A stretch of DNA of 64,000 nucleotides, taken from Actinobacteria bacterium IMCC26256. GTDB taxonomy: Bacteria > Actinomycetota > Acidimicrobiia > IMCC26256. The translations under genes were made by a program, and so were the position numbers. The notes below the pieces were generated by a model. It saw only the letters and a program-made list of their open reading frames with translations. It did not search any database and had not been told where the DNA came from. The stretch is taken from NCBI GenBank assembly GCA_001023575.1, contig CP011489.1:1921001-1985000 (forward strand), in the 5' to 3' direction. Shown one piece after another: positions 1 to 64,000 of this stretch. The stretch's first letter is position 1. Each line of letters starts with the position of its first letter.

Positions 1-1212
1 CAGATCGATGATGCGGCTGATGTGCCACGGCAGCCGCCCGTACTCGATCGGCCCCAAGTGCGTGAATCTGCTTGGATTGAGATCATCTATGATCGTCGCC
101 CGATGAGCGTCGCGGATCAGCGATTGGCTGGTCGGGTCGGTATCTGATGGCGTCAACAGGTGGTCACTGAATGATTGGTGATACGTCGCGTAACGGTGGT
201 TATCGATACTGAGAAACGGGCGGGCTCTTTGGATCGCGTCGCGAATCACGTCGCTATCGTCCGAGGCGCACCGTCGCTGGATTGCATCGAACGTGGCGCC
301 ATTGCGGCCTGCAGCGGCGATGAGCGTCAGCACTTTAATATCGTCGTTAGTCAGACGTTTGAGGAATCGTTCGTACACGCCGCTGAGTCCCGGGTTAGCG
401 ATCCAGACACGTGGATCGAGGTTCGGATCTTCCAGCAGGTCTTCGAGAAGGTGGTGAGCAACGAGGAAGTTGCCGGCACAGACTTCCTGCCACGGGATGA
501 TCGCGCTCTCGTTGAAACCCCGCTTCGTAAGTACGTCGTGTAGATAGGTGTCAACATCGAGACTCTGGGTTGCTGCGTCAAGATCGACGACCTCATAGGG
601 GGATTCTGGCGTTGTCAGGCCTGTGAGCGTTCCGGGCCGCGTCGTTACTAGCCAGCGAACGCGGTGCTCGAGAACCGAGCGAGCGCCGTGCTCGGGCTCG
701 ATGAATCGGCGTGTCGATGCGGTCGCCTCTTCATCGATTGCGTCCACGAACGCGACGACGTTGGTCTTTTTTTGCAGAAGAATCGGTTCGACGACAGCGT
801 GGAGGAGCTCCGCAGGTTCGATTGCTTCGTAGTTCTGCTTAAACGTGGCGTTCACAGAGCCGCCGACAGTCGTGTTGTGGAGCGTGATGACGGGATAGTC
901 GTTGGAAGGCGCTGGCCCGAATAATCCAAGGTTCTCGAGCGCTTTGGCGGCCGCATCCGAATCAAGTTTCCGAACAATCGCCATGAGGAGGGCGACGGTC
1001 TCGCGAACGCCGGTCCCGTAGACGCTCCGAACGACATCCTCGGTGGCGTCGAGAATCTGGCGGCCGAGAATCGACTTGCCCGTGCCCGGTGCGCCGACGA
1101 TGACGCAGATACCAGGGGCGTCAGTCTTGGATACCCAGCGGAGCGCTGACTCAACCAACGTAGAACGGTTGAACGCCTGTTGCTGCACCAAGCGCAGCGG
1201 TGTCCCTTCCAC
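1..1212 (-). CDS. NACHT-type STAND NTPase, 3' end cut by window edge
   Basis: This is a P-loop NTPase of the STAND/NACHT kind, a signalling ATPase often used in bacterial antiviral or programmed-death systems. The reading frame is open from a GTG at 1212 to the first base, 404 codons, and continues beyond the window. Residues 40-47 read GAPGTGKS (Walker A), near residue 125 there is a VVAFVDAIDEEA Walker B, followed by WLVTTRPG, the sensor motif typical of NACHT proteins. An in-frame stop at 1240-1242 lies just upstream, so the usual N-terminal effector domain is absent unless it sits in the C-terminal part outside the window. There is no clear ribosome-binding site; a TACCGT element 8-13 bases before the GTG would allow a near-leaderless transcript. 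Its divergent neighbour is a HerA-type ATPase and a CHAT protease lies beyond it, a grouping common in defence islands. Specific target unknown. Confidence 0.75.
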   Translation of the reverse strand, partial: MEGTPLRLVQQQAFNRSTLVESALRWVSKTDAPGICVIVGAPGTGKSILGRQILDATEDVVRSVYGTGVRETVALLMAIVRKLDSDAAAKALENLGLFGPAPSNDYPVITLHNTTVGGSVNATFKQNYEAIEPAELLHAVVEPILLQKKTNVVAFVDAIDEEATASTRRFIEPEHGARSVLEHRVRWLVTTRPGTLTGLTTPESPYEVVDLDAATQSLDVDTYLHDVLTKRGFNESAIIPWQEVCAGNFLVAHHLLEDLLEDPNLDPRVWIANPGLSGVYERFLKRLTNDDIKVLTLIAAAGRNGATFDAIQRRCASDDSDVIRDAIQRARPFLSIDNHRYATYHQSFSDHLLTPSDTDPTSQSLIRDAHRATIIDDLNPSRFTHLGPIEYGRLPWHISRIIDL

Positions 1213-1240
1213 GTTCAGAACGGTACTCGGGGACTCCGAC

Positions 1241-1284
1241 TAAGTCCACAGGCCCAGCCCCAGAGAGCCTGAGAAGTGGACTTA
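1241..1284. repeat. Inverted repeat between divergent NTPase and HerA genes
   Basis: TAAGTCCAC at 1241-1249 pairs perfectly with GTGGACTTA at 1276-1284, and inside it AGGC at 1250-1253 pairs with GCCT at 1267-1270. The structure lies between the NACHT gene start and the -35 element of the HerA promoter. It may be an operator or a transcript-level hairpin; no regulator is identified. Confidence 0.5.
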
Positions 1285-1295
1285 CCCCTAAAGAT

Positions 1296-1332
1296 CCTGT
1301 CACCAAGGAACGCTTTGTGGCACTCATCTGTC
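1296..1332 (+). promoter_or_regulatory. Island-type promoter P1 (leaderless) for the HerA-like gene
   Basis: CCTGTCACCA starts at 1296. TGTCAC acts as -35 and CACTCA at 1321-1326 as -10, with a 17-base spacer. The ATG at 1333 begins at the expected +1, so the mRNA should be leaderless. The same layout recurs at nine other places in the island. Confidence 0.75.
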
Positions 1333-3510
1333 ATGACTACGACATTGCAGCCAGGAGCCAGTATCGAGAAGAACGACGGGAGCGAAAATGTTGAGACGCA
1401 GCCGCCTCAGGACTTGAAGGTTGCGCTCGAAATCGGCGCGCTCCGCAGGACTTCGCAAGAGAGCGCGCTTGAAGCCTCCCGGCTCGCTCTTTCCTCGATT
1501 CCCCATGTTCTGGGTTCTTCGTTCTCGGTTGAGTACTTGTGGTCTCCGGAATCAGGACTGTCCGTTGCGATCCAAGGGTCTGGGGTGTCGCTCGATGGCA
1601 TGTCTGCGGCGCTAGATCGAACCCACGAAATCAGGGCCGTGGTAACCGCCGAGCCTGCGAGAGGAATCGATTGCGAGTTGTCCACGATCGAACGGAATGG
1701 ATTCGTCTTGGATGCCAACGCCAGCCACCACCCCACCTACTTGCCTCAGTCGAAGTCCGTTGCAACCGCGGCGCGACATATCTCATCGGTGCTCCAACTG
1801 CAGCGAGACCCGGTGTTCGTGCGGTTCGTCGCAACGGCAGTCGAGCTGACGCCCGACGAAGAGGAAGCCGTGGTATCGAGCTACCCGGATGCGGAAGCGA
1901 CAGACTTCGCTCGCCTTATGCGACGTGCAGAGGGAGCGCGGAGCAGAACGGACCAACTTTTTCGCCTCTTGCCGACCTTCGAAGTCAGTATCGTGGTCGG
2001 GGCTCCGCGCGGGCACTCTGGCGTGATCGCTGCTGCGGTGGCCGCTGCTCTCAGTAACGCTGGCACCAAAGATGATGTGTGCCCATCGTTCGCAGTCCGT
2101 GCAATCCCAACGCCAGTCGAGCGTCATGGAGGTGGTTGGGGCAGCGGATTCGGGACCCTGCCGCATTCGACGAGCCGGCTGCATCGCCTGTACGGCAGCG
2201 GAGACTTGGATTGCATCATCCCCCTACCGTTCGCAACGGAAGCGACCTTCCCCGGCTTGGTGGTTAGGCGTAGCCGGCAGCGCGATCGAACCGTGCGCAC
2301 TTCTACCGGTGGGGGCCTGCTTCTTGGGACCGCGCGCAGTGGAGTGCTCACGACCGAGGTTCGGCTCCGCCTCGAAGACCTCAACAGGCATCTGGTCGTC
2401 ACCGGTCAGACCGGCACAGGGAAGAGCCGCATGCTCGAGTCGCTTGCGGTCCAGCAGGCTCAGGCGGGTGAGGGTTTCGCGTTCATCGATCCACATGGCG
2501 ACTCAGCGGACCGCATCATGGAGCGAATGCCGCGCTCGCGGATCGACGACGTCGTCGTATTCGATCCGTCAACTCCCTCCGGTCGCCTTGCAATCAACCC
2601 GCTCGAGGCGGATTCAGAGGCCGCTCAGGAGTTCATCGTCCAGGACTTGTCGGAGATGTTCTATGACCTTTTTGACCCGTCACGTCAGGGCGTCGTCGGG
2701 CCTCGCTTCGAGGCTTGGCTCCGGATGGGCGCCCTCACGCTGATCGATGCGAAGCAGCACGGTGGACCGGCCGGTTCGATCATCGATATTCCAAAGCTCT
2801 TCTCCGACGACGAGTTCCTCAAGGAGCGCTTCAAGCACGTACGCGCACCCCACATCCATGACTTCTGGATTCACGAGATGGGGCGAACCTCAGACTTCCA
2901 TCGCTCCGAGATGCTCGGGTGGTTCGCGTCGAAGTTCGACCGGTTCTCCAGCAACGGCATCATGCGCGAGATGCTCGGGACTGGTCGCAATGACCTCAAC
3001 CTGCATGCCGTGATGAACGAAGGCAAGATCCTGATCGTCAGGCTCCCGAAGGGGCTGATCGGCGGCGTTAACGCGTCGCTACTGGGATACTTCCTCACGA
3101 GCCGCATCTGGACTGCCGCCCTCGGGCGCGCATCTGCACCTGCGCACGAGCGGCGTCCGTTCACACTCTTCATCGACGAGTTCCAATCGTTTACATCCGC
3201 AACCTCTATCGGCGCGATGCTCTCCGAAGCTCGAAAGTTCGGACTGCGCCTAGTGCTTGCAAATCAGTTCCAATCCCAGCTGAATGAGAAGATTCGCGAC
3301 GCAGTTGAAGGGAACTGTGGAAACCGTCTCACGTTTCGCGTCGGCGTCAAGGATGCGGCCGCGATCGCACCGCTCTACGCCGGCGCGTTCGATGCGGAGG
3401 ACCTGACCCACTTGCCGAACCTTGAAGCGGCCGCCGTGCTCTTGCAAGGCGGCGAGACGCAAGCCCCGTTCACACTGAGCACAGTTACGAACGGCTTCAC
3501 TACCCCTTGA
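1333..3510 (+). CDS. HerA/TraG-VirB4 family ATPase
   Basis: A 725-residue hexameric-motor ATPase of the HerA/FtsK-TraG class, which move DNA or act with nucleases. Residues 358-365 read GQTGTGKS (Walker A), preceded by NRHLVVT. D615-E616 in LFIDEFQSF form Walker B, and downstream come SEARKFGLRLVLANQ and EGNCGNRLTFRVG, the blocks seen in coupling-protein-like ATPases of actinobacteria. The N-terminal 350 residues resemble nothing I can name. I chose the ATG at 1333 and not the in-frame one at 1276 because 1333 coincides with the predicted +1 of promoter P1. It is not followed by other conjugation genes, so a stand-alone defence or mobile-element role is as likely as DNA transfer. The end overlaps the convergent CHAT gene by 11 bases. 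Confidence 0.8.
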   Translation: MTTTLQPGASIEKNDGSENVETQPPQDLKVALEIGALRRTSQESALEASRLALSSIPHVLGSSFSVEYLWSPESGLSVAIQGSGVSLDGMSAALDRTHEIRAVVTAEPARGIDCELSTIERNGFVLDANASHHPTYLPQSKSVATAARHISSVLQLQRDPVFVRFVATAVELTPDEEEAVVSSYPDAEATDFARLMRRAEGARSRTDQLFRLLPTFEVSIVVGAPRGHSGVIAAAVAAALSNAGTKDDVCPSFAVRAIPTPVERHGGGWGSGFGTLPHSTSRLHRLYGSGDLDCIIPLPFATEATFPGLVVRRSRQRDRTVRTSTGGGLLLGTARSGVLTTEVRLRLEDLNRHLVVTGQTGTGKSRMLESLAVQQAQAGEGFAFIDPHGDSADRIMERMPRSRIDDVVVFDPSTPSGRLAINPLEADSEAAQEFIVQDLSEMFYDLFDPSRQGVVGPRFEAWLRMGALTLIDAKQHGGPAGSIIDIPKLFSDDEFLKERFKHVRAPHIHDFWIHEMGRTSDFHRSEMLGWFASKFDRFSSNGIMREMLGTGRNDLNLHAVMNEGKILIVRLPKGLIGGVNASLLGYFLTSRIWTAALGRASAPAHERRPFTLFIDEFQSFTSATSIGAMLSEARKFGLRLVLANQFQSQLNEKIRDAVEGNCGNRLTFRVGVKDAAAIAPLYAGAFDAEDLTHLPNLEAAAVLLQGGETQAPFTLSTVTNGFTTP

Positions 3511-4786
3511 TGTCCAGGGTCCCGCCGATGACATTCCCTTTCATGATGATAGTTCCAGTACCACCCTGCAGGTCAATGTTGGCATCCTCCCCGATGTGAT
3601 TGTTCTCAACGAGGATCGTGATGTACTTGTCCCTCAAGGCGCTAAGTCCACGGACGTCAGGTGGCGTGGAAGTCGCTGGGAGGAGTGCCCCCGTCGACGC
3701 GTGCAGCACCGGAAGCGCCCATTGCCAAGCCCCCATCTGCCCGGGTTGAGCCGCAACGGCGACGCGGGCGGTTTGGAGCGCACCTTCGGCGGAGGCTCCA
3801 GATGCAAGTGCGTCCCACAAGCCCTTGACGAAGCGTGGGGCGACGTTCACCGCCTCGACGTCACCGGCCATTCCAATGACGGCTGGGGCTCCCCCGGCAA
3901 TGAGTCTGCTAGCGAAGGAGGGCGAAGCGGCCGAGCCGTCGGCGGACTGGCAGGCGACGAGAACAGTCAATGCAGGCCAGCCATCTTCCCCGAATCTTGT
4001 GACGAGTTGCGATGGTATGAGATCCCCGATTCTGGGTTCTATGTCGCCACGCGGAGCGTCTCCATGACCGACAACGAACAGCACGTTAGGTGCAGACCTA
4101 TTAGTTGGTTCGGTGTCTGTCGTCCACATCGCAGCGCCTCCGAACGTCTGTTGGAGGGATTGAATGAGTGGAGTGAGGTCACCATCGTCCACCTTCCGGC
4201 AATCAAGCACCTCTGCCTTGAGGTCAGCCGGACGGTCGTCAACATCTTCGCCGAAGTAGTGCAACGGAGCGAAGGAGCGAACGACGCTGCATCCCGGCTC
4301 AAGCGACAAGATGAGGCGCTCCGTCTTGCCGCCGTCATCGAACGCCACCAGCTCCCACGGAATCGCCAAAGCTCGATCTGTCGGCTCGGCAGTGATCACG
4401 AGGCGAACGGTCTCATTGCGTTCAATCGCTGCACGCACGGCATTCTCGATCTGCGCCCCGAGTAGGTCTCCGAGAAGTCCCGGAATCTTCTCGATCTCCC
4501 GCAGCAGGTCTCGCGTCCGCTCGTTTTCCGGACCGTCCACTGGCGACTCGGCGGTCCGCGGCTCGGGTCGACCGGACTCCCGATTCGCGGCGGCCAGTGG
4601 GGCAGATTCTCCCCCACTCTCGGGGCTCAGAACTTGCGCGCCCTTCGGGCTGGTGAAGATTCGGGCGGTCCGAACCGCATCTTCGGGCCAAGGGTGCCTT
4701 GCGGTCTTCTCCTCGTACGTGATCTCGAGGTACTGCTCACCGGACTCCAGTGTCCCTGACTCTAAGCTGACTGGGATTGTGACCAC
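3500..4786 (-). CDS. CHAT-domain caspase-like protease
   Basis: A 428-residue protein with a C-terminal CHAT domain, the bacterial separase/caspase-like cysteine peptidase found in gasdermin, Craspase and STAND-linked defence systems. The dyad is visible as H241 in FVVGHGD and C279 in LVACQSAD, followed by a typical FASRLIAGGAPAVIGM helix region. Residues 130-180 form the pre-CHAT part (AIPWELVAFDDGG). The last 40 residues are a short beta-rich tail (NNHIGEDANIDLQ, GNVIGGTLDIKG) resembling parallel-beta repeats, possibly a sensor or oligomerisation element. The start is GTG at 4786 with a GGAGG ribosome-binding site six bases upstream. It is divergent from the zinc-finger gene at 4843. A protease partner of the NACHT protein encoded at 1-1212 is plausible, but the HerA gene lies between them on the other strand. 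Confidence 0.85.
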   Translation of the reverse strand: MVTIPVSLESGTLESGEQYLEITYEEKTARHPWPEDAVRTARIFTSPKGAQVLSPESGGESAPLAAANRESGRPEPRTAESPVDGPENERTRDLLREIEKIPGLLGDLLGAQIENAVRAAIERNETVRLVITAEPTDRALAIPWELVAFDDGGKTERLILSLEPGCSVVRSFAPLHYFGEDVDDRPADLKAEVLDCRKVDDGDLTPLIQSLQQTFGGAAMWTTDTEPTNRSAPNVLFVVGHGDAPRGDIEPRIGDLIPSQLVTRFGEDGWPALTVLVACQSADGSAASPSFASRLIAGGAPAVIGMAGDVEAVNVAPRFVKGLWDALASGASAEGALQTARVAVAAQPGQMGAWQWALPVLHASTGALLPATSTPPDVRGLSALRDKYITILVENNHIGEDANIDLQGGTGTIIMKGNVIGGTLDIKG

Positions 4787-4806
4787 TCGCCGCCTCCACT
4801 CTTGGA

Positions 4807-4842
4807 CCTGTCACTAGATTGCGCAGTTGGCGCTAAGACAAC
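4807..4842 (+). promoter_or_regulatory. Island-type promoter P2 (leaderless) for the zinc-finger operon
   Basis: CCTGTCAC at 4807-4814 and CGCTAA at 4831-4836. The spacer is 16, one base shorter than the others, yet the distance from the -10 element to the ATG at 4843 stays the same. That covariation supports a transcription start on the A of the ATG. Confidence 0.75.
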
Positions 4843-6165
4843 ATGACACAAACTATCAACGATCAGTCTGCGCCGGTCAGCCAGCGCTCAGTCAAAGCCA
4901 AGCTACATTCAAATACGCTAACGTCAACCTTTAACTGGGCAGATGGGGGTGCAGGGGTGAGGATTACGGATAAAACTGAGATCGCCGCGCTTCTTGCGGA
5001 TCTCGCGTTCGGCGAGTCGGGACTGTACCGGCACTTCGCCAGTAAGCAACTGGGGGGCGGGAAGCGCCAAAAAGCGGAGCTAAAGACTGCACTTGATGGT
5101 GCTTGTGCTCGGGTGCTCGCTCAAGTGTGGGCGTTCCCGACGACACGCACCGAAGTTGAAGCGGCGCTCGCCTACGAGCTAGGCCAGAAGTCGGCCCCGG
5201 TGTACTTGGCGACTATCGAAGAAGTTAACGGTGTAATTACCTCCTACTTCGAAAGAGTCATAAAAAGTGGAGAAAGCGGAAGAAAGGCTGCTGGTGAGGC
5301 GACCATTAGGATGATTGGCAAATTACCCTCACTCGAACTGTTGTTAAAAAGCAAACTTGATTCGCGTGAACCCGGGCTCGCAAGCTGGCACGTCACCGCT
5401 ATGTGTCGACTTGATTTTAAACACGCCATACGGGGAAACCAGCAGGAAGCCGATGGACTAACAGGCAAATCCACTCGGTGCAATACGTGCCTCGGAACAG
5501 GCCACAGCGACGATAACTGCCCGGATTGCCGGCCGGGCTCGCAGCTTGGCTGTGACAGTTGCAATTGGAGTGGAAGGATGAAGTGCGAACCATGCAATGG
5601 CAAAGGCAGGAATGCCATACGTTTAGTCAGCGGCAATGGCCCTGACGATAACGAGGATGACGAAGCGCGAAGTTTCCTAGACAAGCTTGCGGGCCCGGAT
5701 GACACGGCAACTTATGCAACGAATGCGATTGAAGGAAGAGAGCGGATTGAGCTTATGAGGCCCGTCTATGCGAACGCCTACAACGCCTTTAACGAGATGC
5801 GGCAAAATAACCCTAACCGTGAGGACATACAGATAAAGGTGAAGGTCCTGATCGCAGTACTCGCGCGTGAAGCACTTGCGTGTGAAGGACCCGAGCTTGA
5901 AGCGGATGCAATGTTCGATCGCAGGAATAATGCAGCAGGAGACAACGTAAGGGGTGCTGGCGGACTTTCGGTGGAACTCACGGAGATTGTCTACGATGAA
6001 ATCGCCATTCAGTTTCCACACTTCGACCCCACGACACCGGCCGGGAGAAGGAAGGCTACGAACTACTGCAATACGTACGCCCAGTACACGGGTCGGGCGA
6101 ACCCTCAGGGCACCACGCCGGAGAATCCCGAGCCCGAAGAAGCAGGGGTCACAAATGACGTCTAG
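4843..6165 (+). CDS. DnaJ-type cysteine-rich zinc-finger protein
   Basis: A 440-residue protein with a central DnaJ-like zinc-binding region, four CxxC pairs at C213/216, C226/229, C237/240 and C248/251 carrying the CxxCxGxG spacing (CNTCLGTG, CEPCNGKG). No J domain is present. Flanking regions are mostly helical and not recognisable. Such zinc modules bind unfolded protein or nucleic acid. The start at 4843 is fixed by promoter P2; there is no ribosome-binding site. The codon usage and lower G+C in the middle (5,230-5,450) differ a little from the neighbouring genes. Its stop overlaps the start of the next gene, so the two form an operon. A second, tiny zinc finger of the same kind is encoded at the end of the E1-like gene (9459-9614) under the same promoter type. 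Function unknown. Confidence 0.8.
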   Translation: MTQTINDQSAPVSQRSVKAKLHSNTLTSTFNWADGGAGVRITDKTEIAALLADLAFGESGLYRHFASKQLGGGKRQKAELKTALDGACARVLAQVWAFPTTRTEVEAALAYELGQKSAPVYLATIEEVNGVITSYFERVIKSGESGRKAAGEATIRMIGKLPSLELLLKSKLDSREPGLASWHVTAMCRLDFKHAIRGNQQEADGLTGKSTRCNTCLGTGHSDDNCPDCRPGSQLGCDSCNWSGRMKCEPCNGKGRNAIRLVSGNGPDDNEDDEARSFLDKLAGPDDTATYATNAIEGRERIELMRPVYANAYNAFNEMRQNNPNREDIQIKVKVLIAVLAREALACEGPELEADAMFDRRNNAAGDNVRGAGGLSVELTEIVYDEIAIQFPHFDPTTPAGRRKATNYCNTYAQYTGRANPQGTTPENPEPEEAGVTNDV

Positions 6166-7513
6166 GCAGATGGTCCTCGTTGTAGACGAACGCACTGGTA
6201 GTAGGGGATTGGTTGAGTCTGACCCTGGACGACTCGCTGTCTTCAGCGTGCACTGTGGGCATGGGGTAACAGTCGCGTTTGACATCCACCAAGAGACGCC
6301 GGTTCGCGTCGACGTCGAAGAGCCGGCCGACTTGCTCGCGCTCCGCACGGTGGAAGAGTTGATCGGTTGGCCAGCGACCAAAGTTATTGCGGAAGGCTCC
6401 CCTGGTGATTTGGCTGAGATCCCCTCTCCAACACCAGCACTGTCGGCTGCGTTGGGCCTCGCATGGTTTGAGCGGTTCTCAACTATCCCCAGCATGCTCG
6501 ACCCAGATCTCTACGCAATCGAGCACTTCGTGCGTTTTGATGCGTTGGCCGAGGCCGGTGCGCCTGTTGATGGAATCGTCGAGCGGTTCATGCTGCGCGA
6601 CGCCATCCGGGCGCTGGCATCCTTCTTGCGAAGCGATCGAGCGTCAAGCGGAGTGCCGCAGGTTCTTGACGACGCGATTGAGGCGGTCGCGCGTTACGTC
6701 GGGACCGACGCCCCGGATGTGGTCGCTCTCAAGGGCATGGTCCGGAGTGCTCGGGAAGCGACATTTCGTAATGGTGGAGAGGTTATTTCGGGCGAGAGCT
6801 ACATCGGAGAGGATAAGGCACGCAAACTCGTCTTCGCTGCCGCCAGTGATGACGAGCGAGTCGACACGCTGGAGGTCCACCTCGGCCACTACAGCCCCTT
6901 CTTCGGATTTGGTGAGGAGGATATTCGAACCCGGCGTGATGACAATGTCGTTCGAGTGTGGGTGCTCGTCCAGCCCGGAGTATTGCTTCCTGAATCCCCC
7001 GAGACGGCTGCTCCATATCACGCGCACATGACCCAATGGACAGTGGTGATCTTCGACGCCAACGATCGCAGCGTGCTCGCGTCGGGTCCTGGGATGCTGT
7101 TCCAAGACCCCCTCGGCCTCCTGACGCCGGACGAGTGCAAGGGCAACCTGATCGCCGTGCTTGAGTTTCCGGAGACAACATCACTCCGAGACGTGTATGT
7201 AGCCGTCAGGCCGTCAGACGATATCGGTGTTGGAGAAACCCCTGACGAGCGAGCGCTCGCCGTCGGGCGGCGCTGGGCGTGGAGAGCGGCGTGGTACCGC
7301 CAACTGCACGCTGCAGAGGTGCGGGAGCAGCCGGCTTACACGGGTGCGAAGATGCTGCGCAACGCCAAGGACGCCTACTTGAACGCAGCCTCAAGCTTCG
7401 AGCAGACGGCAGATACCTGGTTCCAACCTCGGGGAAACAAAGATCTCGAGGGAGAAGCCCGGAGACTGGCCGCGCTCTGCAGGGGATACGCGGACCTAAT
7501 CGCCGCGGATTAG
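6155..7513 (+). CDS. Hypothetical protein coupled to the zinc-finger gene
   Basis: A 452-residue protein I do not recognise. The open frame extends back to 5954 but the ATG at 6155, just inside the end of the upstream gene and preceded by AGGGG, is the sensible start; it gives an 11-base overlap that implies translational coupling. No membrane segments, signal peptide or P-loop are visible. The C-terminal 100 residues (RWAWRAAWYRQLHAAE onward) look helical; the middle is predicted beta-rich (VVRVWVLVQPGVLLP, WTVVIFDANDRSVL). The operon with a zinc-finger protein and the shared island promoter suggest it works with that protein. Confidence 0.7.
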   Translation: MTSRQMVLVVDERTGSRGLVESDPGRLAVFSVHCGHGVTVAFDIHQETPVRVDVEEPADLLALRTVEELIGWPATKVIAEGSPGDLAEIPSPTPALSAALGLAWFERFSTIPSMLDPDLYAIEHFVRFDALAEAGAPVDGIVERFMLRDAIRALASFLRSDRASSGVPQVLDDAIEAVARYVGTDAPDVVALKGMVRSAREATFRNGGEVISGESYIGEDKARKLVFAAASDDERVDTLEVHLGHYSPFFGFGEEDIRTRRDDNVVRVWVLVQPGVLLPESPETAAPYHAHMTQWTVVIFDANDRSVLASGPGMLFQDPLGLLTPDECKGNLIAVLEFPETTSLRDVYVAVRPSDDIGVGETPDERALAVGRRWAWRAAWYRQLHAAEVREQPAYTGAKMLRNAKDAYLNAASSFEQTADTWFQPRGNKDLEGEARRLAALCRGYADLIAAD

Positions 7514-7534
7514 ACGCCTTGCCCGCTTCCAAAC

Positions 7535-7565
7535 GGGATCGCAGTCTCTTGACTCTTGCGGTCCC
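7535..7565 (+). terminator. Hairpin after the 6155-7513 gene
   Basis: GGGATCGCA at 7535-7543 pairs with TGCGGTCCC at 7557-7565 (nine pairs, one G-U) around a 13-base loop, 22 bases after the stop. There is no T tract, so it would be a U-less or Rho-assisted terminator. Confidence 0.45.
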
Positions 7566-7626
7566 CCTGCACGGTGGGCTCCGACTCAGTTGAACGGTTG
7601 CTCTAGGGGTGTGGACGCGGTTGGGG

Positions 7627-7660
7627 GCGGGCTTGCGGGCCCGCACCCGATGCTCGGGTG
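7627..7660 (-). terminator. Two adjacent hairpins after the helicase gene
   Basis: GCGGGC (7627-7632) pairs with GCCCGC (7639-7644), and immediately beside it ACCCGA (7645-7650) pairs with TCGGGT (7654-7659). They sit downstream of the minus-strand helicase stop and probably end its transcript, though without a T run. Confidence 0.4.
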
Positions 7661-7777
7661 ATGCTGTAGTGGCGTTTCCTTAGGACGCCGGTAGTGGGCT
7701 CGGCCTGGTGCGTTGCCCTCTGGTAATTGAGCCTCACCGAACGGTTCCTGGTAAGAGGTCTGGACAGCAGATCGCCA

Positions 7778-9307
7778 TCAAGCGTGGCGCGCCTTCGACG
7801 AACACTGCTTGCAGAGCCTCGTGCGCAACGCTGTCGGAGCCTCGCATTTCGAACAAGCACCAATCGTGTTGTCTGCAATGGCATCGGCGAGGAGGTCACC
7901 AATTCGAGCGTCGGCTGTTCGAACGACTTCGATGAGCGCTGGGACGTCATATCCCCCGATTGAGCCAGCGGTGTGTGCCGCAACGATCAGCGCTCTCCCC
8001 GCTCCGCTGATGGTCTCGAGTTGGTCGATCGTGTGGTCTTGGCGGTCCAAGGCAAGTTCTGCTGTCAGGTCGAATCGCTCCCCCGCGTACTCACGCGCCA
8101 CAAGGATCAGGTGCGAAGGCCTGGGGAGGGGTGTCGTCGCGAGAAAGTGCGCGGTCCTAGCGTCGACTGGCCATGGCGACGAGCCCCAGAGGCTCTTGAG
8201 GATATCGAAACGACGCTGAGTAGCAGCCGGGTCAGCAGGTCGAGCCCATGGATGTCCATCCAAGATGTCCGTAGCGGCGGAGCGCCAAGCCCCAAGCGCC
8301 CTACTGAGCATGCGAGGTTCATCACACTTGAGGTCATCGAAGGTTGGCGTGACACTGAGCGCGTCGGATCGCAGGTCCGACGCGAGCGTCCCCGAGGCGA
8401 CCTTGACGGCATGCTCGATGAGCTTGCCGGATGGCTCGCATCCTCTCACCCCAGCGAGTGCGTAAACTGCGCCGTGGGAGCCCGGCCCGCGACCCGCGCG
8501 GCCTGCAATCTGCGCGGCCTCCCACGAGTGGAGCCTGCGATTCTCGGAACCGTCGAACTTGGTCGTTTCGGCGAAGATGATGCTGTCTGATGGGAGGTTC
8601 AATCCATGCCCGATGACGTCGGTCGATACCACGACGTCGATGTCGCCGCGATGGAAGGCCTCGATCTGTGCCAACTTCACTTCAGGTGGCAACTGCCCAT
8701 AGAGCGCACCGACGCGCAGACCACGGCCCTGGAGCACCCGGGCAAGCCCGAGCACAGAACGCCGCGAGAAGCAGACGACGACCGAGCGTGGCCCGACCTG
8801 ATCGAGTTCCACTCGACCGTTGAATTCGAGGGTTCCCAGCCGCGCGTGGTGGGTGACCTCGACGTCCGGGAAGAGCGTACGCAACAGCGGCAACGTCTCC
8901 GTTGCTGCGATGAGCGACATTGATTCGTAGTCACCACGAGTGAAGATGCGGCTCCATGCCGGACCTCGGTCGCGATCCAGAGCCCAGTGAGCCTCGTCGA
9001 CCACAATGAAGTCAGAGCGAAGCGGTGCCATCTCGGCCGTGCAACAGATAATGTCGGCATCACCATTGATGACGCGCTCGCCTGTCAGAAGCCCGACACG
9101 ATCGGGTCCGAGCCGACGTGCGAGTTTTGCATACACCTCCTGGGCCAAGAGGCGTAGCGGGCTCGCGTAAACGCCGCGACCGCGCTGTGCGAGCTCCTCG
9201 AGGCTGGCGGCGGTCTTTCCTGAGTTGGTCGGCCCGACGCTTGCAGTGACCTTGCGGGGCGGCGTGGATAGTTGCGGGATGGTGACGTTGACTGTGTGAT
9301 GTGCCAT
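7778..9307 (-). CDS. Suv3-like superfamily 2 RNA helicase
   Basis: A 509-residue DExH helicase most like Suv3, the RNA helicase of the mitochondrial degradosome. Visible motifs are GPTNSGKT at 25-32 (motif I, with the Suv3-typical PTNSGKT), GVYASPLRLLAQE (Ia), TGER, CTAEM, DEAH at 104-107 (II), IVCFS-like VVVCFSRR, YGQLPPEVKLAQ, STDVIGHGLNL and QIAGRAGRG at 266-274 (VI). The C-terminus ends in a zinc-ribbon-like pair, CSKC and CKQC, not found in Suv3. Eukaryotic Suv3 unwinds 3'-tailed RNA for an exonuclease; here a NYN RNase gene lies in the same island. The ATG at 9307 coincides with the +1 of promoter P3, so the mRNA should be leaderless. It stands apart from the E1 operon, separated by strong hairpins. 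Confidence 0.85.
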   Translation of the reverse strand: MAHHTVNVTIPQLSTPPRKVTASVGPTNSGKTAASLEELAQRGRGVYASPLRLLAQEVYAKLARRLGPDRVGLLTGERVINGDADIICCTAEMAPLRSDFIVVDEAHWALDRDRGPAWSRIFTRGDYESMSLIAATETLPLLRTLFPDVEVTHHARLGTLEFNGRVELDQVGPRSVVVCFSRRSVLGLARVLQGRGLRVGALYGQLPPEVKLAQIEAFHRGDIDVVVSTDVIGHGLNLPSDSIIFAETTKFDGSENRRLHSWEAAQIAGRAGRGPGSHGAVYALAGVRGCEPSGKLIEHAVKVASGTLASDLRSDALSVTPTFDDLKCDEPRMLSRALGAWRSAATDILDGHPWARPADPAATQRRFDILKSLWGSSPWPVDARTAHFLATTPLPRPSHLILVAREYAGERFDLTAELALDRQDHTIDQLETISGAGRALIVAAHTAGSIGGYDVPALIEVVRTADARIGDLLADAIADNTIGACSKCEAPTALRTRLCKQCSSKARHA

Positions 9308-9344
9308 GCCTTCAGAGCGGTGATATCAGGGTTGTAGTGACAGG
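9308..9344 (-). promoter_or_regulatory. Island-type promoter P3 (leaderless) for the helicase
   Basis: Read on the minus strand, CCTGTCAC runs 9344 to 9337, and CGCTCT runs 9319 to 9314 after a 17-base spacer. The ATG at 9307 lies exactly 37 bases from the first C, as at the other leaderless starts. Confidence 0.75.
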
Positions 9345-9377
9345 CCCGCGCAGTGACGCATAAGTGCGCACATCAGC

Positions 9378-9434
9378 CGGCGCGCACCACATCGCGCGCG
9401 CCGGTGGGGGGAGCGGCGCGCCGCTCCCCCCACC
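9378..9434 (-). terminator. Pair of strong GC hairpins, including a perfect 32-bp palindrome
   Basis: Positions 9403-9434 form a perfect palindrome with arm GGTGGGGGGAGCGGCG. Next to it CCGGCGCGC (9378-9386) pairs with GCGCGCCGG (9396-9404), and the two stems share two bases. They follow the stop of the E1/zinc-finger gene on the minus strand and precede the helicase promoter, so they most likely end the operon transcript. Confidence 0.6.
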
Positions 9435-9458
9435 ACGCAATGCGAGTGCAAGCCTCGG

Positions 9459-9614
9459 TCAGTCGACCTCGCCAGCTCCCTTGCACCGCTTGCACGTTTC
9501 CCGGATCTTCGTCCACTTGCCAGTGGACTGTTCCTTCACCTCGCGGTAAAGCCCTCCAGAGCCGTTGCAGGCCGGGCAGAGTTTCTTCCCCATGTCATCA
9601 CCCCCCTTTGTCAT
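9459..9614 (-). CDS. Internal in-frame ORF: free DnaJ-like zinc-finger peptide
   Basis: The last 51 codons of the E1-like gene can be read separately from ATG 9614, or more likely 44 codons from ATG 9593, which has a purine-rich AAAGGGGGG ribosome-binding site eight bases upstream. The product is one CPACNGSG...CKRCKGAG module. An island-type promoter (P4) sits just upstream inside the E1 coding sequence, with its -10 element at the conserved spacing. This supports independent production of the finger, in addition to the fused form. Stand-alone fingers of this kind are known in actinobacteria; the role is unknown. Confidence 0.55.
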   Translation of the reverse strand: MTKGGDDMGKKLCPACNGSGGLYREVKEQSTGKWTKIRETCKRCKGAGEVD

Positions 9615-10589
9615 CGTCTCCCCTAAGAGCGTCCGGAAACTCCCTCCGGTGACAGGTATGTCCGTCGTCGCTCTCGTCGTACTGTCGTTTGTCGCTTCGC
9701 TGCGTTGGGCTACGAGTTGATGCCGCGAGAACGAAGGCAACGGAGCGACCGGGTGTTCGCCGCAGATGGGACACTGCGGGTTACGCGTTGAGGTGTGCCA
9801 TACGGCTTGAGGGGCGAACTGGCCCGCCGCACCAGCGAATAGCGCCCCGAACCAACCCCACTCCGGTGACGTCGCAACGATGCAGAGGTTGTGGCGAGCG
9901 AGCGCGGTCAGCGTGGTGGTTCCTGCTGGCGTGTTCGCTCCGGAGAGGAGCCCGATCGCGTGCTTCGCTGCGACGCTCACGACGGTAAGAATGTCTGCCC
10001 CGAGCGCTGTCTCGGCGGCGATCCGCCCCGTTCCGTAATCCTTCGTCCGCGCCGCATCGGTCGTCGTTGTGTTCCCGACTGCACACTGGAAACAGGGAGT
10101 CACGGGTGGAACCGTCGCAACGATCTCTCCAGCTTCGGCACCTCGGTAGAGTGATGCGAATACTGCGGGCACTCCGAGCGCATAGCAACGATGGTTAATG
10201 GCTGCCTGGGCTATCGGGTCGTCGGTAGCTGCGATAACCAAATCTGCGCGAACGATGACATCCGTGATCGTGTCCTCGTCAAGCTGGAGCAAGGGAGCGG
10301 CGATCTGGCAGACGTTTGCAGACGGGTCAATCGCGCGAAGGTGTTCGGACAGAGCTTGGACCTTGGACTGACCGACGTCATGATTGCGAAAGACAGATCG
10401 CGAGAGGTTCGGTGCCTCGACGGTGTCGGGATCAACGAGTGTGAATGCACCGACCCCGTGCCGGACGAGAATGTCCGCGAGGTGCGAGCCGACGCTGCCG
10501 CATCCGATCACCACCACGTGGTGATTTCGCAGGGGTGCGATTAGCGCTTCGACGCGTGCGGTTCGGCTGTTGGCCGCAGAGTCGGTCAC
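9459..10589 (-). CDS. ThiF/MoeB/E1-like adenylating protein with C-terminal zinc finger
   Basis: A 376-residue member of the E1 superfamily, which adenylates the C-terminal glycine of ubiquitin-like or sulfur-carrier proteins. The nucleotide site is VIGCGSVGSHLADIL (GxGxxG at 29-34) with D53 in VDPDTVEAPNLSR. C166/C169 (PCFQC) and C273/C276 (PQCPIC) form the structural zinc site seen in MoeB and ThiF. I see no convincing thioester cysteine in the crossover region, so it may adenylate only. Residues 333-376 add a small CxxCxGxG zinc finger (C338/341, C366/369) separated by a loose linker. The GTG at 10589 overlaps the stop of the JAB gene (GTGA) with AGGAGG just upstream. Within the frame lie an island-type promoter and internal starts that would make the zinc finger alone. 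The genes upstream encode JAB and E2-like proteins, a set resembling Bil and type II CBASS modules. Confidence 0.85.
   Translation of the reverse strand: MTDSAANSRTARVEALIAPLRNHHVVVIGCGSVGSHLADILVRHGVGAFTLVDPDTVEAPNLSRSVFRNHDVGQSKVQALSEHLRAIDPSANVCQIAAPLLQLDEDTITDVIVRADLVIAATDDPIAQAAINHRCYALGVPAVFASLYRGAEAGEIVATVPPVTPCFQCAVGNTTTTDAARTKDYGTGRIAAETALGADILTVVSVAAKHAIGLLSGANTPAGTTTLTALARHNLCIVATSPEWGWFGALFAGAAGQFAPQAVWHTSTRNPQCPICGEHPVAPLPSFSRHQLVAQRSEATNDSTTRATTDIPVTGGSFRTLLGETMTKGGDDMGKKLCPACNGSGGLYREVKEQSTGKWTKIRETCKRCKGAGEVD
9615..9656 (-). promoter_or_regulatory. Island-type promoter P4 inside the E1 gene
   Basis: Minus-strand CCTGTCAC at 9656-9649 and CGCTCT at 9631-9626 with a 17-base spacer. 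The predicted start near 9619 is followed by ATG at 9614 and a strong ribosome-binding site for ATG 9593. Confidence 0.6.
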
Positions 10590-11473
10590 TGGTCAACCTC
10601 CTGAAGCGGCGTCTTCGTAACGGTGGTCCGGAGTTGCTCCAGCGAGGCGATGAGTGCGGCGATCGCCGTGTCGGAATCAGGGTGAGCAAGCGCGGCGAGC
10701 TTTGTAGGGGTCATTCCGTCGCCATCGTCCACGGCGATGAGGGGTGCGGCGATCGGGAAGTCCGATGAGAGGAGCACCCAGACGGTGGTGTCTAGGTCAT
10801 GCGCAATGAACTGGAGGCCCACGACGCTGTGGCCGGCGACGACGAGGTCTTGGGCGGTCTGGGATCTCCAGCCTGTCGCCGCGACGACGGCTTGAGCGAC
10901 GCTCTCAACGGGGAGGACACGAACGGCGGTGGGCTTGCTGATGATCAACCGATCGGAGGAGTCGAGTCGCGCGAAGAACCATGTGATGCGCCCGTTCGTG
11001 AGACTGGTCTCGTGCGACTCGACGTTGTCTTCGTCCCGGGTTTGAGTGACGATTGGCATCGTGACGGTCCCGAGGTGGCGGTTCTGTTGCAGGAGGTGGC
11101 GTGTGACGTCTAGGTCCGGTCCGCTGAGCCGGTTCATGCCCGCGGGGTGGCTGTGGACCACCCCGGTCAACGTCATGTCGAGGAGTGTCTCCGTGTCCTC
11201 GACCTCCCGGACCAGATGCTCGGAGGGTACGTACGAAACGCCAGACGTCTCGGCCTCGCAGTCCCAAAGGAATCGGGTGATGAGGGTGGAACTGACCGGG
11301 CGAAGGAGCGCTCCACCCTGTTCCGGGTTGGGTGCAGCGAGGTGCTTGTCGATGCCGTTGAGGACCGTGTCGGTAACAGCGACGACTCGCGGCGATATCA
11401 GTGCGTGAACAGGGGCGATCGATCGGCTTCGTAGCGTGCTGAAGTTGGGTTGCGTTCGCGATCTCATAATCAT
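10586..11473 (-). CDS. JAMM/JAB-domain isopeptidase-like protein
   Basis: A 295-residue protein with a Mov34/JAB metalloprotease domain, the fold that removes or matures ubiquitin-like proteins. The metal site is complete: E51 in EQGGALL, H107 and H109 in VVHSHP, S117 and D120 in SGPD, which fits HxH-x7-S-x2-D exactly. The C-terminal 150 residues are not recognised (SDFPIAAPLIAVDDGDG near 240). The frame is open from 11527, but the ATG at 11473 overlaps the stop of the E2-like gene as ATGA, so I use that start. It is followed with a four-base overlap by the E1-like gene. In CBASS Cap3 and Bil systems a JAB enzyme reverses or primes E1/E2 conjugation; the same role is inferred here. Confidence 0.85.
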   Translation of the reverse strand: MIMRSRTQPNFSTLRSRSIAPVHALISPRVVAVTDTVLNGIDKHLAAPNPEQGGALLRPVSSTLITRFLWDCEAETSGVSYVPSEHLVREVEDTETLLDMTLTGVVHSHPAGMNRLSGPDLDVTRHLLQQNRHLGTVTMPIVTQTRDEDNVESHETSLTNGRITWFFARLDSSDRLIISKPTAVRVLPVESVAQAVVAATGWRSQTAQDLVVAGHSVVGLQFIAHDLDTTVWVLLSSDFPIAAPLIAVDDGDGMTPTKLAALAHPDSDTAIAALIASLEQLRTTVTKTPLQEVDQ

Positions 11474-12201
11474 GCCGAGAACGGTGCGGGCAGACCGCGG
11501 AGGATGAACTCCATGTAGACGCACCACTTTGCAAGCGCGCCGTGGACCGCGGCGAGGGATTCGTGTCCCCGAAATCCCGGGCGCAAGCAGACTACGGTCT
11601 GCCCGTCGAGTGCCTGCAGGTGATGTCGGTGCCCGACGAACTCGTCAAGGTTTGGTGCGATCACGTAGGCGAACCACTCGTTGCGGCGGGCAGGGTCCTG
11701 ACGGACAAAGAATCGATACTCGGTGGCAAGGAAGACATCGGGGAACAGAGCGAAGGTCCAACCTCTGACGTCATCGAACCAGATCCAATCGCAGTCATTT
11801 TGGGGATCTAGGGCATGGATCGCTGCAGTGTCGTTGCTCGGAGCCGCTGCGAACCTTTCGCGAGGGACGACGGAGGCGACGTGCTCATGCTGACCCGCGT
11901 CAGTGGGGCGGATCTTGCCGTCCGGCTGCACAACTGGCACTGGCACATTGCGGCCGGACTCGGCTTCGCGGATCTGTCGAATCATGGCGGCAAGACCATC
12001 GGGATCGTTAGTCGCGGCGAACCGCTCTCGCGGGATCCTCGAGGTCGGGCTTTCCTCAACTGCTTCTTCCGCCTTCGCTCGTTCGGTGTTTGCTGTGAAG
12101 GCGAGTGGGTCGTCTTGGGGAACCCACACAGAACTTCCGTCGGGGCATGTGACCTCAACGAGTTCGATGATCGGTTCGTCGGGGTTCGAGGTCGGTTTCA
12201 T
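11470..12201 (-). CDS. E2-like (UBC-fold) protein, putative
   Basis: A 243-residue protein encoded directly before JAB and E1. Its C-terminal part has the layout of bacterial E2 proteins: a beta-sheet region (YRFFVRQDPARRNEWFAYVI), a His-rich turn (GHRHHLQ), then C205 in GQTVVCLRPG as candidate catalytic cysteine, followed by W226 and a final helix. The N-terminal 110 residues are low in structure and contain a repeated PRERFAA motif near residues 54 and 113. Assignment rests on this pattern and on the neighbours, so it is moderate. The ATG at 12201 has AAGGAG seven bases upstream and overlaps the stop of an 11-residue leader ORF (ATGA), so translation is probably coupled to it. The gene ends overlapping the JAB start. 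Confidence 0.6.
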   Translation of the reverse strand: MKPTSNPDEPIIELVEVTCPDGSSVWVPQDDPLAFTANTERAKAEEAVEESPTSRIPRERFAATNDPDGLAAMIRQIREAESGRNVPVPVVQPDGKIRPTDAGQHEHVASVVPRERFAAAPSNDTAAIHALDPQNDCDWIWFDDVRGWTFALFPDVFLATEYRFFVRQDPARRNEWFAYVIAPNLDEFVGHRHHLQALDGQTVVCLRPGFRGHESLAAVHGALAKWCVYMEFILRGLPAPFSA

Positions 12202-12233
12202 GGCTTCTCCTTAGACGTACGCGTGGCTGTCAT
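12198..12233 (-). CDS. Leaderless 11-residue leader ORF coupled to the E2-like gene
   Basis: ATG at 12233 lies exactly at the +1 predicted for promoter P10 and encodes MTATRTSKEKP. Its TGA overlaps the ATG of the E2-like gene, and its codons contain that gene's AAGGAG ribosome-binding site. Translation of the leader would therefore deliver ribosomes to the E2-like start. The peptide itself may have no function. Confidence 0.6.
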   Translation of the reverse strand: MTATRTSKEKP

Positions 12234-12270
12234 GGTTGGTGAGGAGTGAGTGGCGCGATGTGGTGACACT
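12234..12270 (-). promoter_or_regulatory. Island-type promoter P10 (leaderless) before the E2-JAB-E1 genes
   Basis: Minus-strand AGTGTCAC at 12270-12263 and TCCTCA at 12245-12240 with a 17-base spacer. The ATG at 12233 lies at +1. The motif starts on the base right after the stop codon of the upstream gene. Confidence 0.65.
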
Positions 12271-12828
12271 TCAAGTCCAAGCGGCGATGAGGAACCACAC
12301 GGCGAGTTCCCCTGGGGCAGCTCGCCCCGAGGCGGTCACGACTGCCATGAGCGCAGGGTCAAGCCCAGCTGCAATTGCAGATGCGCCGGCTCCGGCAACT
12401 GCGAACGGTGCGACTACGGTCTTCGCTGCCATGCCAACGATGCGATTGCAACGCGCGAGCGTCGTTGTGAGACGGGGATCGGGTGCGCCAGCGGGCACGA
12501 TCGTGGCGAGGTCGTGTTTGGCGAGTTTGCTGCCAGCCTTGCTGAGGGAGCCAGCGGGGAGCTCGTGCGCGACGAAGAGCCGATCCACCGTTACCTTCCG
12601 TTCGTTTAGGCTCTTTAGCCGCTCGAGTACCGGCCCAGGTACGACAAACGTGCGCGCAGCGAGGTGAGGGTCATCCTCAGCCGCAACCACGACCCATTCC
12701 GCCTCCGAAGTCAAGAGTCCGATTGGCCCAGCTGGGATCTTCGTGACTCCGAGCATGGTAAGCAGGCCCGCACCTCGGGTCAGCGTTTCGGTTGCGCGAG
12801 TTTCGAGCACGGTTGGTTTCAGTGCCAT
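12271..12828 (-). CDS. Unknown protein in the E1/E2/JAB cluster
   Basis: A 185-residue protein I do not recognise. The N-terminal two thirds are soluble (SEAEWVVVAAEDDPH, VDRLFVAHELP); residues 135-185 are rich in alanine and glycine and contain one or two weakly hydrophobic stretches (KTVVAPFAVAGAGASAIAAG and a C-terminal LAVWFLIAAW), which could be membrane-attached. It follows the membrane-protein gene by 34 bases in the same direction and probably shares its transcript. No ubiquitin-like beta-grasp pattern or terminal Gly-Gly is visible. Confidence 0.6.
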   Translation of the reverse strand: MALKPTVLETRATETLTRGAGLLTMLGVTKIPAGPIGLLTSEAEWVVVAAEDDPHLAARTFVVPGPVLERLKSLNERKVTVDRLFVAHELPAGSLSKAGSKLAKHDLATIVPAGAPDPRLTTTLARCNRIVGMAAKTVVAPFAVAGAGASAIAAGLDPALMAVVTASGRAAPGELAVWFLIAAWT

Positions 12829-12862
12829 CAGGAGGCCCAGCCCCGAGCGATGCTGCCAATAC

Positions 12863-13378
12863 TCATGAGAGGACCATTACGAGGACGATGCAGAGCGCGA
12901 CCACAAACAGTGCGACGAGCGCCAGAGTCGATGCAGTGACAATCAGTGTGGGAATCGAAAGTGCGCAAGCCGTCACGTCGAGAGCTGTCAGGGTTACGAG
13001 TTCGCGATGGTTCGCGGTGCGGAAGCCCCTCGTCATTATCGCGAGCACGACCAGGCCGAGAGCAACCCCACCGAGAGCCCAAGGCGCCCAAAGATCTGCG
13101 CCGCCGATGCTCACAAGCCTGTGAACGGATCTCCCAATGCCGGTTTCGCCAGCAGTGGCGCGTGCAAGCTGGTAGTGGATCGGCGCGCAGATGATGGCAA
13201 TTGCGAGTGAGATCCAGCTGTTGCGGGTGAGCGGCCCGAGCGAGCTCAGGCGCACACTCGACTTTGGTGTTGACTTCGCAAGCACATCGCGCAACGTGAG
13301 TGGTGAAGGCACGGATCCTCCGCTCGCGACGTTGCGTGGCAGACCGAGGTGGGTTCGAACGCGGTCGGCGTAATCCAT
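12863..13378 (-). CDS. Four-helix membrane protein, unknown
   Basis: A 171-residue integral membrane protein. After a soluble N-terminus of about 65 residues there are hydrophobic segments near 73-90 (SWISLAIAIICAPIHY), 108-128 (APWALGGVALGLVVLAIM), 138-150 and 150-171 (ALVALFVVALCIVLVMV), the last ending at the C-terminus. No family is recognised. ATG 13378 has a good AAGGAG site. It begins 24 bases after the ATP-grasp stop, yet has its own island-type promoter P5 lying inside the end of that gene, with a 38-base untranslated leader. A longer frame from 13406 through the same DNA is a shadow. A membrane anchor or effector of the cluster is a reasonable guess. Confidence 0.65.
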   Translation of the reverse strand: MDYADRVRTHLGLPRNVASGGSVPSPLTLRDVLAKSTPKSSVRLSSLGPLTRNSWISLAIAIICAPIHYQLARATAGETGIGRSVHRLVSIGGADLWAPWALGGVALGLVVLAIMTRGFRTANHRELVTLTALDVTACALSIPTLIVTASTLALVALFVVALCIVLVMVLS

Positions 13379-13402
13379 CAGGTGATCTCCTTTTTGTCGT
13401 TG

Positions 13403-14455
13403 TCATCTAGGGGTTCCCTCAGAGAGCACCGACGCGTTGACCTTGGTGACAGGTCGGCTCGTCTCGGTTCCGTCGGTGAGCCAACGGGCGATCGCGGCCG
13501 CGATGGGCAGGCCGGTGAAGTCCTCGATCCACAGCCATTGACCATTAGGGTTGACCTCGAGGAATACCGTCTCGCCTTCAGGCGTGACGACGAGGTCGAA
13601 CGCGCCAAACTCGAGTCCGAGTGCCCGGGCGAGCCGGCGGCAGCGAGTCGCCGTGGGATCGTCGAGGGTGACAGGACGATGCGCAATCGATTCGGGGTCG
13701 GCGCGACGCCAATCGTCTAACCCGTCCATGGAAGTCTGCGAGTCCATCGCGCAAGCGAGCAGATTGTCGCCGACGAGCGTGACCCGCAGTTCGTAAGCCT
13801 TCGGAACCGGCCGCTGGTAGAGGACGGGACTCAGGCTGATCTGGGAGTCGTCCAGGTCACGAGTCTCAACGATGCCCGCGAACACGTTGTAGGGATCGTT
13901 GCTCGGCAGACGCGGCGGTCCTGAGGAGACGAGCTTCGCGATGGCGCGTCCGCCGATAGCCCGCATGAAGTCGTAGACAAGGGCCGGGTCCTGACTCACA
14001 AGCGTTTCGGGCACTGTGAACCCGGCCGCGACCGCAGCACGAAGCTGCGCCGGCCGGAACGACGCGGCACGCACGGCGTCGGGGTGGCTCAGCCACGCAG
14101 AGTCGATACTGCGGAGGGTTCCTTGAAGCCCTGCGGTGGTCTCATCGATGGCGAAGTCCCGTGGGTTGCCGTCGAGTTGCGGGGCAACGGCGGCTCGAGT
14201 CGGACGCCGGTTCCAGACGGCGGTGATCTCCGAGGACTCGGCAGTGATCCCACTCCCAGTGAACGTGGCCCGTGCGCTGCCGTTCCGGTCGAGGTGAAAC
14301 GATGCTCCTGACGTCGGCCAGGCAACGTCCGTGTCGTAGCGAAGATAAGGGGTGCCAAGCAGATTGAGTTCGCGCTCTACCGGCGTGGCGTGTACGTCCT
14401 CAGTGTTCGTCAGTAGTACCGCGAGCGGCGGGCGCTTCGCGGAAGTCGCACTCAC
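13403..14455 (-). CDS. ATP-grasp peptide ligase of the graspetide (MvdD/SAV_5884-like) type
   Basis: A 350-residue ATP-grasp protein resembling the maturases that form ester or amide crosslinks in graspetide RiPPs. The N-terminal pre-ATP-grasp part has TAVWNRRPTRA; the middle has FRPAQLRAAVAAGFTVPETL and GRAIAKLVSS (nucleotide-binding lysine region); residues 300-312 read EVNPNGQWLWIED, the metal-binding block very typical of this subgroup, followed by GLPIAAAIA. These enzymes usually sit next to a short precursor-peptide gene; the 67-residue ORF at 15944-16147 is the only candidate nearby. ATG 14455 overlaps the end of the NYN gene (ATGA), so both are co-translated. Pairing such a ligase with E1, E2 and JAB proteins is not something I know from described systems. 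Confidence 0.8.
   Translation of the reverse strand: MSATSAKRPPLAVLLTNTEDVHATPVERELNLLGTPYLRYDTDVAWPTSGASFHLDRNGSARATFTGSGITAESSEITAVWNRRPTRAAVAPQLDGNPRDFAIDETTAGLQGTLRSIDSAWLSHPDAVRAASFRPAQLRAAVAAGFTVPETLVSQDPALVYDFMRAIGGRAIAKLVSSGPPRLPSNDPYNVFAGIVETRDLDDSQISLSPVLYQRPVPKAYELRVTLVGDNLLACAMDSQTSMDGLDDWRRADPESIAHRPVTLDDPTATRCRRLARALGLEFGAFDLVVTPEGETVFLEVNPNGQWLWIEDFTGLPIAAAIARWLTDGTETSRPVTKVNASVLSEGTPR
13423..13453 (-). promoter_or_regulatory. Island-type promoter P5 inside the ATP-grasp gene
   Basis: Minus-strand CCTGTCAC at 13453-13446 and TGCTCT at 13428-13423, spacer 17. Predicted +1 is near 13416; the membrane-protein gene starts at 13378 with its own ribosome-binding site, so this one would not be leaderless. 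Confidence 0.55.
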
Positions 14456-15723
14456 GCCGCCTCCGCATCGGCGACTTCTGACATGGCGGCGAGGGGCGTC
14501 CCAGTTTCCCTTTGGTCGATTCGCTCCACTGGCGGTTTCTCATCGCCCGCGAGCCAAGTACTGAGAATCTGTATCTCCTCGTCGTTGAGTATCCAGCCAA
14601 CTGCCGCGGCGCGTTGACTGTGGAGAGCCACCAGCGCGTGGATGTAGCCGTCTACGTTGTGACCCTCCTTCGCCTCGGTGTCGACACCTGCCTTCGCGAG
14701 TGAGCAATAAACCAATCCGATCACACGCCTTCCGATTATCACTCCACGCTCACCGAGGCGGTCTCGCACTAACCGAGATGCATCGCCCGGCGAATAGGTG
14801 CCGAGGTCCGCGCTGACAGAAGCGATCTCTGCCAACAACGGTGGCCAGCATTCGGTCGCGATCTCCGGCAGGTCAGCGATTTCGCAGAGGGCTGTGATCT
14901 CCGCAGGGAATCGGCTTCTCCACTCACTAACCCTTGCCAAGCCTGCAGCCGAGGAGCTCACTGGTAGGTCTTGGGTAACCGGCTCCTCTCGACTTGCAGA
15001 GTCCCCAGGTCCGACCTCGGCAGACACGCGGGTAGAGGCATCGGGTGCTGACTCGAGGTGGCCCTTGTCGCCGCCCTTGGCGGTGGGCGATCCAGTTATG
15101 AGCTGGAGCATCATGCCGTTGTCGATAACGGAATCGGCTGTGTTCCGGTAGGCCGCCGATGCCCGACTGGTAGAGAGGATGAGCGTGCACTGATCCGATG
15201 CGCGTAGCCGGTACATGAGTGGAGTGAAGTCCGCGTCGGAGGATGCGATGATGATTTCATCGAGGTTTGTACTCGCCATAACGTCAATGACATCAAGCAC
15301 GATGCGGATGTCAGCCGCATTCTTCTGCGCGGAGGTGAGCGCTGGGCAGTCAACGACCTCGAAGCCTGCATTGGTGAAGGCAGTACGAAAACGCTGGAAC
15401 AAGATCCGCCCGCCTTCGTCACTGGCGCGAGCTATGGAGCCGTTGGGGTTTAGGTAAATCTTGCGGATCAGGAAGTCGCGGTTTTTTCCGTTGTGGAAAA
15501 CCGCCAGTCGTTCTAGCCACTCCTGTGGTGAGCCAGCGAAGCGCAGCGCTGCAGCGGAGTCGACTGACCAGAGGCCCCCGAAAACATTATCGAAATCAAG
15601 AAAAATGGCTGAGCGCACTCGCGTGCGTGGCAACTCGTTCTCGTTGGGCATGGCGGTGAAGATGCTGTGGTTGACCGCATCGCTTAAGCGCTGCGGCTGA
15701 TGGGTGGTTTTTTTGTTTGTCAT
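14452..15723 (-). CDS. NYN-domain (PIN-like) RNase with C-terminal OST-HTH-like region
   Basis: A 423-residue protein whose N-terminal 170 residues are a NYN/LabA-type nuclease of the PIN fold. Acidic metal ligands are visible in FLDFDN (D43, D45), ADIRIVLDV (D138, D144) and SSDADFTPL (D163, D165). A linker of about 80 residues follows. The C-terminal 150 residues include DASRLVRDRLGERGVIIG and VGWILNDEEIQIL, which resembles an OST-HTH/LOTUS RNA-binding domain, though that call is weak. The frame is open from 15765, but the ATG at 15723 is exactly the +1 of promoter P6, so I take it as the true leaderless start. It overlaps the ATP-grasp start. It is a likely effector: RNA cleavage, perhaps with the Suv3-like helicase. 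Confidence 0.8.
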   Translation of the reverse strand: MTNKKTTHQPQRLSDAVNHSIFTAMPNENELPRTRVRSAIFLDFDNVFGGLWSVDSAAALRFAGSPQEWLERLAVFHNGKNRDFLIRKIYLNPNGSIARASDEGGRILFQRFRTAFTNAGFEVVDCPALTSAQKNAADIRIVLDVIDVMASTNLDEIIIASSDADFTPLMYRLRASDQCTLILSTSRASAAYRNTADSVIDNGMMLQLITGSPTAKGGDKGHLESAPDASTRVSAEVGPGDSASREEPVTQDLPVSSSAAGLARVSEWRSRFPAEITALCEIADLPEIATECWPPLLAEIASVSADLGTYSPGDASRLVRDRLGERGVIIGRRVIGLVYCSLAKAGVDTEAKEGHNVDGYIHALVALHSQRAAAVGWILNDEEIQILSTWLAGDEKPPVERIDQRETGTPLAAMSEVADAEAA

Positions 15724-15760
15724 ACTTAGAGAGTTCCTTTCATCGCGTTCTAGTGACAGG
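15724..15760 (-). promoter_or_regulatory. Island-type promoter P6 (leaderless) for the NYN/ATP-grasp genes
   Basis: Minus-strand CCTGTCACTA from 15760 and AACTCT at 15735-15730 with a 17-base spacer; the ATG at 15723 is 37 bases from the first C. This decides the NYN start against the longer frame. Confidence 0.75.
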
Positions 15761-15803
15761 TCCAAGCGAATACCGGTGTCATGCCCCTCTCGTAGTGAGT
15801 TCG

Positions 15804-15859
15804 TTGCCCGAGCAACCCTGGGGCAGGCGGATTAACGCCTGCCCCGTCGGGCTCGGGTA
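15804..15859 (-). terminator. Nested hairpin between the 67-residue gene and the NYN promoter
   Basis: GGGGCAGGCG (15820-15829) pairs perfectly with CGCCTGCCCC (15836-15845) over a six-base loop. Outside it TTGCCCGAG (15804-15812) pairs with CTCGGGTAA (15851-15859) with one wobble. It lies 85 bases after the stop of the 67-residue ORF and is probably its terminator, or a structured RNA element. Confidence 0.5.
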
Positions 15860-15943
15860 ACTGGGGTCGATCTAATAGCCCCTCATTGCACCTCCTCGGT
15901 CGGTTGTTTCGCACCTAGGTACCGCATGGACCGCGTAGGACAG

Positions 15944-16147
15944 TCAGTCCCCATCGCCGTCATCAGGCCCTCGGTCGAATCCCTGCCCATTTGTGCCCCT
16001 GATGTGCAGTGAGCTCGTCGTGACTCGTGACCCGCATGCTGAGGCCTCGATGTACTCACGCCGTGCCCACAGGAGCGGGACCGGGTTGTTGGTCGGCACT
16101 CCGGCCGGGGCCGGAGTCTGGATCTGGGTGGTGTGTAGGTATCTCAT
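15944..16147 (-). CDS. 67-residue peptide, candidate graspetide-like precursor
   Basis: A small ORF that a length filter would ignore; its ATG at 16147 coincides with the +1 of promoter P7, which is the main support that it is real. The N-terminal half (MRYLHTTQIQTPAPAG, then NPVPLLWARREYIEA) looks like a leader; the C-terminal half is rich in Thr, Ser, Gly and Asp and ends in GPDDGDGD. Alternating hydroxyl and acidic side chains are what graspetide ligases join, and an ATP-grasp ligase gene lies next but one downstream on the same strand. Alternatively it could be a tag processed by the JAB enzyme to expose a terminal glycine. Both are inference. There is no similarity to ubiquitin-like folds. 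Confidence 0.5.
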   Translation of the reverse strand: MRYLHTTQIQTPAPAGVPTNNPVPLLWARREYIEASACGSRVTTSSLHIRGTNGQGFDRGPDDGDGD

Positions 16148-16184
16148 ATCCGAATAGACACCGGAGCGACGTTCTGGTGACAGG
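16148..16184 (-). promoter_or_regulatory. Island-type promoter P7 (leaderless) for the 67-residue peptide
   Basis: Minus-strand CCTGTCACCA from 16184 and GTCTAT at 16159-16154, 17-base spacer, ATG at 16147 on +1. It is back to back with P8, 47 bases away. Confidence 0.7.
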
Positions 16185-16231
16185 TCGCCCCGATCTGCAC
16201 AGCGCGCGCTTTCTGCGACCAAGACCTCGGC

Positions 16232-16268
16232 GCTGTCACCAAGAACCGGCGTCGGGCACTATCAGCCC
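16232..16268 (+). promoter_or_regulatory. Island-type promoter P8 (leaderless) for the leader ORF and 99-residue gene
   Basis: GCTGTCACCA from 16232 and CACTAT at 16257-16262, 17-base spacer, ATG at 16269 on +1. Confidence 0.7.
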
Positions 16269-16334
16269 ATGCGCCGAGAATCCTCTACTTCCATCAGCTC
16301 GTCGTTCGTGTCGTTGGTCGAGCCGCGGAGATGA
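16269..16334 (+). CDS. Leaderless 21-residue leader ORF
   Basis: The ATG sits at the +1 of P8. The peptide begins MRRESSTSISSS and ends in VEPRR. Its TGA (16332-16334) overlaps the ATG of the next gene at 16331, giving the same ATGA coupling seen at the E2-like gene. The frame just before the overlap has GCCGCGGAG, which can serve as ribosome-binding site for the second ORF. Confidence 0.6.
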   Translation: MRRESSTSISSSFVSLVEPRR

Positions 16335-16630
16335 ACGGCACAACAGTCTCGTTGGGCGACGCCCTAGAGCGCGCAGCGAGATCGAGCGGAAGAACCCATT
16401 GGACCGAAGAACAGATTGCCCAGGTAAGCGGCCAAGCACACGAGTTAGGACTCGATGCGGTAGGTCTGTTGCGACTCCTCGACGCAGCCCGGATCGGCAC
16501 CTTCGCGGGCAACGCCCGAACTGTGCGCGTCTCTTACGGGCTAAACCACAGGACACTCGATCGCGTCCTGCGGCATCTCGGGTGCACGGTCGCCGAGCGG
16601 CGAGCCGCACTCGGTCTCCCACCACTATGA
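16331..16630 (+). CDS. Small unknown protein, possibly DNA-binding
   Basis: A 99-residue, mostly helical, basic protein. Helices around residues 8-18 (LGDALERAARSSG), 24-48 (TEEQIAQVSGQAHELGLDAVGLLRLLD) and 73-95 (NHRTLDRVLRHLGCTVAERRAALG) suggest a helix-turn-helix or coiled structure, but I cannot name a family. It is translated by coupling to the leader ORF. Sharing a divergent promoter region with the 67-residue peptide gene would suit a regulator of the island; that is inference only. Confidence 0.6.
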   Translation: MNGTTVSLGDALERAARSSGRTHWTEEQIAQVSGQAHELGLDAVGLLRLLDAARIGTFAGNARTVRVSYGLNHRTLDRVLRHLGCTVAERRAALGLPPL

Positions 16631-16678
16631 CTGCTTACCCGCTCATCTGCTCGTCCGAGGGCGCCACACAGGTGCCAA

Positions 16679-16715
16679 CGTGTCACCAGGGAGGCATTTC
16701 TAGTACTCAAGCAGC
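16679..16715 (+). promoter_or_regulatory. Island-type promoter P9 (leaderless)
   Basis: CGTGTCACCA from 16679 and TACTCA at 16704-16709, 17-base spacer, ATG at 16716 on +1. Confidence 0.7.
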
Positions 16716-17486
16716 ATGACCAATGACGAAACCAACAATGACGAAACTCCCAACAACCCCGACAAAGCCCTTGCCGCGCGCGGGCACGATGATGAGATTA
16801 GAGAGGCCATCCTGTCGAAGAGCGTGTTCGAGTTCATCTTCACGGAGTCCGATCTCAAGCAAGCGGTGACGGGCCAACTCCCGCGCGAAATCGCTGACGC
16901 CGCGTCTGTTTCCTTCGCATGCTTCGACGACGATCGGGAGTACGACTGGTTCGAAGATGACGTACGCGTCGACATCTTTGGCGGCGGCGGCCGTTACACC
17001 TTCATGGCTGAAGACGTCCGCGAAGCGCTAACGGAACTTCTGCTCCCTGCTCTCCGTGACCGTTACGTGCCGGCTGACATCTGGCCCGGGCGGAGCGGAG
17101 TGGACGGCGGATGCGCTCGCTGTTACGGGGCGGACTTCTCGAATCATGTGCACGTGCAATATGTGATCCGGCGTCAGATGGCTGGGACGAAGTCTCAGCG
17201 CGCCGAGGCGTGGGAGGCGCTGAAGTACGCCGAACTTCTCGACGAAACGGGACTAATTGACCGCAACGTGCTGGGCCTCGAAATGATCCGCGACGGCGCC
17301 TCGTCTAGGTCCGTCGCATTTCATCTCATCGGGCGGCTCGCTGAGCAGAGCGTCACAGCATTGGAGAATTGGTCGGTCAGTGACCGTGAGAGAGTCGGAA
17401 CGATGCTTGCGGACCTGGCGATGTCAACGCCGGAACTCTTCTTCCGGACGAGCATGGAAGCGTTCCAGCGCGCTCTTCCTTCCTGA
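16716..17486 (+). CDS. Hypothetical acidic protein, last intact island gene
   Basis: A 256-residue acidic protein with a low-complexity start rich in Asn, Asp and Thr. Residues 65-90 are strongly acidic (FDDDREYDWFEDDVRVDIFG). One CARC pair lies near residue 130, and the rest is helical (EAWEALKYAELLDETG). No family is recognised. The start at 16716 is set by promoter P9. It ends three bases before a recombinase fragment that marks the island edge. Confidence 0.7.
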   Translation: MTNDETNNDETPNNPDKALAARGHDDEIREAILSKSVFEFIFTESDLKQAVTGQLPREIADAASVSFACFDDDREYDWFEDDVRVDIFGGGGRYTFMAEDVREALTELLLPALRDRYVPADIWPGRSGVDGGCARCYGADFSNHVHVQYVIRRQMAGTKSQRAEAWEALKYAELLDETGLIDRNVLGLEMIRDGASSRSVAFHLIGRLAEQSVTALENWSVSDRERVGTMLADLAMSTPELFFRTSMEAFQRALPS

Positions 17487-17488
17487 TC

Positions 17489-17608
17489 GTGGGCGGCTTC
17501 GGTTTGTCGCACGCCGAGCTCCAGCACAGCTTGGGCCACAAGTCGCTCACAACCACGCTCGAGACTTACATCCAACCGACGCGCAGCGCGTCCGGGTGGG
17601 TCAAGTAG
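17489..17608 (+). pseudogene. Tail fragment of a tyrosine recombinase (integrase)
   Basis: Forty codons from 17489 to a TAG at 17606-17608 read LQHSLGHKSLTTTLETYIQP, the last conserved block of phage-type integrases: the histidine of LGH and the nucleophilic tyrosine in ETY. The Arg-containing parts are missing, so this is a remnant, probably left by insertion or rearrangement of the island beside a former integrase gene. There is no upstream continuation in any frame. Confidence 0.7.
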
Positions 17609-17782
17609 CGAGCCCGGGGACACATTCAGAGGGCGCGTTCGGCTTAGTCGCGATGCGATGTCTCCGAGTGGCTGCGCACTTATGTCTGCGACTCCGCGCC
17701 GGTCCCCTGGTGGCAGAACGTGACGGTTCGACCACTAGGAGCACACGGCGCGGTAGCAGTGCTAGATGGGCCTCGGCGAGCC

Positions 17783-17808
17783 AAAAGCCCAGTGTTTGTG
17801 CGGGTTTT
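17783..17808 (-). terminator. Weak hairpin after the acyl-CoA dehydrogenase
   Basis: On the minus strand AAAACCC and GGGCTTTT form an imperfect stem with one bulged base around an 11-base loop, immediately after the stop of the gene at 17810. The 3' arm supplies a short T run. The rest of 17609-17782 shows no gene. Confidence 0.4.
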
Positions 17809-17809
17809 C

Positions 17810-19033
17810 CTAGGAGATGTGGATCCCTGAGATGGCGCGTGCGACTACCAAGCGCTGGATCTCTGAGGTGCCCTCGAAGATGGTGTAGATCTTCGAGTCT
17901 CTGTGCCACTGCTCTACTGGGTGGTCCTTCACGTAACCAGCGCCACCAAGAATCTGAATGGCTTCGTCAGTTACCTTGACAGCGACTTCACCGGCAACAA
18001 GCTTGGACATCGAACCCTCGCCAGATGTGAACTGCTTGCCGTTGTGCCCCATCCAGCAGGCGCGCCATACGAGCAAGCGAGCGGCATCGATACTGATCTT
18101 CATGTCAGCAAGCTTGAACGCAATCGACTGGTTCTCGATGATTGCACGCCCAAAGGCCTTGCGATCTTTCGCATAGTCGAGCGCATACTCGTAAGCCGCT
18201 CGCGCGATTCCAAGTGCTTGAGCACCGACCAACGGACGGCTCGCCTCAAAGGTGCTCATTGCTGCCTGCACCTTGCTGCTCTTCCCCTCACGCGCACGTG
18301 CAATGCGAGCGTCGAGTTTCTCCTTGCCACCTAGTAGGCAACGACCGGGGACGCGAACATCATCGAAGATGACCTCAGCAGTGTGGCTAGCGCGGATCCC
18401 CATCTTTGAGAACTTCTGCCCCATCGAGAGCCCCTTGGTGCCTGGGGGAACAACAAAGGATGCATGCCCACGGCTCTTGAGCTCTGGCTCTACCGAAGCA
18501 ACTACTACGTGGACGGTCGGAACCTTCTCGATTCCACCGTTAGTAATCCATGTCTTCGCTCCGTTGATAACCCACTCATCTGTTGCAGCGTCGTAGACAG
18601 CGCGTGTGCGAAGCGACGACACATCAGAACCAGCATCTGCCTCGCTCACTGCGAATGCTGCCATGTGAATCTTCTCTGGGGTACCGAAGCACTCGGGGAG
18701 CCATTCGCCGATCTGCTCGGGAGTACCGCTACCGATGATTCCCGAGACACCTAGCGTCGTGCCCATAATCGCAAGGCCAATACCTGCGTCACCCCATGCA
18801 AGCTCTTCGCTCATAAGCGCAAAGGTGAGCCCTGTTGGATCGGCGAATGCGTTGGAGACAAAATCAAGTGAGTAGAGGCCAACGTTTGCTGCCTCCTGGA
18901 TGACATCCCACGGCGTCTCCTCGAGCTCGTCATACTTCGCCGCTACAGGGCGAATGACATCAACAGAGAAGTCGTGAACCCACTTCTGAATAGTGAGTTG
19001 ATCCTCATTGAGATCGAGGGAGAAGTCAGCCAT
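17810..19033 (-). CDS. Acyl-CoA dehydrogenase
   Basis: A 407-residue FAD-dependent acyl-CoA dehydrogenase for the first step of a beta-oxidation-type pathway. Signature 1 is FAVSEADAGSDVSSLRTRA near 130, signature 2 includes QILGGAGYVKDHPVEQWHRD, and the catalytic glutamate is in YTIFEGTSEIQR, as in short- and medium-chain enzymes. The ATG has a strong TTAGGAGG site. An operator-like palindrome lies 76 bases upstream (19109-19124). This is the first backbone gene after the island. Substrate cannot be told from sequence alone. Confidence 0.9.
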   Translation of the reverse strand: MADFSLDLNEDQLTIQKWVHDFSVDVIRPVAAKYDELEETPWDVIQEAANVGLYSLDFVSNAFADPTGLTFALMSEELAWGDAGIGLAIMGTTLGVSGIIGSGTPEQIGEWLPECFGTPEKIHMAAFAVSEADAGSDVSSLRTRAVYDAATDEWVINGAKTWITNGGIEKVPTVHVVVASVEPELKSRGHASFVVPPGTKGLSMGQKFSKMGIRASHTAEVIFDDVRVPGRCLLGGKEKLDARIARAREGKSSKVQAAMSTFEASRPLVGAQALGIARAAYEYALDYAKDRKAFGRAIIENQSIAFKLADMKISIDAARLLVWRACWMGHNGKQFTSGEGSMSKLVAGEVAVKVTDEAIQILGGAGYVKDHPVEQWHRDSKIYTIFEGTSEIQRLVVARAISGIHIS

Positions 19034-19396
19034 GGTGTTGCCTCCTAATAATTTCTGTTTGGTTAGCTCTGTTTAGGTGCCGAGTAATCCGCTCACTTCG
19101 GCCCGTAAGTTACCGGTCGGTAACCGAATACTACACGAGGAGTCGCTGAGCGCTCAAAGCATAGAAAGGCCAATATCCTTGAGTAATAGCCTCTAGCAAC
19201 CGTGCCTCTTGACACAGCAGTCTGAAAGAACCACTCTCTTTCAAAAGCATTCCCTTCAAGAACCATCCCAAGGCATATCTCTAGGCATAAGGTGAGAGGG
19301 AACTGAATCTCCAACGCCATGGGTAGGCGTATGACCAGATCTATTCGCCGGCCCCAATTTTTATGACTTCGACCACCGACATAAGGAGAATTTAGA
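19034..19396. other. 363-base gap with an operator-like palindrome
   Basis: The gap separates divergent genes (acyl-CoA dehydrogenase and cupredoxin lipoprotein). Apart from the palindrome and the AAGGAG site of the lipoprotein gene I see no gene; the minus-strand frame across it has no protein-like features. Confidence 0.6.
19109..19124. promoter_or_regulatory. Operator-like palindrome GTTACCG-GT-CGGTAAC
   Basis: A perfect inverted repeat of 7+7 bases around GT. Its form (TTACCG/CGGTAA) is typical of TetR-family sites controlling acyl-CoA metabolism genes. It most likely regulates the dehydrogenase starting at 19033. Confidence 0.45.
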
Positions 19397-19879
19397 ATGA
19401 AACGACAACTTGCAATATGGGTAACAATCGCCGCTCTCGTGAGCATGGGCCTCTCAGCCTGCAGTAGCAGCAGCGATGGGCTTCCATCGGCATCGACGGT
19501 CACGGTCTCTGAGTGGATTGTTCAGCCGAAACCTGCTGAGGTCAAGAATGGTCAGGTAAAAATCACCGCCGATAACGTTGGGAGCGAGGAGCACGAACTC
19601 TTGGTTTTTAGAGGAAGTAAAGCTGATTTGCCTCTAAAGCCTAACGGGGCCGTCGACGAAGACGCTGCCGAGGAGAATGTTGTCGGAGAAATCAGTGGCA
19701 TTGCAGCGGGTTCAACCAAGAGCAAGACGTTTGATCTTGAACTTGTAGGCGAATACACGATCTTCTGCAATATTGAGCACGAAGCAGTAACGGGAATGGA
19801 TGATGGTTCAGATACAGATTACGTTAGCCATTACAAAAATGGAATGGTCTCGAGCCTAACCGTTAGCGCTAATAACTAG
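19397..19879 (+). CDS. Cupredoxin-like lipoprotein, copy 1
   Basis: A 160-residue exported lipoprotein with a cupredoxin-like domain. The signal peptide ends in the lipobox LSAC (Cys about residue 22). Candidate type-1 copper ligands are the His in EEHELLVF, the Cys in YTIFCNIEHE, the following His, and the Met in AVTGMDD. Such proteins carry electrons or copper at the cell surface. An AAGGAG site precedes the ATG. A close paralogue follows 112 bases downstream. Confidence 0.75.
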   Translation: MKRQLAIWVTIAALVSMGLSACSSSSDGLPSASTVTVSEWIVQPKPAEVKNGQVKITADNVGSEEHELLVFRGSKADLPLKPNGAVDEDAAEENVVGEISGIAAGSTKSKTFDLELVGEYTIFCNIEHEAVTGMDDGSDTDYVSHYKNGMVSSLTVSANN

Positions 19880-19991
19880 ATCTCGCTGTACTAATTTCCT
19901 AAGCGAAGCGCCGTACGAGGACCTCTCTTCACGCGTAAAGAATCTGAGCTGCCTTTCAACTCTCAAAAGAGACGCTCGGTAGGCTTCGAGC

Positions 19992-20495
19992 ATGCTGAGA
20001 AAAAAATCCTTTGCAGTTCTAGTTCTTTTGATCTTGACAGGTGGGCTCAGCCTCGCAGCTTGCCGCAGCACTGAGGACACCACCAATCCTCCATCACCTA
20101 TCCCTTCAGTAGACGTGCTCGTCTCTGAATGGATTGTTCAACCCAAACCCAATGAGGTTAAGGCGGGGCAGGTAAAAATCTTCATCGATAACGCTGGGAA
20201 CGATGAGCACGAACTAGTGGTTTACAGAGGCAATAAAGTTGATTTGCCTCTCAAATCCGACGGGTCGGTCGACGAAGACGCTGCCGAGGCAAATATCGTC
20301 GGCGAAATTAGCGAAATTAAGCCGGGTTCAACCAAGAGCAAAATTTTTGATCTTAAACTCGTAGGCGAATACACCATCTTCTGCAACGTCGTGCATGAAC
20401 CAGGAATGGGTATGGATCACGGATCGGATACTGACCTTGTGCGTCATTATCAAAAAGGAATGGTCTCGAGCCTCACCGTTACCGCTAATAACTAG
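19992..20495 (+). CDS. Cupredoxin-like lipoprotein, copy 2
   Basis: A 167-residue paralogue of the preceding gene, sharing the VSEWIVQPKP block, the DEHELVVYRG His, the FCNVVHEPGMGMDHG Cys-His-Met group and the C-terminal KGMVSSLTV. The lipobox is LAAC. A TAGGCT element lies 12-7 bases before the ATG, so the transcript is probably leaderless. Divergence is concentrated in the signal peptide and in the loop before the terminal strand, which in copy 2 has additional His and Met residues. Confidence 0.75.
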   Translation: MLRKKSFAVLVLLILTGGLSLAACRSTEDTTNPPSPIPSVDVLVSEWIVQPKPNEVKAGQVKIFIDNAGNDEHELVVYRGNKVDLPLKSDGSVDEDAAEANIVGEISEIKPGSTKSKIFDLKLVGEYTIFCNVVHEPGMGMDHGSDTDLVRHYQKGMVSSLTVTANN

Positions 20496-20577
20496 ATTTC
20501 TCTGGTAGTTATCTAGTTATCAAGCAGAAGAGCGTTCCGGCGCTCATTGTTTGCTTGCGAATACTCAGATCCGCATC

Positions 20578-21021
20578 TCAACTCTCAGAAGATTCGGCTG
20601 CTTTTGAGAGCGAGTTTGCTAACCCTCGTATCAAAATGCGCGCCAGAACAAACTTCCAGAATGACCCTAGAAAACCTGGCCTTGCATCGAAGGTACCCGC
20701 CCACTCGATTCTCGTTCCGCTGCCTACCGGTATGAGCTGCACATCTGCGCAGTAGCCATCGATAGGCAGACCGCTTAGAAGTTGATACGCGAAATGCCTC
20801 GGTGGGTCGAAGAGTATTACCTCTTCAAAACTGTGAACTGGCCCAGCACCGAAATCACGGATCGCACCGACGCCGTGTGGGGCCGGCTCGCCTTCTCTCT
20901 TGTAGCGCGCAGCGGGGACTCGCGACCAACGTGGCCATGAAGTTGCGTCGGCTAGTAATTCCCAGACGCGTTCAGGTGATGCACTTGAATTCGCTACTAC
21001 TAGGAAACTCTTGCTACCCAC
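20578..21021 (-). CDS. SRPBCC/START-like ligand-binding protein
   Basis: A 147-residue protein of the polyketide cyclase/SRPBCC fold, a helix-grip domain binding hydrophobic ligands. It begins SKSFLVVANSSASPERVWELLADATSWPRWSRV, the usual first strand and helix, and has FEEVILFDPPRHFAYQLLSGLPI in the middle and a long C-terminal helix. No catalytic residues are assignable. It follows the DUF4395 gene by nine bases and probably shares its transcript. Confidence 0.8.
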   Translation of the reverse strand: MGSKSFLVVANSSASPERVWELLADATSWPRWSRVPAARYKREGEPAPHGVGAIRDFGAGPVHSFEEVILFDPPRHFAYQLLSGLPIDGYCADVQLIPVGSGTRIEWAGTFDARPGFLGSFWKFVLARILIRGLANSLSKAAESSES

Positions 21022-21030
21022 TCGAGTTGA

Positions 21031-21603
21031 CTAACGAATCGTACTTCTAGCGCCAGGATTCGCGCAGGCCACGCATACAGGCTCCGGCACGTATCCCCAT
21101 CGAATCAAGTATCCAAACATCCAACACCCAAGGCAGAATCCAGCGAAGGCCTCGAGTGAGGCGGCAATCGTAAGCAGGCTGATAACAACAAGCGCTGCAC
21201 TATCCGCTGCGAAACCAAAGTGAAGAACGAGTGCGGTCAGACTAAACGTGGCACCAATGCTCTGAGCGAATCTCTTGGGCGGGCCAGCCACCATGCGCTC
21301 TTCAAACGGAAGTCGATGAACAAGGAACTTCGTAACGAAGATCCCAAGCGGACTAAAGCGTGGACCACTTGCAACCCGTGCGACAAAACCGAAGGAGAGA
21401 GGAATAAGAATCCACCAAGCATGCGTAGCCAACAGTGCGACTGACATGAGTACGACACCGGTCGCCACGAGCCGAGCTGATACTTCGTTCACAGGGTTCG
21501 GGAAGGTCAAGATTGCTGGAAGCCGACCCCGAGCCTTATCTGGAGCACCGATCGACCCTGACGGCCCAGAACTTGGGGTTGCCGTGCTGGTAGTTGCGGA
21601 CAT
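21031..21603 (-). CDS. DUF4395 integral membrane protein
   Basis: A 190-residue membrane protein of the DUF4395 family. Characteristic stretches are FPNPVNEVSARLVATGV, GPRFSPLGIFVTK and the FCLGCWMFG motif with two cysteines in the last helix, plus a C-terminal CVACANPG. Four hydrophobic segments are visible. Family members often lie beside thioredoxin or sulfur-transfer genes, but none is present here. Function unknown. Confidence 0.8.
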   Translation of the reverse strand: MSATTSTATPSSGPSGSIGAPDKARGRLPAILTFPNPVNEVSARLVATGVVLMSVALLATHAWWILIPLSFGFVARVASGPRFSPLGIFVTKFLVHRLPFEERMVAGPPKRFAQSIGATFSLTALVLHFGFAADSAALVVISLLTIAASLEAFAGFCLGCWMFGYLIRWGYVPEPVCVACANPGARSTIR

Positions 21604-21626
21604 ATTCCAAGGGTAAACCCCAATAC

Positions 21627-21677
21627 CCGACCCCGCAAGTCGGATTTAAGAAACCCTTATGGCAAAGGGGATTCTTT
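21627..21677 (-). terminator. Hairpins after the CrtC/AttH-like gene
   Basis: On the minus strand an AAGAATCCCCTT arm pairs imperfectly with AAGGGTTTCTT (21647-21677), followed by a second stem CCGAC/GTCGG (21627-21643). They lie between the stop at 21726 and the DUF4395 start. Confidence 0.45.
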
Positions 21678-21725
21678 GGGATTAGTGCGCGAATGCTCCC
21701 CAAAGCGAGCACTCCATTGAGATGT

Positions 21726-22706
21726 TTAGCGGTACAGGTAACCAGGCCATCCCTCAGGCCAGTTGTACTCAGTCCAACCGGTCCCCTTGCGCCCATCGGC
21801 GGTCTCATACCGGCACATCGCTCGTGGGAACTTCGAGACACGCCCATCGGGGGCGATCAGAAGCACTGGTGCATGCCCAACCGGGGTTGATGTGAACTCA
21901 ACATCACCGATTCGCTGGCGAGATGAGATTGGAAGAGTCTCGTTGTCAACCACTACATCTGCAACGAGAATCTCATCGGCCTGCGCCTCGCGAAACTCGC
22001 CCTCCGGGGAGATCGTGTAGCCGGTTGCAAACAACTCGAGATTAGGAATAATCGATCGCGCTGCATGCATTGAGGTTCCGTCATCGAAGTGTCCAGCAGT
22101 CCAGTTCCAAGGGAACTGCCACCAGTCGCGCACGCCCCACGAATGATCGCGCTGCCCTGGGCAATCCACTACGGTCACCTCGCCATCAATCGTGATGGTT
22201 CCGGTGATATGACATGTGATTTCATAACGCGTTGTCATCGCATATGGGAACACCGGTCCGCGACTCTCCCAAGTTAGATCAACTGCAACTGAGACAGCCT
22301 CGCCCTCTTCGCCATGGAATGCATCAGCGGGGTCAACGAGTCGAACCCCTGGGCCCTGTGCCTGGACTCTAAAACGCTTGAACTCTTCCTCAACCTTGAT
22401 TGAAGCGCTCACGCCATTGGGCTGGCCTGCATGACTAGGAGATAGCCCTGCTTCACCATCTGGGCAGAGCAGGTCGTGATCGCGAATCAAGACAAGCGGG
22501 CGGTCTTCACCAGTGAGGTGGACCCAGAGCCATGTGCGATCAAGATTCGGGTAGAGACCTAGGCGCACATAGCCACCATAAGAAGCATCCATCGCAGCGA
22601 AGTCCATGTACCAAGACTCACCCCAGAGATCCTCTGGCCCTGCGGGGTGACGCGCCTCATCGGCTGGCGTCATCTGGTTTGGTCCTGGATTCTGCTCTAC
22701 TGCCAT
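21726..22706 (-). CDS. CrtC/AttH-like lipocalin-fold protein
   Basis: A 326-residue protein resembling the AttH/hydroxyneurosporene-synthase-like group found near actinobacterial steroid and lipid genes. It is beta-rich and has the hallmark PGQRDHSWGVRDWW near residue 190, with preceding ITCHITGTITIDGE. Family members include carotenoid hydratases but most are uncharacterised, so I give no reaction. I prefer the ATG at 22706 to 22727 because GGAGAG lies six bases before it. It lies downstream of the D-aminoacylase-like gene in the same direction. Confidence 0.7.
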   Translation of the reverse strand: MAVEQNPGPNQMTPADEARHPAGPEDLWGESWYMDFAAMDASYGGYVRLGLYPNLDRTWLWVHLTGEDRPLVLIRDHDLLCPDGEAGLSPSHAGQPNGVSASIKVEEEFKRFRVQAQGPGVRLVDPADAFHGEEGEAVSVAVDLTWESRGPVFPYAMTTRYEITCHITGTITIDGEVTVVDCPGQRDHSWGVRDWWQFPWNWTAGHFDDGTSMHAARSIIPNLELFATGYTISPEGEFREAQADEILVADVVVDNETLPISSRQRIGDVEFTSTPVGHAPVLLIAPDGRVSKFPRAMCRYETADGRKGTGWTEYNWPEGWPGYLYR

Positions 22707-22780
22707 CTTGATCTCTCCGATAGACATCTCTGAAGGCTCTCTTCAAAAATTCGAAATTTAACGGGGCGTTGGCCGCGTTG

Positions 22781-24499
22781 TCAGCCTCTCCCAAAGCGAA
22801 GGTCGGGCCCACTGCGTATTACTCGTCCAGCGAATCCACCTACATGCTCACCATGCTCTAGGGCAACCTCACCGTTTACGATCGTTGCATCGTAACCATT
22901 GCCGCGCTGCGTCCAGCGCCCAGCCCCGTTTGGAAAATCGTGTGCGAACTCTGGAGTCTCGAGCGATAACTCGTCAAAATTTATGATGTTGATATCGGCG
23001 AACGACCCCTCGGTGAGAGTGCCCCGCTCTGGAATACCCATGAAATTGGCTGTATCGGAGGTAAGTCTGCGAACAGCCTCCTCTATCGGCATCAATCCGC
23101 GCTCGCGAATCCAGTAGCTCAAGAAGTAACTCGGCTGACTCGCATCCATAACCTGCCCAACGTGAGCACCTGCATCTGCAAGCCCTAATACCACCACCGG
23201 ATCGGTAAGCATCTCTGCAATTGCATCGAGGCGCTGATTAAGCAACGGCCACGCGAGCACCATCTCGCCGCGAGTCTCAATGTTCAGATCAATGAACGCC
23301 TCTGCCGGCGAGACCCCGCGAGCACGCGCTATCGCTCCTAATGACGCATCTGGATTGTTGTCGTAACGAACCGGGTGTCGCACAACAAAGAACTGGTCAA
23401 ACGTTCCTCGCCCATCTGCCCCAGGCTCGTCAATGAGGGTGCGCCTAATTGATGGATCGGCCAAGCGCCCGAGTCGCTCGGCGAGGCTCAGCCCCGCGAG
23501 CGCTGCCCACGACGGATATCGATCAAAAGGAGTATGCGAAGCGAGTGCGAACAGCACCCCAACACTCTTAGACGTTGTCTGGGGTCGAACTATCCCTCTA
23601 GTGCTCCCACTAGAGCGCCGCGCAAGGTCAAGGGCTAGTCGCCAATGATCGCCCTGCGCATCGGTCTGCGAGAGGTTGAAGGTAACCGGGCGACCACTCT
23701 GGCGCGCTACCTCCGCCATCCACGCGAGTTCAGACTCAACACGCGGCTCCGAGGGACCATCCCCATCGAAACGTGGTGATACCTCAAAGACTCCGCGACC
23801 ACGCTTCGACAGAACCGAGGCAAACGCGAGTAGCTCATCTGCCTCAGCCCAAGTACCGGGTACGAACCTTCCGTCTGGAACGCGATGCCTAAGTGTGCGA
23901 GAGGTGGATACACCAAGCGCACCAGCTGCGATTGCTTCGTCGATGAGACTGCACATGAGCGCTAGGTCTGCCTCGGTAGGCGCCTCACCTGGCTCAAGGC
24001 TCAGTCCGCGATCCCCCATTGCGTAGTAGCGCAACGCACAATGACCGACCATCCCGCCGACGTTGATTCCCTTGGGCATTACCTCAAGCGCATCTAGATA
24101 ATCTCCGTACGTCTCCCAACTCCAGGGGAGGCCATCCATGATGCTGCGTGCGGGAATGTCCTCGACAGACTCCATCATCTCTGCGAGGTATTCACGGTCA
24201 TTCGGCCGCACAGGAGCGAAAGTCACACCGCAGTTACCCATCACAACACTTGTGACGCCATGCCAGCACGAAGAGGTCAGCATCGGGTCCCAAGAGATCT
24301 GTGCATCGAGATGAGTATGGAGATCAACAAACCCTGGAGTAACGATTCGATCGGCTGCATCAATGACGCGCTTCGCCTTCGCCTCGATTTTGCCGATCTC
24401 CACAATGCGATCGCCGGAGACCCCGATGTCTTGACGGACCGACTTACTGCCAGTTCCATCGACTACAAGGCCGCCGCGAATGATTAGGTCAAGGTCCAC
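22781..24499 (-). CDS. N-acyl-D-amino-acid deacylase family amidohydrolase
   Basis: A 572-residue metal-dependent amidohydrolase of the D-aminoacylase group. Visible are the N-terminal composite beta domain (LIIRGGLVVDGTG), the metal motif FVDLHTHLDAQ near 60, GNCGVTFAP carrying the bridging cysteine of this group, SLIDEAIAAGALGVSTS, the late LGLADAGAHVGQ with the catalytic Asp, and ERGTLTEGSFADINI. Substrates in the family are N-acyl-D-amino acids or related amides. It is divergent from the HNH gene. Confidence 0.85.
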   Translation of the reverse strand: MDLDLIIRGGLVVDGTGSKSVRQDIGVSGDRIVEIGKIEAKAKRVIDAADRIVTPGFVDLHTHLDAQISWDPMLTSSCWHGVTSVVMGNCGVTFAPVRPNDREYLAEMMESVEDIPARSIMDGLPWSWETYGDYLDALEVMPKGINVGGMVGHCALRYYAMGDRGLSLEPGEAPTEADLALMCSLIDEAIAAGALGVSTSRTLRHRVPDGRFVPGTWAEADELLAFASVLSKRGRGVFEVSPRFDGDGPSEPRVESELAWMAEVARQSGRPVTFNLSQTDAQGDHWRLALDLARRSSGSTRGIVRPQTTSKSVGVLFALASHTPFDRYPSWAALAGLSLAERLGRLADPSIRRTLIDEPGADGRGTFDQFFVVRHPVRYDNNPDASLGAIARARGVSPAEAFIDLNIETRGEMVLAWPLLNQRLDAIAEMLTDPVVVLGLADAGAHVGQVMDASQPSYFLSYWIRERGLMPIEEAVRRLTSDTANFMGIPERGTLTEGSFADINIINFDELSLETPEFAHDFPNGAGRWTQRGNGYDATIVNGEVALEHGEHVGGFAGRVIRSGPDLRFGRG

Positions 24500-24594
24500 A
24501 CCTTGACGCTAGGCCGAATGCCTATGCCCGGGCACGGTGAATCCATATTCCTGGCGATTCCGAGGAGAGATTCTTAAATGTCACACCCCTGTTT

Positions 24595-24615
24595 TATAGT
24601 CGAACATATGTTCGA
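24595..24615 (+). promoter_or_regulatory. LexA (SOS) box overlapping the HNH gene start
   Basis: TCGAACATATGTTCGA at 24600-24615 is a perfect palindrome that fits the actinobacterial SOS box TCGAAC-N4-GTTCGA. It overlaps both a TATAGT -10 element (24595-24600) and the ATG at 24608, so LexA would block initiation directly. Confidence 0.8.
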
Positions 24616-25819
24616 TGAACTTAAAACCGCAGTCACCAACCTCCGAGAAATCGCCTCACGTATAGATGTCGATGTGATCGATGGGAAATCGGCGGCCGAG
24701 TTGGTTCGGATCTCAGAGGATGCACGTCGGGTAATTGAGGGTCTTCGCACCTCGGCCATTGGGCGAGTCGGCACGACAGAGGCCTGGCGAGTTGGAGGCT
24801 CAAAAAATTCCGCAGAGTGGGTAGCGCTTCATACTGGTACTCCAATCTACGAAGCCCAAGCCGTTGTGATACTCGCCGACCAACTTCGTCACCTCCCCCA
24901 GACTGTTGAAGCCATGAATGCTGGGAAGATCTCCACAGCTCAGGCCGTCGAGGTAGCCCGCGGTGCTACTGCTGAGCCACATTCCGAGGAGCGCCTCTTA
25001 AACCTCGCTAAATCCTCGACAGTGCGGACCCTGCGCGATGAAGCATCGAGGGTAATAGCGGCCGCTACCGACGAGGTAGAGCGCCACAAACGAATACACA
25101 AAAACCGTTCTCTAAAATCGTGGATCGACCCCGACGGTGCCTTTCATTTGAAGGCGCTGATGACTGTTGCTAATGGTGCGCTTGTCATGGCGGCTTTAAC
25201 GCCATTCCAAGACGAGATATTTAAGGCTGCACTTAAGAGTGGCGAGTACGCGACACCTGAGGCTTACGCAGCTGATGCTTTGGTGGCGCTCTGTGAGGCG
25301 AAGACTGCGAGTGTTCAAGATCTGAGCGCGGCAAAACCAGCCCGCGCAAATGCCGTGATGAATATTCGCGTCGACATGGCAGCTCTCAAGCGTGGGCATA
25401 CCGAGCACGGAGAAGTCTGCGAGATCGCTGGCGTTGGGCCCATACCAGTCGCAACTGCAACTGAGTATCTCGGAGAGGCATTCTTGAAGCTGCTCGTGAT
25501 GGATGGCACAGACATACGAACAATCGCTCACATGGGGCGCGCTATTCCTGCCAAATTGCGCACTGCTGTTGAGGAACGAGACCGTGTCTGCCAGGTACCG
25601 ACATGCGATATGAGCATCGGCCTCGAGATTGATCACATCAAACCCTTCTCTGAGGGTGGCCCTGCAAGCCTTGAGAACCTCGTGAGGCTCTGCAAACGTC
25701 ATCATCTTCAAAAGACGCACGACGGATTCAGACTCGTGAAGATCGCAGTTGGGAGAGAAGGTGGGAGCGAGACCAGGTGGGCTTGGCGAGCGCCGCCTGA
25801 TCTCAAACGCACGGGGTAG
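24608..25819 (+). CDS. DUF222/HNH endonuclease-domain protein (13E12-like)
   Basis: A 403-residue protein with an N-terminal DUF222 helical region and a C-terminal HNH nuclease domain: RVCQVPTCDMSIGLEIDHIKPFSEGG with LENLVRLCKRHH. Such 13E12-type proteins are abundant in actinobacteria and several mycobacterial ones are controlled by LexA. The frame is open from 24578, but the ATG at 24608 lies 8 bases after a TATAGT -10 element and inside the SOS box, so I take it as the start of a leaderless transcript. Role in DNA damage response is inferred from the operator. Confidence 0.85.
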   Translation: MFDELKTAVTNLREIASRIDVDVIDGKSAAELVRISEDARRVIEGLRTSAIGRVGTTEAWRVGGSKNSAEWVALHTGTPIYEAQAVVILADQLRHLPQTVEAMNAGKISTAQAVEVARGATAEPHSEERLLNLAKSSTVRTLRDEASRVIAAATDEVERHKRIHKNRSLKSWIDPDGAFHLKALMTVANGALVMAALTPFQDEIFKAALKSGEYATPEAYAADALVALCEAKTASVQDLSAAKPARANAVMNIRVDMAALKRGHTEHGEVCEIAGVGPIPVATATEYLGEAFLKLLVMDGTDIRTIAHMGRAIPAKLRTAVEERDRVCQVPTCDMSIGLEIDHIKPFSEGGPASLENLVRLCKRHHLQKTHDGFRLVKIAVGREGGSETRWAWRAPPDLKRTG

Positions 25820-25846
25820 ACCTGAGCCCGAGATAACGAGCAAGTA

Positions 25847-26995
25847 TTAGAGGCGCTCGATGATGGTGACGTTGGCCTGACCGCCGCCCTCACACATTGT
25901 CTGGAGTCCGTAGCGCCCACCTGTGCGCTCGAGTTCGTTGAGAAGAGTCGTCATGAGCCGTGTCCCTGTAGCGCCGAGTGGGTGCCCAAGCGCGATAGCG
26001 CCACCATTTGGGTTAACGCGTGCGGGGTCGGCGCCTGTCTCTTTAAGCCATGCGAGTACAACAGATGCGAAGGCCTCGTTTATCTCGACCGCGTCTATCT
26101 CATCGATGGACATACCCGCTTTGCCGAGGGCATAAGCAGTAGCGGGGATAGGTGCTGAGAGCATCATGATCGGGTCGCCACCACGCACGGATAGGTGATG
26201 GATACGGGCACGCGGCTTGAGTCCGTGTGTGCGTACTGCATCCTCCGATGCGATGATCATCGCCGTGGCTGCGTCTGAGATCTGACTCGCCATCGCTGCA
26301 GTGATGCGCCCACCCTCAACGAGAGTCGGGAGGGAACGAATCTTCTCCCAGTTTGGTTCGCGCGGGCCTTCGTCGGCACTGACTCCATTGATTGGCGCAA
26401 TCTCGCGCTCGAAGTTTCCGGCAGCTCGTGCAGCGATCGCCTTTAGGTGAGATGCAACAGCAAATTCCTCCATGTCGTCGCGTGAGATCCCCCACTTCTC
26501 TGCGATCATCTCGGCGCCGCGGAATTGACTCACCTCTTGGGTTCCATAACGTGATACCCATCCGGTAGATCCACTAAACGGATCGTCGAAGCCCATTGGT
26601 TGAGCGACTGTCATGGCAGAGGAGATCGGGATCATGGTCATGTTCTGAACCCCACCAGCGACGATGAGGTCTTGCGTGCCACTCATCACTGCTTGGGCAG
26701 CGAAGTGAACAGCCTGCTGAGAAGAACCGCACTGGCGATCAATGGTGGTACCGGGGACCTCCTCCGGGAGCCCTGCAGCGAGCCAGCATGTGCGCGCTAT
26801 GTCTCCGGCCTGGGGACCAATCGCATCGACACAGCCGAAGATCACATCATCTACTGCAGCGGGGTCAAAATCGTTGCGCCCAACAATCTCGGCGATCACA
26901 TGCGCACCAAGATCAGCCGGGTGGATCTGTCCTAGCCCGCCGCCACGACGCCCTACTGGTGTGCGCACCGCATCGATGATGTATGCCTCGGGCAT
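25847..26995 (-). CDS. fadA6: Steroid-ring thiolase, FadA6-like
   Basis: A 382-residue acetyl-CoA acetyltransferase closely resembling mycobacterial FadA6 of the KstR2 regulon, which acts in steroid C/D-ring (HIP) breakdown. The nucleophile is C89 in DRQCGSSQQA, H338 lies in ALGHPLGATG and C368 in MCEGGGQANVTI. Blocks such as FGCVDAIGPQAGDIART and VEINEAFA match FadA6 as I remember it. An AGGAG site precedes the ATG. It is the first gene of the steroid cluster as laid out in the window. Confidence 0.85.
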   Translation of the reverse strand: MPEAYIIDAVRTPVGRRGGGLGQIHPADLGAHVIAEIVGRNDFDPAAVDDVIFGCVDAIGPQAGDIARTCWLAAGLPEEVPGTTIDRQCGSSQQAVHFAAQAVMSGTQDLIVAGGVQNMTMIPISSAMTVAQPMGFDDPFSGSTGWVSRYGTQEVSQFRGAEMIAEKWGISRDDMEEFAVASHLKAIAARAAGNFEREIAPINGVSADEGPREPNWEKIRSLPTLVEGGRITAAMASQISDAATAMIIASEDAVRTHGLKPRARIHHLSVRGGDPIMMLSAPIPATAYALGKAGMSIDEIDAVEINEAFASVVLAWLKETGADPARVNPNGGAIALGHPLGATGTRLMTTLLNELERTGGRYGLQTMCEGGGQANVTIIERL

Positions 26996-27151
26996 TGTGA
27001 CTCCTAATTATTTTGAGGATTATTAGAGAAGTACTCGACGTCGATCTAATTACTTACAGAGAAAAACCGGCCGAACTGCGCAGCTGCGGTTGCGCTGACT
27101 CTTAGAGGTTACAGGCTGGGCCGCGAGCTCATTAGACGAAAGCCCAAGCCC

Positions 27152-28114
27152 CTAGAGAACGGCTTTAGCCACTCGCGCTCGATGGAGACCTGCATCACCC
27201 CATGAGGACGAGAGTGCCCAGACTCGCTTCATCCACATATGCAGGTCGTACTCATATGAATATCCAATCGCACCATGGCATTGAAGCGCATGCTCTGACG
27301 TGAGCATCGCAGCATCCGAGGCCTGCGCTTTTGCCATTGATACGTGAGTAGATGCATCGGGGTCACCAACGGAGAGCGAGTACGCAGCACGCGTAACGAG
27401 CGGCCTCGCGAATTCGAGTGCAATTCGAGCATTCGCTAAGTGGTGCTTGATCGCCTGGAATGAACCAATCGGTGCCCCAAACTGGCGACGCTCAGATGCA
27501 TACTCAACACTCATCTCGAGCATTCGGTGCGAGAGGCCTAGGAGAAGCGCAGCAGCACCTAAAGCCCCGCGGTCAAATGCAGCCACCGCCTCGAGTGGCC
27601 CACCTACCTCAGTTGCATCAGAGTCAGACCACTCAAGGGTTGAGAGCCTGCGCGAGCCATCTACTGCCGTCTCTGGCGTCAAACGCAGGGCAGCGCGCTC
27701 GACGGTAAAAAGCCTGCGATCACGCTCCACTAGTGCAACTTCGCAGGAGTCTGCATAGAGCGCAAAGGGAGAACCCCCGATGAAGGAAGTAACCGTGCGT
27801 GACCCACTAACAACCCCACCGATTATTGGAGCGCATACAACTGCGTGCTCAATGATTGGCTCCGGAAGCGCAACGCGTCCGCACTCCTCTATGAGTAGCA
27901 CAAGATCGATCATCGTCATTCCCAGGCCACCATCAACCTCTGGTGCAAGTATCCCGAGAACACCCATCTCGGCGAGCAGATCCCACACCTGCCCACTCCG
28001 CCCATCGGCGTTGCTCCACGCATCACGCACAACAGATGCGGTGCACTCACGCGTGAGTAAGTCACGAACGGCATCACGGAACGAGAGTTGATCCTCAGAG
28101 AATGCAAAATCCAT
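27152..28114 (-). CDS. Acyl-CoA dehydrogenase subunit, FadE32/33-like
   Basis: A 320-residue acyl-CoA dehydrogenase, shorter than usual, matching the small subunits of heteromeric steroid dehydrogenases. It has RDAVRDLLTRECT at the start, IEECGRVALPEPIIEHAVV, QAIKHHLANARIALE and the C-terminal QCHGAIGYSYEYDLHMWMKR. The catalytic glutamate position of signature 2 is not obvious, as expected for one half of a heterotetramer. The frame extends back to 28270, but the ATG at 28114 follows AGGAAA with correct spacing and lies 17 bases after the stop of the neighbouring FadE, its probable partner. Confidence 0.8.
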   Translation of the reverse strand: MDFAFSEDQLSFRDAVRDLLTRECTASVVRDAWSNADGRSGQVWDLLAEMGVLGILAPEVDGGLGMTMIDLVLLIEECGRVALPEPIIEHAVVCAPIIGGVVSGSRTVTSFIGGSPFALYADSCEVALVERDRRLFTVERAALRLTPETAVDGSRRLSTLEWSDSDATEVGGPLEAVAAFDRGALGAAALLLGLSHRMLEMSVEYASERRQFGAPIGSFQAIKHHLANARIALEFARPLVTRAAYSLSVGDPDASTHVSMAKAQASDAAMLTSEHALQCHGAIGYSYEYDLHMWMKRVWALSSSWGDAGLHRARVAKAVL

Positions 28115-28130
28115 AATTATTTCCTGCGCT

Positions 28131-29273
28131 CTATTTTCTAGGTAGGCCGAGCACGCGCTCAGCGACCACGTTGCGTTGAATTTCGTTAGTCCCGGCATAG
28201 ATCGGCCCGGATAGAGCGAACTGCCAGCCCTTTGCCCACGCTGTCTCGGCGACCTCTGCGCGCGGCCCAAGAATTCGCATCGCTAACTCGTGAAGGCGCA
28301 CATCCAACTCAGACCAAAAAATCTTGACCATGCTCGCCTCGGGGCCAGCGTGGCCACCCTTACTTAAGGTTGTAACAACCCCAAGCGTCTGAAGCCTGTA
28401 CGCCTCAGTATCAATCCATGCCTGAGTCACAGCGTCGCGCAGTTGCGTGTCCTTAGGGTCGCCATGCTCGCGCCATAGCGCCAGGAGGCGGTCTGCTGTT
28501 GCTGTAAATCGGCCTGGGCTTCTAAGGGTTAGGCCGCGCTCGGATCCTGCGGTCGCCATTGCAACCCCCCAGCCCGAGTTCACCTCGCCGAGCACAAAAT
28601 CATCAGAGACGAATGCATCCTCAAAGAAAACCTCTGCGAAACCTTCATCGCCATCAAGGCGCCCAAACCCGCGCACCGTTACTCCCGGCGTATCGAGCGG
28701 CACTAAGAGATAGGTGAGCCCATGGTGGCGCTGCGCATCTGGGTCGGTACGAAATAATCCAAAAAGGTGAGTGCAGAAGGCGCCGCGCGTTGTCCAGGTC
28801 TTCTGCCCACTTAGGCGCCAACCCCCTGCTGCCTCATCGCGCACTGCCCTGCTCGAGACCGCTGCAAGATCGCTACCGGCATCGGGCTCTGACCAACCTT
28901 GGCACCAAGTCTCTTCTCCGGAGGCCATCTTGGGGAGAAAGCGCTCCTGCTGCTCGGGAGTTCCAAACTGAAAGATGGATGGGGCAAGAAGAAAAATACC
29001 GTTCTGCGTCACTCGCTGAGGAGCACCGGCGCGGTAGTACTCCTCCTCGAAAATGATCCACTCCCAGAGAGAGGCATCTCGTCCGCCGAACTCTTTTGGC
29101 CATGAGACCACGGCGAGTCGTGCATCGAAGAGTCGGCGCTCCCAATCGATATGCGCTTCAAATCCTTCGCGCGTATCGCCCGATGGCATGGCATTTGACG
29201 GGACATTCTCAAGAAGCCAGGCCCGCACCTCTTGGCGGAAGATCTCCTCTGAAGGACTGAATGCAAGTTCCAT
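28131..29273 (-). CDS. Acyl-CoA dehydrogenase, FadE31-like partner subunit
   Basis: A 380-residue acyl-CoA dehydrogenase with EETWCQGWSEPDAGSDLAAV as flavin-binding motif and IYAGTNEIQRNVVAERVLGLPR at the C-terminus, a hallmark of steroid FadE proteins. The ATG at 29273 has AAGGA six bases upstream, better than the ATG at 29279. It probably forms a mixed tetramer with the product of the next gene, as reported for mycobacterial ChsE-type pairs. Confidence 0.8.
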   Translation of the reverse strand: MELAFSPSEEIFRQEVRAWLLENVPSNAMPSGDTREGFEAHIDWERRLFDARLAVVSWPKEFGGRDASLWEWIIFEEEYYRAGAPQRVTQNGIFLLAPSIFQFGTPEQQERFLPKMASGEETWCQGWSEPDAGSDLAAVSSRAVRDEAAGGWRLSGQKTWTTRGAFCTHLFGLFRTDPDAQRHHGLTYLLVPLDTPGVTVRGFGRLDGDEGFAEVFFEDAFVSDDFVLGEVNSGWGVAMATAGSERGLTLRSPGRFTATADRLLALWREHGDPKDTQLRDAVTQAWIDTEAYRLQTLGVVTTLSKGGHAGPEASMVKIFWSELDVRLHELAMRILGPRAEVAETAWAKGWQFALSGPIYAGTNEIQRNVVAERVLGLPRK

Positions 29274-29279
29274 GGACAT

Positions 29280-29461
29280 TCCTTACGTGCGGTTCCCTAA
29301 GTACTAGCGATCGGGGAGAATGTACCCTGTAAAGCCATCAGCAGACGCAGCGACCGACTAAACAAGTCGCTAACCGTCTTTACTAATCTCCAGTACGGAT
29401 TGCCAGCACTAATCTCCAGTGACAGGCAACGTCCCTGGAGACTCATCGGAGGCAACTCTCA
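29280..29461. other. Divergent intergenic region with short repeats
   Basis: The 13-base word ACTAATCTCCAGT occurs at 29382-29394 and again at 29408-29420. AGCGAC (29349-29354) pairs with GTCGCT (29366-29371). These may be operator sites for the divergent FadE and kinase genes; no regulator is identified. Confidence 0.4.
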
Positions 29462-31402
29462 ATGCCAAACCCACCCGCACCTCTGCCAGAGCGGCGAATC
29501 ACCGGGAACCTCGGATGGATAGACGCTCTCTTAGATGCGGTCGTCGTTATGGGATCCGATGGAGTTATCCGTCAGTGGAACGGGGCGGCCGAGAAGATTT
29601 TCGGGTGGAGCGCAGCTGTGGCAATTGGATCGCTTTTTGTCGACCTCTGCGTTCCACCACATTTACGAGTTGCTCACATTGAGGGGTTACGTAGATATGT
29701 TGAGACTGGCGAGAAACGAGTAATCGGCGAGCGGCTCGAACTGCCAGCTCTGCGATCTGATGGTGTCACTATTGCAGTGGAACTGACTATCACCACTGCG
29801 CGTGGAGGCCCTGATAACGCGGAGTTCTTTGTTGGCTTCATGCGCGAAGTTACCGCGCTTCGGATCGCCGAAGAGAAGGCCGAGTTAGGAGAGCAGCGAT
29901 TGCGCGCAATTGTCGAGCATGCGCCGTCAATAATCTCACTCGTATCAAGGGACGGCAGCTGGGAGTCTCCTGGCGAAGCAGGGACGAAACTGCTTGGGTG
30001 GCCTAAAGGCATTGATCCGGAGGGTGGCATATTCTCTCTGGTCCACCCAGATGACCTTGAGTATGCAGTCGCAATTTTTGAAGAGGTCACTAGCAATGCT
30101 CGCGACTCATTCGATCCCGCGACCTTCCGCATCCGGGCAGCAGATGGATCTTGGCACTGGTTTGAGACCACCGCTCACAACATGCTTGATGACCCTTCGG
30201 TCGAGGCGGTAGTGCTTCACTCTCGGGATGTAACCGAGAGTCATGAATCTCACCGAAAAGCCTTGGAGAACGCAGAGCGCCTATCTGCAGTCGTTGAGAA
30301 TCTCGCAGGGGGTGTTCTCGTAGAGGACGCAGATAGGCACATCGTTGTCGTCAACGAACGCTTCGTTGAGTTATTTCAGATACCGGCGCCGCCTAGTGCT
30401 CTCGTCGGGGCCGATTGCAGAGAATCCGCTGAACAGAGCAAGCACCTATTCGCAGATCCGGAATCCTTCATTGAAAGCACCGTCAACTGCTTACAGAATC
30501 GCGTTGAGGTCGCGGAGTTTGAGCTGCAAATGGCTGACGGGAGAGTATTAGAACGCGACTACGTCCCTGTTTTTGTTGGGGGGCACTACGACGGCCATGT
30601 CTGGATATATCGCGATATTACGGGGCGACGCGAGATGGAGACTCAACGTGAATCCCTCATTGCGGCGGAGCACGACGTGCGAATCGCTATGGAGGAGCAG
30701 AACCAGCGCCTCCGCGAACTCGACCAACTCAAATCTGATTTTGTAGCCAACGTAAGCCACGAACTGCGCACTCCCCTGACCTCAATCATGGGGTTCACTG
30801 AGATTCTGAGTGATGGTGCGGGCGGCGAACTTAACGAGGAGCAGCGCGAGTACCTCGCGATCGTCACTCGAAGCAGTCAACGGATGCTTCGGCTCATTGA
30901 CGATCTACTTCTCCTCTCGCGTCTTGAGACGCGCAGCATCACAATTGAGGTCGAGCCCCTTGACCTTGCGGCACTACTTAATGAATCACAACTAGAACTC
31001 TCAGCGGGGGCTGACTCCGCCGGCGTCACACTGAATATTGCTACCGAAGATGGCCCTCTATTTGTTGGCGACCGCGGAAGACTCCGTCAGGTAATCGATA
31101 ACCTTGTGAACAATGCGTTGAAGTTCACTCCGGATGGAGGCGAGGTAACAGTGGAGGCTTTCCGAGAGGAAGGCTCTTGGATACTCAAGGTCAGCGATAC
31201 TGGAATGGGGATACCGCAAGCCGACCTAGATCACCTATTTGAGAAGTTCTTCAGAGCATCAAACGCAGACCCCAAGCGCACCCCCGGCACAGGGCTTGGC
31301 CTGACCATTACTAAGGCCATTGTTGAGGCACACAGAGGCACGATCTCAGTTGAGAGCACTCAAGGCAGTGGTACAACCTTTTCGGTGCGCTTACCTGACT
31401 AA
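29462..31402 (+). CDS. Soluble multi-PAS sensor histidine kinase
   Basis: A 646-residue kinase without membrane segments. Three PAS domains are visible: residues about 20-135 (LLDAVVVMGSDGVIRQWNGAAEKIFGW), 150-265 (HAPSIISLVSRDGSW...LGW, with HPDD) and 275-390 (LAGGVLVEDADRHIVVVNERF). A coiled stretch leads to HisKA with the phosphorylated His in VSHELRTPLTSI, then the ATPase boxes DNLVNNALKFTPDGG, VSDTGMGI and TPGTGLGLTI. GGAGG precedes the ATG. No response-regulator gene is adjacent, so it is an orphan here. It may sense a cytoplasmic redox or ligand signal. Confidence 0.9.
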   Translation: MPNPPAPLPERRITGNLGWIDALLDAVVVMGSDGVIRQWNGAAEKIFGWSAAVAIGSLFVDLCVPPHLRVAHIEGLRRYVETGEKRVIGERLELPALRSDGVTIAVELTITTARGGPDNAEFFVGFMREVTALRIAEEKAELGEQRLRAIVEHAPSIISLVSRDGSWESPGEAGTKLLGWPKGIDPEGGIFSLVHPDDLEYAVAIFEEVTSNARDSFDPATFRIRAADGSWHWFETTAHNMLDDPSVEAVVLHSRDVTESHESHRKALENAERLSAVVENLAGGVLVEDADRHIVVVNERFVELFQIPAPPSALVGADCRESAEQSKHLFADPESFIESTVNCLQNRVEVAEFELQMADGRVLERDYVPVFVGGHYDGHVWIYRDITGRREMETQRESLIAAEHDVRIAMEEQNQRLRELDQLKSDFVANVSHELRTPLTSIMGFTEILSDGAGGELNEEQREYLAIVTRSSQRMLRLIDDLLLLSRLETRSITIEVEPLDLAALLNESQLELSAGADSAGVTLNIATEDGPLFVGDRGRLRQVIDNLVNNALKFTPDGGEVTVEAFREEGSWILKVSDTGMGIPQADLDHLFEKFFRASNADPKRTPGTGLGLTITKAIVEAHRGTISVESTQGSGTTFSVRLPD

Positions 31403-31438
31403 GGCTCGCGCCCTACTTCCCTGTTCTACTCAGCTCCT

Positions 31439-33052
31439 CTACTTAGAGCTTCCAAGTGCAATGGATTTTGCCCATCGGTAGTCGGCCTTACCCGATGGAG
31501 ATCTAACAATCTCGTCTACGAGAAATACCTCGCGCGGCGCTTTGTAAGAAGCGAGCAGCGAACGCACATGAGTTGCCAGCGACTCAACATCGGGGGTGGC
31601 ACCAAGCCGTGGCTTAATGACAGCGCATACATGCTCGCCCCACCGCTCATCGGGCACTCCAACCACAACAACATCGAAGACATCGGGGTGACTCTTAAGT
31701 GCAGACTCAACCTCCTCTGGGAAGATCTTCTCTCCGCCAGAGTTGATGCTCACCGATCCGCGCCCGAGAAGCGTGATAGTTCCATCGGCCTCGACTATCG
31801 CCATATCCCCCGGGAGTACCCATCGGCTTCCATTGGCCTCGACGAATACTTCAGCGGTTTTAACAGGGTCTTTGTAGTAACCAAGCGGCACGTAGCCACC
31901 GCGCGCTAAGCGACCGACTGTTCCTGATCCAGGCTCAAGGGGAATACCTTCATCGTCGAGAACAGTTGTGTGTGCGCCCATCGCAAAACGCGGGCGACCC
32001 TGCCCATCGGTACCGGCAACAGTTCCTTGATACCCGGTCTCCGATGCTCCAAGGCTGTCGATTACGAGCATGTTCGGGAATCGCTCGACGATCTTGGCCT
32101 TCACTGCCGGGGAGAGGATTGCTCCACCGGAACCGATTACGAATAAAGAAGAGAGGTCGTACTCGGCCCCTGGTTCATCTAGCGCCTCAATGAGCGGACG
32201 AGCCATTGCGTCCCCCACAAGACTCACCGACATCACTTTCTCTCGCTCAACTGTTCGCCAGATCTCATGCGGGTCGAGCTTGCGCTGAGAAGTAAGAACA
32301 ACGGTATTACCACCGAAGATGGCCATCAGAGCGGCCCACAGCGCGGCGCCGTGCATGAGTGGCGCAATCGGCATCGATACAGATTTACCGCCATTCTCAA
32401 TTGCTCGCGTCACATACTCAGAGGGTTCATCGGGGGTGGCCTGCCCGAGAGAGAGCAGGGGCCCGATTGTTGAGAGAAAGAAGTCGCGCTGGGTCCACAT
32501 GACACCCTTAGGCATCCCCGTTGTACCACCTGTGTAGAGGATGTAGAGATCCTCCTCGGAGCGCGGCGCAAAGGCACGCACCTCACTCGCTGAAGCAAGC
32601 GCTGCCTCGTACTCAGTTGCACCAATCACAGAGATGTCTTCATCGGTTCCGTCGTTAACGGCAACAAAGACCTTCAGCTTCGGGGCGTCCTTGAGAATGT
32701 TCGAAATGCGCGGAGCAAACTCGCGTCCGAAGACGAGGCCCTTTAGGTCGGCGTTGTCGAATAGATAAGCGAGCTCGCCCTCGACATAGCGGTAATTAAC
32801 ATTGATCGGTACAGCACCCAACTTGTAGGCAGCAAACGTGCCCTCTACGTACTCGGGGCCGTTGTAGACGTAGAGCCCAATGTGGTCGCCGCGAACAATA
32901 CCCTGCGATGCGAGATGATTTGCTAGCCGTGTTGCTCGCTCGTCAAGAGCTGCGAATGTTGAGCGGTAATCGCCGCAGATCAGAGCGGTGCGCTCTGGCA
33001 CGGCATCGGATACAGCTTCGAATAGGTCTGCAAGGTTCCATTGAATCGCCAT
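31439..33052 (-). CDS. Acyl-CoA synthetase, FadD19-like
   Basis: A 537-residue AMP-forming acyl-CoA ligase most like mycobacterial FadD19, which activates the steroid side chain carboxylate. Motifs are LYILYTGGTTGMPKGVMW (P-loop), SLGASETGYQGT, GDMAIVEADGTITLLGRGSVSINSGGEKIFPEEVE and the C-terminal lysine region RSPSGKADYRWAK. The Ser-Leu-Gly-Ala-Ser-Glu-Thr motif and RYVEGELAYLFDNADL are typical of that subgroup. It is separated by 49 bases from the upstream thiolase-like gene and follows it on the minus strand. Confidence 0.85.
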   Translation of the reverse strand: MAIQWNLADLFEAVSDAVPERTALICGDYRSTFAALDERATRLANHLASQGIVRGDHIGLYVYNGPEYVEGTFAAYKLGAVPINVNYRYVEGELAYLFDNADLKGLVFGREFAPRISNILKDAPKLKVFVAVNDGTDEDISVIGATEYEAALASASEVRAFAPRSEEDLYILYTGGTTGMPKGVMWTQRDFFLSTIGPLLSLGQATPDEPSEYVTRAIENGGKSVSMPIAPLMHGAALWAALMAIFGGNTVVLTSQRKLDPHEIWRTVEREKVMSVSLVGDAMARPLIEALDEPGAEYDLSSLFVIGSGGAILSPAVKAKIVERFPNMLVIDSLGASETGYQGTVAGTDGQGRPRFAMGAHTTVLDDEGIPLEPGSGTVGRLARGGYVPLGYYKDPVKTAEVFVEANGSRWVLPGDMAIVEADGTITLLGRGSVSINSGGEKIFPEEVESALKSHPDVFDVVVVGVPDERWGEHVCAVIKPRLGATPDVESLATHVRSLLASYKAPREVFLVDEIVRSPSGKADYRWAKSIALGSSK

Positions 33053-33101
33053 GGCGGCGCAGGTTATCGGGCTATCGCCGCTGACGCGGACTAAAGCGAA
33101 A

Positions 33102-34295
33102 TTAACGCTTCGCGATTACGCAGGATCCGTGCCCGAATAGGCCCTGGTTCACGGTCAGTCCAACGCGCGCACCCTCTACCTGACGACCCTCCGCCTGGCC
33201 ACGTAATTGCCACGTAATTTCGCAGACCTGCTGGATAGCTTGAGCCGGAACTGCCTCCCCAAACGACGCAAGCCCACCGCTTACGTTGACCGGAACCCTC
33301 CCGCCGAGGGCAGTGGCCCCCGAGTCCAGGAGCTGCTCTGCCTCACCTGGAGCGCAGAGCCCGATGTTCTCATACCAATCAAGCTCTAGAGAAGTAGAGA
33401 GGTCGTAGACCTCAGCGAGGTTTACATCCTCTGGTCCGATCCCAGCCTGCTCATACGCCGCGTATGCAATGGAGTCTCTAAAGGTTCTCTCGGGCTCTGG
33501 AACCCCGTAGGCAGAGTCCGTGGCAAAGTTGGGCATCTCAATGACAGTATTGGGGTACGTAGGTGTGACAGTTGAGACTGCAGCAATGCGAACCGGGTTT
33601 GAGACACCGCGCGAGCGTGCATAGTCGAGGCTGCAGATAACCAAGGCTGCGGCGCCATCTGAGGTTGCGCATATCTCAAGAAGTCGGAGCGGATCGGAGA
33701 CCATCGGGGATACGTTTACATCTTCGATCGTTACCTCTTTGCGAAACCGTGCGTATGGATTGTTTAGTCCGTGGCGCGCGTTCTTAACCTTTACCTTTGC
33801 AAAGTGATCAGGTGTTGCTCCGTACTGCTCCATGCGTCGCCGTGCGTAGAGTCCGAAGTACGTCGGGTTGGTGGCTCCTAGAAGCCTAAAACGTAGCCAA
33901 TCTGGGTCGTCTCCGCGCTCCCCCGCATTCGGAGCAAGGAAACCCTTTGGGGTTGTATCGGCCCCAACCACGAGTGCGACATCGCAGAGCCCGGCAAGAA
34001 TCTGCGCACGCGCAGCATTTAGTGCAGTAGCGCCGGATGCGCAGGCCGCGTAGGCAGAGACGACTGGAGCGCCCTGCCACCCAAGTGCCTGAGCGAAAGT
34101 AGCGCCGGCTACATAGCCAGGGTAGCCATTTCGTACTGTCTCTCCACCGGCAACAAACTGAATGTCTCGCCAATCAACCTCGGCATCTGCAAGAGCAGCG
34201 CGCGCAGCGACTACTCCGTACTCAACAAAGTTGCGTCCCCACTTACCCCAAGGGTGCATACCGACACCAAGTACTGCTACCTCTCCAACACTCAT
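33102..34295 (-). CDS. Thiolase-like lipid-transfer protein (Ltp family)
   Basis: A 397-residue SCP2-thiolase-like protein of the Ltp group. Actinobacterial Ltp2 with a DUF35 partner catalyses the retro-aldol step that removes the last propionyl unit of the sterol side chain; Ltp3/4 roles are less clear. It has the Cys block YAACASGATALNAA, DPLRLLEICATSDGAAALV and a C-terminal GGLASFGEAVPAQAIQQV with a late GLFGHGSCV, and lacks the HPxGA motif of true thiolases. ATG 34295 overlaps the end of the DUF35 gene (ATGA); the frame upstream to 34325 is not needed. Confidence 0.8.
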   Translation of the reverse strand: MSVGEVAVLGVGMHPWGKWGRNFVEYGVVAARAALADAEVDWRDIQFVAGGETVRNGYPGYVAGATFAQALGWQGAPVVSAYAACASGATALNAARAQILAGLCDVALVVGADTTPKGFLAPNAGERGDDPDWLRFRLLGATNPTYFGLYARRRMEQYGATPDHFAKVKVKNARHGLNNPYARFRKEVTIEDVNVSPMVSDPLRLLEICATSDGAAALVICSLDYARSRGVSNPVRIAAVSTVTPTYPNTVIEMPNFATDSAYGVPEPERTFRDSIAYAAYEQAGIGPEDVNLAEVYDLSTSLELDWYENIGLCAPGEAEQLLDSGATALGGRVPVNVSGGLASFGEAVPAQAIQQVCEITWQLRGQAEGRQVEGARVGLTVNQGLFGHGSCVIAKR

Positions 34296-34777
34296 CGTGC
34301 AGCCTCCGTAGCGACTGGTCGCCACTGCCAGACCATGTACTGGTTATCGTCGTCTTCGTAGAGCACTCCACGCTCAACCTCAACCTCTGCCCCCGACGTG
34401 AGGGTTGATGGGTCGCAGTCTGGAGCGAGTCGCCCGAGCACAACCATTCGCTCTTCGTCGAGTTCAACTGCGAGGACGGTGTAGGGAACGAACGGATCGG
34501 CTGGCATGTAGGGCGCGGGTGGCTGGTAGTGATTCGTAGTCCACGACCAAACGCGGCCACGAGCAGAGAGATGCACCTCGGCGATCTCCTCAGAGGGGGC
34601 TGAGGGGTTTCGAGAGAAGGCCATGTTTTTAGGGAAGAAATAGGAGCCAGTCTCCGCTCCCCTTCCACCGACTAAACGCGCCTCGCCATCGGTCGTCATC
34701 CAACCCTCAATCGCAGCTAACTGCGTCTTGTTGGATGTCTTGCTGTCTCTCTTGTTCTGCAACTCTGCGTTACTCAC
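34292..34777 (-). CDS. DUF35 OB-fold partner protein lacking the zinc ribbon
   Basis: A 161-residue DUF35/OB-fold protein, encoded directly before the Ltp gene as in the ChsH2-DUF35/Ltp2 aldolase. The OB part reads GRVWSWTTNHYQPP...PFVPYTVLAVELDEERMVVLGRL. The N-terminal rubredoxin-like zinc ribbon normally has four cysteines; here the equivalent segment (GSYFFPKNMAF) has none, so no zinc is bound. It starts eight bases inside the end of the upstream ipdC gene. Expected role: complex formation with and stabilisation of the Ltp enzyme. Confidence 0.75.
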   Translation of the reverse strand: MSNAELQNKRDSKTSNKTQLAAIEGWMTTDGEARLVGGRGAETGSYFFPKNMAFSRNPSAPSEEIAEVHLSARGRVWSWTTNHYQPPAPYMPADPFVPYTVLAVELDEERMVVLGRLAPDCDPSTLTSGAEVEVERGVLYEDDDNQYMVWQWRPVATEAAR

Positions 34778-35861
34778 TTAGGCCTCCTAGAGCGCTATCT
34801 ACTGGAGCTGCGCCGCTCAAGCGAGCGATTGTTTCTTCGGCCTCTGCGACCACACTTGCAATGATCTCAGCGACTGTGGGGAGTGAATCAATCACGCCCA
34901 CAACCTGCCCTGTCGGGAGAACTCCGGCATCAATACGACCATCGACAAGCGCTGCCTTGGTGAGCATTGGCGCATTGGCTGCCATGGCTACTTGAGCGTA
35001 GGTCAAGCCCTCTGACTTTTTCATCGCAAGCCCCTCGCGCAATAAGGCCCCAACCGACATGCCTGTCATTGATCGGAATCGAAGTGCATTGAGGCCGGCT
35101 CGAGGCAATGCAGTAAGACGCCCCGAACCAGTGAGGTGGTCTACTAATTCAGTACGAATGACTCGCTGCGGATACCCATCAACACTCTTCGTCACGATGG
35201 TGTCATTAATGCCCGCTGCGAGGTAACGACGTTTTATATCCTCAGGGACTGTGCTCTCCGCGCTGAGCAAGAATCGTGTCCCCATGGCAATACCTGCTGC
35301 ACCCCAAGCGAGGGCTGCTACCAAGCCGCGCCCGTCTGAGAAGCCACCGGCTCCGAGGACAGGGATATCAACGCTGCGTGTGACCGCGGGGATTAGTAGC
35401 GAGGTTGGGACGGTACCGGTGTGCCCACCACCCTCTGCTCCCTGTGCGATGACCGCATCTACTCCCCATTTCGCGACTTTCTCAGCATGACGCGGTGCGC
35501 CAATCGTCGGCATCACAACGACACCCTGATCTTTAAGCATCTTCACAAGTCGCTCCCCTGGTGCCTGGGCAAAGGATGCAACCTTGACGCCCTCGCGCAC
35601 GATTAGGGCGATTCGATCTTCGACGTCTGATTGATCAGAGCGGAGATTGACCCCAAAGGATTTATCCGTACGCTCTTTTACATTATGAATTGCAGCGACT
35701 AGTTCGTCGTAAGTCATCGTTGCAGAGGCGAGAATCCCTAGCCCCCCTGCCGCGCTTGTGGCCGCAGTTAGGCGGGCCCCTGCGACCCAACCCATGCCGG
35801 TCTGAACAATTGGATACTTAACTCCAAAGAGTCTGCAGGCATCAGTCTCTAAAGCGATCAC
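34770..35861 (-). CDS. ipdC: IpdC-like flavin oxidoreductase
   Basis: A 363-residue TIM-barrel flavoprotein of the nitronate-monooxygenase-like family, equivalent to IpdC of the HIP pathway, which oxidises a hydroxylated ring intermediate. It shows YPIVQTGMGWVAGARLTAATS at the start, FGVNLRSDQ, QGAEGGGHTGTVPTSLLIP and GAGGFSDGRGLVAALAWGA, the phosphate-binding loops. GTG 35861 overlaps the ipdB stop (GTGA) with GGAAGGAAG upstream. Gene order ipdA-ipdB-ipdC matches mycobacteria. Confidence 0.85.
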   Translation of the reverse strand: MIALETDACRLFGVKYPIVQTGMGWVAGARLTAATSAAGGLGILASATMTYDELVAAIHNVKERTDKSFGVNLRSDQSDVEDRIALIVREGVKVASFAQAPGERLVKMLKDQGVVVMPTIGAPRHAEKVAKWGVDAVIAQGAEGGGHTGTVPTSLLIPAVTRSVDIPVLGAGGFSDGRGLVAALAWGAAGIAMGTRFLLSAESTVPEDIKRRYLAAGINDTIVTKSVDGYPQRVIRTELVDHLTGSGRLTALPRAGLNALRFRSMTGMSVGALLREGLAMKKSEGLTYAQVAMAANAPMLTKAALVDGRIDAGVLPTGQVVGVIDSLPTVAEIIASVVAEAEETIARLSGAAPVDSALGGLSE

Positions 35862-36613
35862 TCAGGGACTTCCTTCCCACGTAGCCCTCGCGGGTCAAGA
35901 GTGTTGATGATCTCCATCTCGGCATCAGTAGGCGCACGAGTATCTGGAATGTCATCAGGCACCACAAGATCAAACCCCGTCGCTGCGACCAAATCATCGG
36001 CGCTAACTCCAGGGTGCAGCGACCTGATCCGCAGCGAGTTATCGGGAGTCTCGAAATCGAGCACACCTAGGTTTGTAACTACGTGGCCAAGGCGATGGAA
36101 TCTCCCCGCAGCGCCGAGCGCTTTAGCGCGGTCATACCCAACCCCTGTTACGACATCAACACGCTCGACGAATACCTTCACAGAGTGCATAGGTATCCAG
36201 AAGGAGGTCTTGTTTTGAATCGTGTTTCCAGGTGCGCCTCTGAAACCGAGTAGCTGAGCCTTGGGCTTATCCATTGGGCCAATGCATGCAAAGTTTTGGT
36301 TCCCGAAGCGATCCATCTGAGACGCCCCCATCATTACGTGGCGACGCCCAGAGAAGACAACGTCGAACATCGAGCGATACGGGTTCCACGCCTCGACAAC
36401 TTTCTCAACACCCTCAACGCCCACCGGCAATGCGTTCGCAACGAGCATCGCCTCGCCATCGGTCATCACAAGATCAGGCTCAAAGGTTGAGCGAGCGAGT
36501 CGCCCTCCAATCATCGGAATGGTTCCAATTGGGTTCGCCATGATCTCGCCATCGCCACGAAAAGTCTCCGCTACAGCGATGACGCAATAATCGGCCCGAG
36601 TTACGTTGCTCAT
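35858..36613 (-). CDS. ipdB: IpdB-like COCHEA-CoA hydrolase beta subunit
   Basis: A 251-residue protein of the family I CoA-transferase fold, matching IpdB. IpdAB opens the last steroid ring of COCHEA-CoA. It contains ANPIGTIPMIGGRLARSTFEPDL, VVFSGRRHVMMGASQMDRFGNQN and the HRLGHVVTNLGVLDFE segment with SLHPGVSADDLVAATGF, all typical of the beta subunit. The ATG overlaps the ipdA stop by four bases, consistent with strict stoichiometry. Confidence 0.85.
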   Translation of the reverse strand: MSNVTRADYCVIAVAETFRGDGEIMANPIGTIPMIGGRLARSTFEPDLVMTDGEAMLVANALPVGVEGVEKVVEAWNPYRSMFDVVFSGRRHVMMGASQMDRFGNQNFACIGPMDKPKAQLLGFRGAPGNTIQNKTSFWIPMHSVKVFVERVDVVTGVGYDRAKALGAAGRFHRLGHVVTNLGVLDFETPDNSLRIRSLHPGVSADDLVAATGFDLVVPDDIPDTRAPTDAEMEIINTLDPRGLRGKEVPE

Positions 36614-37455
36614 AGCCCGACCACCCTTCTGTACTCAGCATGATCGCCGCAATCGATGTACTTCGCGCGAAATGCAGCCCATGCGTCTGGGTCTTTTGCC
36701 GAGGCTGCATACTCGCGCTGGAACTCTTCATCGCGCTCGTAATCCGGAGGGCACTGAGTGAAGTGTGCGCCGAACGGGGCCTCAATAACTCCATCTGTCA
36801 TTAGACGATTAATGCGCAGGCTCTGGAGCGGTCCGCCAGCGATCAACTCATCGGTCGTTACAACTTTCTCAACGGACATAAAGCGTCGCTCTGCTGCCAT
36901 CAGGAACAGGTCATCGAAGTATGGATCCACACCTAGGTACTGACCGTTACCGCGAGCATCGCCACGATTCATATGAACAATCGCAGCATCGAGATTTAGT
37001 GCAGGTACAGCGACTAATTCCTCTGCGTCGGCGTATGGAGACTTAACGGTTCGTATCTCGGGTTGCTCCATCAGACTCGAGCCGAGGCCGACTCGCGTCG
37101 GCAAGAACGGAACACGCCACGCTGCAGCCTGGAGTCCTAGTAGGAACATCCCCTCATCCATCTCAAGGGTGGAGATACTGCCCGCCTCACGCGCCTTACG
37201 AAAGTGTGGCTCGAGCGGTATGGAGTCGAGAGAGCAGAACGCGTAAACAACCTTCGCTACCTTGCCCGTTGCACAGAGGACACCTACATCCGGGCCTCCG
37301 TAAGAGACAATTGTGAGGTCTTTAAGGGAGGAGCGCGCAATCGCACGCACAATACTCATCGGTTTACGCCTAGACCCCCAGCCACCGATTCCAACTGTCA
37401 TGCCGTCGCGTAATTCCGCGACTACATCCTCTTCGGTAATTCGTTTATCTGCCAC
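36610..37455 (-). CDS. ipdA: IpdA-like COCHEA-CoA hydrolase alpha subunit
   Basis: A 281-residue CoA-transferase-fold alpha subunit partnered with IpdB. It starts MADKRITEEDVVAELRDGMT with the GIGGWGSRRKPMSIVRAIARS glycine-rich loop, followed by VSYGGPDVGVLCATGKVAK and LDAAIVHMNRGDARGN. A conserved glutamate lies in the EELVAVPALNLDAA region. It is downstream of the echA20-like gene by 23 bases on the same strand. Confidence 0.85.
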   Translation of the reverse strand: MADKRITEEDVVAELRDGMTVGIGGWGSRRKPMSIVRAIARSSLKDLTIVSYGGPDVGVLCATGKVAKVVYAFCSLDSIPLEPHFRKAREAGSISTLEMDEGMFLLGLQAAAWRVPFLPTRVGLGSSLMEQPEIRTVKSPYADAEELVAVPALNLDAAIVHMNRGDARGNGQYLGVDPYFDDLFLMAAERRFMSVEKVVTTDELIAGGPLQSLRINRLMTDGVIEAPFGAHFTQCPPDYERDEEFQREYAASAKDPDAWAAFRAKYIDCGDHAEYRRVVGL

Positions 37456-37478
37456 GCAATACTCCGCTTTGCTCTGAG

Positions 37479-38240
37479 TTACTCGGTAAATTCGGCGTCG
37501 CGCTTCTCAACGAAGGCATCGCGTGCCTCGTCCGCAACTCCGGAGAGATTTAGTTCAAATGTGAATCCCTGCTCATACCGATAAGAACGCTTGACATCAA
37601 TTGGGTCGATGCCATTCAGTGAGGCCTTTGCAGCGCGCATCACGGTCGGGCTCTTGGCTGCGATATCGCGTGCAACCTCGAAGGCTGCCTCACGAAGATC
37701 GGCTAGCGGAACAACTGCAAGAACGCTCCCAAAGTGCAGGAGTTCCTGGGCTGTAATCGACTTAGCCGTATAGACCATCGATCGCATCCGGTGCTGGGGA
37801 ACTAGCCGGGCAAGGTGTGTCGCAGCACCGAGGGCACCACGGTCCACCTCTGGGAGTGCAAACGTTGCATCATCCGAGGCAACGATGACATCGGCGTTAC
37901 CAACGAGCCCGATACCACCACCAAGGCAGTAGCCATTGACCGCTGCGATTACGGGAACAGCGCAGTCGTAGACGGCTGCGAAGGCCTCGAAGCATCCCTT
38001 GTTCGCCGCTATGAGCGCATCGAAGCCCTCGGTGGCCTGCATCTCTTTGATGTCGACTCCAGCGTTGAATCCGCGCCCCTCTGCACGCAGAATCACGACC
38101 CGGACCTCTGGGTTCTCGCCGAGTTCACGAATGATCCGTGCGAGCTCGAACCAACCCGCGACATTGAGTGCGTTTACCGGCGGATTATTCATAACGACCT
38201 CAGCGATACCCGCCTGGTCAATGCTCTGGGTGATTCCCAT
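37479..38240 (-). CDS. echA20: EchA20-like ring-opening crotonase
   Basis: A 253-residue crotonase-fold enzyme closely matching mycobacterial EchA20, which hydrolyses the steroid D ring. Diagnostic stretches are RAEGRGFNAGVDIKEMQATEGF (oxyanion hole), GYCLGGGIGLVGNADVIVASDDATF, LPEVDRGALGAATHLARLVPQH and the C-terminal SYRYEQGFTFELNLSGVADE. The ATG at 38240 fits the homologues; the frame to 38273 is extra. It is divergent from the SDR gene at 38312 and heads the echA20-ipdA-ipdB-ipdC-DUF35-ltp run. Confidence 0.9.
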   Translation of the reverse strand: MGITQSIDQAGIAEVVMNNPPVNALNVAGWFELARIIRELGENPEVRVVILRAEGRGFNAGVDIKEMQATEGFDALIAANKGCFEAFAAVYDCAVPVIAAVNGYCLGGGIGLVGNADVIVASDDATFALPEVDRGALGAATHLARLVPQHRMRSMVYTAKSITAQELLHFGSVLAVVPLADLREAAFEVARDIAAKSPTVMRAAKASLNGIDPIDVKRSYRYEQGFTFELNLSGVADEARDAFVEKRDAEFTE

Positions 38241-38311
38241 AAATGCTCGCCGCCCCCTGGGTCGCCGTCTCAAGATGCTATGCAGTTCAGACTAGGGGCT
38301 ACGTTATCCCC
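38241..38311. promoter_or_regulatory. Divergent promoter region of echA20 and the SDR gene
   Basis: TACGTT at 38300-38305 lies six bases before the ATG at 38312, so the SDR transcript is probably leaderless. No match to the published KstR2 consensus (core CAAGnnCTTG) is visible in these 71 bases. Confidence 0.4.
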
Positions 38312-39115
38312 ATGCCTGATCCGCTTGACCTCTCCGGACGTGTTGCTCTAGTCACCGGTGGAGCCCGTGGCGTTGGGCGTGGAATCACAGAGTGCCTCCT
38401 CGATGCAGGGGCAGAGGTCGTGATCTGCGGTCGAAGTACCCCAGACGATCTCCCGACTAGTTCCGGCGCCGGTGCCGGAGGAGCTGGAGTGCGAACTGCG
38501 GTATTCGCGCAGGGCGATGTTCGAGACCCAGAGCAGGTGAGCGCAATTATCGCGAAGGTCATAGGTGCCTATGGGCGGCTCGACATTCTCGTCAATAATG
38601 CTGGCGGCGCTCCCCCTGCGGATACGGCTACCGCCTCTCCAAAATTCTCAACTGCGATTGTCAGCCTCAACCTCATTGCGCCGCTCATCTGCTCGCAGCA
38701 GGCCAACGCTGTTATGCAGGATCAACCCGAGGGTGGCTGCATCATCAACATTGCGAGTGTGAGCGCTACGCGTCCATCCCCCGATACCGCCGCCTACGGC
38801 GCCGCAAAGGCTGGGCTACTTAACCTCACGCAGACAATGGCCGTCGAGTTCGCTCCAAAGGTTCGCGTAAACGCTGTAACCGCTGGCATGATTCGCACTG
38901 AGCAGAGCCACCTCTTCTACGGAGACGAAGAAGGAATCGCAGCCGTCGGTGCAACAGTTCCGCTCGGCCGGCTAGGCGAGCCGCGCGATGTCGCTAACGC
39001 GTGTCTATTCCTAGCCTCCGAACTTGCTTCATATGTAAGCGGTGCGAATCTTCTCGTTCACGGCGGAGGAGAGAAGCCCGCTTTCCTCGACGCGGCTAAG
39101 AACACAACGCCTTAA
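38312..39115 (+). CDS. Short-chain dehydrogenase/reductase, steroid cluster
   Basis: A 267-residue SDR. It has the NAD-binding TGGARGVGRG, NNAGG, the catalytic Ser region INIASVSATRPS, YGAAKAGLL (YxxxK) and a C-terminal LFLASELASYVSGANLLVHGGG. In mycobacteria two SDR genes (Rv3548c, Rv3549c) accompany echA20 and ipdAB; this is presumably one counterpart. The start is the leaderless ATG at 38312, not the upstream ATG at 38243. A bidirectional hairpin terminator follows. Confidence 0.85.
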   Translation: MPDPLDLSGRVALVTGGARGVGRGITECLLDAGAEVVICGRSTPDDLPTSSGAGAGGAGVRTAVFAQGDVRDPEQVSAIIAKVIGAYGRLDILVNNAGGAPPADTATASPKFSTAIVSLNLIAPLICSQQANAVMQDQPEGGCIINIASVSATRPSPDTAAYGAAKAGLLNLTQTMAVEFAPKVRVNAVTAGMIRTEQSHLFYGDEEGIAAVGATVPLGRLGEPRDVANACLFLASELASYVSGANLLVHGGGEKPAFLDAAKNTTP

Positions 39116-39133
39116 CTACCAACGCGGCGATTA

Positions 39134-39167
39134 CCCCTAAGAACGCTATTTATTAGGGGCTTTTATT
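39134..39167 (+). terminator. Intrinsic terminator between convergent SDR genes
   Basis: CCCCTAA (39134-39140) pairs with TTAGGGG (39153-39159) and is followed by CTTTTATT. It ends the plus-strand SDR transcript and could also serve the convergent gene. Confidence 0.75.
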
Positions 39168-39175
39168 AGCGCTTT

Positions 39176-39955
39176 TTACGGGTGCTGACTCGAGACGGAT
39201 ACAACCTCACCGGTCATGTATGTCGAGTACTCAGAGGCCAAGAACACGATCACGTTAGCGATCTCCCACGGCTCAGCTGCGCGCCCGAATGCTTCGCGCG
39301 ACGTGAGGACATCTAAAACTTCATCGGTCGTAACCTTCGCTAGGAAAGCATGCATAGCAATACTCGGCGCTACCGCATTGATACGCACTCCGAACGGCGC
39401 TGCCTCTATCGCGGCACATCGTGTTAATGCCATTACCCCGGCCTTTGCCGCCGCATAGTGCGCCTGACCCTCTTGAGCACGCCATGCAAGCACCGATGCA
39501 TTGTTGACAATTGCGCCCTTGCCGCGGGGCTGCATGTGGCGCATTGCTGCTCGCGTGCAGCGGAATGTTCCATTGAGGGTTACGTCTAGAACCTTGCTCC
39601 ATTGTTCATCTGTCATCTCCGTGACATTCGCCGTACCGCCGAGCCCTGCGTTATTTACAACGACATCGATTCCGCCATGCGTCTGAGCTGCAGTATCGAA
39701 GAGATTTTGAACCTGCTCCTCGACAGTTACATCACACATGATCGCAAGTGGCCGATCACCTGCGATCTCGGCTAGTTGATCAGCAGCCTCGCCGAGTCGG
39801 CGCTCATGCGTATCGGAGATGACAACCGTCGCACCCTCCTCAACAGCGCGCTTAGCGGTAGCAAAACCGATCCCGGTTCCTGCGGCTGCAGTTACAAGCA
39901 CCACTTTGCCGGAGAGAAGGCCATGTGCTGATGGGTAAGGAGGGGTTGCTGACAC
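39176..39955 (-). CDS. Short-chain dehydrogenase/reductase, steroid cluster
   Basis: A 259-residue SDR with the unusual cofactor loop VTAAAGTGIGFATAKR, then NNAGLGG, VNNASVLAWRAQEGQAHYAAAKAGVM (catalytic Ser-Tyr-Lys) and VFLASEYSTYMTGEVVSVS. The SGKVVLVTAAAGTGIG start matches a KstR2-regulon SDR (Rv3548c-type) as I recall it. It probably oxidises a hydroxyacyl-CoA in ring degradation. It is two bases downstream of the FadE30-like stop. Confidence 0.85.
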   Translation of the reverse strand: MSATPPYPSAHGLLSGKVVLVTAAAGTGIGFATAKRAVEEGATVVISDTHERRLGEAADQLAEIAGDRPLAIMCDVTVEEQVQNLFDTAAQTHGGIDVVVNNAGLGGTANVTEMTDEQWSKVLDVTLNGTFRCTRAAMRHMQPRGKGAIVNNASVLAWRAQEGQAHYAAAKAGVMALTRCAAIEAAPFGVRINAVAPSIAMHAFLAKVTTDEVLDVLTSREAFGRAAEPWEIANVIVFLASEYSTYMTGEVVSVSSQHP

Positions 39956-39957
39956 GT

Positions 39958-41142
39958 TTAGACCACCTTGGGTTCTGGAGGCAGGCCTAATACCCGCTCA
40001 CCGATCACGTTTCGCTGAATCTCGTTAGACCCACCGTAGATCGTGTCAGCCCGCGTATAGAGGAAGATCCTCTGAGTAAGCGATAAATCATAATTTTCAC
40101 CATCGGCTATCTCGCCGTCTGGCCCTAGAACATCGAGTGCGAGGTTGCCGAGATCCCGGTGCAGAGTCGCCCAATAAAGCTTTGAAATTGAGGTTTCACG
40201 AGTGATGGTCCCCGCCTCGAGCGAAGAGAGTGATCTCATGGCGGTATACCGCATCACCTGAAGGTCAATCCACATCGCCGCAATTCGCTGCCGCATTATT
40301 GGGTCGCTATTTAGACCGCGCAATCGGGCCTGCTCTAGTAAATGATCCCACTCGTTCATAAAACCGAGTTGCTGCCCAAGGGTTAGGGCACCGCGCTCGA
40401 ACGCAAGCGTCCCCATTGCTACCTTCCAGCCGCCATCTACCTCGCCGACAACATTGGAGGCAGCAGTACGCGCACCATCAAAGAACACCTCATTGAACTC
40501 TGAGGTCCCTGTGATCTGAACGATTGGTCGCACCTCAATTCCAGGTTGATCCATCGGCACCAACAAATAAGAGATTCCACGATGGCGCTGCGTGTCGCTA
40601 TCCGTTCGACAGAGGACAAAACACCACTGGGACAAGTGAGCAAGTGAAGTCCAGACCTTCTGGCCTTGAATGACCCATTCATCACCATCAAGTACGGCGC
40701 GAGTAGCGATGTTCGCAAGGTCAGAACCAGCGTTGGGCTCCGAGTATCCCTGACACCAGAGTTCTTCACCTCGCGCTATGGGCGGCAAGAACCGTGCTCG
40801 TTGCTCGTCGGTTCCGAAATGCAGAATCGTTGGGCCAATCAAGCCCTCGCCAACGAGGCCAACGCGCCCCGGCCCTCCGGCACGCGCGTACTCCTCATAG
40901 AAAATTACCTGCTGTAGAAGCGTTGCTGCCCTACCGCCATACTCAACCGGCCAAGAGAGGCAGGTCCATCCATGCGCACCCATCTCGCGCTCCCATGCCC
41001 AGCGCTCCTCGAATAATGCGTGCTCATCTCCGGGACCACCGCGTCCGCGTACCCCTAGGAACTCGCCTTCGAGTCGCTGGGTTAACCAGGAGCGCGCCTC
41101 AAGCCTAAAGGATTCGTCCTCAGCAGAAAAATGAAGGTCCAC
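39958..41142 (-). CDS. Acyl-CoA dehydrogenase, FadE30-like
   Basis: A 394-residue dehydrogenase with EELWCQGYSEPNAGSDLANIATRA, VWTSLAHLSQWCFVLCRTD, and C-terminal IYGGSNEIQRNVIGERVLGLP. FadE30 starts oxidation of the HIP-CoA intermediate in mycobacteria. I prefer the GTG at 41142 (VDLHFSAEDESFRLEARSWL, the usual start of this family, with a GAAAAT -10-like element at the leaderless distance) over the ATG at 41217, whose extra 25 residues look unrelated. Confidence 0.8.
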   Translation of the reverse strand: MDLHFSAEDESFRLEARSWLTQRLEGEFLGVRGRGGPGDEHALFEERWAWEREMGAHGWTCLSWPVEYGGRAATLLQQVIFYEEYARAGGPGRVGLVGEGLIGPTILHFGTDEQRARFLPPIARGEELWCQGYSEPNAGSDLANIATRAVLDGDEWVIQGQKVWTSLAHLSQWCFVLCRTDSDTQRHRGISYLLVPMDQPGIEVRPIVQITGTSEFNEVFFDGARTAASNVVGEVDGGWKVAMGTLAFERGALTLGQQLGFMNEWDHLLEQARLRGLNSDPIMRQRIAAMWIDLQVMRYTAMRSLSSLEAGTITRETSISKLYWATLHRDLGNLALDVLGPDGEIADGENYDLSLTQRIFLYTRADTIYGGSNEIQRNVIGERVLGLPPEPKVV

Positions 41143-41258
41143 GGAGGTATTTTCTACACCGGCTCGAGCACGAGTGTCGCAGCGAAGGTGGGTATCACGA
41201 TATAAATCGCGCTCCATATCGCAGTAGAAAGGCGCTTCATAATCTGCACTGCTTCTCG

Positions 41259-41759
41259 CTACTTGGAGGGTGCACGGTAGTAAGGGTTGAACACATCATC
41301 ACGCGCATCTAGGACCGTGCGAAGATCCGGCTCGTTGCGCCGTCCGTTCGCAATTGCATCGTGTGTTGCTTTGCGGTTGTTTGCAAAAACTAGGTCGGCA
41401 TCACTGGCCTCAGGGTTGACCCAGACGGCAGCGATCAAGCATTGAAGCGCCACGCTTGTTGCCTCGATTAATCCATCGGCGACTGCATCAGCAACCCCGG
41501 CAGCAACGCCTGCCTGCGCGGGCCCCCAAGTGAGGGTTCCGTGATCGCCATGAGCAATCTCGGCCTTATTCACAAAGAGCGTCATTGGCTGCACCGGAAC
41601 CCCAGGTTGCAGAACTGCGACGAAGGCCGCGTGTCCACTAGATGGGGTTGCAAGGCCTGTCGCCCATGCAGCTCCAACCGGGCCTGAGCGATCCCCAAGA
41701 ATCGTATTGACGTGAGCCGCCTCAGCGCCTTCCCCGACGAATGCCTCACCGATCTGCAT
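41259..41759 (-). CDS. Formaldehyde-activating enzyme (Fae) homologue
   Basis: A 166-residue member of the Fae family. Fae condenses formaldehyde with tetrahydromethanopterin in methylotrophs and archaea. The pattern is clear: IGEAFVGEGAEAAHVNTILGDR with H16 at the catalytic position, PVGAAWATGLA, the substrate-loop MTLFVNKAEI, WGPAQAGVAAGVADAVADG and a C-terminal AVWVNPEASDADLVFANNRKATH. No methanopterin genes are seen in the window, so an altered cofactor or substrate is possible. It is divergent from an F420-type oxidoreductase across an 18-bp repeat array. Confidence 0.85.
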   Translation of the reverse strand: MQIGEAFVGEGAEAAHVNTILGDRSGPVGAAWATGLATPSSGHAAFVAVLQPGVPVQPMTLFVNKAEIAHGDHGTLTWGPAQAGVAAGVADAVADGLIEATSVALQCLIAAVWVNPEASDADLVFANNRKATHDAIANGRRNEPDLRTVLDARDDVFNPYYRAPSK

Positions 41760-41800
41760 TCCCTTATCGTGCCACGCTTCGAAGCATTCTTGGTGATTCT

Positions 41801-41810
41801 CAAGAGCTTG
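41801..41810. promoter_or_regulatory. Weak KstR2-like core CAAGAGCTTG
   Basis: The palindrome matches the core CAAGnnCTTG of the mycobacterial KstR2 site but lacks the outer A and T. One such match is expected by chance in a window this size, so support comes only from its place between divergent genes next to the steroid cluster. Confidence 0.25.
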
Positions 41811-41835
41811 TGGATAATCTGAGGCCTACTAAAGC

Positions 41836-41916
41836 TGTCAATATTTCAAGAACTGTCAATATTTCAAGAACCGTCAATATTTCAAGAACCGTCAATATTT
41901 CAAGAACTGTCAATAT
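41836..41916. repeat. 18-bp tandem repeat array, 4.5 copies
   Basis: The unit YGTCAATATTTCAAGAAC repeats at 41836, 41854, 41872 and 41890, with a half unit to 41916. The only variation is T or C at the first base. It is AT-rich and lies between the divergent Fae-like and oxidoreductase genes, 25 bases before the latter's GGAG site. The open frame that crosses it is not the gene start. Confidence 0.9.
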
Positions 41917-41941
41917 CAGATGGATCGCACGAGGAGACCAA

Positions 41942-42703
41942 ATGCCAGCATGCAAGGTTGGAGTTCAGCTTCACCCACAGGCCACGCCGATTGAGGATCT
42001 TCGGGGAGCGTGGAAGGCCGCTGACGCACTCGGCCTCGACTCAATCTGGATATGGGACCACTTCTATCCCCTCTACGGCGACCCTGATGCATCTCACTAC
42101 GAGGCCCATACGCTCCTCGCAGCGATGGCAGTCGATACCTGCCACTCAACAATCGGCGCGCTAGTCACCTGCAACTCGTACCGCAACCCTCAACTGCTTG
42201 CAGATATTGCACGCACTACCGACCTTCTCTCCGACGGCAGGTTCGTGCTCGGTATCGGATCCGGCTGGTTCGAGCGTGACTACACCGAGTACGGCTACGA
42301 GTTCGGCACCGGACCATCGCGCCTACGCGACCTTGAGGTAGCGCTGCCGTTGATTCAAGAGCGCCTTGCAAAACTAAACCCAGCCCCCAAAGGTCCGCTG
42401 CCGATTCTGATCGGCGGAAGCGGAGAAAAGGTAACCCTTCGCCTCGTTGCGCAGTATGCAGATGCATGGAACACGTTTGGCCCGCCCGAGAATTTTGCGC
42501 ACAAGAATGCAGTTCTCGACTCCTGGTGCGAGCGCCTTGAGCGCAACCCGCGCGAGGTCGAGCGCACTGTGGCTATAAGCCCGCATGAGGTAGACGACTG
42601 GGAGAAGTACATCGAGGCTGGCGCTGACCACTTAATCGTCATGCTCGGCCACCCATACGACCTCAGTTCAGCAGAGCGCTTGCTTGGCCTTGTAGGCGCG
42701 TAA
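41942..42703 (+). CDS. LLM-class F420-dependent oxidoreductase
   Basis: A 253-residue luciferase-like TIM-barrel oxidoreductase. It has KVGVQLHPQATPIEDLRGAWKAAD, DSIWIWDHFYPLYGDP, LVTCNSYRNPQLLADIARTTDLLSDGRFVLGIGSGW and PLPILIGGSGEKVTLRLVAQYAD, the sequence blocks of coenzyme-F420 enzymes. The frame is open through the repeat array to 41741, but ATG 41942 follows GAGGAG with good spacing and matches family length. Substrate unknown; pairing with the Fae-like gene across shared control DNA is notable. Confidence 0.85.
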   Translation: MPACKVGVQLHPQATPIEDLRGAWKAADALGLDSIWIWDHFYPLYGDPDASHYEAHTLLAAMAVDTCHSTIGALVTCNSYRNPQLLADIARTTDLLSDGRFVLGIGSGWFERDYTEYGYEFGTGPSRLRDLEVALPLIQERLAKLNPAPKGPLPILIGGSGEKVTLRLVAQYADAWNTFGPPENFAHKNAVLDSWCERLERNPREVERTVAISPHEVDDWEKYIEAGADHLIVMLGHPYDLSSAERLLGLVGA

Positions 42704-42751
42704 CAACTCCATTAGCGCCGCACGGCTGCAGTAGCAGTATGGTTGTCTACA

Positions 42752-42887
42752 ACACGCGGGAGTCCAGTGAACTGGGCTGAGAGGGCGGTTAAGTAACCGT
42801 CGACCGTAAGAACCTGATCCGGGTCATGCCGGTGTAGGGAGTGCAGGGCCGTCACCCTCCTCGCGTGCAACAAGAGGATCGGTGAGG
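42752..42887 (+). promoter_or_regulatory. TPP riboswitch with translation-blocking hairpin
   Basis: The THI-box aptamer runs from about 42752 to 42845: CGGGAGTCC, GGGCTGAGAGGG, then CGTAAGAACCTGATCCGGGTCATGCC in two parts, all diagnostic. Downstream TCACC (42852-42856) pairs with GGTGA (42881-42885), and CCTC (42859-42862) with GAGG (42874-42877). The stem buries the ribosome-binding site GGTGAGG four bases before the ATG at 42892, so control is probably at translation. Confidence 0.92.
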
Positions 42888-42891
42888 ATTT

Positions 42892-43557
42892 ATGGCGAGC
42901 GAGGCACTGATATTTGCGGGTGGAGAGCCCGTACACCCCATGTGGCACAAAGAGATTCGAGAACGCGCACGCAGCGGCGCACTCGTTATTGCTGCTGACT
43001 CTGGGATTGAGCATCTGCACTCTCTTGGCCTAGTAGCGGCGTTACTCATCGGAGATTTAGATAGTGCGACTACAGAGTCCATTGAGCGCGCTCGAAGCGA
43101 AGGGACAGTTATAGATGAGCACTCTGCCGATAAGGACGAGACTGATTTAGCACTCGCATTACGCGCAGCACGTACAGCGCGCGTTACCCACGCAACGGTA
43201 TTAGGGGTAGGCGGTGGGCGCACTGACCACCTCTTCGCTAATGCTCTACTACTTGCTCAAGATACTTACGCCGACTTAATAATTGATGCTCGATTTGGTC
43301 CCGACCTCCTTACCGTGGTGCGAGCGCGAACAACCCTTACTGGCGCACCCGGAGATCTTGTAACACTCCTTGCAGTTGGCGGTACTGCCAGTGGCGTCAC
43401 TACTTCTGGGCTTCGCTGGCAGCTCAACTCTGAGCAGTTAGAGCCAGGCTCAAGCCGTGGAGTGAGTAACGAGATGATCGCTGCCGAGGCTGTTATCCAG
43501 ATTGAGTCCGGCGTATTGCTCACAATCCAGCCTGCCCCTATAGAAAGCATCCGTTGA
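42892..43557 (+). CDS. Thiamine pyrophosphokinase
   Basis: A 221-residue enzyme converting thiamine to thiamine diphosphate. Motifs are ALVIAADSGIEHLHSLGLV, LIGDLDSATTE (metal site), DKDETDLALALRAA and GVGGGRTDHLFANALL, with C-terminal SGLRWQL matching the nucleotide-side domain. It is the first gene after the TPP riboswitch, and its stop overlaps the start of the ABC-transporter binding protein. This links salvage (uptake then pyrophosphorylation) in one operon. Confidence 0.9.
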   Translation: MASEALIFAGGEPVHPMWHKEIRERARSGALVIAADSGIEHLHSLGLVAALLIGDLDSATTESIERARSEGTVIDEHSADKDETDLALALRAARTARVTHATVLGVGGGRTDHLFANALLLAQDTYADLIIDARFGPDLLTVVRARTTLTGAPGDLVTLLAVGGTASGVTTSGLRWQLNSEQLEPGSSRGVSNEMIAAEAVIQIESGVLLTIQPAPIESIR

Positions 43558-44639
43558 TCCAAATGATTCGATTCACACGTTCGACTTCGCTAAGAGCACT
43601 TCTCGCCTCGTCCGTATTGACTCTCCTATTACTCTCAGCCTGCGGTGGCGCAGAGGGCAGTGCGTCTAGCGGTTCTAAGACGGTGACTCTCGTTACCAAT
43701 GATTCATTCGCTATCTCAAAATCAGCGCAGCGGTCCTTTGAACGCTCTAGCGGTCTAAAACTCCGAATCCTGCGCGGCGGCGACGCTGGTGCAACGCTCA
43801 ATCAGAGCATTCTTACTAAGAGTCGCCCGTTAGGGGATGTATTTTTTGGCGTCGACAACACTCTGCTAACTCGCGCACTCCGTGCTGGGATTTTCACGCC
43901 ATATAAGCCTTTAGGGATAGACCAGATTGACCCCAAGCTCACGCTCGATAGTCAAGCACGCGTGACCCCGGTGGACGTGGGCGATGTCTGCGTTAACTAC
44001 GACCGTATTTGGTTTGCATCCCATGACCTGCCAATTCCCAAGACGCTTATAGACCTAGCGCTCCCTGAGTATGCACGCCTTTTGGTCATCGAGAATCCCG
44101 CAACCTCAAGTACCGGACTCGCGTTCATGCTCGCAACAATTGCCGAGTTTGGAGAGAGAGAATGGCGCAACTACTGGAGCAGTCTTCGCACTGGAGGGGT
44201 TGAGGTTGTCGATGGATGGGAGCAGGCATACAACTCCTCGTTCAGTGGGAGCGCTGGGAAGGGTGATCGGCCGCTCGTGGTTTCATATGCGACTAGCCCA
44301 CCGGCGGAGGTTATCTATGCCGATCCGAGACCATCGTCGGCCCCTACTGGTGTCCTCACTAAGACCTGCTTCAGGCAGATTGAGGGGGTTGGAGTTCTTA
44401 AGAACGCTAAGCACCCGGCGAACGCAAAACTCTTGGTTGACTTCATGATTAGCAAGAGGTTCCAGAGTGACCTACCGCTGCAGATGTTCGTGCTACCTGC
44501 GAGATTAGGGACCGAGGTCCCCCCTGAGTTCGCCGAGTTTGGAGCGACACCAAAGGATCCCTATTCCCTAGAGCCGAAGAAGATCGCCGCGTCTAGAGAT
44601 CGTTGGATTGAGCAGTGGACAGACACAGTCCTGCGCTAA
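43554..44639 (+). CDS. thiB: Thiamine ABC transporter substrate-binding lipoprotein
   Basis: A 361-residue periplasmic-type binding protein with signal peptide and lipobox LLSACGG. Blocks such as DVFFGVDNTLLTRALRAGIFTPYKP, VDVGDVCVNYDRIWF, VIENPATSSTGLAFMLATI and VSYATSPPAEVIY match ThiB (thiamine/thiamine-phosphate binding). I keep the TTG at 43554, which overlaps the TGA of the kinase gene; ATG 43563 is an alternative start. It is located in a riboswitch-controlled operon, which fixes the ligand as thiamine-related. Confidence 0.85.
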   Translation: MIQMIRFTRSTSLRALLASSVLTLLLLSACGGAEGSASSGSKTVTLVTNDSFAISKSAQRSFERSSGLKLRILRGGDAGATLNQSILTKSRPLGDVFFGVDNTLLTRALRAGIFTPYKPLGIDQIDPKLTLDSQARVTPVDVGDVCVNYDRIWFASHDLPIPKTLIDLALPEYARLLVIENPATSSTGLAFMLATIAEFGEREWRNYWSSLRTGGVEVVDGWEQAYNSSFSGSAGKGDRPLVVSYATSPPAEVIYADPRPSSAPTGVLTKTCFRQIEGVGVLKNAKHPANAKLLVDFMISKRFQSDLPLQMFVLPARLGTEVPPEFAEFGATPKDPYSLEPKKIAASRDRWIEQWTDTVLR

Positions 44640-46255
44640 CGCTCCTTAGACGAGCCTTACTAAGCGCCGCTGCATTCTTCTTTGCGGTTTTCTTTCTCTG
44701 GCCGATTTCAACCGTGATCACGCGCGGAGTATTTGTTGACGGCACGCTCGACCTCTCCCCGCTAACAAAACTTCTCTCCAACTCCGGGCTTCGTAGAGTT
44801 ATTGTTTTCACGTTTCTGCAAGCATCCGTCTCCACACTCGGAGCACTTGTGCTCGGAATACCCGGTGCTTACGCGTTTTCACGCCTTGCTTTTAGGGGGC
44901 GAGCAGCCGTCTTGGCACTGCTCACGCTTCCATTTGTGCTTCCAACTGTTGTCGTCGGTTCAGCGTTCGTTGCGCTCCTCGGTGAGAATGGTCCCCTTGG
45001 AGGGCTGCATCTAAATGGCTCACTCGCAGCGATAGTGCTCGCTCAGATCTGCTTCAACTATGCGGTAGTCGTGCGAAGCGTTGGTAGCCAGTGGGCCCAC
45101 ATTGACCACAGCGCCGCTCAAGCATCTAGGACACTCGGGGCTGGACCAGCGCGCACGTGGCTGCGCGTCACGCTCCCATCTATAAAGCCCTCGATCGTAA
45201 GTAGTGCACTGATCGTCTTTCTATTCTGTTTCACGAGTTTTGGGTTGATATTGATTCTCGGGGGCCCAGGAACCGCCACGATTGAGACTGAGATTTACCG
45301 TGCCACTATGCAGTCGCTAGATCTGCGCACTGCTGCTGCACTCTCAATTCTTCAAATTCTTGTTGTGGGGGGAGTAATCCTCAGCGGGATGCGCTTTGGG
45401 CGCGTCGATGGGCGCTCGCCACGTTGGCGACCCTCAGGCTCAGGCCTTCTCAAGTTAAATAGCAAGCGCAGTCTTGTTCTCACTGCAAACCTTTTTATTG
45501 TTGCAATGCTCGTGGGAGCGCCACTCGGGGTACTGGTAGTGAGGTCGTTTACAACCTCAAGCGGGCTCGGCCTGAACTGGTACAGGTCACTGGGTCAACT
45601 CGGGTCAACCGGACTCGCAGAGACACCTTTAAAAGCCTTGTCTAATTCTCTTACCTTCGCCGCAGTTGCGACCTTTATAGCGGTACCACTCGGTCTAATA
45701 ATCGCGTTGGCCGTAACCGTTAAGAGCGGGCAAACTAGATCGGCTCGAGTCATGGAGCGAGCTGTGATGCTCCCACTAGGGGTATCAGCAGTGACTCTCG
45801 GGCTTGGCTATCTACTGACGCTCGACACTCCGCCGCTCGATCTTCGAACCTCGTGGTGGCTAATCCCAATCGCGCAAGCGATCGTAGCGACTCCATTCGT
45901 AGTTCGAATTGCGGTTCCAATTATTGCGTCGACAGATCAACGGCTACGAGATGCTGCTGCATTATTAGGAGCGAGGCCTTCGAGGGTGTGGCGCAGCGTT
46001 GATCTCCCCGTAATTAGAAGTGCTGTTGCTACCGGTGCCGGGTTCGCGTTTGCTATTTCTCTCGGAGAGTTTGGGGCCACAGCATTTATTGTTCGGCCTG
46101 AGACCACTACCCTCCCGATCGCTATCTACCGACTTCTCGGGCGCCCTGGAGAGACGAACTTCGGGGCGGCAATGGCATCAGCGGTGCTACTTATGAGTGT
46201 GACTGCTGCGATTCTCATTCTCTTAGATCGCGACTCATTGGGGTCGCGGTCATGA
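44615..46255 (+). CDS. thiP: Thiamine ABC transporter permease, two fused halves
   Basis: A 546-residue inner-membrane protein with two BPD-type permease modules in tandem, as in ThiP. Twelve or so hydrophobic segments are visible. The EAA-like loops are AAQASRTLGAGPARTWLRVTLPSI near 170 and RDAALLGARPSRVWRSVDLPVI-like near 450 (AAALLGARPSRVWRSVDLP). The GTG at 44615 lies 25 bases inside the end of thiB. It ends with a four-base overlap with the ATPase gene. Confidence 0.9.
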   Translation: MDRHSPALTLLRRALLSAAAFFFAVFFLWPISTVITRGVFVDGTLDLSPLTKLLSNSGLRRVIVFTFLQASVSTLGALVLGIPGAYAFSRLAFRGRAAVLALLTLPFVLPTVVVGSAFVALLGENGPLGGLHLNGSLAAIVLAQICFNYAVVVRSVGSQWAHIDHSAAQASRTLGAGPARTWLRVTLPSIKPSIVSSALIVFLFCFTSFGLILILGGPGTATIETEIYRATMQSLDLRTAAALSILQILVVGGVILSGMRFGRVDGRSPRWRPSGSGLLKLNSKRSLVLTANLFIVAMLVGAPLGVLVVRSFTTSSGLGLNWYRSLGQLGSTGLAETPLKALSNSLTFAAVATFIAVPLGLIIALAVTVKSGQTRSARVMERAVMLPLGVSAVTLGLGYLLTLDTPPLDLRTSWWLIPIAQAIVATPFVVRIAVPIIASTDQRLRDAAALLGARPSRVWRSVDLPVIRSAVATGAGFAFAISLGEFGATAFIVRPETTTLPIAIYRLLGRPGETNFGAAMASAVLLMSVTAAILILLDRDSLGSRS

Positions 46256-47400
46256 CGCTACGCCTGCGCAACCTGAGTCTCAGTTACGGCGACTTTGCTG
46301 CGATCAGCGGAGTTGATCTTGAGATAAAGCAGGGAACCACCCTCGCCGTCCTTGGAGCATCCGGAAGCGGCAAGTCCACCCTGCTTCGCGCAGTCGCCGG
46401 ACTCGAGCCGTCTCGGGGAGAGATCCTGTGGGGCGATGAAGCACTTCACCGACTCCCCACACATAGGCGCGGAGTTGGTTTCGTATTTCAAGATCACGCA
46501 TTATTTCCCCAACGCAATGTTCTTGAGAACGTGCGCTTTGGGCTTGAGACGCCTCGTTACAACCGGACAGATGCAGCGAAGAAAGCAAGCGCCCTACTTG
46601 ACCGAGTCGGTCTAGCCGGTTTTGAGGAGCGACAGACTCACGAACTATCCGGAGGAGAGAGACAACGAGTTGCCCTCGCACGAGCGCTCGCACCGGCTCC
46701 TCGCGTTCTGCTACTAGACGAGCCATACGGAGCGTTAGATCGCGAACTTCGTGAGCGCCTCATGCTCGATGTTCGCGAGATCCTGCGCGAATCCGGAGTC
46801 ACTGTCATACATGTGACCCACGACCACGACGAGGCCTTCGCTCTAGGTGACAAGGTAGCGATCCTCAATGCTGGGGAGATCTCACAATGCGCTACTCCGA
46901 GCGAGGTCTGGGGGCACCCATGCGACCTAGCAACTGCAAGATTCCTTGGGCATACAAGCAGTCTTCGCGCCGAGAAAGTTAGAGCGGAGGGAAGTAGCTC
47001 AAGTTCGGTGCTCAATCTCGCTACAGCCTTAGGAGACTTTGCAATCCCATACGAGAACGCCCCTACCGATGGGTCATTCGATACCGAATGCTGCGTGACA
47101 TGGAGACCAGAATCCTTAAGACCCGAATCCTTAAGAGCAGAATCCCTAAGAGCAGAGTCCCTCAGAGCAGGATCCCTAAATGGATCTATTGAGGTTGGCG
47201 CTTCTTTGGATCAAAGGGGGAGGCCGTTGCTCTGGGTCGACGGAACTGTTGTGGAGTCCTCATTTAGGCACGGCCATTATTTACTCTCGCTTGAGACAGC
47301 AGCAGGCCGAGTCGAGGGCATCTCTAGCGAGTCGGTTTCACGGGATCAGCGCCTAACTCTTGCGCTAAATCTCAATGAAGTGCGTGCCTACGCGCTCTGA
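46252..47400 (+). CDS. thiQ: Thiamine ABC transporter ATPase
   Basis: A 382-residue ABC ATPase. Walker A is GASGSGKSTLLRAVAG (about 34-49), Q-loop FQDHALFPQ, signature LSGGERQRVALARALA, Walker B VLLLDEPYGALD, and His in HVTHDHDEA. It is longer than E. coli ThiQ owing to a C-terminal TOBE-like regulatory part (LWVDGTVVESSFRHGHYLLSLE). Between them lies a five-copy ESLR-type repeat encoded by 15-bp units. Its ATG overlaps the permease stop (ATGA). Confidence 0.88.
   Translation: MTLRLRNLSLSYGDFAAISGVDLEIKQGTTLAVLGASGSGKSTLLRAVAGLEPSRGEILWGDEALHRLPTHRRGVGFVFQDHALFPQRNVLENVRFGLETPRYNRTDAAKKASALLDRVGLAGFEERQTHELSGGERQRVALARALAPAPRVLLLDEPYGALDRELRERLMLDVREILRESGVTVIHVTHDHDEAFALGDKVAILNAGEISQCATPSEVWGHPCDLATARFLGHTSSLRAEKVRAEGSSSSSVLNLATALGDFAIPYENAPTDGSFDTECCVTWRPESLRPESLRAESLRAESLRAGSLNGSIEVGASLDQRGRPLLWVDGTVVESSFRHGHYLLSLETAAGRVEGISSESVSRDQRLTLALNLNEVRAYAL
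47104..47178 (+). repeat. 15-bp tandem repeat, five copies, inside thiQ
   Basis: Units of the form AGAnCmGAATCCyTA at 47104, 47119, 47134, 47149 and 47164 encode repeated RPESL/RAESL. They lie in the linker to the C-terminal domain and keep the frame, so copy-number change would only lengthen the linker. Confidence 0.9.
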
Positions 47401-47430
47401 TGCTTACGTGACGCTTGACTCAATGCGTCT

Positions 47431-47850
47431 CTACTCTGAGTCGTGGGTCTCGAGGCGAAGCGATGCTGAGTTGATACAGAATCTCTGGCCTGTTGTCTCT
47501 CTCGGTCCATCATCAAAGAGATGCCCGAGATGACCATCACAACTAGCGCAGCGCACCTCAATTCGACGCATCCCGTGGGAGTTATCCACGTGCTGAGTCA
47601 CTGCAGCATTAACAATTGGCGCATCAAATGATGGCCAGCCAGAACCAGACTCAAACTTCGTATCAGAGGCAAATAGTTCTGCACCACACCCTGCGCAGCG
47701 GTACATACCGTCATCATGGTTATTCCAATATTCGCCAGCGAATGCTCGCTCTGTTCCTTGCTGACGCAGAACTGAATACTGCTCAGGGGTGAGTCGCTCG
47801 CGCCATTGCGCATCGCTTATCTGTCTTGGGTCAATTGCTGGCTCAGTCAT
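47431..47850 (-). CDS. msrB: Peptide methionine-R-sulfoxide reductase
   Basis: A 139-residue MsrB that repairs oxidised methionine. It has [29 protein letters not shown], the [11 protein letters not shown] signature, [17 protein letters not shown] (second zinc CxxC) and the catalytic Cys in RFCINSASL. Zinc-binding form. The frame is open to 47943, but [18 protein letters not shown] at 47850 is the usual start. Convergent with thiQ. Confidence 0.92.
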
Positions 47851-47987
47851 GGCAGAGACTCTATGGCCCGTAACCCACTTTCTCCTCAGCAGGGCGCCTA
47901 TCCGACACCTACGAATACAGACATCTACACAGAATCTCCACATGCTGAGAGCGCCCTAAGGCAGCAAATCTCTCTAGCCTAAGAACT

Positions 47988-48704
47988 GTGAACGAGACCG
48001 CAGAACTAACCCTTTCTCTTCACACGATTCTCATTATTGAGGACGAGGCGCCGATCGCTGCTGCGGTGGCCGCCCGCCTCCGCTCTGAGGGGCTAACCGT
48101 CGAGATCGCCTCAGATGGGCATGCAGGAGTAGCAGCATGCGAGCGGCTAAAACCTGACCTCGTGATTCTTGATTTGATGCTCCCAGGCATAGATGGGCTT
48201 GAGGTCTGTCGCCAGATTCAAAGCAATCGGGCGGTACCGGTGATCATGCTCACGGCACGCGATTCTGAGGAAGACCTGCTTCGTGGATTAGCCACTGGTG
48301 CCGACGATTACATGACCAAACCGTTTAGCACTCGAGAACTTGTGGCGCGCGTGCACGCCATGCTTCGGCGGGTTGAGAGGCAAGCTGAGGCGTTGAGGTC
48401 TGGTGGAGTTGAGGCTTTAAGTATCGGCGCTGCGACGCTGAACGCCGTAACACGTCGAGCATCCCTTGGGCAGGAGAATGTGCATCTAACTCCAACTGAG
48501 TTTGATCTTGCACTCACATTCGCCTCAGACCCCGAGCGTGTCTTTACGCGTGAAGAATTACTAGGTGCAGTGTGGGGATATGACGTGGCTGCCGGGGAGC
48601 GAACAGTGGATTCTCATATTCGTTCGCTTCGAAGCAAACTCGGTGCCGACTCGATACGCACGGTCCACGGAGTCGGCTACGCCTGCCATGGGGATATGAC
48701 ATGA
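47988..48704 (+). CDS. OmpR/PhoB-type response regulator
   Basis: A 238-residue two-component regulator. The receiver domain has the acidic pair in LIIEDEAP, phospho-Asp in LVILDLMLPG, Thr in IMLTARD and Lys in TKPFS. The C-terminal winged helix shows LTPTEFDLAL, TREELLGAVWGY and ERTVDSHIRSLRSKLG. The GTG at 47988 follows a TAGCCT element, so it is probably leaderless. Its kinase is the second gene downstream, separated by a duplicated junction with a mini-ORF. Confidence 0.92.
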   Translation: MNETAELTLSLHTILIIEDEAPIAAAVAARLRSEGLTVEIASDGHAGVAACERLKPDLVILDLMLPGIDGLEVCRQIQSNRAVPVIMLTARDSEEDLLRGLATGADDYMTKPFSTRELVARVHAMLRRVERQAEALRSGGVEALSIGAATLNAVTRRASLGQENVHLTPTEFDLALTFASDPERVFTREELLGAVWGYDVAAGERTVDSHIRSLRSKLGADSIRTVHGVGYACHGDMT

Positions 48705-48777
48705 AGGCAGACGAAACGCCCGTGCGTAACTCCTCAGATGTAAACACCATTGTCTGCCATGGGGATATGACGTGAAG
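48683..48777 (+). repeat. 24-bp direct repeat around the regulator/kinase junction
   Basis: Positions 48683-48706 and 48754-48777 are identical except for one base (CATG versus CGTG). Each copy encodes CHGDMT-stop followed by an overlapping start (ATGA or GTGA). The offset of 71 bases shifts the frame. Confidence 0.85.
48701..48775 (+). CDS. 24-residue mini-ORF bridging regulator and kinase
   Basis: ATG 48701 overlaps the regulator stop, and the TGA at 48773-48775 overlaps the kinase GTG at 48772. The peptide begins MKADETPVRNSS and ends VCHGDMT, the same last residues as the response regulator. It may only relay translating ribosomes across the duplication. Confidence 0.4.
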   Translation: MKADETPVRNSSDVNTIVCHGDMT

Positions 48778-49821
48778 AGGCGTTTACCGGCCGGAGTTCC
48801 TGAGGCGTTGCGGCAAGTACAGGAGCGACCACTTAGCCCCCTTCCTACCCTTAAATTTAAGTTCGCTACTCTGCTATCTGCAGGAGTAGGCGTAACGATT
48901 GTAATTTTCTGGGCTGGAGATCATTTAGGTATCTGGCCGAGTATCAGCGCAGTACTTGCAGGAACCGCTGCGCTCATATGTGTGAGATTTCTTGCGCGTG
49001 GGGTTACGTCACCGCTGCGCGAAATGTCAGAGGCTGCAGACGCTATGGCGCGCGGAGATTACTCAGGTCGTGTTAGCGCTACATCTACTGATGAAGTAGG
49101 CCGTCTAGCGCGCGCATTTAATCGAATGGCATCGGAGTTAGATGAGACCGACCGCGTGCGGCGAGATCTTGTGGCGAATGTAAGCCACGAACTTCGCACC
49201 CCTATTACTGCACTACAGGCGCGCCTAGAGAACCTCGTTGACGGCGTTGAAGAACCTGAGCCAGAGTTGCTTCTTACGATGCTTCGCCAGACCGAGCGTC
49301 TTGGTCGCCTAGTTAGTCAACTGCTCGACCTCTCCCGGCTCGAGTCTGGGTCGATTCCACTCGACCGCCAAGAGTTCCAGGTTGCACCTCTTCTCGATCA
49401 TGCCGTGCGAGAGCAGGCTCTCAACGTTGGGGATGTAGAGGTAAGCGTCGTGCTTGACGACCCCTCGCTGACTGCAGCCGGAGACCCTGAACGAGTACAT
49501 CAGGTACTTGCGAACCTTCTAGAGAATGCCGTGCGCCACTCCCCTGCTGGAGGCAAGGTTGAGGTCACCGCTAGGCGATCTGCGGGGAATGTCGTCTTCG
49601 AGATCTCTGACGAGGGGCCAGGAATCGCAGTTGCGGACGAGGAGCGAATATTCGAGCGCTTCTATCGAGCAGATGCGGCACGCTCGTCCCAGGCCGGGGG
49701 CGCAGGACTCGGTCTTGCTATCGCACAGTGGATCGTTGATCTGCATGGCGGAGAAATTCACCCAGAGCGCAGAGAGCCTCACGGGTGCCGAATGGTAGTA
49801 ACCCTTCCCAATGCCGCATAA
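48772..49821 (+). CDS. Membrane sensor histidine kinase
   Basis: A 349-residue kinase with two hydrophobic segments near residues 31-47 and 55-75 and almost no extracellular loop, then HAMP (SPLREMSEAADAMARGDYSGRV), HisKA with VSHELRTPITALQARL, and ATPase boxes NLLENAVRHSPAGG, ISDEGPGI and GAGLGLAIAQWIV. The short sensor part suggests intramembrane sensing. GTG start, coupled to the upstream mini-ORF. Partner of the regulator at 47988. Confidence 0.9.
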   Translation: MKRRLPAGVPEALRQVQERPLSPLPTLKFKFATLLSAGVGVTIVIFWAGDHLGIWPSISAVLAGTAALICVRFLARGVTSPLREMSEAADAMARGDYSGRVSATSTDEVGRLARAFNRMASELDETDRVRRDLVANVSHELRTPITALQARLENLVDGVEEPEPELLLTMLRQTERLGRLVSQLLDLSRLESGSIPLDRQEFQVAPLLDHAVREQALNVGDVEVSVVLDDPSLTAAGDPERVHQVLANLLENAVRHSPAGGKVEVTARRSAGNVVFEISDEGPGIAVADEERIFERFYRADAARSSQAGGAGLGLAIAQWIVDLHGGEIHPERREPHGCRMVVTLPNAA

Positions 49822-49851
49822 TCACGGCAACGAAAATAAACAAGGAGCAAA

Positions 49852-50475
49852 ATGAGCACATTCGCCAGCATCGAGGAAGCCATTGACCGCATTCGTGCGG
49901 GGGAGATGGTTCTTGTGGCCGATGACGAAGATCGTGAGAATGAAGGCGACCTAACAATGGCCGCGGAGTTTGTTACCCCAGAAGCGATCAACTTCATGCT
50001 CCGGTTCGCACGCGGTCTCGTATGCATGCCTTCTGCGCCGGAGTATCTTGAGCGCCTCGCGATTGGGCCAATGATTCCTGCGGGAGAAGAAGGCTGCGAC
50101 ACGCCCTTCACTGTCTCCATTGATCACCGCGACTCGGGGAGCGGAATTGGCGCCGCCGATCGGGCTCGAACAGTGAAGAATTTCTTAGACCCAGCATCAG
50201 TCGCTGCCGACTTCATCCGGCCAGGGCATGTCTTCCCTCTTAGAGCAAAGCCCGAGGGAGTGCTAGAGCGCCGCGGACATACTGAGGCGTCGGTAGATTT
50301 GGCTCGCCTCGCAGGGCTCCAACCTGTAGCAGTTATCTGTGAAGTGCTCGATGACGACGGCTCGCCGGCACGCCTACCCTTCTTAGAGAAGTTCGCTGCA
50401 GAGCACGGGATTTTACTCATCAGCGTTGAGCAACTCGCGGAGTATCGAGAGGCAGCACTCACCTCAACAAGTTAG
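49852..50475 (+). CDS. ribB: 3,4-dihydroxy-2-butanone 4-phosphate synthase
   Basis: A 207-residue riboflavin-biosynthesis enzyme making the four-carbon unit from ribulose 5-phosphate. It has VADDEDRENEGDLTMAAEFVTPE (acidic metal loop), MLRFARGLVCMP, FTVSIDHRDSGSGIGAADRARTV and the RPGHVFPL and RRGHTEASVDLARLAG motifs with both His. There is no fused GTP cyclohydrolase II domain. AAGGAG precedes the ATG. No other rib genes or FMN riboswitch are seen. Confidence 0.92.
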   Translation: MSTFASIEEAIDRIRAGEMVLVADDEDRENEGDLTMAAEFVTPEAINFMLRFARGLVCMPSAPEYLERLAIGPMIPAGEEGCDTPFTVSIDHRDSGSGIGAADRARTVKNFLDPASVAADFIRPGHVFPLRAKPEGVLERRGHTEASVDLARLAGLQPVAVICEVLDDDGSPARLPFLEKFAAEHGILLISVEQLAEYREAALTSTS

Positions 50476-50501
50476 AGACTTCCAAACGCTCTGCATCTTC
50501 T

Positions 50502-50756
50502 CTATTGCCCGGGATCTTCGCCAATCTCGCGTAGCGCTGCTGCAATCGCCGCACGCATTCGCCGCGCAGTATCCGGGGCGAGCTGAGCGACTACCCCGAA
50601 ACCTGCACGCCCAGCTTCCTCAAGGGTAACGCTGACACGCGGCGAGCCATCATCGCTCGCGTCCGGATCGTCGGATAAACCAACCATCCAAGAAACAGCA
50701 GGGCGTTCTTCATCTATAGGGTGATCGTCACTTGCATCATCGATAGACCTTCGCAT
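50502..50756 (-). CDS. Small hypothetical protein
   Basis: An 84-residue acidic protein with an Asp-rich N-terminus and a C-terminal helix (TARRMRAAIAAALREIGEDPG). No family is recognised. ATG 50756 has AAGGAG six bases upstream. It starts 11 bases after the YhhN-type gene stop, so it is the second gene of that transcript, convergent with ribB. Confidence 0.65.
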   Translation of the reverse strand: MRRSIDDASDDHPIDEERPAVSWMVGLSDDPDASDDGSPRVSVTLEEAGRAGFGVVAQLAPDTARRMRAAIAAALREIGEDPGQ

Positions 50757-50767
50757 CAAATTCTCCT

Positions 50768-51406
50768 TTAGTTAATCAGGGACAGGACGAGCAGTGCCTG
50801 CCCAAGATGGTACGTAGTGATAACTGCTATCGGGCCCCAAGATCGTTCACTCACAAAACGAGTCTCACCGATGATCGAGTCGGATAGGACAAACAAGAGC
50901 GCACCGGCAACCGCAACCAAGTTGCCACTTGCTAGCGCTGCCGCACCCATGACCCCTATTACAAACACATACGCGGTAACTGGTGGCAGGTATGCACTCT
51001 GCCCTCCCGACTTCATTCCAGCAGCGAGCCTTCTCCAAGAATTTGCAGAGAAAATAACGACTAGCAGCGTCGTAATAATCGGAGCGGGAGAGCCGGGGGA
51101 ATGGATTAAAAACCCAACTGAGTACGCAACATGTGCAAGTAGAAATGCTGAGAGGCCTGGCACAAATCGATCTGATGGCAGCATCAAGAAGATGTCACCG
51201 ATGAGCGATAGAACAAGCGCCGCTACAAACCAGGAGCGCATTGAAGAGTAAGTGGGGTCGAGAGTAAGCGCTACGCCGATCAAGAGAATGAGCACGCCTG
51301 GCTTAGCGACATACTCGACGCTCTTATTTGAGCGCAGCACCGCCCACCAATCGACGAGGGCAGCGCCGCACGAAGCGAGGAGCAGAGCGATCGCCAGAGG
51401 CGTCAC
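50768..51406 (-). CDS. YhhN/TMEM86-family membrane protein (lysoplasmalogenase-like)
   Basis: A 212-residue polytopic membrane protein, about eight hydrophobic segments. Family marks are VEYVAKPGVLIL, LSLIGDIFLML, GLSAFLLAHVAYSVGF and GALLFVLSDSII with the conserved acidic residues inside helices. Animal TMEM86 members hydrolyse lysoplasmalogen; bacterial function is mostly untested. Confidence 0.85.
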   Translation of the reverse strand: MTPLAIALLLASCGAALVDWWAVLRSNKSVEYVAKPGVLILLIGVALTLDPTYSSMRSWFVAALVLSLIGDIFLMLPSDRFVPGLSAFLLAHVAYSVGFLIHSPGSPAPIITTLLVVIFSANSWRRLAAGMKSGGQSAYLPPVTAYVFVIGVMGAAALASGNLVAVAGALLFVLSDSIIGETRFVSERSWGPIAVITTYHLGQALLVLSLIN

Positions 51407-51590
51407 TTGGCAGACCTGAATATTGGGGTACAGATTCTCAAATATCTAGACATGAAAAGGCCTTCTCTGCTTGCTCGGATCGTCCCCACACCATACGACC
51501 GAATCTAAGGGGCTATCTAAGGGTCTATCCTCTCACTTCGTGCTCACCCTTGTCCCCATGATTCTCCTGTCTAGAGAGAAGAGCATCTAG

Positions 51591-52460
51591 ATGATGTTCT
51601 CTGAGATATGGAGCTTGATCCTCGCAGTAGCAAAGAAATTCTCAGAGAAACGCGGATCAAACCTGGCTGCAGCGATTGCCTTTCGAGCTTTCCTAGGTCT
51701 GTTTGCCTGCCTTGTCCTGAGTTTCGCTATCGCCGGTTATCTAAATGCAAGCGGGCGTGCAGTAAGCGAGTCGATCATTCGCAACCTCGGTCTCTCCGGC
51801 GATGCCGCAAAATCCGTATCTAACGCAGTTAAACAAGCACAGAGCAGCAGGGCGACGACCACTATCTTTGGGCTTCTCGGACTCGTCTGGACAGGAACCG
51901 GTCTCTCGATGGCGATTGCTTATGCATGGAACTCAGCATGGGGCATCCCTGGAGGCGGATTGCGCGGAAGGGCTAGCGGAGTCCTGTGGATGCTCGGTAG
52001 TGGAGCCTGCATACTCGTAGCAGTTGGCTCAACCTCTTGGATTGCAAGCCATCATGCGCTCCCCATAATCGCGATAATTATCGGAATCACTTCCGACTTA
52101 ATTCTTGTGTTACTAACGGCCGTGCTTTTGCCGGCGCGCCATATTCCGCTGCGTTGGATGTTGCCAGCAGTGATAGTCACATCCATCGGTCTAAGCGGTG
52201 CTCGATTTGCTGGAGCAACAGTGCTCCCCCTAATAGCAAGCGATTCCTCTGCTATTTACGGCACCCTCGGCGTGTTCTTCGCTTTACTTATCTGGATGCT
52301 TGTTATTGGTTACGTGCTTGTTACTGCCGCAATGGTGGAGGTAATAATTTGGGAGCGCACCCATGGAACCGTAGATATAAAGGTTCTGGTGCCACGACCT
52401 CATCACCACCTAAGGCGTCGAGACGCTGTTAGGGAATCAAAAATAGATAAAACTTCTTAA
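51591..52460 (+). CDS. YihY/BrkB-family inner-membrane protein
   Basis: A 289-residue membrane protein of the YihY/UPF0761 family with six hydrophobic segments. Visible are EKRGSNLAAAIAFRAFLGLFACLVLSF near 20, the polar loop after SESIIRNLGLSGDAAK, WTGTGLSMAIAYAWNSAWGIP and YGTLGVFFALLIWMLVIGYVL with an acidic EVIIWER end. Function unclear in the family (formerly annotated RNase BN). Ends with a four-base convergent overlap with pdxH. Confidence 0.82.
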   Translation: MMFSEIWSLILAVAKKFSEKRGSNLAAAIAFRAFLGLFACLVLSFAIAGYLNASGRAVSESIIRNLGLSGDAAKSVSNAVKQAQSSRATTTIFGLLGLVWTGTGLSMAIAYAWNSAWGIPGGGLRGRASGVLWMLGSGACILVAVGSTSWIASHHALPIIAIIIGITSDLILVLLTAVLLPARHIPLRWMLPAVIVTSIGLSGARFAGATVLPLIASDSSAIYGTLGVFFALLIWMLVIGYVLVTAAMVEVIIWERTHGTVDIKVLVPRPHHHLRRRDAVRESKIDKTS

Positions 52461-53077
52461 GGCGCCAAGCGCTCGCGAATCCAGTTATCACCATCGCGAG
52501 TAAATCGGAGACGGTCGTGGAGTCGATCGCTTCGATTGCCCCAGAGTTCAATTAGCCCCGGAATCAACCTGATACCGCCCCAATGCTCTGGTCGCGGAAT
52601 CTCTTCGGCTCCTTCGAAGCGCGTCTCAATCTCAGCGAGGCGATTCACTAGGAAAGCTCGATCATCAATCACACTGCTCTGCGGCGAGACCCATGCTCCG
52701 ATCTGATGACCACGAGGGCGCGTAGCAAAGTAAGCATCTGACTCTTCTGAACTGACATGCTCGACTGCTCCCTCAGCGCGAACCTGACAACCAAGCTCAG
52801 CCCAATGGATTACAAGGGCAGAGCGATTTCCCGGAACCAACTCAGAGCCTTTGCGCCCCTCGTAGTTTGTATAGAAAACAAACCCTCTTTCATCGAGTGC
52901 GCGGAGCAGAACGATTCGGTTAGACGGGGAGCCGTCGGCCCCGACAGATGCGACAGCCATAGCGCTCGAACCCTCTGGGGAGGGATCGATCTCTCGAGCG
53001 GCCATCCACCATGCCCGGACGGCTGAGATTGGTTCGTCTCCGATCTCGGACTCAAATAACTCCAGCTCTGGTCTCAT
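52457..53077 (-). CDS. pdxH: Pyridoxamine 5'-phosphate oxidase
   Basis: A 206-residue FMN enzyme for the last step of pyridoxal phosphate synthesis or salvage. It shows SNRIVLLRALDERGFVFYTNYEGRKGSEL, IHWAELGCQVRAEGAVE, SDAYFATRPRGHQIGAWVSPQS and the C-terminal PEHWGGIRLIPGLIELWGNRSDRLHDRLRF. ATG 53077 has TAGCCT exactly 12-7 bases upstream, a leaderless arrangement. Confidence 0.92.
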   Translation of the reverse strand: MRPELELFESEIGDEPISAVRAWWMAAREIDPSPEGSSAMAVASVGADGSPSNRIVLLRALDERGFVFYTNYEGRKGSELVPGNRSALVIHWAELGCQVRAEGAVEHVSSEESDAYFATRPRGHQIGAWVSPQSSVIDDRAFLVNRLAEIETRFEGAEEIPRPEHWGGIRLIPGLIELWGNRSDRLHDRLRFTRDGDNWIRERLAP

Positions 53078-53177
53078 AGGCAAAGGCTACGACTTATCCA
53101 CCGAGCAGCCGCCACCGTAAGTTCATAGGCGCATCATTGACTAACCACTTGGGGTTCAACGCGCCTACGCTGCATGC

Positions 53178-53699
53178 ATGCCTGTTCATCACCTCGCAAT
53201 TGTGACCCGTGACCTACCCGCCTCGCATACCTTCTACACAGAGGTAATGGGCTTTACCCTTGCCAAGGTTGAGGTCGGCCCATACGAGGGAGGTACGGGT
53301 TGGGCCCGCCATGTTTTCTATGACATTCCGGGCGGCGGAATGTTTGCACTTTGGGACCTTCACGACGAAAGCGTCCCCGACTTCGACCCCTCAATTAGTC
53401 GTGCTCTCGGGCTACCCGAATGGACAAACCATGTTGCCTTCGATGCACCGACGCTCGATGATCTCGCGATGCGTCGCGACAATTGGCTAGCCAAAGGTCA
53501 AGCATGCCTAGAGGTTGACCATGGCTGGTGTACCTCCATTTACCTGATGGATCCAAATTACATTCTCGTCGAGTACTGCACATCGACACGTGAATTTACC
53601 GATGTAGACAGAGCTGAAGCACTGGAGATGCTCTTCGCAGAGGCACCTGAGCAAGTGGCGCCGAAGAGCATAAAACTCCACGAACCAGCCAAGCTCTAA
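53178..53699 (+). CDS. Glyoxalase/VOC-family metalloenzyme
   Basis: A 173-residue vicinal-oxygen-chelate protein with two beta-alpha-beta-beta-beta modules. Metal ligands are probably H5 (HHLAIVTRDL), the His in TNHVAFDA and the Glu in NYILVEYCTST. Dioxygenases and glyoxalases share this plan; the substrate cannot be told. TACGCT lies 12-7 bases before the ATG, so leaderless. It is followed by a 10-bp repeat and an acyl-CoA dehydrogenase. Confidence 0.82.
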   Translation: MPVHHLAIVTRDLPASHTFYTEVMGFTLAKVEVGPYEGGTGWARHVFYDIPGGGMFALWDLHDESVPDFDPSISRALGLPEWTNHVAFDAPTLDDLAMRRDNWLAKGQACLEVDHGWCTSIYLMDPNYILVEYCTSTREFTDVDRAEALEMLFAEAPEQVAPKSIKLHEPAKL

Positions 53700-53700
53700 A

Positions 53701-53740
53701 TCGCCCTCAATAGCCCTAAATAGCCCTCAATAGCCCTCAA
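53701..53740 (+). repeat. 10-bp tandem repeat between VOC and dehydrogenase genes
   Basis: Four units of TAGCCCTCAA (first TCGCCCTCAA, second TAGCCCTAAA) start two bases after the VOC stop and end just before the AAGGAG site of the next gene. Confidence 0.85.
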
Positions 53741-53752
53741 TAAGGAGCAGTA

Positions 53753-54967
53753 ATGGATTTCTCAATGAGTGCGCGTGCTCAGGATTTAAAAGAACGCCTT
53801 CAAGCCTTCGTAGATGAGAAGGTTGAGCCGGCAACGCCGATCTACTTTCAGCAGATCGAGGAGTCTGGCGACAAGCGTTTTCACCCGCCGATTATGGAGG
53901 AGCTAAAAGCAGAGGCTCGTGCACGCGGTCTCTGGAATCTCTTTCTCCCAAATGATAAGTGGGGACCAGGTTTAACCAATGTGGAGTACGCCCCACTCGC
54001 CGAGATCATGGGGCGCAACTACCTATCCTCTGAGGCTACGAACTGCGCTGCACCGGATACTGGCAACATGGAGGTACTCGCAGAGTTTGGGACCCCAGAG
54101 CAGCAGGACCAGTGGCTCGTACCGCTCCTCGAAGGCGAGATCAGGTCTTGTTTTGCAATGACCGAACCGTGGGTTGCATCGAGCGATGCAACAAACATCA
54201 CCAGCCGCATAGAGCGCGACGGTGATCACTACATAGTTAATGCCCACAAATGGTGGACCAGTGGCGCTCTCTCTCCTCGCTGCAGAGTGGCAATCTTGAT
54301 GGGTGTATCAGACCCCGATGCAGATCCGCACCGTCGCCATTCTCAAATACTCGTACCGATGGATGCTCCAGGGGTGACCGTTGTGCGCGGCCTAAAGGTC
54401 TTCGGGCATGACGCAGGCGCTGGTCATGCTGAGACGCTCTTCGAGAATGTCCGCCTCCCAGCCTCCGCCATTATCGGCGGCGAAGGCAACGGCTTCGCTA
54501 TCGCTCAGGCGCGACTCGGACCCGGGCGCATCCATCACTGCATGCGCGCCATTGGGCTTGCCGAGAAGGCTCTTGAACTCATGTGCATGCGGGCGCAGAT
54601 GCGTGTTGCATTTGGCAAACCCCTCGCTGATCAAGGTGTAGTTCGTGACCGAATCGCCGAGAGCCGTATGGAGATTGAGCAGGCTCGCCTGCTCACACTC
54701 AAGGCTGCGTGGCTCATGGATACGGTCGGCGTAAAGGGAGCGCGTATCGAGATCTCGGCCATCAAGGTGCTTGCCGCTCGCACTGCAACCAATGTCATTG
54801 ACCGAGCCATCCAGTTATTTGGTGGTGCCGGCGTCTCAAGCGACTGGCCACTCGCCGATATGTACGCACACGCACGTACACTGCACTTAGTTGATGGCCC
54901 AGATGACGTGCACAAGATGCAGATTGCTCGACGCGAGATAGCGCGCTTTGAGTCACTTCGTCCGTAG
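53753..54967 (+). CDS. Acyl-CoA dehydrogenase, ACAD10/11-like
   Basis: A 404-residue dehydrogenase with the divergent flavin motif [17 protein letters not shown] and C-terminal [34 protein letters not shown], the pattern of the ACAD10/11 group that acts on long or 4-hydroxy acids. [24 protein letters not shown] is a normal start, with AAGGAG upstream. Probably co-transcribed with the LLM oxidoreductase 53 bases downstream. Confidence 0.88.
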
Positions 54968-55020
54968 AGAAGACATATTTCCGAGAATGATGATGCAGGT
55001 CAACTAATGACAGGCACGCT

Positions 55021-55917
55021 GTGAAGGTGCGCATTGGTTTTGCCCCTGGGGCTCGCTCAGGTGCAGATGCTGGACGCTTTCTGGAATTGGTCGATGGGCT
55101 TGAGGACCTTGGCTTTGACTCGCTCTGGCTATCCGAGCGCGTATCTGGCGATGCTCCTGACCCAATTATTGGGCTCTCTGTAGCGGCGGGGCGAACGAAG
55201 CGAATGAAGTTAGGCACCGGAGTGCAGGTTCTACCGGGCCGGAATCCTGCACTCCTCGCACAGAGCCTTGCATCTCTAGACGTGCTTTCAAATGGACGAT
55301 TCTTGCCAGGTTTTGGGCTTGGAGCAGTTGACCGTGCCGAGCAGCAAGCCTTTGGGGTCGCACGCGAGGAACGAGCGCCATGGTTCGACGAGGTAATACC
55401 GCTACTCCAACGGATATGGAGCGAAGAGAGTGTTGATCATGACGGACCACGATTTCACTATGAATCTTTGCGCGTTCGCCCCCAGCCAGTTCAGCAACCT
55501 TTAGAGATCTGGTTTGGTGGTAAAGCCCCAAGCGAGCTGCGGCGAGTAGGTCGACTCGGAGATGGTTGGCTGGCATCCTTTGCCATGCCCGATGACTGCG
55601 CGTCCGGGCGACCGATAGTTGAGGCAGAGGCAAGCGCCTTCGGAAGAGCAATAGACCCAGAGCACTTTGGGGCGATGGTTTTCTACACAGACTCCACAAT
55701 GCCCGATGCAGTCGCCGAAATTATCTCGAAGCGCAACCCAAGTGTTGACCCACACGACCTTGTTCCGGCAGGGCTATCGAATCTTCGCAAGAGATGCTCG
55801 GAGTTCATAGAGATTGGATTCTCAAAACTCGTAGTGGTTCCGATGGATGCTGCGCGCGAGAAGGACGGTAATTCGCTTACACAGCTTGCCGATTCTTTAC
55901 TAGATCTTCAGACCTAA
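55021..55917 (+). CDS. LLM-class F420-dependent oxidoreductase
   Basis: A 298-residue luciferase-like oxidoreductase: KVRIGFAPGARSGAD, GFDSLWLSERVSGDAPDP, KLGTGVQVLPGRNPALLAQSLASLDVLSNGRFLPGFGLG, PLEIWFGGKAPSELRRVGRLGDGW. GTG start at 55021 without an evident ribosome-binding site. Substrate unknown. Confidence 0.85.
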   Translation: MKVRIGFAPGARSGADAGRFLELVDGLEDLGFDSLWLSERVSGDAPDPIIGLSVAAGRTKRMKLGTGVQVLPGRNPALLAQSLASLDVLSNGRFLPGFGLGAVDRAEQQAFGVAREERAPWFDEVIPLLQRIWSEESVDHDGPRFHYESLRVRPQPVQQPLEIWFGGKAPSELRRVGRLGDGWLASFAMPDDCASGRPIVEAEASAFGRAIDPEHFGAMVFYTDSTMPDAVAEIISKRNPSVDPHDLVPAGLSNLRKRCSEFIEIGFSKLVVVPMDAAREKDGNSLTQLADSLLDLQT

Positions 55918-55968
55918 AAACAGGCAAAAAACAGGTAAAACCCTCTCTCGCTACTCGCAACCATCCCG

Positions 55969-57660
55969 TTAAAGCGTGATGACCTCTAGCGCTCCATCAG
56001 CGTATTGAGCCCTTAGAACTTTCTTATCAAACTTCCCAACACTCGTCTTGGGGACCACCTCTATGAACGTCCAGCGCTCTGGGAGCTGCCACTTTGCAAC
56101 AGCACCAGTCAGGAAGTCACATAATGCGCGAGCATCTGTGCTCGCGCCCTCCTCTAGAACTACGCAGGCAAGCGGGCGTTCGTCCCATCGAGCATCTGGA
56201 ACGGCAATGACAGCCGCCTCAACTACATCTGGATGCTCCATAATCGCGTGCTCTAGTTCTACCGATGAGATCCACTCTCCACCGCTCTTAATTACATCTT
56301 TTGAACGGTCAGTAATCTGGACAAACCCGAGGCGATTCACATGGGCGACATCGCCTGTGCGCAGCCATCCATCATCGAATTTGTCGCTCGCATCGTCTAA
56401 GTAATACGAACCTGTTATCCATGCTCCGCGAACTTGAATCTCTCCGACTGACTCTCCGTCCCATGGAAGTACCGAGCCGTCATCTGCAACAACGCGCATC
56501 TCCACGCCTGGGACAACGCGCCCAGTATGCGCACGCCACCACATTCCGTCCTGTGTCTCCTCTAACGACCCACCATCGCCTGGGCCCGAGAAACTGTTCT
56601 CAAAGTCATGCGGTGGGCGCGCAATCGCTGCGAGCGGACTCGTCTCAGTCATACCCCAAGCCTGAAATAGCGTTATCCCAAACTCTTTATCGAATGCCTC
56701 AATCAATGCACGCGGAACCGCAGAACCTCCACAGATAATTGTGCGTATCGAAGAGAGGTCTACGTCATTGGTGCGCGAGTAGCGCAGGATGTCAGACCAA
56801 ATTGTTGGGACACCCGCAGAGTAAGTGGGGCGCGCATCACGAATAAATCGCGACAAAGGCTCGGCTTGGAGAAAACGAGCGGGCATCGCTAGATCTGCAC
56901 CGACCATCCATGCTGCATAGGGAAGTCCCCAAGCATTTGCATGGAACATAGGGACAATCAGAAGAATTCTCTCCTCTTCAGCAATAGCGTTGGTCTGTTT
57001 AAAGCACGCAGCCATTGAGTGAAGAACCGTTGATCGGTGCGAATACACGACTCCCTTTGGATGCCCGGTAGTGCCGCTCGTGTAACACATCGCTGCGGCG
57101 GAGCGTTCGTCTACCTCAGGCCAATCGAACCCTGGCTCCTCTGCGGAGAGGAGGTCTTCATAATGCAGAACATCGGCACCTCTCCCTGCAGTTGCAGCGC
57201 CGGCAATAAGCGGGGCCAGAGCATCGCCGTCAGCATCACCAATAACGATGTAATGCTCCACAGTCAAGAGTTGGTCAGCTAACGGTGCAATCAGCGCAAG
57301 CAGGCTTGCATCCAAGATAATGATTCGATCCTCGGCGTGATTAACGATGTAGGTCAGCTGCTCGGGGAAGAGCCTCAAGTTAAGGGTGTGCAGCACTGCG
57401 CCCATTGCAGGGATTGCAAAGTAAGCCTCAACATGCTCTTGGTGGTTCCAGCAGAGGGTCGCAACCCTGTCGCCGTCGCCGACCCCTAGGCGTTGTAGTG
57501 CCGATGCGAGTAACTCTGCTCTATCGGCAACCTCGGCGAAGGTTGCATTGCGACTTGATTCGCCCTCGAAAGTAATAATCTCGCCATCCGGATGGACCGC
57601 GCGACCATGGCGAAAAATCATTCCGATTGTGAGCGGAAAATCCTGCATTGTGCTGAGCAT
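55969..57660 (-). CDS. Long-chain fatty-acyl-CoA ligase (FadD)
   Basis: A 563-residue AMP-forming ligase. P-loop CYTSGTTGHPKGVVYSH, FHANAWGLPYAAWM, AWGMTETSPLAA, GWLRTGDVAHVNRLGFVQITDRSKDVIKSGGEWISS and the late lysine region PKTSVGKFDKKVLR are complete. I start at ATG 57660 (MLSTMQDFPLTIG, the usual beginning of this subgroup, with GGGGGA upstream); the frame runs back to 57699. Substrate is probably a medium or long chain acid. Confidence 0.88.
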   Translation of the reverse strand: MLSTMQDFPLTIGMIFRHGRAVHPDGEIITFEGESSRNATFAEVADRAELLASALQRLGVGDGDRVATLCWNHQEHVEAYFAIPAMGAVLHTLNLRLFPEQLTYIVNHAEDRIIILDASLLALIAPLADQLLTVEHYIVIGDADGDALAPLIAGAATAGRGADVLHYEDLLSAEEPGFDWPEVDERSAAAMCYTSGTTGHPKGVVYSHRSTVLHSMAACFKQTNAIAEEERILLIVPMFHANAWGLPYAAWMVGADLAMPARFLQAEPLSRFIRDARPTYSAGVPTIWSDILRYSRTNDVDLSSIRTIICGGSAVPRALIEAFDKEFGITLFQAWGMTETSPLAAIARPPHDFENSFSGPGDGGSLEETQDGMWWRAHTGRVVPGVEMRVVADDGSVLPWDGESVGEIQVRGAWITGSYYLDDASDKFDDGWLRTGDVAHVNRLGFVQITDRSKDVIKSGGEWISSVELEHAIMEHPDVVEAAVIAVPDARWDERPLACVVLEEGASTDARALCDFLTGAVAKWQLPERWTFIEVVPKTSVGKFDKKVLRAQYADGALEVITL

Positions 57661-57803
57661 CGTGTCCCCCGTCATGCGCCTGACCAGGTGGGCCGGCAAG
57701 ACTTAAAACGTAGCCGCTCGAAGCCATTAGGTACAGATAGCAACCTGATCAATGCAATATAAATGCCGGAGAAATATCTGCCGGACTTAGAGAATCTGCG
57801 TGG

Positions 57804-58838
57804 CTAGAACTTAATAATTGCCCCGAGCATGAAGCCGAGCACCAGCAATCCGCCGGCTCTGCGCGTCAATAAAAATGAGTGCGGGGCAAACCAGAGTGGC
57901 CAGACAGGGTTTGGAACCGGCGAGACCTTTGGCTTGGCACGCCCGTAGACGCGCCAGACTCGAACAAGTAACTGGAATGAAAGAAAGACAAGAAGCGTGC
58001 CTACCGGGAATCCTCCGGTAATGACGAGAACCGATGTTAGAACGTAAAAAGAAACGAACATGGCTCGAGTCAGGCTCCGAGCCTTTCGCTCACCAAGGAT
58101 GACCGGAAGAGTTCTCGTGCCCTCTGGCTCATCCCATGGAGCCTTGTCAATGTGCTTACCCATCAAGACCGTTGTGCAGAGAATCGCGTAAGGAAGGGAC
58201 GCAGCAATAATCGCTGCGGGGATCATCCCTGTAGCGGCATAGTAAACGCCACCAACCATGAGCGGACCCCAGACAACAACAACCGTTGGCTCTCCAAGCC
58301 CGCGCTTCTTGAGCCTCAGTGGCGGAGCAGTGTAAGCAAGAGAAAGTAAAAACCCACCCACGGCGAAGCCGACTATTGCCCACCCGCGCTGCAGTGTTAG
58401 CCAGACCATGATCGCTAGGCATATCGCATTAACAATCAACGCAAGCCTTGCAAGCCCATTGCGCGTAATTACACCCGAGAGCACCGGATGAGGTGAGTAG
58501 AGGTTGCGCGGATAATCCTCTGTATCTGTACCAACCTGTAGATCAAAGAGATCGTTCATCAAGTTATTCGCCATATGGGCAAGTATGAGCCCAACTGAGG
58601 AAATCGCGAATAGCGACCAGTCGACCGCATCGCCTCTAAATACTGCGAGCAATCCTGCCTCGGCCGCAGCCACGAGCGTCATGGGGAGCACACCAGCGCG
58701 CGTTAGAAATAACCAACGCGATACCGGATCCATCTTCCCCTCGGGAGGGTTGGTTGTCGCTAGTACCCAGAGCCAACGTCTCCAGAGCGACTTCGAGGAG
58801 GCCCCATCTAATGATCCTGCCTTAGTCGACTCAGCCAT
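57804..58838 (-). CDS. UbiA-family prenyltransferase
   Basis: A 344-residue polytopic membrane protein with the UbiA motifs NNLMNDLFDLQVGTDTEDY (first Asp-rich motif) and GKHIDKAPWDEPEGTRTLPVILG (second). In this setting menaquinone prenylation (MenA) is plausible but other aromatic prenyl transfers are possible. Seven bases separate it from the upstream DUF1295 gene, the end of a minus-strand run beginning at 62678. Confidence 0.82.
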   Translation of the reverse strand: MAESTKAGSLDGASSKSLWRRWLWVLATTNPPEGKMDPVSRWLFLTRAGVLPMTLVAAAEAGLLAVFRGDAVDWSLFAISSVGLILAHMANNLMNDLFDLQVGTDTEDYPRNLYSPHPVLSGVITRNGLARLALIVNAICLAIMVWLTLQRGWAIVGFAVGGFLLSLAYTAPPLRLKKRGLGEPTVVVVWGPLMVGGVYYAATGMIPAAIIAASLPYAILCTTVLMGKHIDKAPWDEPEGTRTLPVILGERKARSLTRAMFVSFYVLTSVLVITGGFPVGTLLVFLSFQLLVRVWRVYGRAKPKVSPVPNPVWPLWFAPHSFLLTRRAGGLLVLGFMLGAIIKF

Positions 58839-58844
58839 GCGCCG

Positions 58845-59738
58845 CTATTTCTTCGGCGGTAGTGGAATCAGTGCAGATGTACGGCGACGGTAATCAGCGA
58901 ATGCTGGCCTGCGCTCTTCGCTGCGACCATCGAGCATTGGAATACTTGCTCCTAAGAACATCGCGATCATTGCTAGAACACCGATGCATGTCCACCAAAA
59001 ACCTAAGCCAACCGCTATCGCAAAAATAAAGAGCGATAACCACAGGAGGATCTCTCCGAAGTAATTCGGGTGACGAGAGAATCTCCAGAGCCCGCTCTCC
59101 ATGATCGCACCTGGGGCCTTCTTTCGCCCAAAGGATCGCATCTGCTCATCAGCTATTAGCTCTATAACTGCAGCACTAATCCCTACAACCGCAGCAAGGT
59201 AGTCAAGGGCCCCAAGTGCATTACCAGAACGAGTAAGCGCTACCACGAATGCGAGGCTGCCGAGCCACAGCATCAATGTTGGGAAGAGGTGAACCCCAAA
59301 AAGGCTGATCAACCAAGGAGGTGACGAACTCTTCGCATACATATCCAAGTAGCGCCAGTCTTCGTGCCCAAGGCCGGTCCACCCACGTACCCAGTTCAGA
59401 GTTAGACGCACTCCCCAGACCATCAAGACCACAAGCACAAGGATTGTGCGAGTGCGATCAATTCCATTCGGAGCGTTAACTGCCATCCATACCGCACCGA
59501 GGGGCGGGATGACACTCCAGTAAGCATCGAACATCGAGCCGTTGTTAGTTAGGCATGCGCTCGCGTAGATGACTGCGGTAGCTGCGAGGTAGCCAGCCCC
59601 TAAAGCCCAGTAGGGGTTCTCAATCCCCACTGCCCCTGTTGCCCACCAGGCAGCGGCACCCGCAACGAGGTAGGCAACTAGGACAACGAGAAGCGATGCA
59701 GCGCGACCCTCTGGGCCACGCGTTTTTCTATCGGTCAA
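58845..59738 (-). CDS. DUF1295 membrane protein (steroid 5-alpha-reductase-like)
   Basis: A 297-residue membrane protein. The C-terminal signature ESGLWRFSRHPNYFGEILLWLSLF is diagnostic of the DUF1295/isoprenylcysteine methyltransferase-like superfamily, which includes NADPH sterol reductases. LTLNWVRGWTGLGHEDWRY is also typical. TTG start at 59738 with TAAGG upstream, 12 bases after the previous stop. A sterol or prenyl lipid substrate is possible given the neighbours. Confidence 0.82.
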   Translation of the reverse strand: MTDRKTRGPEGRAASLLVVLVAYLVAGAAAWWATGAVGIENPYWALGAGYLAATAVIYASACLTNNGSMFDAYWSVIPPLGAVWMAVNAPNGIDRTRTILVLVVLMVWGVRLTLNWVRGWTGLGHEDWRYLDMYAKSSSPPWLISLFGVHLFPTLMLWLGSLAFVVALTRSGNALGALDYLAAVVGISAAVIELIADEQMRSFGRKKAPGAIMESGLWRFSRHPNYFGEILLWLSLFIFAIAVGLGFWWTCIGVLAMIAMFLGASIPMLDGRSEERRPAFADYRRRTSALIPLPPKK

Positions 59739-59750
59739 CTTTGAAATGCC

Positions 59751-60368
59751 TTAGAAGATAACGACGACATCGCCGCCGCCCGCAGCAGCGATGCGCTTAG
59801 GCGCACTGCGAAGCGAGAAGGACATGACGGTCCAAGTAATTCCAGTGAGGATCGAGGAGAGCCCAACTATGAAGACAACTACGCCTGCTGTTGCAGTTGG
59901 GTTTGAGACCACAACTGCACCCAATCCAAGGCCCAAGAACCCAAGAACAAGGCGCCATCCCCATCCGTATCCACGCTCCGCAATTGCAACGACAATGCGG
60001 ACAAGCCCAGAGATAATGAAGCCGATTCCCCAGAGGACTGCGATGAAGTTAATTGTGAGCCCAGACTTAAACATCAGGATCAGACCTAGGACAAGTGCGA
60101 TGAGACCGGCAGCCATAGCTGGGGCTTTGTGCTCTGCACTTAGGGAATGGATGAGATCCACCACTCCAACGAGTACGAGGTAGAGACCTATAACAATTGC
60201 AATGGAGTGAGCGCCCTTGACTGGGTGAAATACAAGAAAGAATCCAAGCCCAAGAGAGATCAATCCACCGAGAAGAATCAGCCACCAGTACTGCGCAGCC
60301 GCCTTAGCGACATCCTCTAGCGGGACTACTGCCCCAACCACTACTTCATTACTTCCAGTACTAGTCAT
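59751..60368 (-). CDS. HdeD/DUF308-family membrane protein
   Basis: A 205-residue protein with six regularly spaced hydrophobic helices, each pair starting with a Gly-rich turn (LLGGLISLGLGFFLVFHP, LIALVLGLILMFKSG, LVLGFLGLGLGAVVVSNP). This three-fold layout is that of HdeD, an acid-stress membrane protein in enterobacteria. Function here unknown. Confidence 0.8.
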   Translation of the reverse strand: MTSTGSNEVVVGAVVPLEDVAKAAAQYWWLILLGGLISLGLGFFLVFHPVKGAHSIAIVIGLYLVLVGVVDLIHSLSAEHKAPAMAAGLIALVLGLILMFKSGLTINFIAVLWGIGFIISGLVRIVVAIAERGYGWGWRLVLGFLGLGLGAVVVSNPTATAGVVVFIVGLSSILTGITWTVMSFSLRSAPKRIAAAGGGDVVVIF

Positions 60369-60412
60369 TCGTTCCCCCTGTTTGCGAGTGTAATTACAGC
60401 TCCATGCACTCT

Positions 60413-60880
60413 CTAGCGACCCCAGTCATAAGTGACTTGAGTGCGAAGGAGGATGTCGTGGATGCCGCGATTCTTACCGCTCAAGGCAACAAAAACGAGG
60501 ATACCGGGGATAAGAGCACAAAGAGACGCTCGAATCAGTGCGCGCGGGAACGTAAGTGCCTCCCCTGAGGCGCTTAAGACCCTAAGCCCAAGGATTCCCT
60601 TCCCAAGGGTGCGACCGGCCCCTGCCCATCCAAGAGTGAATACGGCGGTGAGTAGGACGAGCTGCAGGGCTAGAACCACCGAAGCAGACGGCTGCCACAA
60701 CACGATGCTTCGCTCTAGGCCTAAGACAAAGCGCAGTATCCCCACAAAGATCAGTAGACCTACAAATGCTGCCTCTGCTACACCAAGATCAATGAGGTCC
60801 GCCAGAGACCGCGAGACGATCCCGGCCTTCTCCCCTTGGAGTGCACGTGCACGATCATTGCGGATTGCTGGTGGGCTCAT
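60413..60880 (-). CDS. RDD-family membrane protein
   Basis: A 155-residue protein with the RDD pattern: SRSLADLIDLGVAEAAFVG (Arg-Asp-Asp-type first helix), GRTLGKGILGLRVLS and NRGIHDILLRTQVTYDW. Three or four helices. Some members exchange ions. ATG overlaps the preceding gene's stop (ATGA). Confidence 0.82.
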   Translation of the reverse strand: MSPPAIRNDRARALQGEKAGIVSRSLADLIDLGVAEAAFVGLLIFVGILRFVLGLERSIVLWQPSASVVLALQLVLLTAVFTLGWAGAGRTLGKGILGLRVLSASGEALTFPRALIRASLCALIPGILVFVALSGKNRGIHDILLRTQVTYDWGR

Positions 60881-61746
60881 TGGGTATCCACATCATCAGG
60901 AGCCTCATCGCTCGGCACCTCATCTTCGAGATGGGCGCGTCCACGCGCTGAGCCTCGCCGATTACGGAGAAGCAGCGTATCGATGATGCGCTCCACAATA
61001 GAGTCGAGTTGCATTGTCTGAACGCGCGCTATGTCTACGACATCACCAGTAACACTCCCCGTTGACTCCCGAACAATCGCACCAATGTCAACTGTGTCGA
61101 GCACCTTCTGCGCTACCGGTCCAATATCTAGGCGCGTCATCAGCGCATCGATATCTACGCGCTCAAGAATATTATCGACGTTGACGCGCCCAATTAGCGC
61201 ATCAACATCAACACGTTCGAGAACTGAGTCGATCGGGAGTGACTCAAGAATCGCGTTGATATCGAGTCTCTCCATCATCGCTATCGCAATCTCGGGAGCA
61301 AGGCGAGCAATGAACGCGGATAGCAATACTTCGTTGCCAGCCTGTTCCTCCTCACCACGGATGCTCCAGCGTTCGAGAGTCCGATCGCCTGCAGTAACAA
61401 CGTTCCCTACCAGAGGCAGAGAACGCGCTGCCGAGACTGCGAAACCTGCGCTCGACTCAACCTGAGCAGAGATGCCAAGAATTTTTTCCTGAGCAGCAAG
61501 CCCGATGCCTAGTGCAGCGCTTGGTAAGCGCCTCAGGGTGGATCCACCCGGGCTCTGCCCTGGCCCTAAACGGTCGATTGCATTGACGGTAGTGGTCAAG
61601 GCAAGGCCAGCAACACCTAAGCCAAGTCGGGAGGCCCGTGCGATAAAACCTGTAATTCCAGGGACTTCATCGATCGTCTCCTCCCATTTCACAAAGGCTC
61701 CGGTTGTCTCGATCGGGCCGCCTGGTTCAGAGGGATTCTCATTCAT
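60877..61746 (-). CDS. Protein with about nine-residue amphipathic repeats
   Basis: A 289-residue protein of unknown family. Residues 158-226 contain seven short repeats of the form (V/I)D(V/I)xxxLxRV, for example LDINAILESL, DVDALIGRV, NVDNILERV, DIDALMTRL, predicted to stack as a helical solenoid or bind a membrane face. Residues 40-60 and 75-115 are weakly hydrophobic. Starts ATGA over the LLM gene stop and overlaps the RDD gene, so it belongs to this operon. Confidence 0.65.
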   Translation of the reverse strand: MNENPSEPGGPIETTGAFVKWEETIDEVPGITGFIARASRLGLGVAGLALTTTVNAIDRLGPGQSPGGSTLRRLPSAALGIGLAAQEKILGISAQVESSAGFAVSAARSLPLVGNVVTAGDRTLERWSIRGEEEQAGNEVLLSAFIARLAPEIAIAMMERLDINAILESLPIDSVLERVDVDALIGRVNVDNILERVDIDALMTRLDIGPVAQKVLDTVDIGAIVRESTGSVTGDVVDIARVQTMQLDSIVERIIDTLLLRNRRGSARGRAHLEDEVPSDEAPDDVDTQ

Positions 61747-62678
61747 TTAGTTGATCCGAGCACATCTGCCCCCAACCTGTCCACGAGGCCTCTCCACTCC
61801 GAGAGATTCTTGGCATCTCCGAAGGAGACCGTCAACCATGTAACTCCAATGGCCTCGAGCGCATGGACCTCATCAATCAGCGCTCCGCTATCCCCACGCA
61901 TCAAAGTTGAGGCATCGGTTTCAGAACTGAGTGAGAACGGCGAGAAGCAGATATCGAGTGGAGCAGATCGACCAACAATCTCCGAATGTGCGCGTGCAAA
62001 CTCAATTCGTTTCTCTAAATCGCTGATGCTCGAGATGACTGGAGACTTAACTGCGACGCTCGCCTCAGGCGGGTTCGGGAAGGGGACCCACCCCTCACCG
62101 CTCTCAACGGCCCTGCGTATTGCTGCCTTGCTATTTCCACCAACCCATATCGGAGGGTACGGCTGAGCGATTGGCCGCGGCCTCATGGTTACAGCGCGCG
62201 AGCGAAAATGTGCACCCTCGACAGCCACCTCATCCTCGGTCCAGACCCTACGCATCACATCAATACACTCACCGAGTAATTCATTTCGCTCATCGAACTC
62301 AACACCTAGCGCCCCAAACTCGGGGCGCAGATAGCCCGCTGCTACGCCAATGATGGCCCGGCCACCTGAGAGCAGATCGAGGGAGAGGATTGACTTGGCG
62401 GCGAAAAATGGATTCCGATAAGCCACAATATAGACATTGGTCTGGAGCATTAACTGCTGGGTAACGGCCGCTGCATAACTGAGTACGACCATAGGCTCGA
62501 GGGCATGATGCCCGCCACCGTCAAGCCAGCGTTGGTCTGGGGCCGGGTGATCTGTGACATAGACCGCGTCGAACCCACACTCCTCTGCGCAGATTGCAGC
62601 AGCAGCGACAGCGCCGCCGTTAACGAACTCTTGAGGCAGGTCAGCACGATCAGTGGGTAGAGCAAGTGACCAGCGCAT
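61743..62678 (-). CDS. LLM-class F420-dependent oxidoreductase (TIGR03619-like)
   Basis: A 311-residue luciferase-like enzyme: GFDAVYVTDHPAPDQRWLDGGGHHALEP, MLQTNVYIVAYRNPFFAAKSILSLDLLSGGRAIIGVAAGYLRPEF, AQPYPPIWVGGNSKAAIRRAVE. I start at ATG 62678 (MRWSLALPT), which follows TACGCT by seven bases; the frame to 62732 would run into the promoter of the divergent P450 gene. Confidence 0.85.
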   Translation of the reverse strand: MRWSLALPTDRADLPQEFVNGGAVAAAAICAEECGFDAVYVTDHPAPDQRWLDGGGHHALEPMVVLSYAAAVTQQLMLQTNVYIVAYRNPFFAAKSILSLDLLSGGRAIIGVAAGYLRPEFGALGVEFDERNELLGECIDVMRRVWTEDEVAVEGAHFRSRAVTMRPRPIAQPYPPIWVGGNSKAAIRRAVESGEGWVPFPNPPEASVAVKSPVISSISDLEKRIEFARAHSEIVGRSAPLDICFSPFSLSSETDASTLMRGDSGALIDEVHALEAIGVTWLTVSFGDAKNLSEWRGLVDRLGADVLGSTK

Positions 62679-62732
62679 CCCAATGAGCGTAATGTGCCAA
62701 CCTAAGAAATCCCACCCTCGCGAAAGGCCCAA

Positions 62733-63998
62733 ATGAGCATGCTCCTTCCGAAGTCACCGCTTGCCCTAGATGATGTCGCCCTTGGTGACATTGAGTTTTG
62801 GGGGCGCCCTGACTCCGAGCGCGAGGCCGTCTTCAAGATGCTGCGCGAGGAGCGCCCAATCTCGTTTCATGAAGAGCCTCTGATCGAGGGTTACGGGCAG
62901 GGCATTGGGTTCTGGGCATTATCGAAGTACTCCGATGTGATGTACGTCAGTCGGCACGCTGACGTCTTCGTTAGTGGCCGCGGCGGAACGAACGTTGGGG
63001 ACCTACCGCAGGAGATGGCGGAGTTCCTTGGTTCGATCATCAACATGGACGACCCACGCCACAAAAAACTTCGGAACCTAATCTCCTCTGGCTTCACGCC
63101 AAAGGCACTAAATCATCTGCTCGAGCAGGTTCAAGTTCGCGCTCGCAATGTTGCTGAGGGTGTTGCCCACCTTGGCGAGTGTGACTTCGTATCAAAGATC
63201 GCTGCTGAGTTACCACTACAGATTGTCTGCGACATGGTTGGGGTACCACCATCCCTTGAGCAGAGCGTATTTGAGCAGTCCAACATTATTCTTGGAGTTG
63301 GCGACCCCGAGTACGTGCAGTCTTTCGAGGATCTAATGGGTGCGCTTCTTACCCTCCACCAAATGGCTATGGAGATCGGCCAGCATCGTCTCGATAACCC
63401 ATCCGACGACGTAGCAAGCATTCTTATGCACGCTGAGGTTGATGGTGAGCGCCTAACTATTGGAGAGTTTGCATCCTTCTTCATTCTCCTTGTAGTTGCC
63501 GGCAATGAGACAACGCGCACTGCTGTAAGCCATGGCATGCTGGCACTGCAGAACAATCCAGACCAGAAGGCACTATGGGTATCAGACTTCGATGCACACG
63601 CTGTAAACGCAGTCGAGGAGATCGTGCGCTGGGCGACACCAGTTGTGAACTTCCGTCGCACAGTTGTGAGCGACGTGGAGCTATCCGGCCATACCTTCCA
63701 CGAGGGCGAGAAGGTTGTGATGTACTTCAACTCCGCTAACCGAGACGAGGACCAGTTTGCGGACCCATATAACTTCGACATCACTCGCTCCCCTAACCCA
63801 CACTTTGGTTATGGCGGTGGCGGCCCACACTTCTGCCTTGGGGCCAACCTTGCTCGCCGTGAGATCCGCGTGATGTTTGAGGAGATCTTCCGCGTACTCC
63901 CAGACCTAGAGATCACGGGACCCCCAGAGATGCTTCAATCAGGCTTTATTCACGGCATTAAGCGTATGCCCTGCGCGTTTACACCCACTGGGGGATGA
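62733..63998 (+). CDS. Cytochrome P450, steroid type (CYP125/CYP142-like)
   Basis: A 421-residue soluble P450. Helix I has VVAGNETTRTAVSHGM, the ExxR motif is EEIVRWATPVVNFRRT, and the heme Cys is C368 in FGYGGGGPHFCLGANLARRE. NMDDPRHKKLRNLISSGFTPKAL, the C-terminal GFIHGIKRMPC and the WATPV core resemble actinobacterial CYP125/142/124 enzymes that hydroxylate the cholesterol side chain at C26/27. That agrees with the FadD19-like ligase and the ring-degradation cluster. Complete; the stop is two bases from the window edge. Confidence 0.88.
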   Translation: MSMLLPKSPLALDDVALGDIEFWGRPDSEREAVFKMLREERPISFHEEPLIEGYGQGIGFWALSKYSDVMYVSRHADVFVSGRGGTNVGDLPQEMAEFLGSIINMDDPRHKKLRNLISSGFTPKALNHLLEQVQVRARNVAEGVAHLGECDFVSKIAAELPLQIVCDMVGVPPSLEQSVFEQSNIILGVGDPEYVQSFEDLMGALLTLHQMAMEIGQHRLDNPSDDVASILMHAEVDGERLTIGEFASFFILLVVAGNETTRTAVSHGMLALQNNPDQKALWVSDFDAHAVNAVEEIVRWATPVVNFRRTVVSDVELSGHTFHEGEKVVMYFNSANRDEDQFADPYNFDITRSPNPHFGYGGGGPHFCLGANLARREIRVMFEEIFRVLPDLEITGPPEMLQSGFIHGIKRMPCAFTPTGG

Positions 63999-64000
63999 TG

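Follow-up and report, generated by a model that had tools for sequence, protein, structure and literature searches.

A probable leaderless small gene under the promoter family of an actinobacterial integrative element

Here, we describe a 67-codon open reading frame (ORF67) in a stretch of 64,000 nucleotides from Actinobacteria bacterium IMCC26256, which we call the window. In our reading, ORF67 is likely to be a stand-alone gene, carried by an integrative mobile element, that is translated into a small protein. ORF67 is probably real because its start codon coincides with the start point of the element's own type of promoter. At the level of sequence, the promoter position and the leaderless start are strongly supported; we infer translation, termination and a role of the product. 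This small gene is thus probably genuine, on grounds that the original prediction only glimpsed, and the biochemistry proposed there is unproven. Of greater interest than this proposed biochemistry is that the element has a leaderless promoter set of its own.

ORF67 occupies positions 15944-16147 on the minus strand, with an ATG at 16147, 67 codons and a stop, and it forms the ATG-initiated portion of a 92-codon open frame. Its translation (MRYLHTTQIQTPAPAGVPTNNPVPLLWARREYIEASACGSRVTTSSLHIRGTNGQGFDRGPDDGDGD, 67 aa with the C-terminal end GPDDGDGD) bears out the coordinates, the strand and the sequence originally given for it. The length of ORF67 by itself is at chance level, not significant, and carries no weight: an ATG-initiated ORF of at least 67 codons appears on the same strand in 40% of Markov shuffles of 15730-16330. 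Its codon usage resembles that of real genes, which is not decisive. The codon score is 0.126 bits/codon, compared with 0.167±0.10 in real 67-codon pieces and -0.156±0.17 in spurious ORFs, 7 of 84 of which reach the score of ORF67; a ten-codon stretch in its middle (SACGSRVTTS) scores poorly. Searches against NCBIfam, Pfam, PADLOC and PHROGs gave zero family matches, and tblastn against plasmids and phages returned no match. In 198 relatives the matches beyond its own genome (G000) were noise, the best of them (E 0.0037) having an internal stop inside. The single-sequence AlphaFold2 prediction is of low confidence (mean pLDDT 53.6) and lacks secondary structure.

A Shine-Dalgarno sequence is absent before the ORF67 start, and the upstream sequence GGTGTCTATTCGGAT directly abuts the ATG. 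This upstream region carries the motif TGTCAC-N19-CT[C/A]-N7-ATG, in which a -35-like box begins exactly 35 nt before the A of the ATG. The motif search began from a 17-base direct repeat, whose copies in the promoters of ORF67 and of the NYN gene downstream are 94% identical. The 17-mer common to both promoters, together with the motif scans, places the -35-like box of ORF67, CGACCTGTCAC, at 16177-16187 (minus). The CTA of the -10-like region lies at 16155-16157 (minus), that is at -10 to -8 from the ATG, and CT[C/A] holds this position in all seven exact sites of the window. The sequence GACCTGTCACYAGAACG occurs free of mismatches at two places only, before ORF67 and before NYN, at an equal distance from the ATG, and weaker copies precede other genes.

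The seven exact copies of the motif in the window all lie within one GC-rich integrative element. If one mismatch at most is allowed, the window holds 8 matches where 0.45 would be expected, a number that 100 shuffles never reached. An ATG stands at exactly +35 in 7 of the 14 TGTCAC boxes in the part of the element that lies in the window, and in none of the 10 boxes found in the window outside the element. The profile of ATG offsets has its sole peak at +35; among those listed, the other offsets from 6 to 119 occur at most once each. With a local ATG frequency of 1.24%, the enrichment at +35 has a P of about 1e-10, or of about 2e-7 once the two sites from which the search started are dropped. 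The latter is the fairer figure because the motif was partly defined on the same sites. The original prediction had placed the start of ORF67 on a predicted +1, and these counts uphold it: the ATG is the predicted +1 of a promoter family specific to the element. A generic sigma-70 consensus scan gave no match at ORF67, and neither did an Rfam search of 15600-16800. A search of 295 other genomes of the class did not find the strict pattern, in which ACC comes first, and its reader is therefore probably a factor specific to the element.

These data also bear on the view that ORF67 is spurious, with a promoter that yields a non-coding RNA or no transcript at all. A length expected by chance and the lack of a homologue speak for it. 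However, an ATG would fall at exactly +35 by chance with a frequency of about 1.2%, and the codon usage is gene-like, so that we regard this view as unlikely. Returning to ORF67 as a small gene, we propose that a factor reads GGACCTGTCACYA / CT[C/A] and guides RNA polymerase to the promoter. The first nucleotide of the ORF67 mRNA would be the A of its ATG, and the ribosome would therefore initiate directly on a leaderless 5' end.

In the whole element we count eleven leaderless promoters of this kind, eight in the window and three in L057, the stretch into which the element extends on the left. One of the eleven has a 34-nt spacing and one a GTG start, and in one of the three L057 promoters CTT replaces CT[C/A]. 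Seven of the start codons at +1 belong to genes with lengths of 256 to 725 codons, which include those for a TrwB-like ATPase, a SUV3-like helicase, NYN and an M50 protease. In the window, the promoter at 1298-1335 (plus) precedes a leaderless gene for a TrwB/TraD-like coupling ATPase (ATG 1333), that at 9305-9342 (minus) the leaderless SUV3-like helicase gene, and that at 16681-16718 (plus) a leaderless gene for a 256-aa protein. The site with the 34-nt spacing (4809-4845, plus) serves a 440-aa gene at 4843. At three further sites the start codon belongs to a mini-ORF (11, 21 and 33 codons), and the TGA of each overlaps the start of the gene that follows. The promoter at 12231-12268 (minus) belongs to the 11-aa mini-ORF (ATG 12233), which is coupled to a gene starting at 12201. 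The remaining start codon opens ORF67, the sole uncoupled small ORF of the set. Two boxes on the minus strand, at 13451 and 9654, have TGTCAC and CTC and no start codon at +35. The box at 13451 could drive the genes at 13378 and 12828, and the box at 9654 could drive a C-terminal piece of the E1 gene of about 50 aa with the pattern CxxCxGxG.

The GC-rich stretch that carries these promoters extends 10 kb leftward of the window, into L057. It is bounded by a 78-bp repeat (L057 10075-10152 and window 17817-17894, 91% identical) that corresponds to the 3' end of an acyl-CoA dehydrogenase gene. Since such repeats stand at both bounds and an integrase gene lies between them, we take the stretch to be an integrative element of about 28 kb, spanning L057 10075 to window 17894 (about 1911.1-1938.9 kb on C1 of G000). 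A tyrosine integrase is encoded at its left side. At its right, 214 bp of the integrase 3' end are repeated (L057 11627-11840, window 17489-17702). The genes of the element encode a TrwB/TraD-like coupling ATPase, a CHAT protein, a SUV3-like helicase, an AAA/TPR protein, a vWA protein, an M50 peptidase, E1 and JAB proteins, an NYN protein and an ATP-grasp enzyme.

Leaderless genes are described in mycobacteria, where an RTG at +1 is necessary and sufficient for initiation and where leaderless ORFs for small proteins are common, some of them unaffiliated with a nearby gene (PLoS Genet 2015, PMC4633059). As in these mycobacterial small ORFs, the start codon of the ORFs described here lies at the transcription start, as judged here from sequence only, and some are coupled through overlapping stop and start codons and some stand alone. 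Unlike their mycobacterial counterparts, the promoters are gathered in one mobile element and use a private -35-like box (as the strict pattern, absent from the 295 other genomes searched). If this private leaderless set is real, it would illustrate how an element can itself control its genes for transfer and conflict and have them translated without ribosome binding sites. The set would also mark true starts and small genes missed by annotation, namely ORF67 and the three coupled mini-ORFs, and it makes the idea of ORF67 as a precursor testable.

The original prediction had placed ORF67 next to an NYN/ATP-grasp pair on the same strand. The shared strand holds, but ORF67 is not directly adjacent to the pair, and a hairpin and a separate promoter lie in between. 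From the ORF67 stop it is 221 nt to the start of NYN and 1489 nt to that of the ATP-grasp gene. A strong GC hairpin follows ORF67 at 15807-15857 (minus), with a minimum free energy of -38.8 kcal/mol for 15805-15875 (z -5.1); it could be a terminator without a U-tail, and a scan for U-tract terminators downstream of ORF67 gave no match. Beyond it, the NYN gene has its own promoter of the family, with the -35-like box GGACCTGTCAC at 15753-15763 (minus) and the ATG at 15723 as the predicted +1. This leaderless gene (14452-15723, minus) encodes a nuclease-like protein of 423 aa with an NYN domain (PF01936, 9e-18, scored on a version bearing a two-residue N-terminal extension), and its stop overlaps the start of the ATP-grasp gene. 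As the hairpin is followed by NYN's own promoter, ORF67 is probably a separate transcription unit. Its transcript would probably end at the hairpin (15857-15807), with NYN restarting transcription from its own promoter copy; read-through into NYN is possible because the hairpin has no U-tract. In the same interval (15870-15930, minus), GAGGAGGT precedes ATGAGGGGCTATTAG, a very short ORF (MRGY) that has a good ribosome binding site and overlaps the stop of an ORF of 14 codons whose first residues, MRYL, are also those of ORF67.

A strong hairpin between two genes on one strand would fit a cis-acting upstream ORF, in which translation of ORF67 controls the hairpin, and hence read-through to NYN and ATP-grasp, with an inert peptide. 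The three other leaderless mini-ORFs of the element, each upstream of a gene and coupled to it, point the same way. However, ORF67 ends without a coupled start codon, a separate promoter of the family precedes NYN, and 67 codons are long for a leader. A purely cis-acting ORF67 is therefore improbable in our judgement. If ORF67 is instead a stand-alone gene, its product would most likely be an unstructured accessory or regulatory peptide of 67 aa. A graspetide precursor and a regulatory partner are possible roles within this stand-alone reading, whose competitors are the cis-acting ORF, a ubiquitin-like tag and the spurious ORF.

A regulatory role is suggested by the divergent arrangement. A promoter of the same family lies on the plus strand at 16234-16271, the -35 boxes of the two being about 50 bp apart. 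Its ATG at 16269 opens the 21-aa mini-ORF, the stop of which overlaps the start of a 99-aa ORF (16331-16630) that is HTH-like. Integrative elements commonly show a regulator facing a small gene, and ORF67 might act on the HTH-like product as an antirepressor, an excisionase-like or an antitoxin-like partner. The HTH assignment is weak, though (PF20432, E 0.02), and ORF67 has neither a family match nor a predicted fold. We think such a partnership quite unlikely.

The second possible role is that of a graspetide precursor, in which the ATP-grasp ligase (13403-14455, minus) would join Thr/Ser hydroxyls in the C-terminal half of ORF67 to the Asp side chains of GFDRGPDDGDGD. The enzyme is closest to graspetide maturases (TIGR04187, 242.6 bits, E 5.7e-72); this score lies below the curated cut-off of 350 bits, which makes it a relative and not a member of the family. 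It retains the residues that are invariant among its relatives (alignment A1). As a single query it found no relative in viral and genome contigs, and an alignment query fetched 80 loci, which we compared together with five annotated tgmA/tgmB loci. In the tree, the window enzyme falls among the GG-leader graspetide loci (such as L066, L070, L124 and L134; survey PMC8939145), with weak support at the inner nodes and no well-supported sister. The C-terminus of ORF67 has the appropriate layout: its last 26 residues hold five Thr/Ser, all ahead of five Asp, and the fetched precursors are similar. None of 238 other ORFs of the element matches these counts of Thr/Ser and Asp/Glu and their order; the donor-then-acceptor criterion was set after the ORF67 sequence had been seen and is not sufficient for precursor status.

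The locus thus resembles the TIGR04186/TIGR04187 pair (tgmA/tgmB) in having an ATP-grasp of the TIGR04187/MvdC/MvdD group and a small protein with a Thr/Ser-then-Asp end. The differences are substantial, however. The comparison with TIGR04186 that the original prediction had called for gave zero matches genome-wide at E<=1, and a regex scan of the element ORFs found no GG, RPWG, PFF or similar leader motif in ORF67, unlike at the GG-leader loci. In the annotated tgmA/tgmB loci the precursor lies directly before the enzyme, and many of the other relatives listed have a small candidate ORF just upstream, of which only part are classified. In the window this usual position is filled by the 423-aa NYN gene, and ORF67 lies 1.5 kb from the enzyme, beyond the hairpin and another gene and probably in a separate transcription unit. 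No other small ORF at the ATP-grasp locus of the window resembles a precursor. A clear NYN neighbour is absent from all 80 ATP-grasp loci, the pair was not found in any other genome searched, and the best relatives of NYN (L003, L037 and L039) have no ATP-grasp match within the stretch fetched. None of the papers searched mentions both graspetides and the NYN domain. Of the original precursor idea there remains the suggestive C-terminus, without the family match, the leader or the position next to the enzyme, and the core pattern was noticed prior to its test. We therefore consider the graspetide reading doubtful. Also unlikely is a combined scenario, in which the element has its own promoter code (GGACCTGTCACYA / CT[C/A]) with a factor that it encodes or brings along, a regulon of transfer and conflict genes with mRNAs that are almost only leaderless, and in ORF67 a stand-alone small product of this regulon that is modified by the unusual, NYN-associated ATP-grasp. 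The ATP-grasp genes nearest in the tree (L103 and L126) are preceded by an overlapping ORF of 64 or 76 aa (PFVVRVAAEWI / PFVLRVATEWI). A second small ORF lies further upstream in both, and the two might encode a partner protein and a precursor.

Finally, the E1 (9459-10589) and JAB (10586-11473) proteins might use ORF67 as a ubiquitin-like tag. Their genes are real and lie in the same element, and 67 aa is within the size range of ubiquitin-like tags. However, the low-confidence ORF67 prediction shows no secondary structure and hence no beta-grasp fold (single sequence, pLDDT 54), the ORF67 end is GDGD and not GG, and its distance from E1 exceeds 5 kb. The original prediction had suggested that removal of the last Asp would expose a glycine for E1 activation; ORF67 itself has no C-terminal Gly, and the trimming of exactly one Asp is ad hoc. 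A tag function is extremely improbable, and ORF67 as a tag or ligase substrate is not established. A 243-aa protein without a family match precedes E1 and JAB in the same run of genes (9459-12201). By eye only, its C-terminus (HRHHLQALDGQTVVCLRPG) appears E2-like; the predicted structure of the protein encoded at 11470-12201 was too poor for use. At L051, a distant locus in a genome of the same order, JAB and E1 domains are fused in one open frame.
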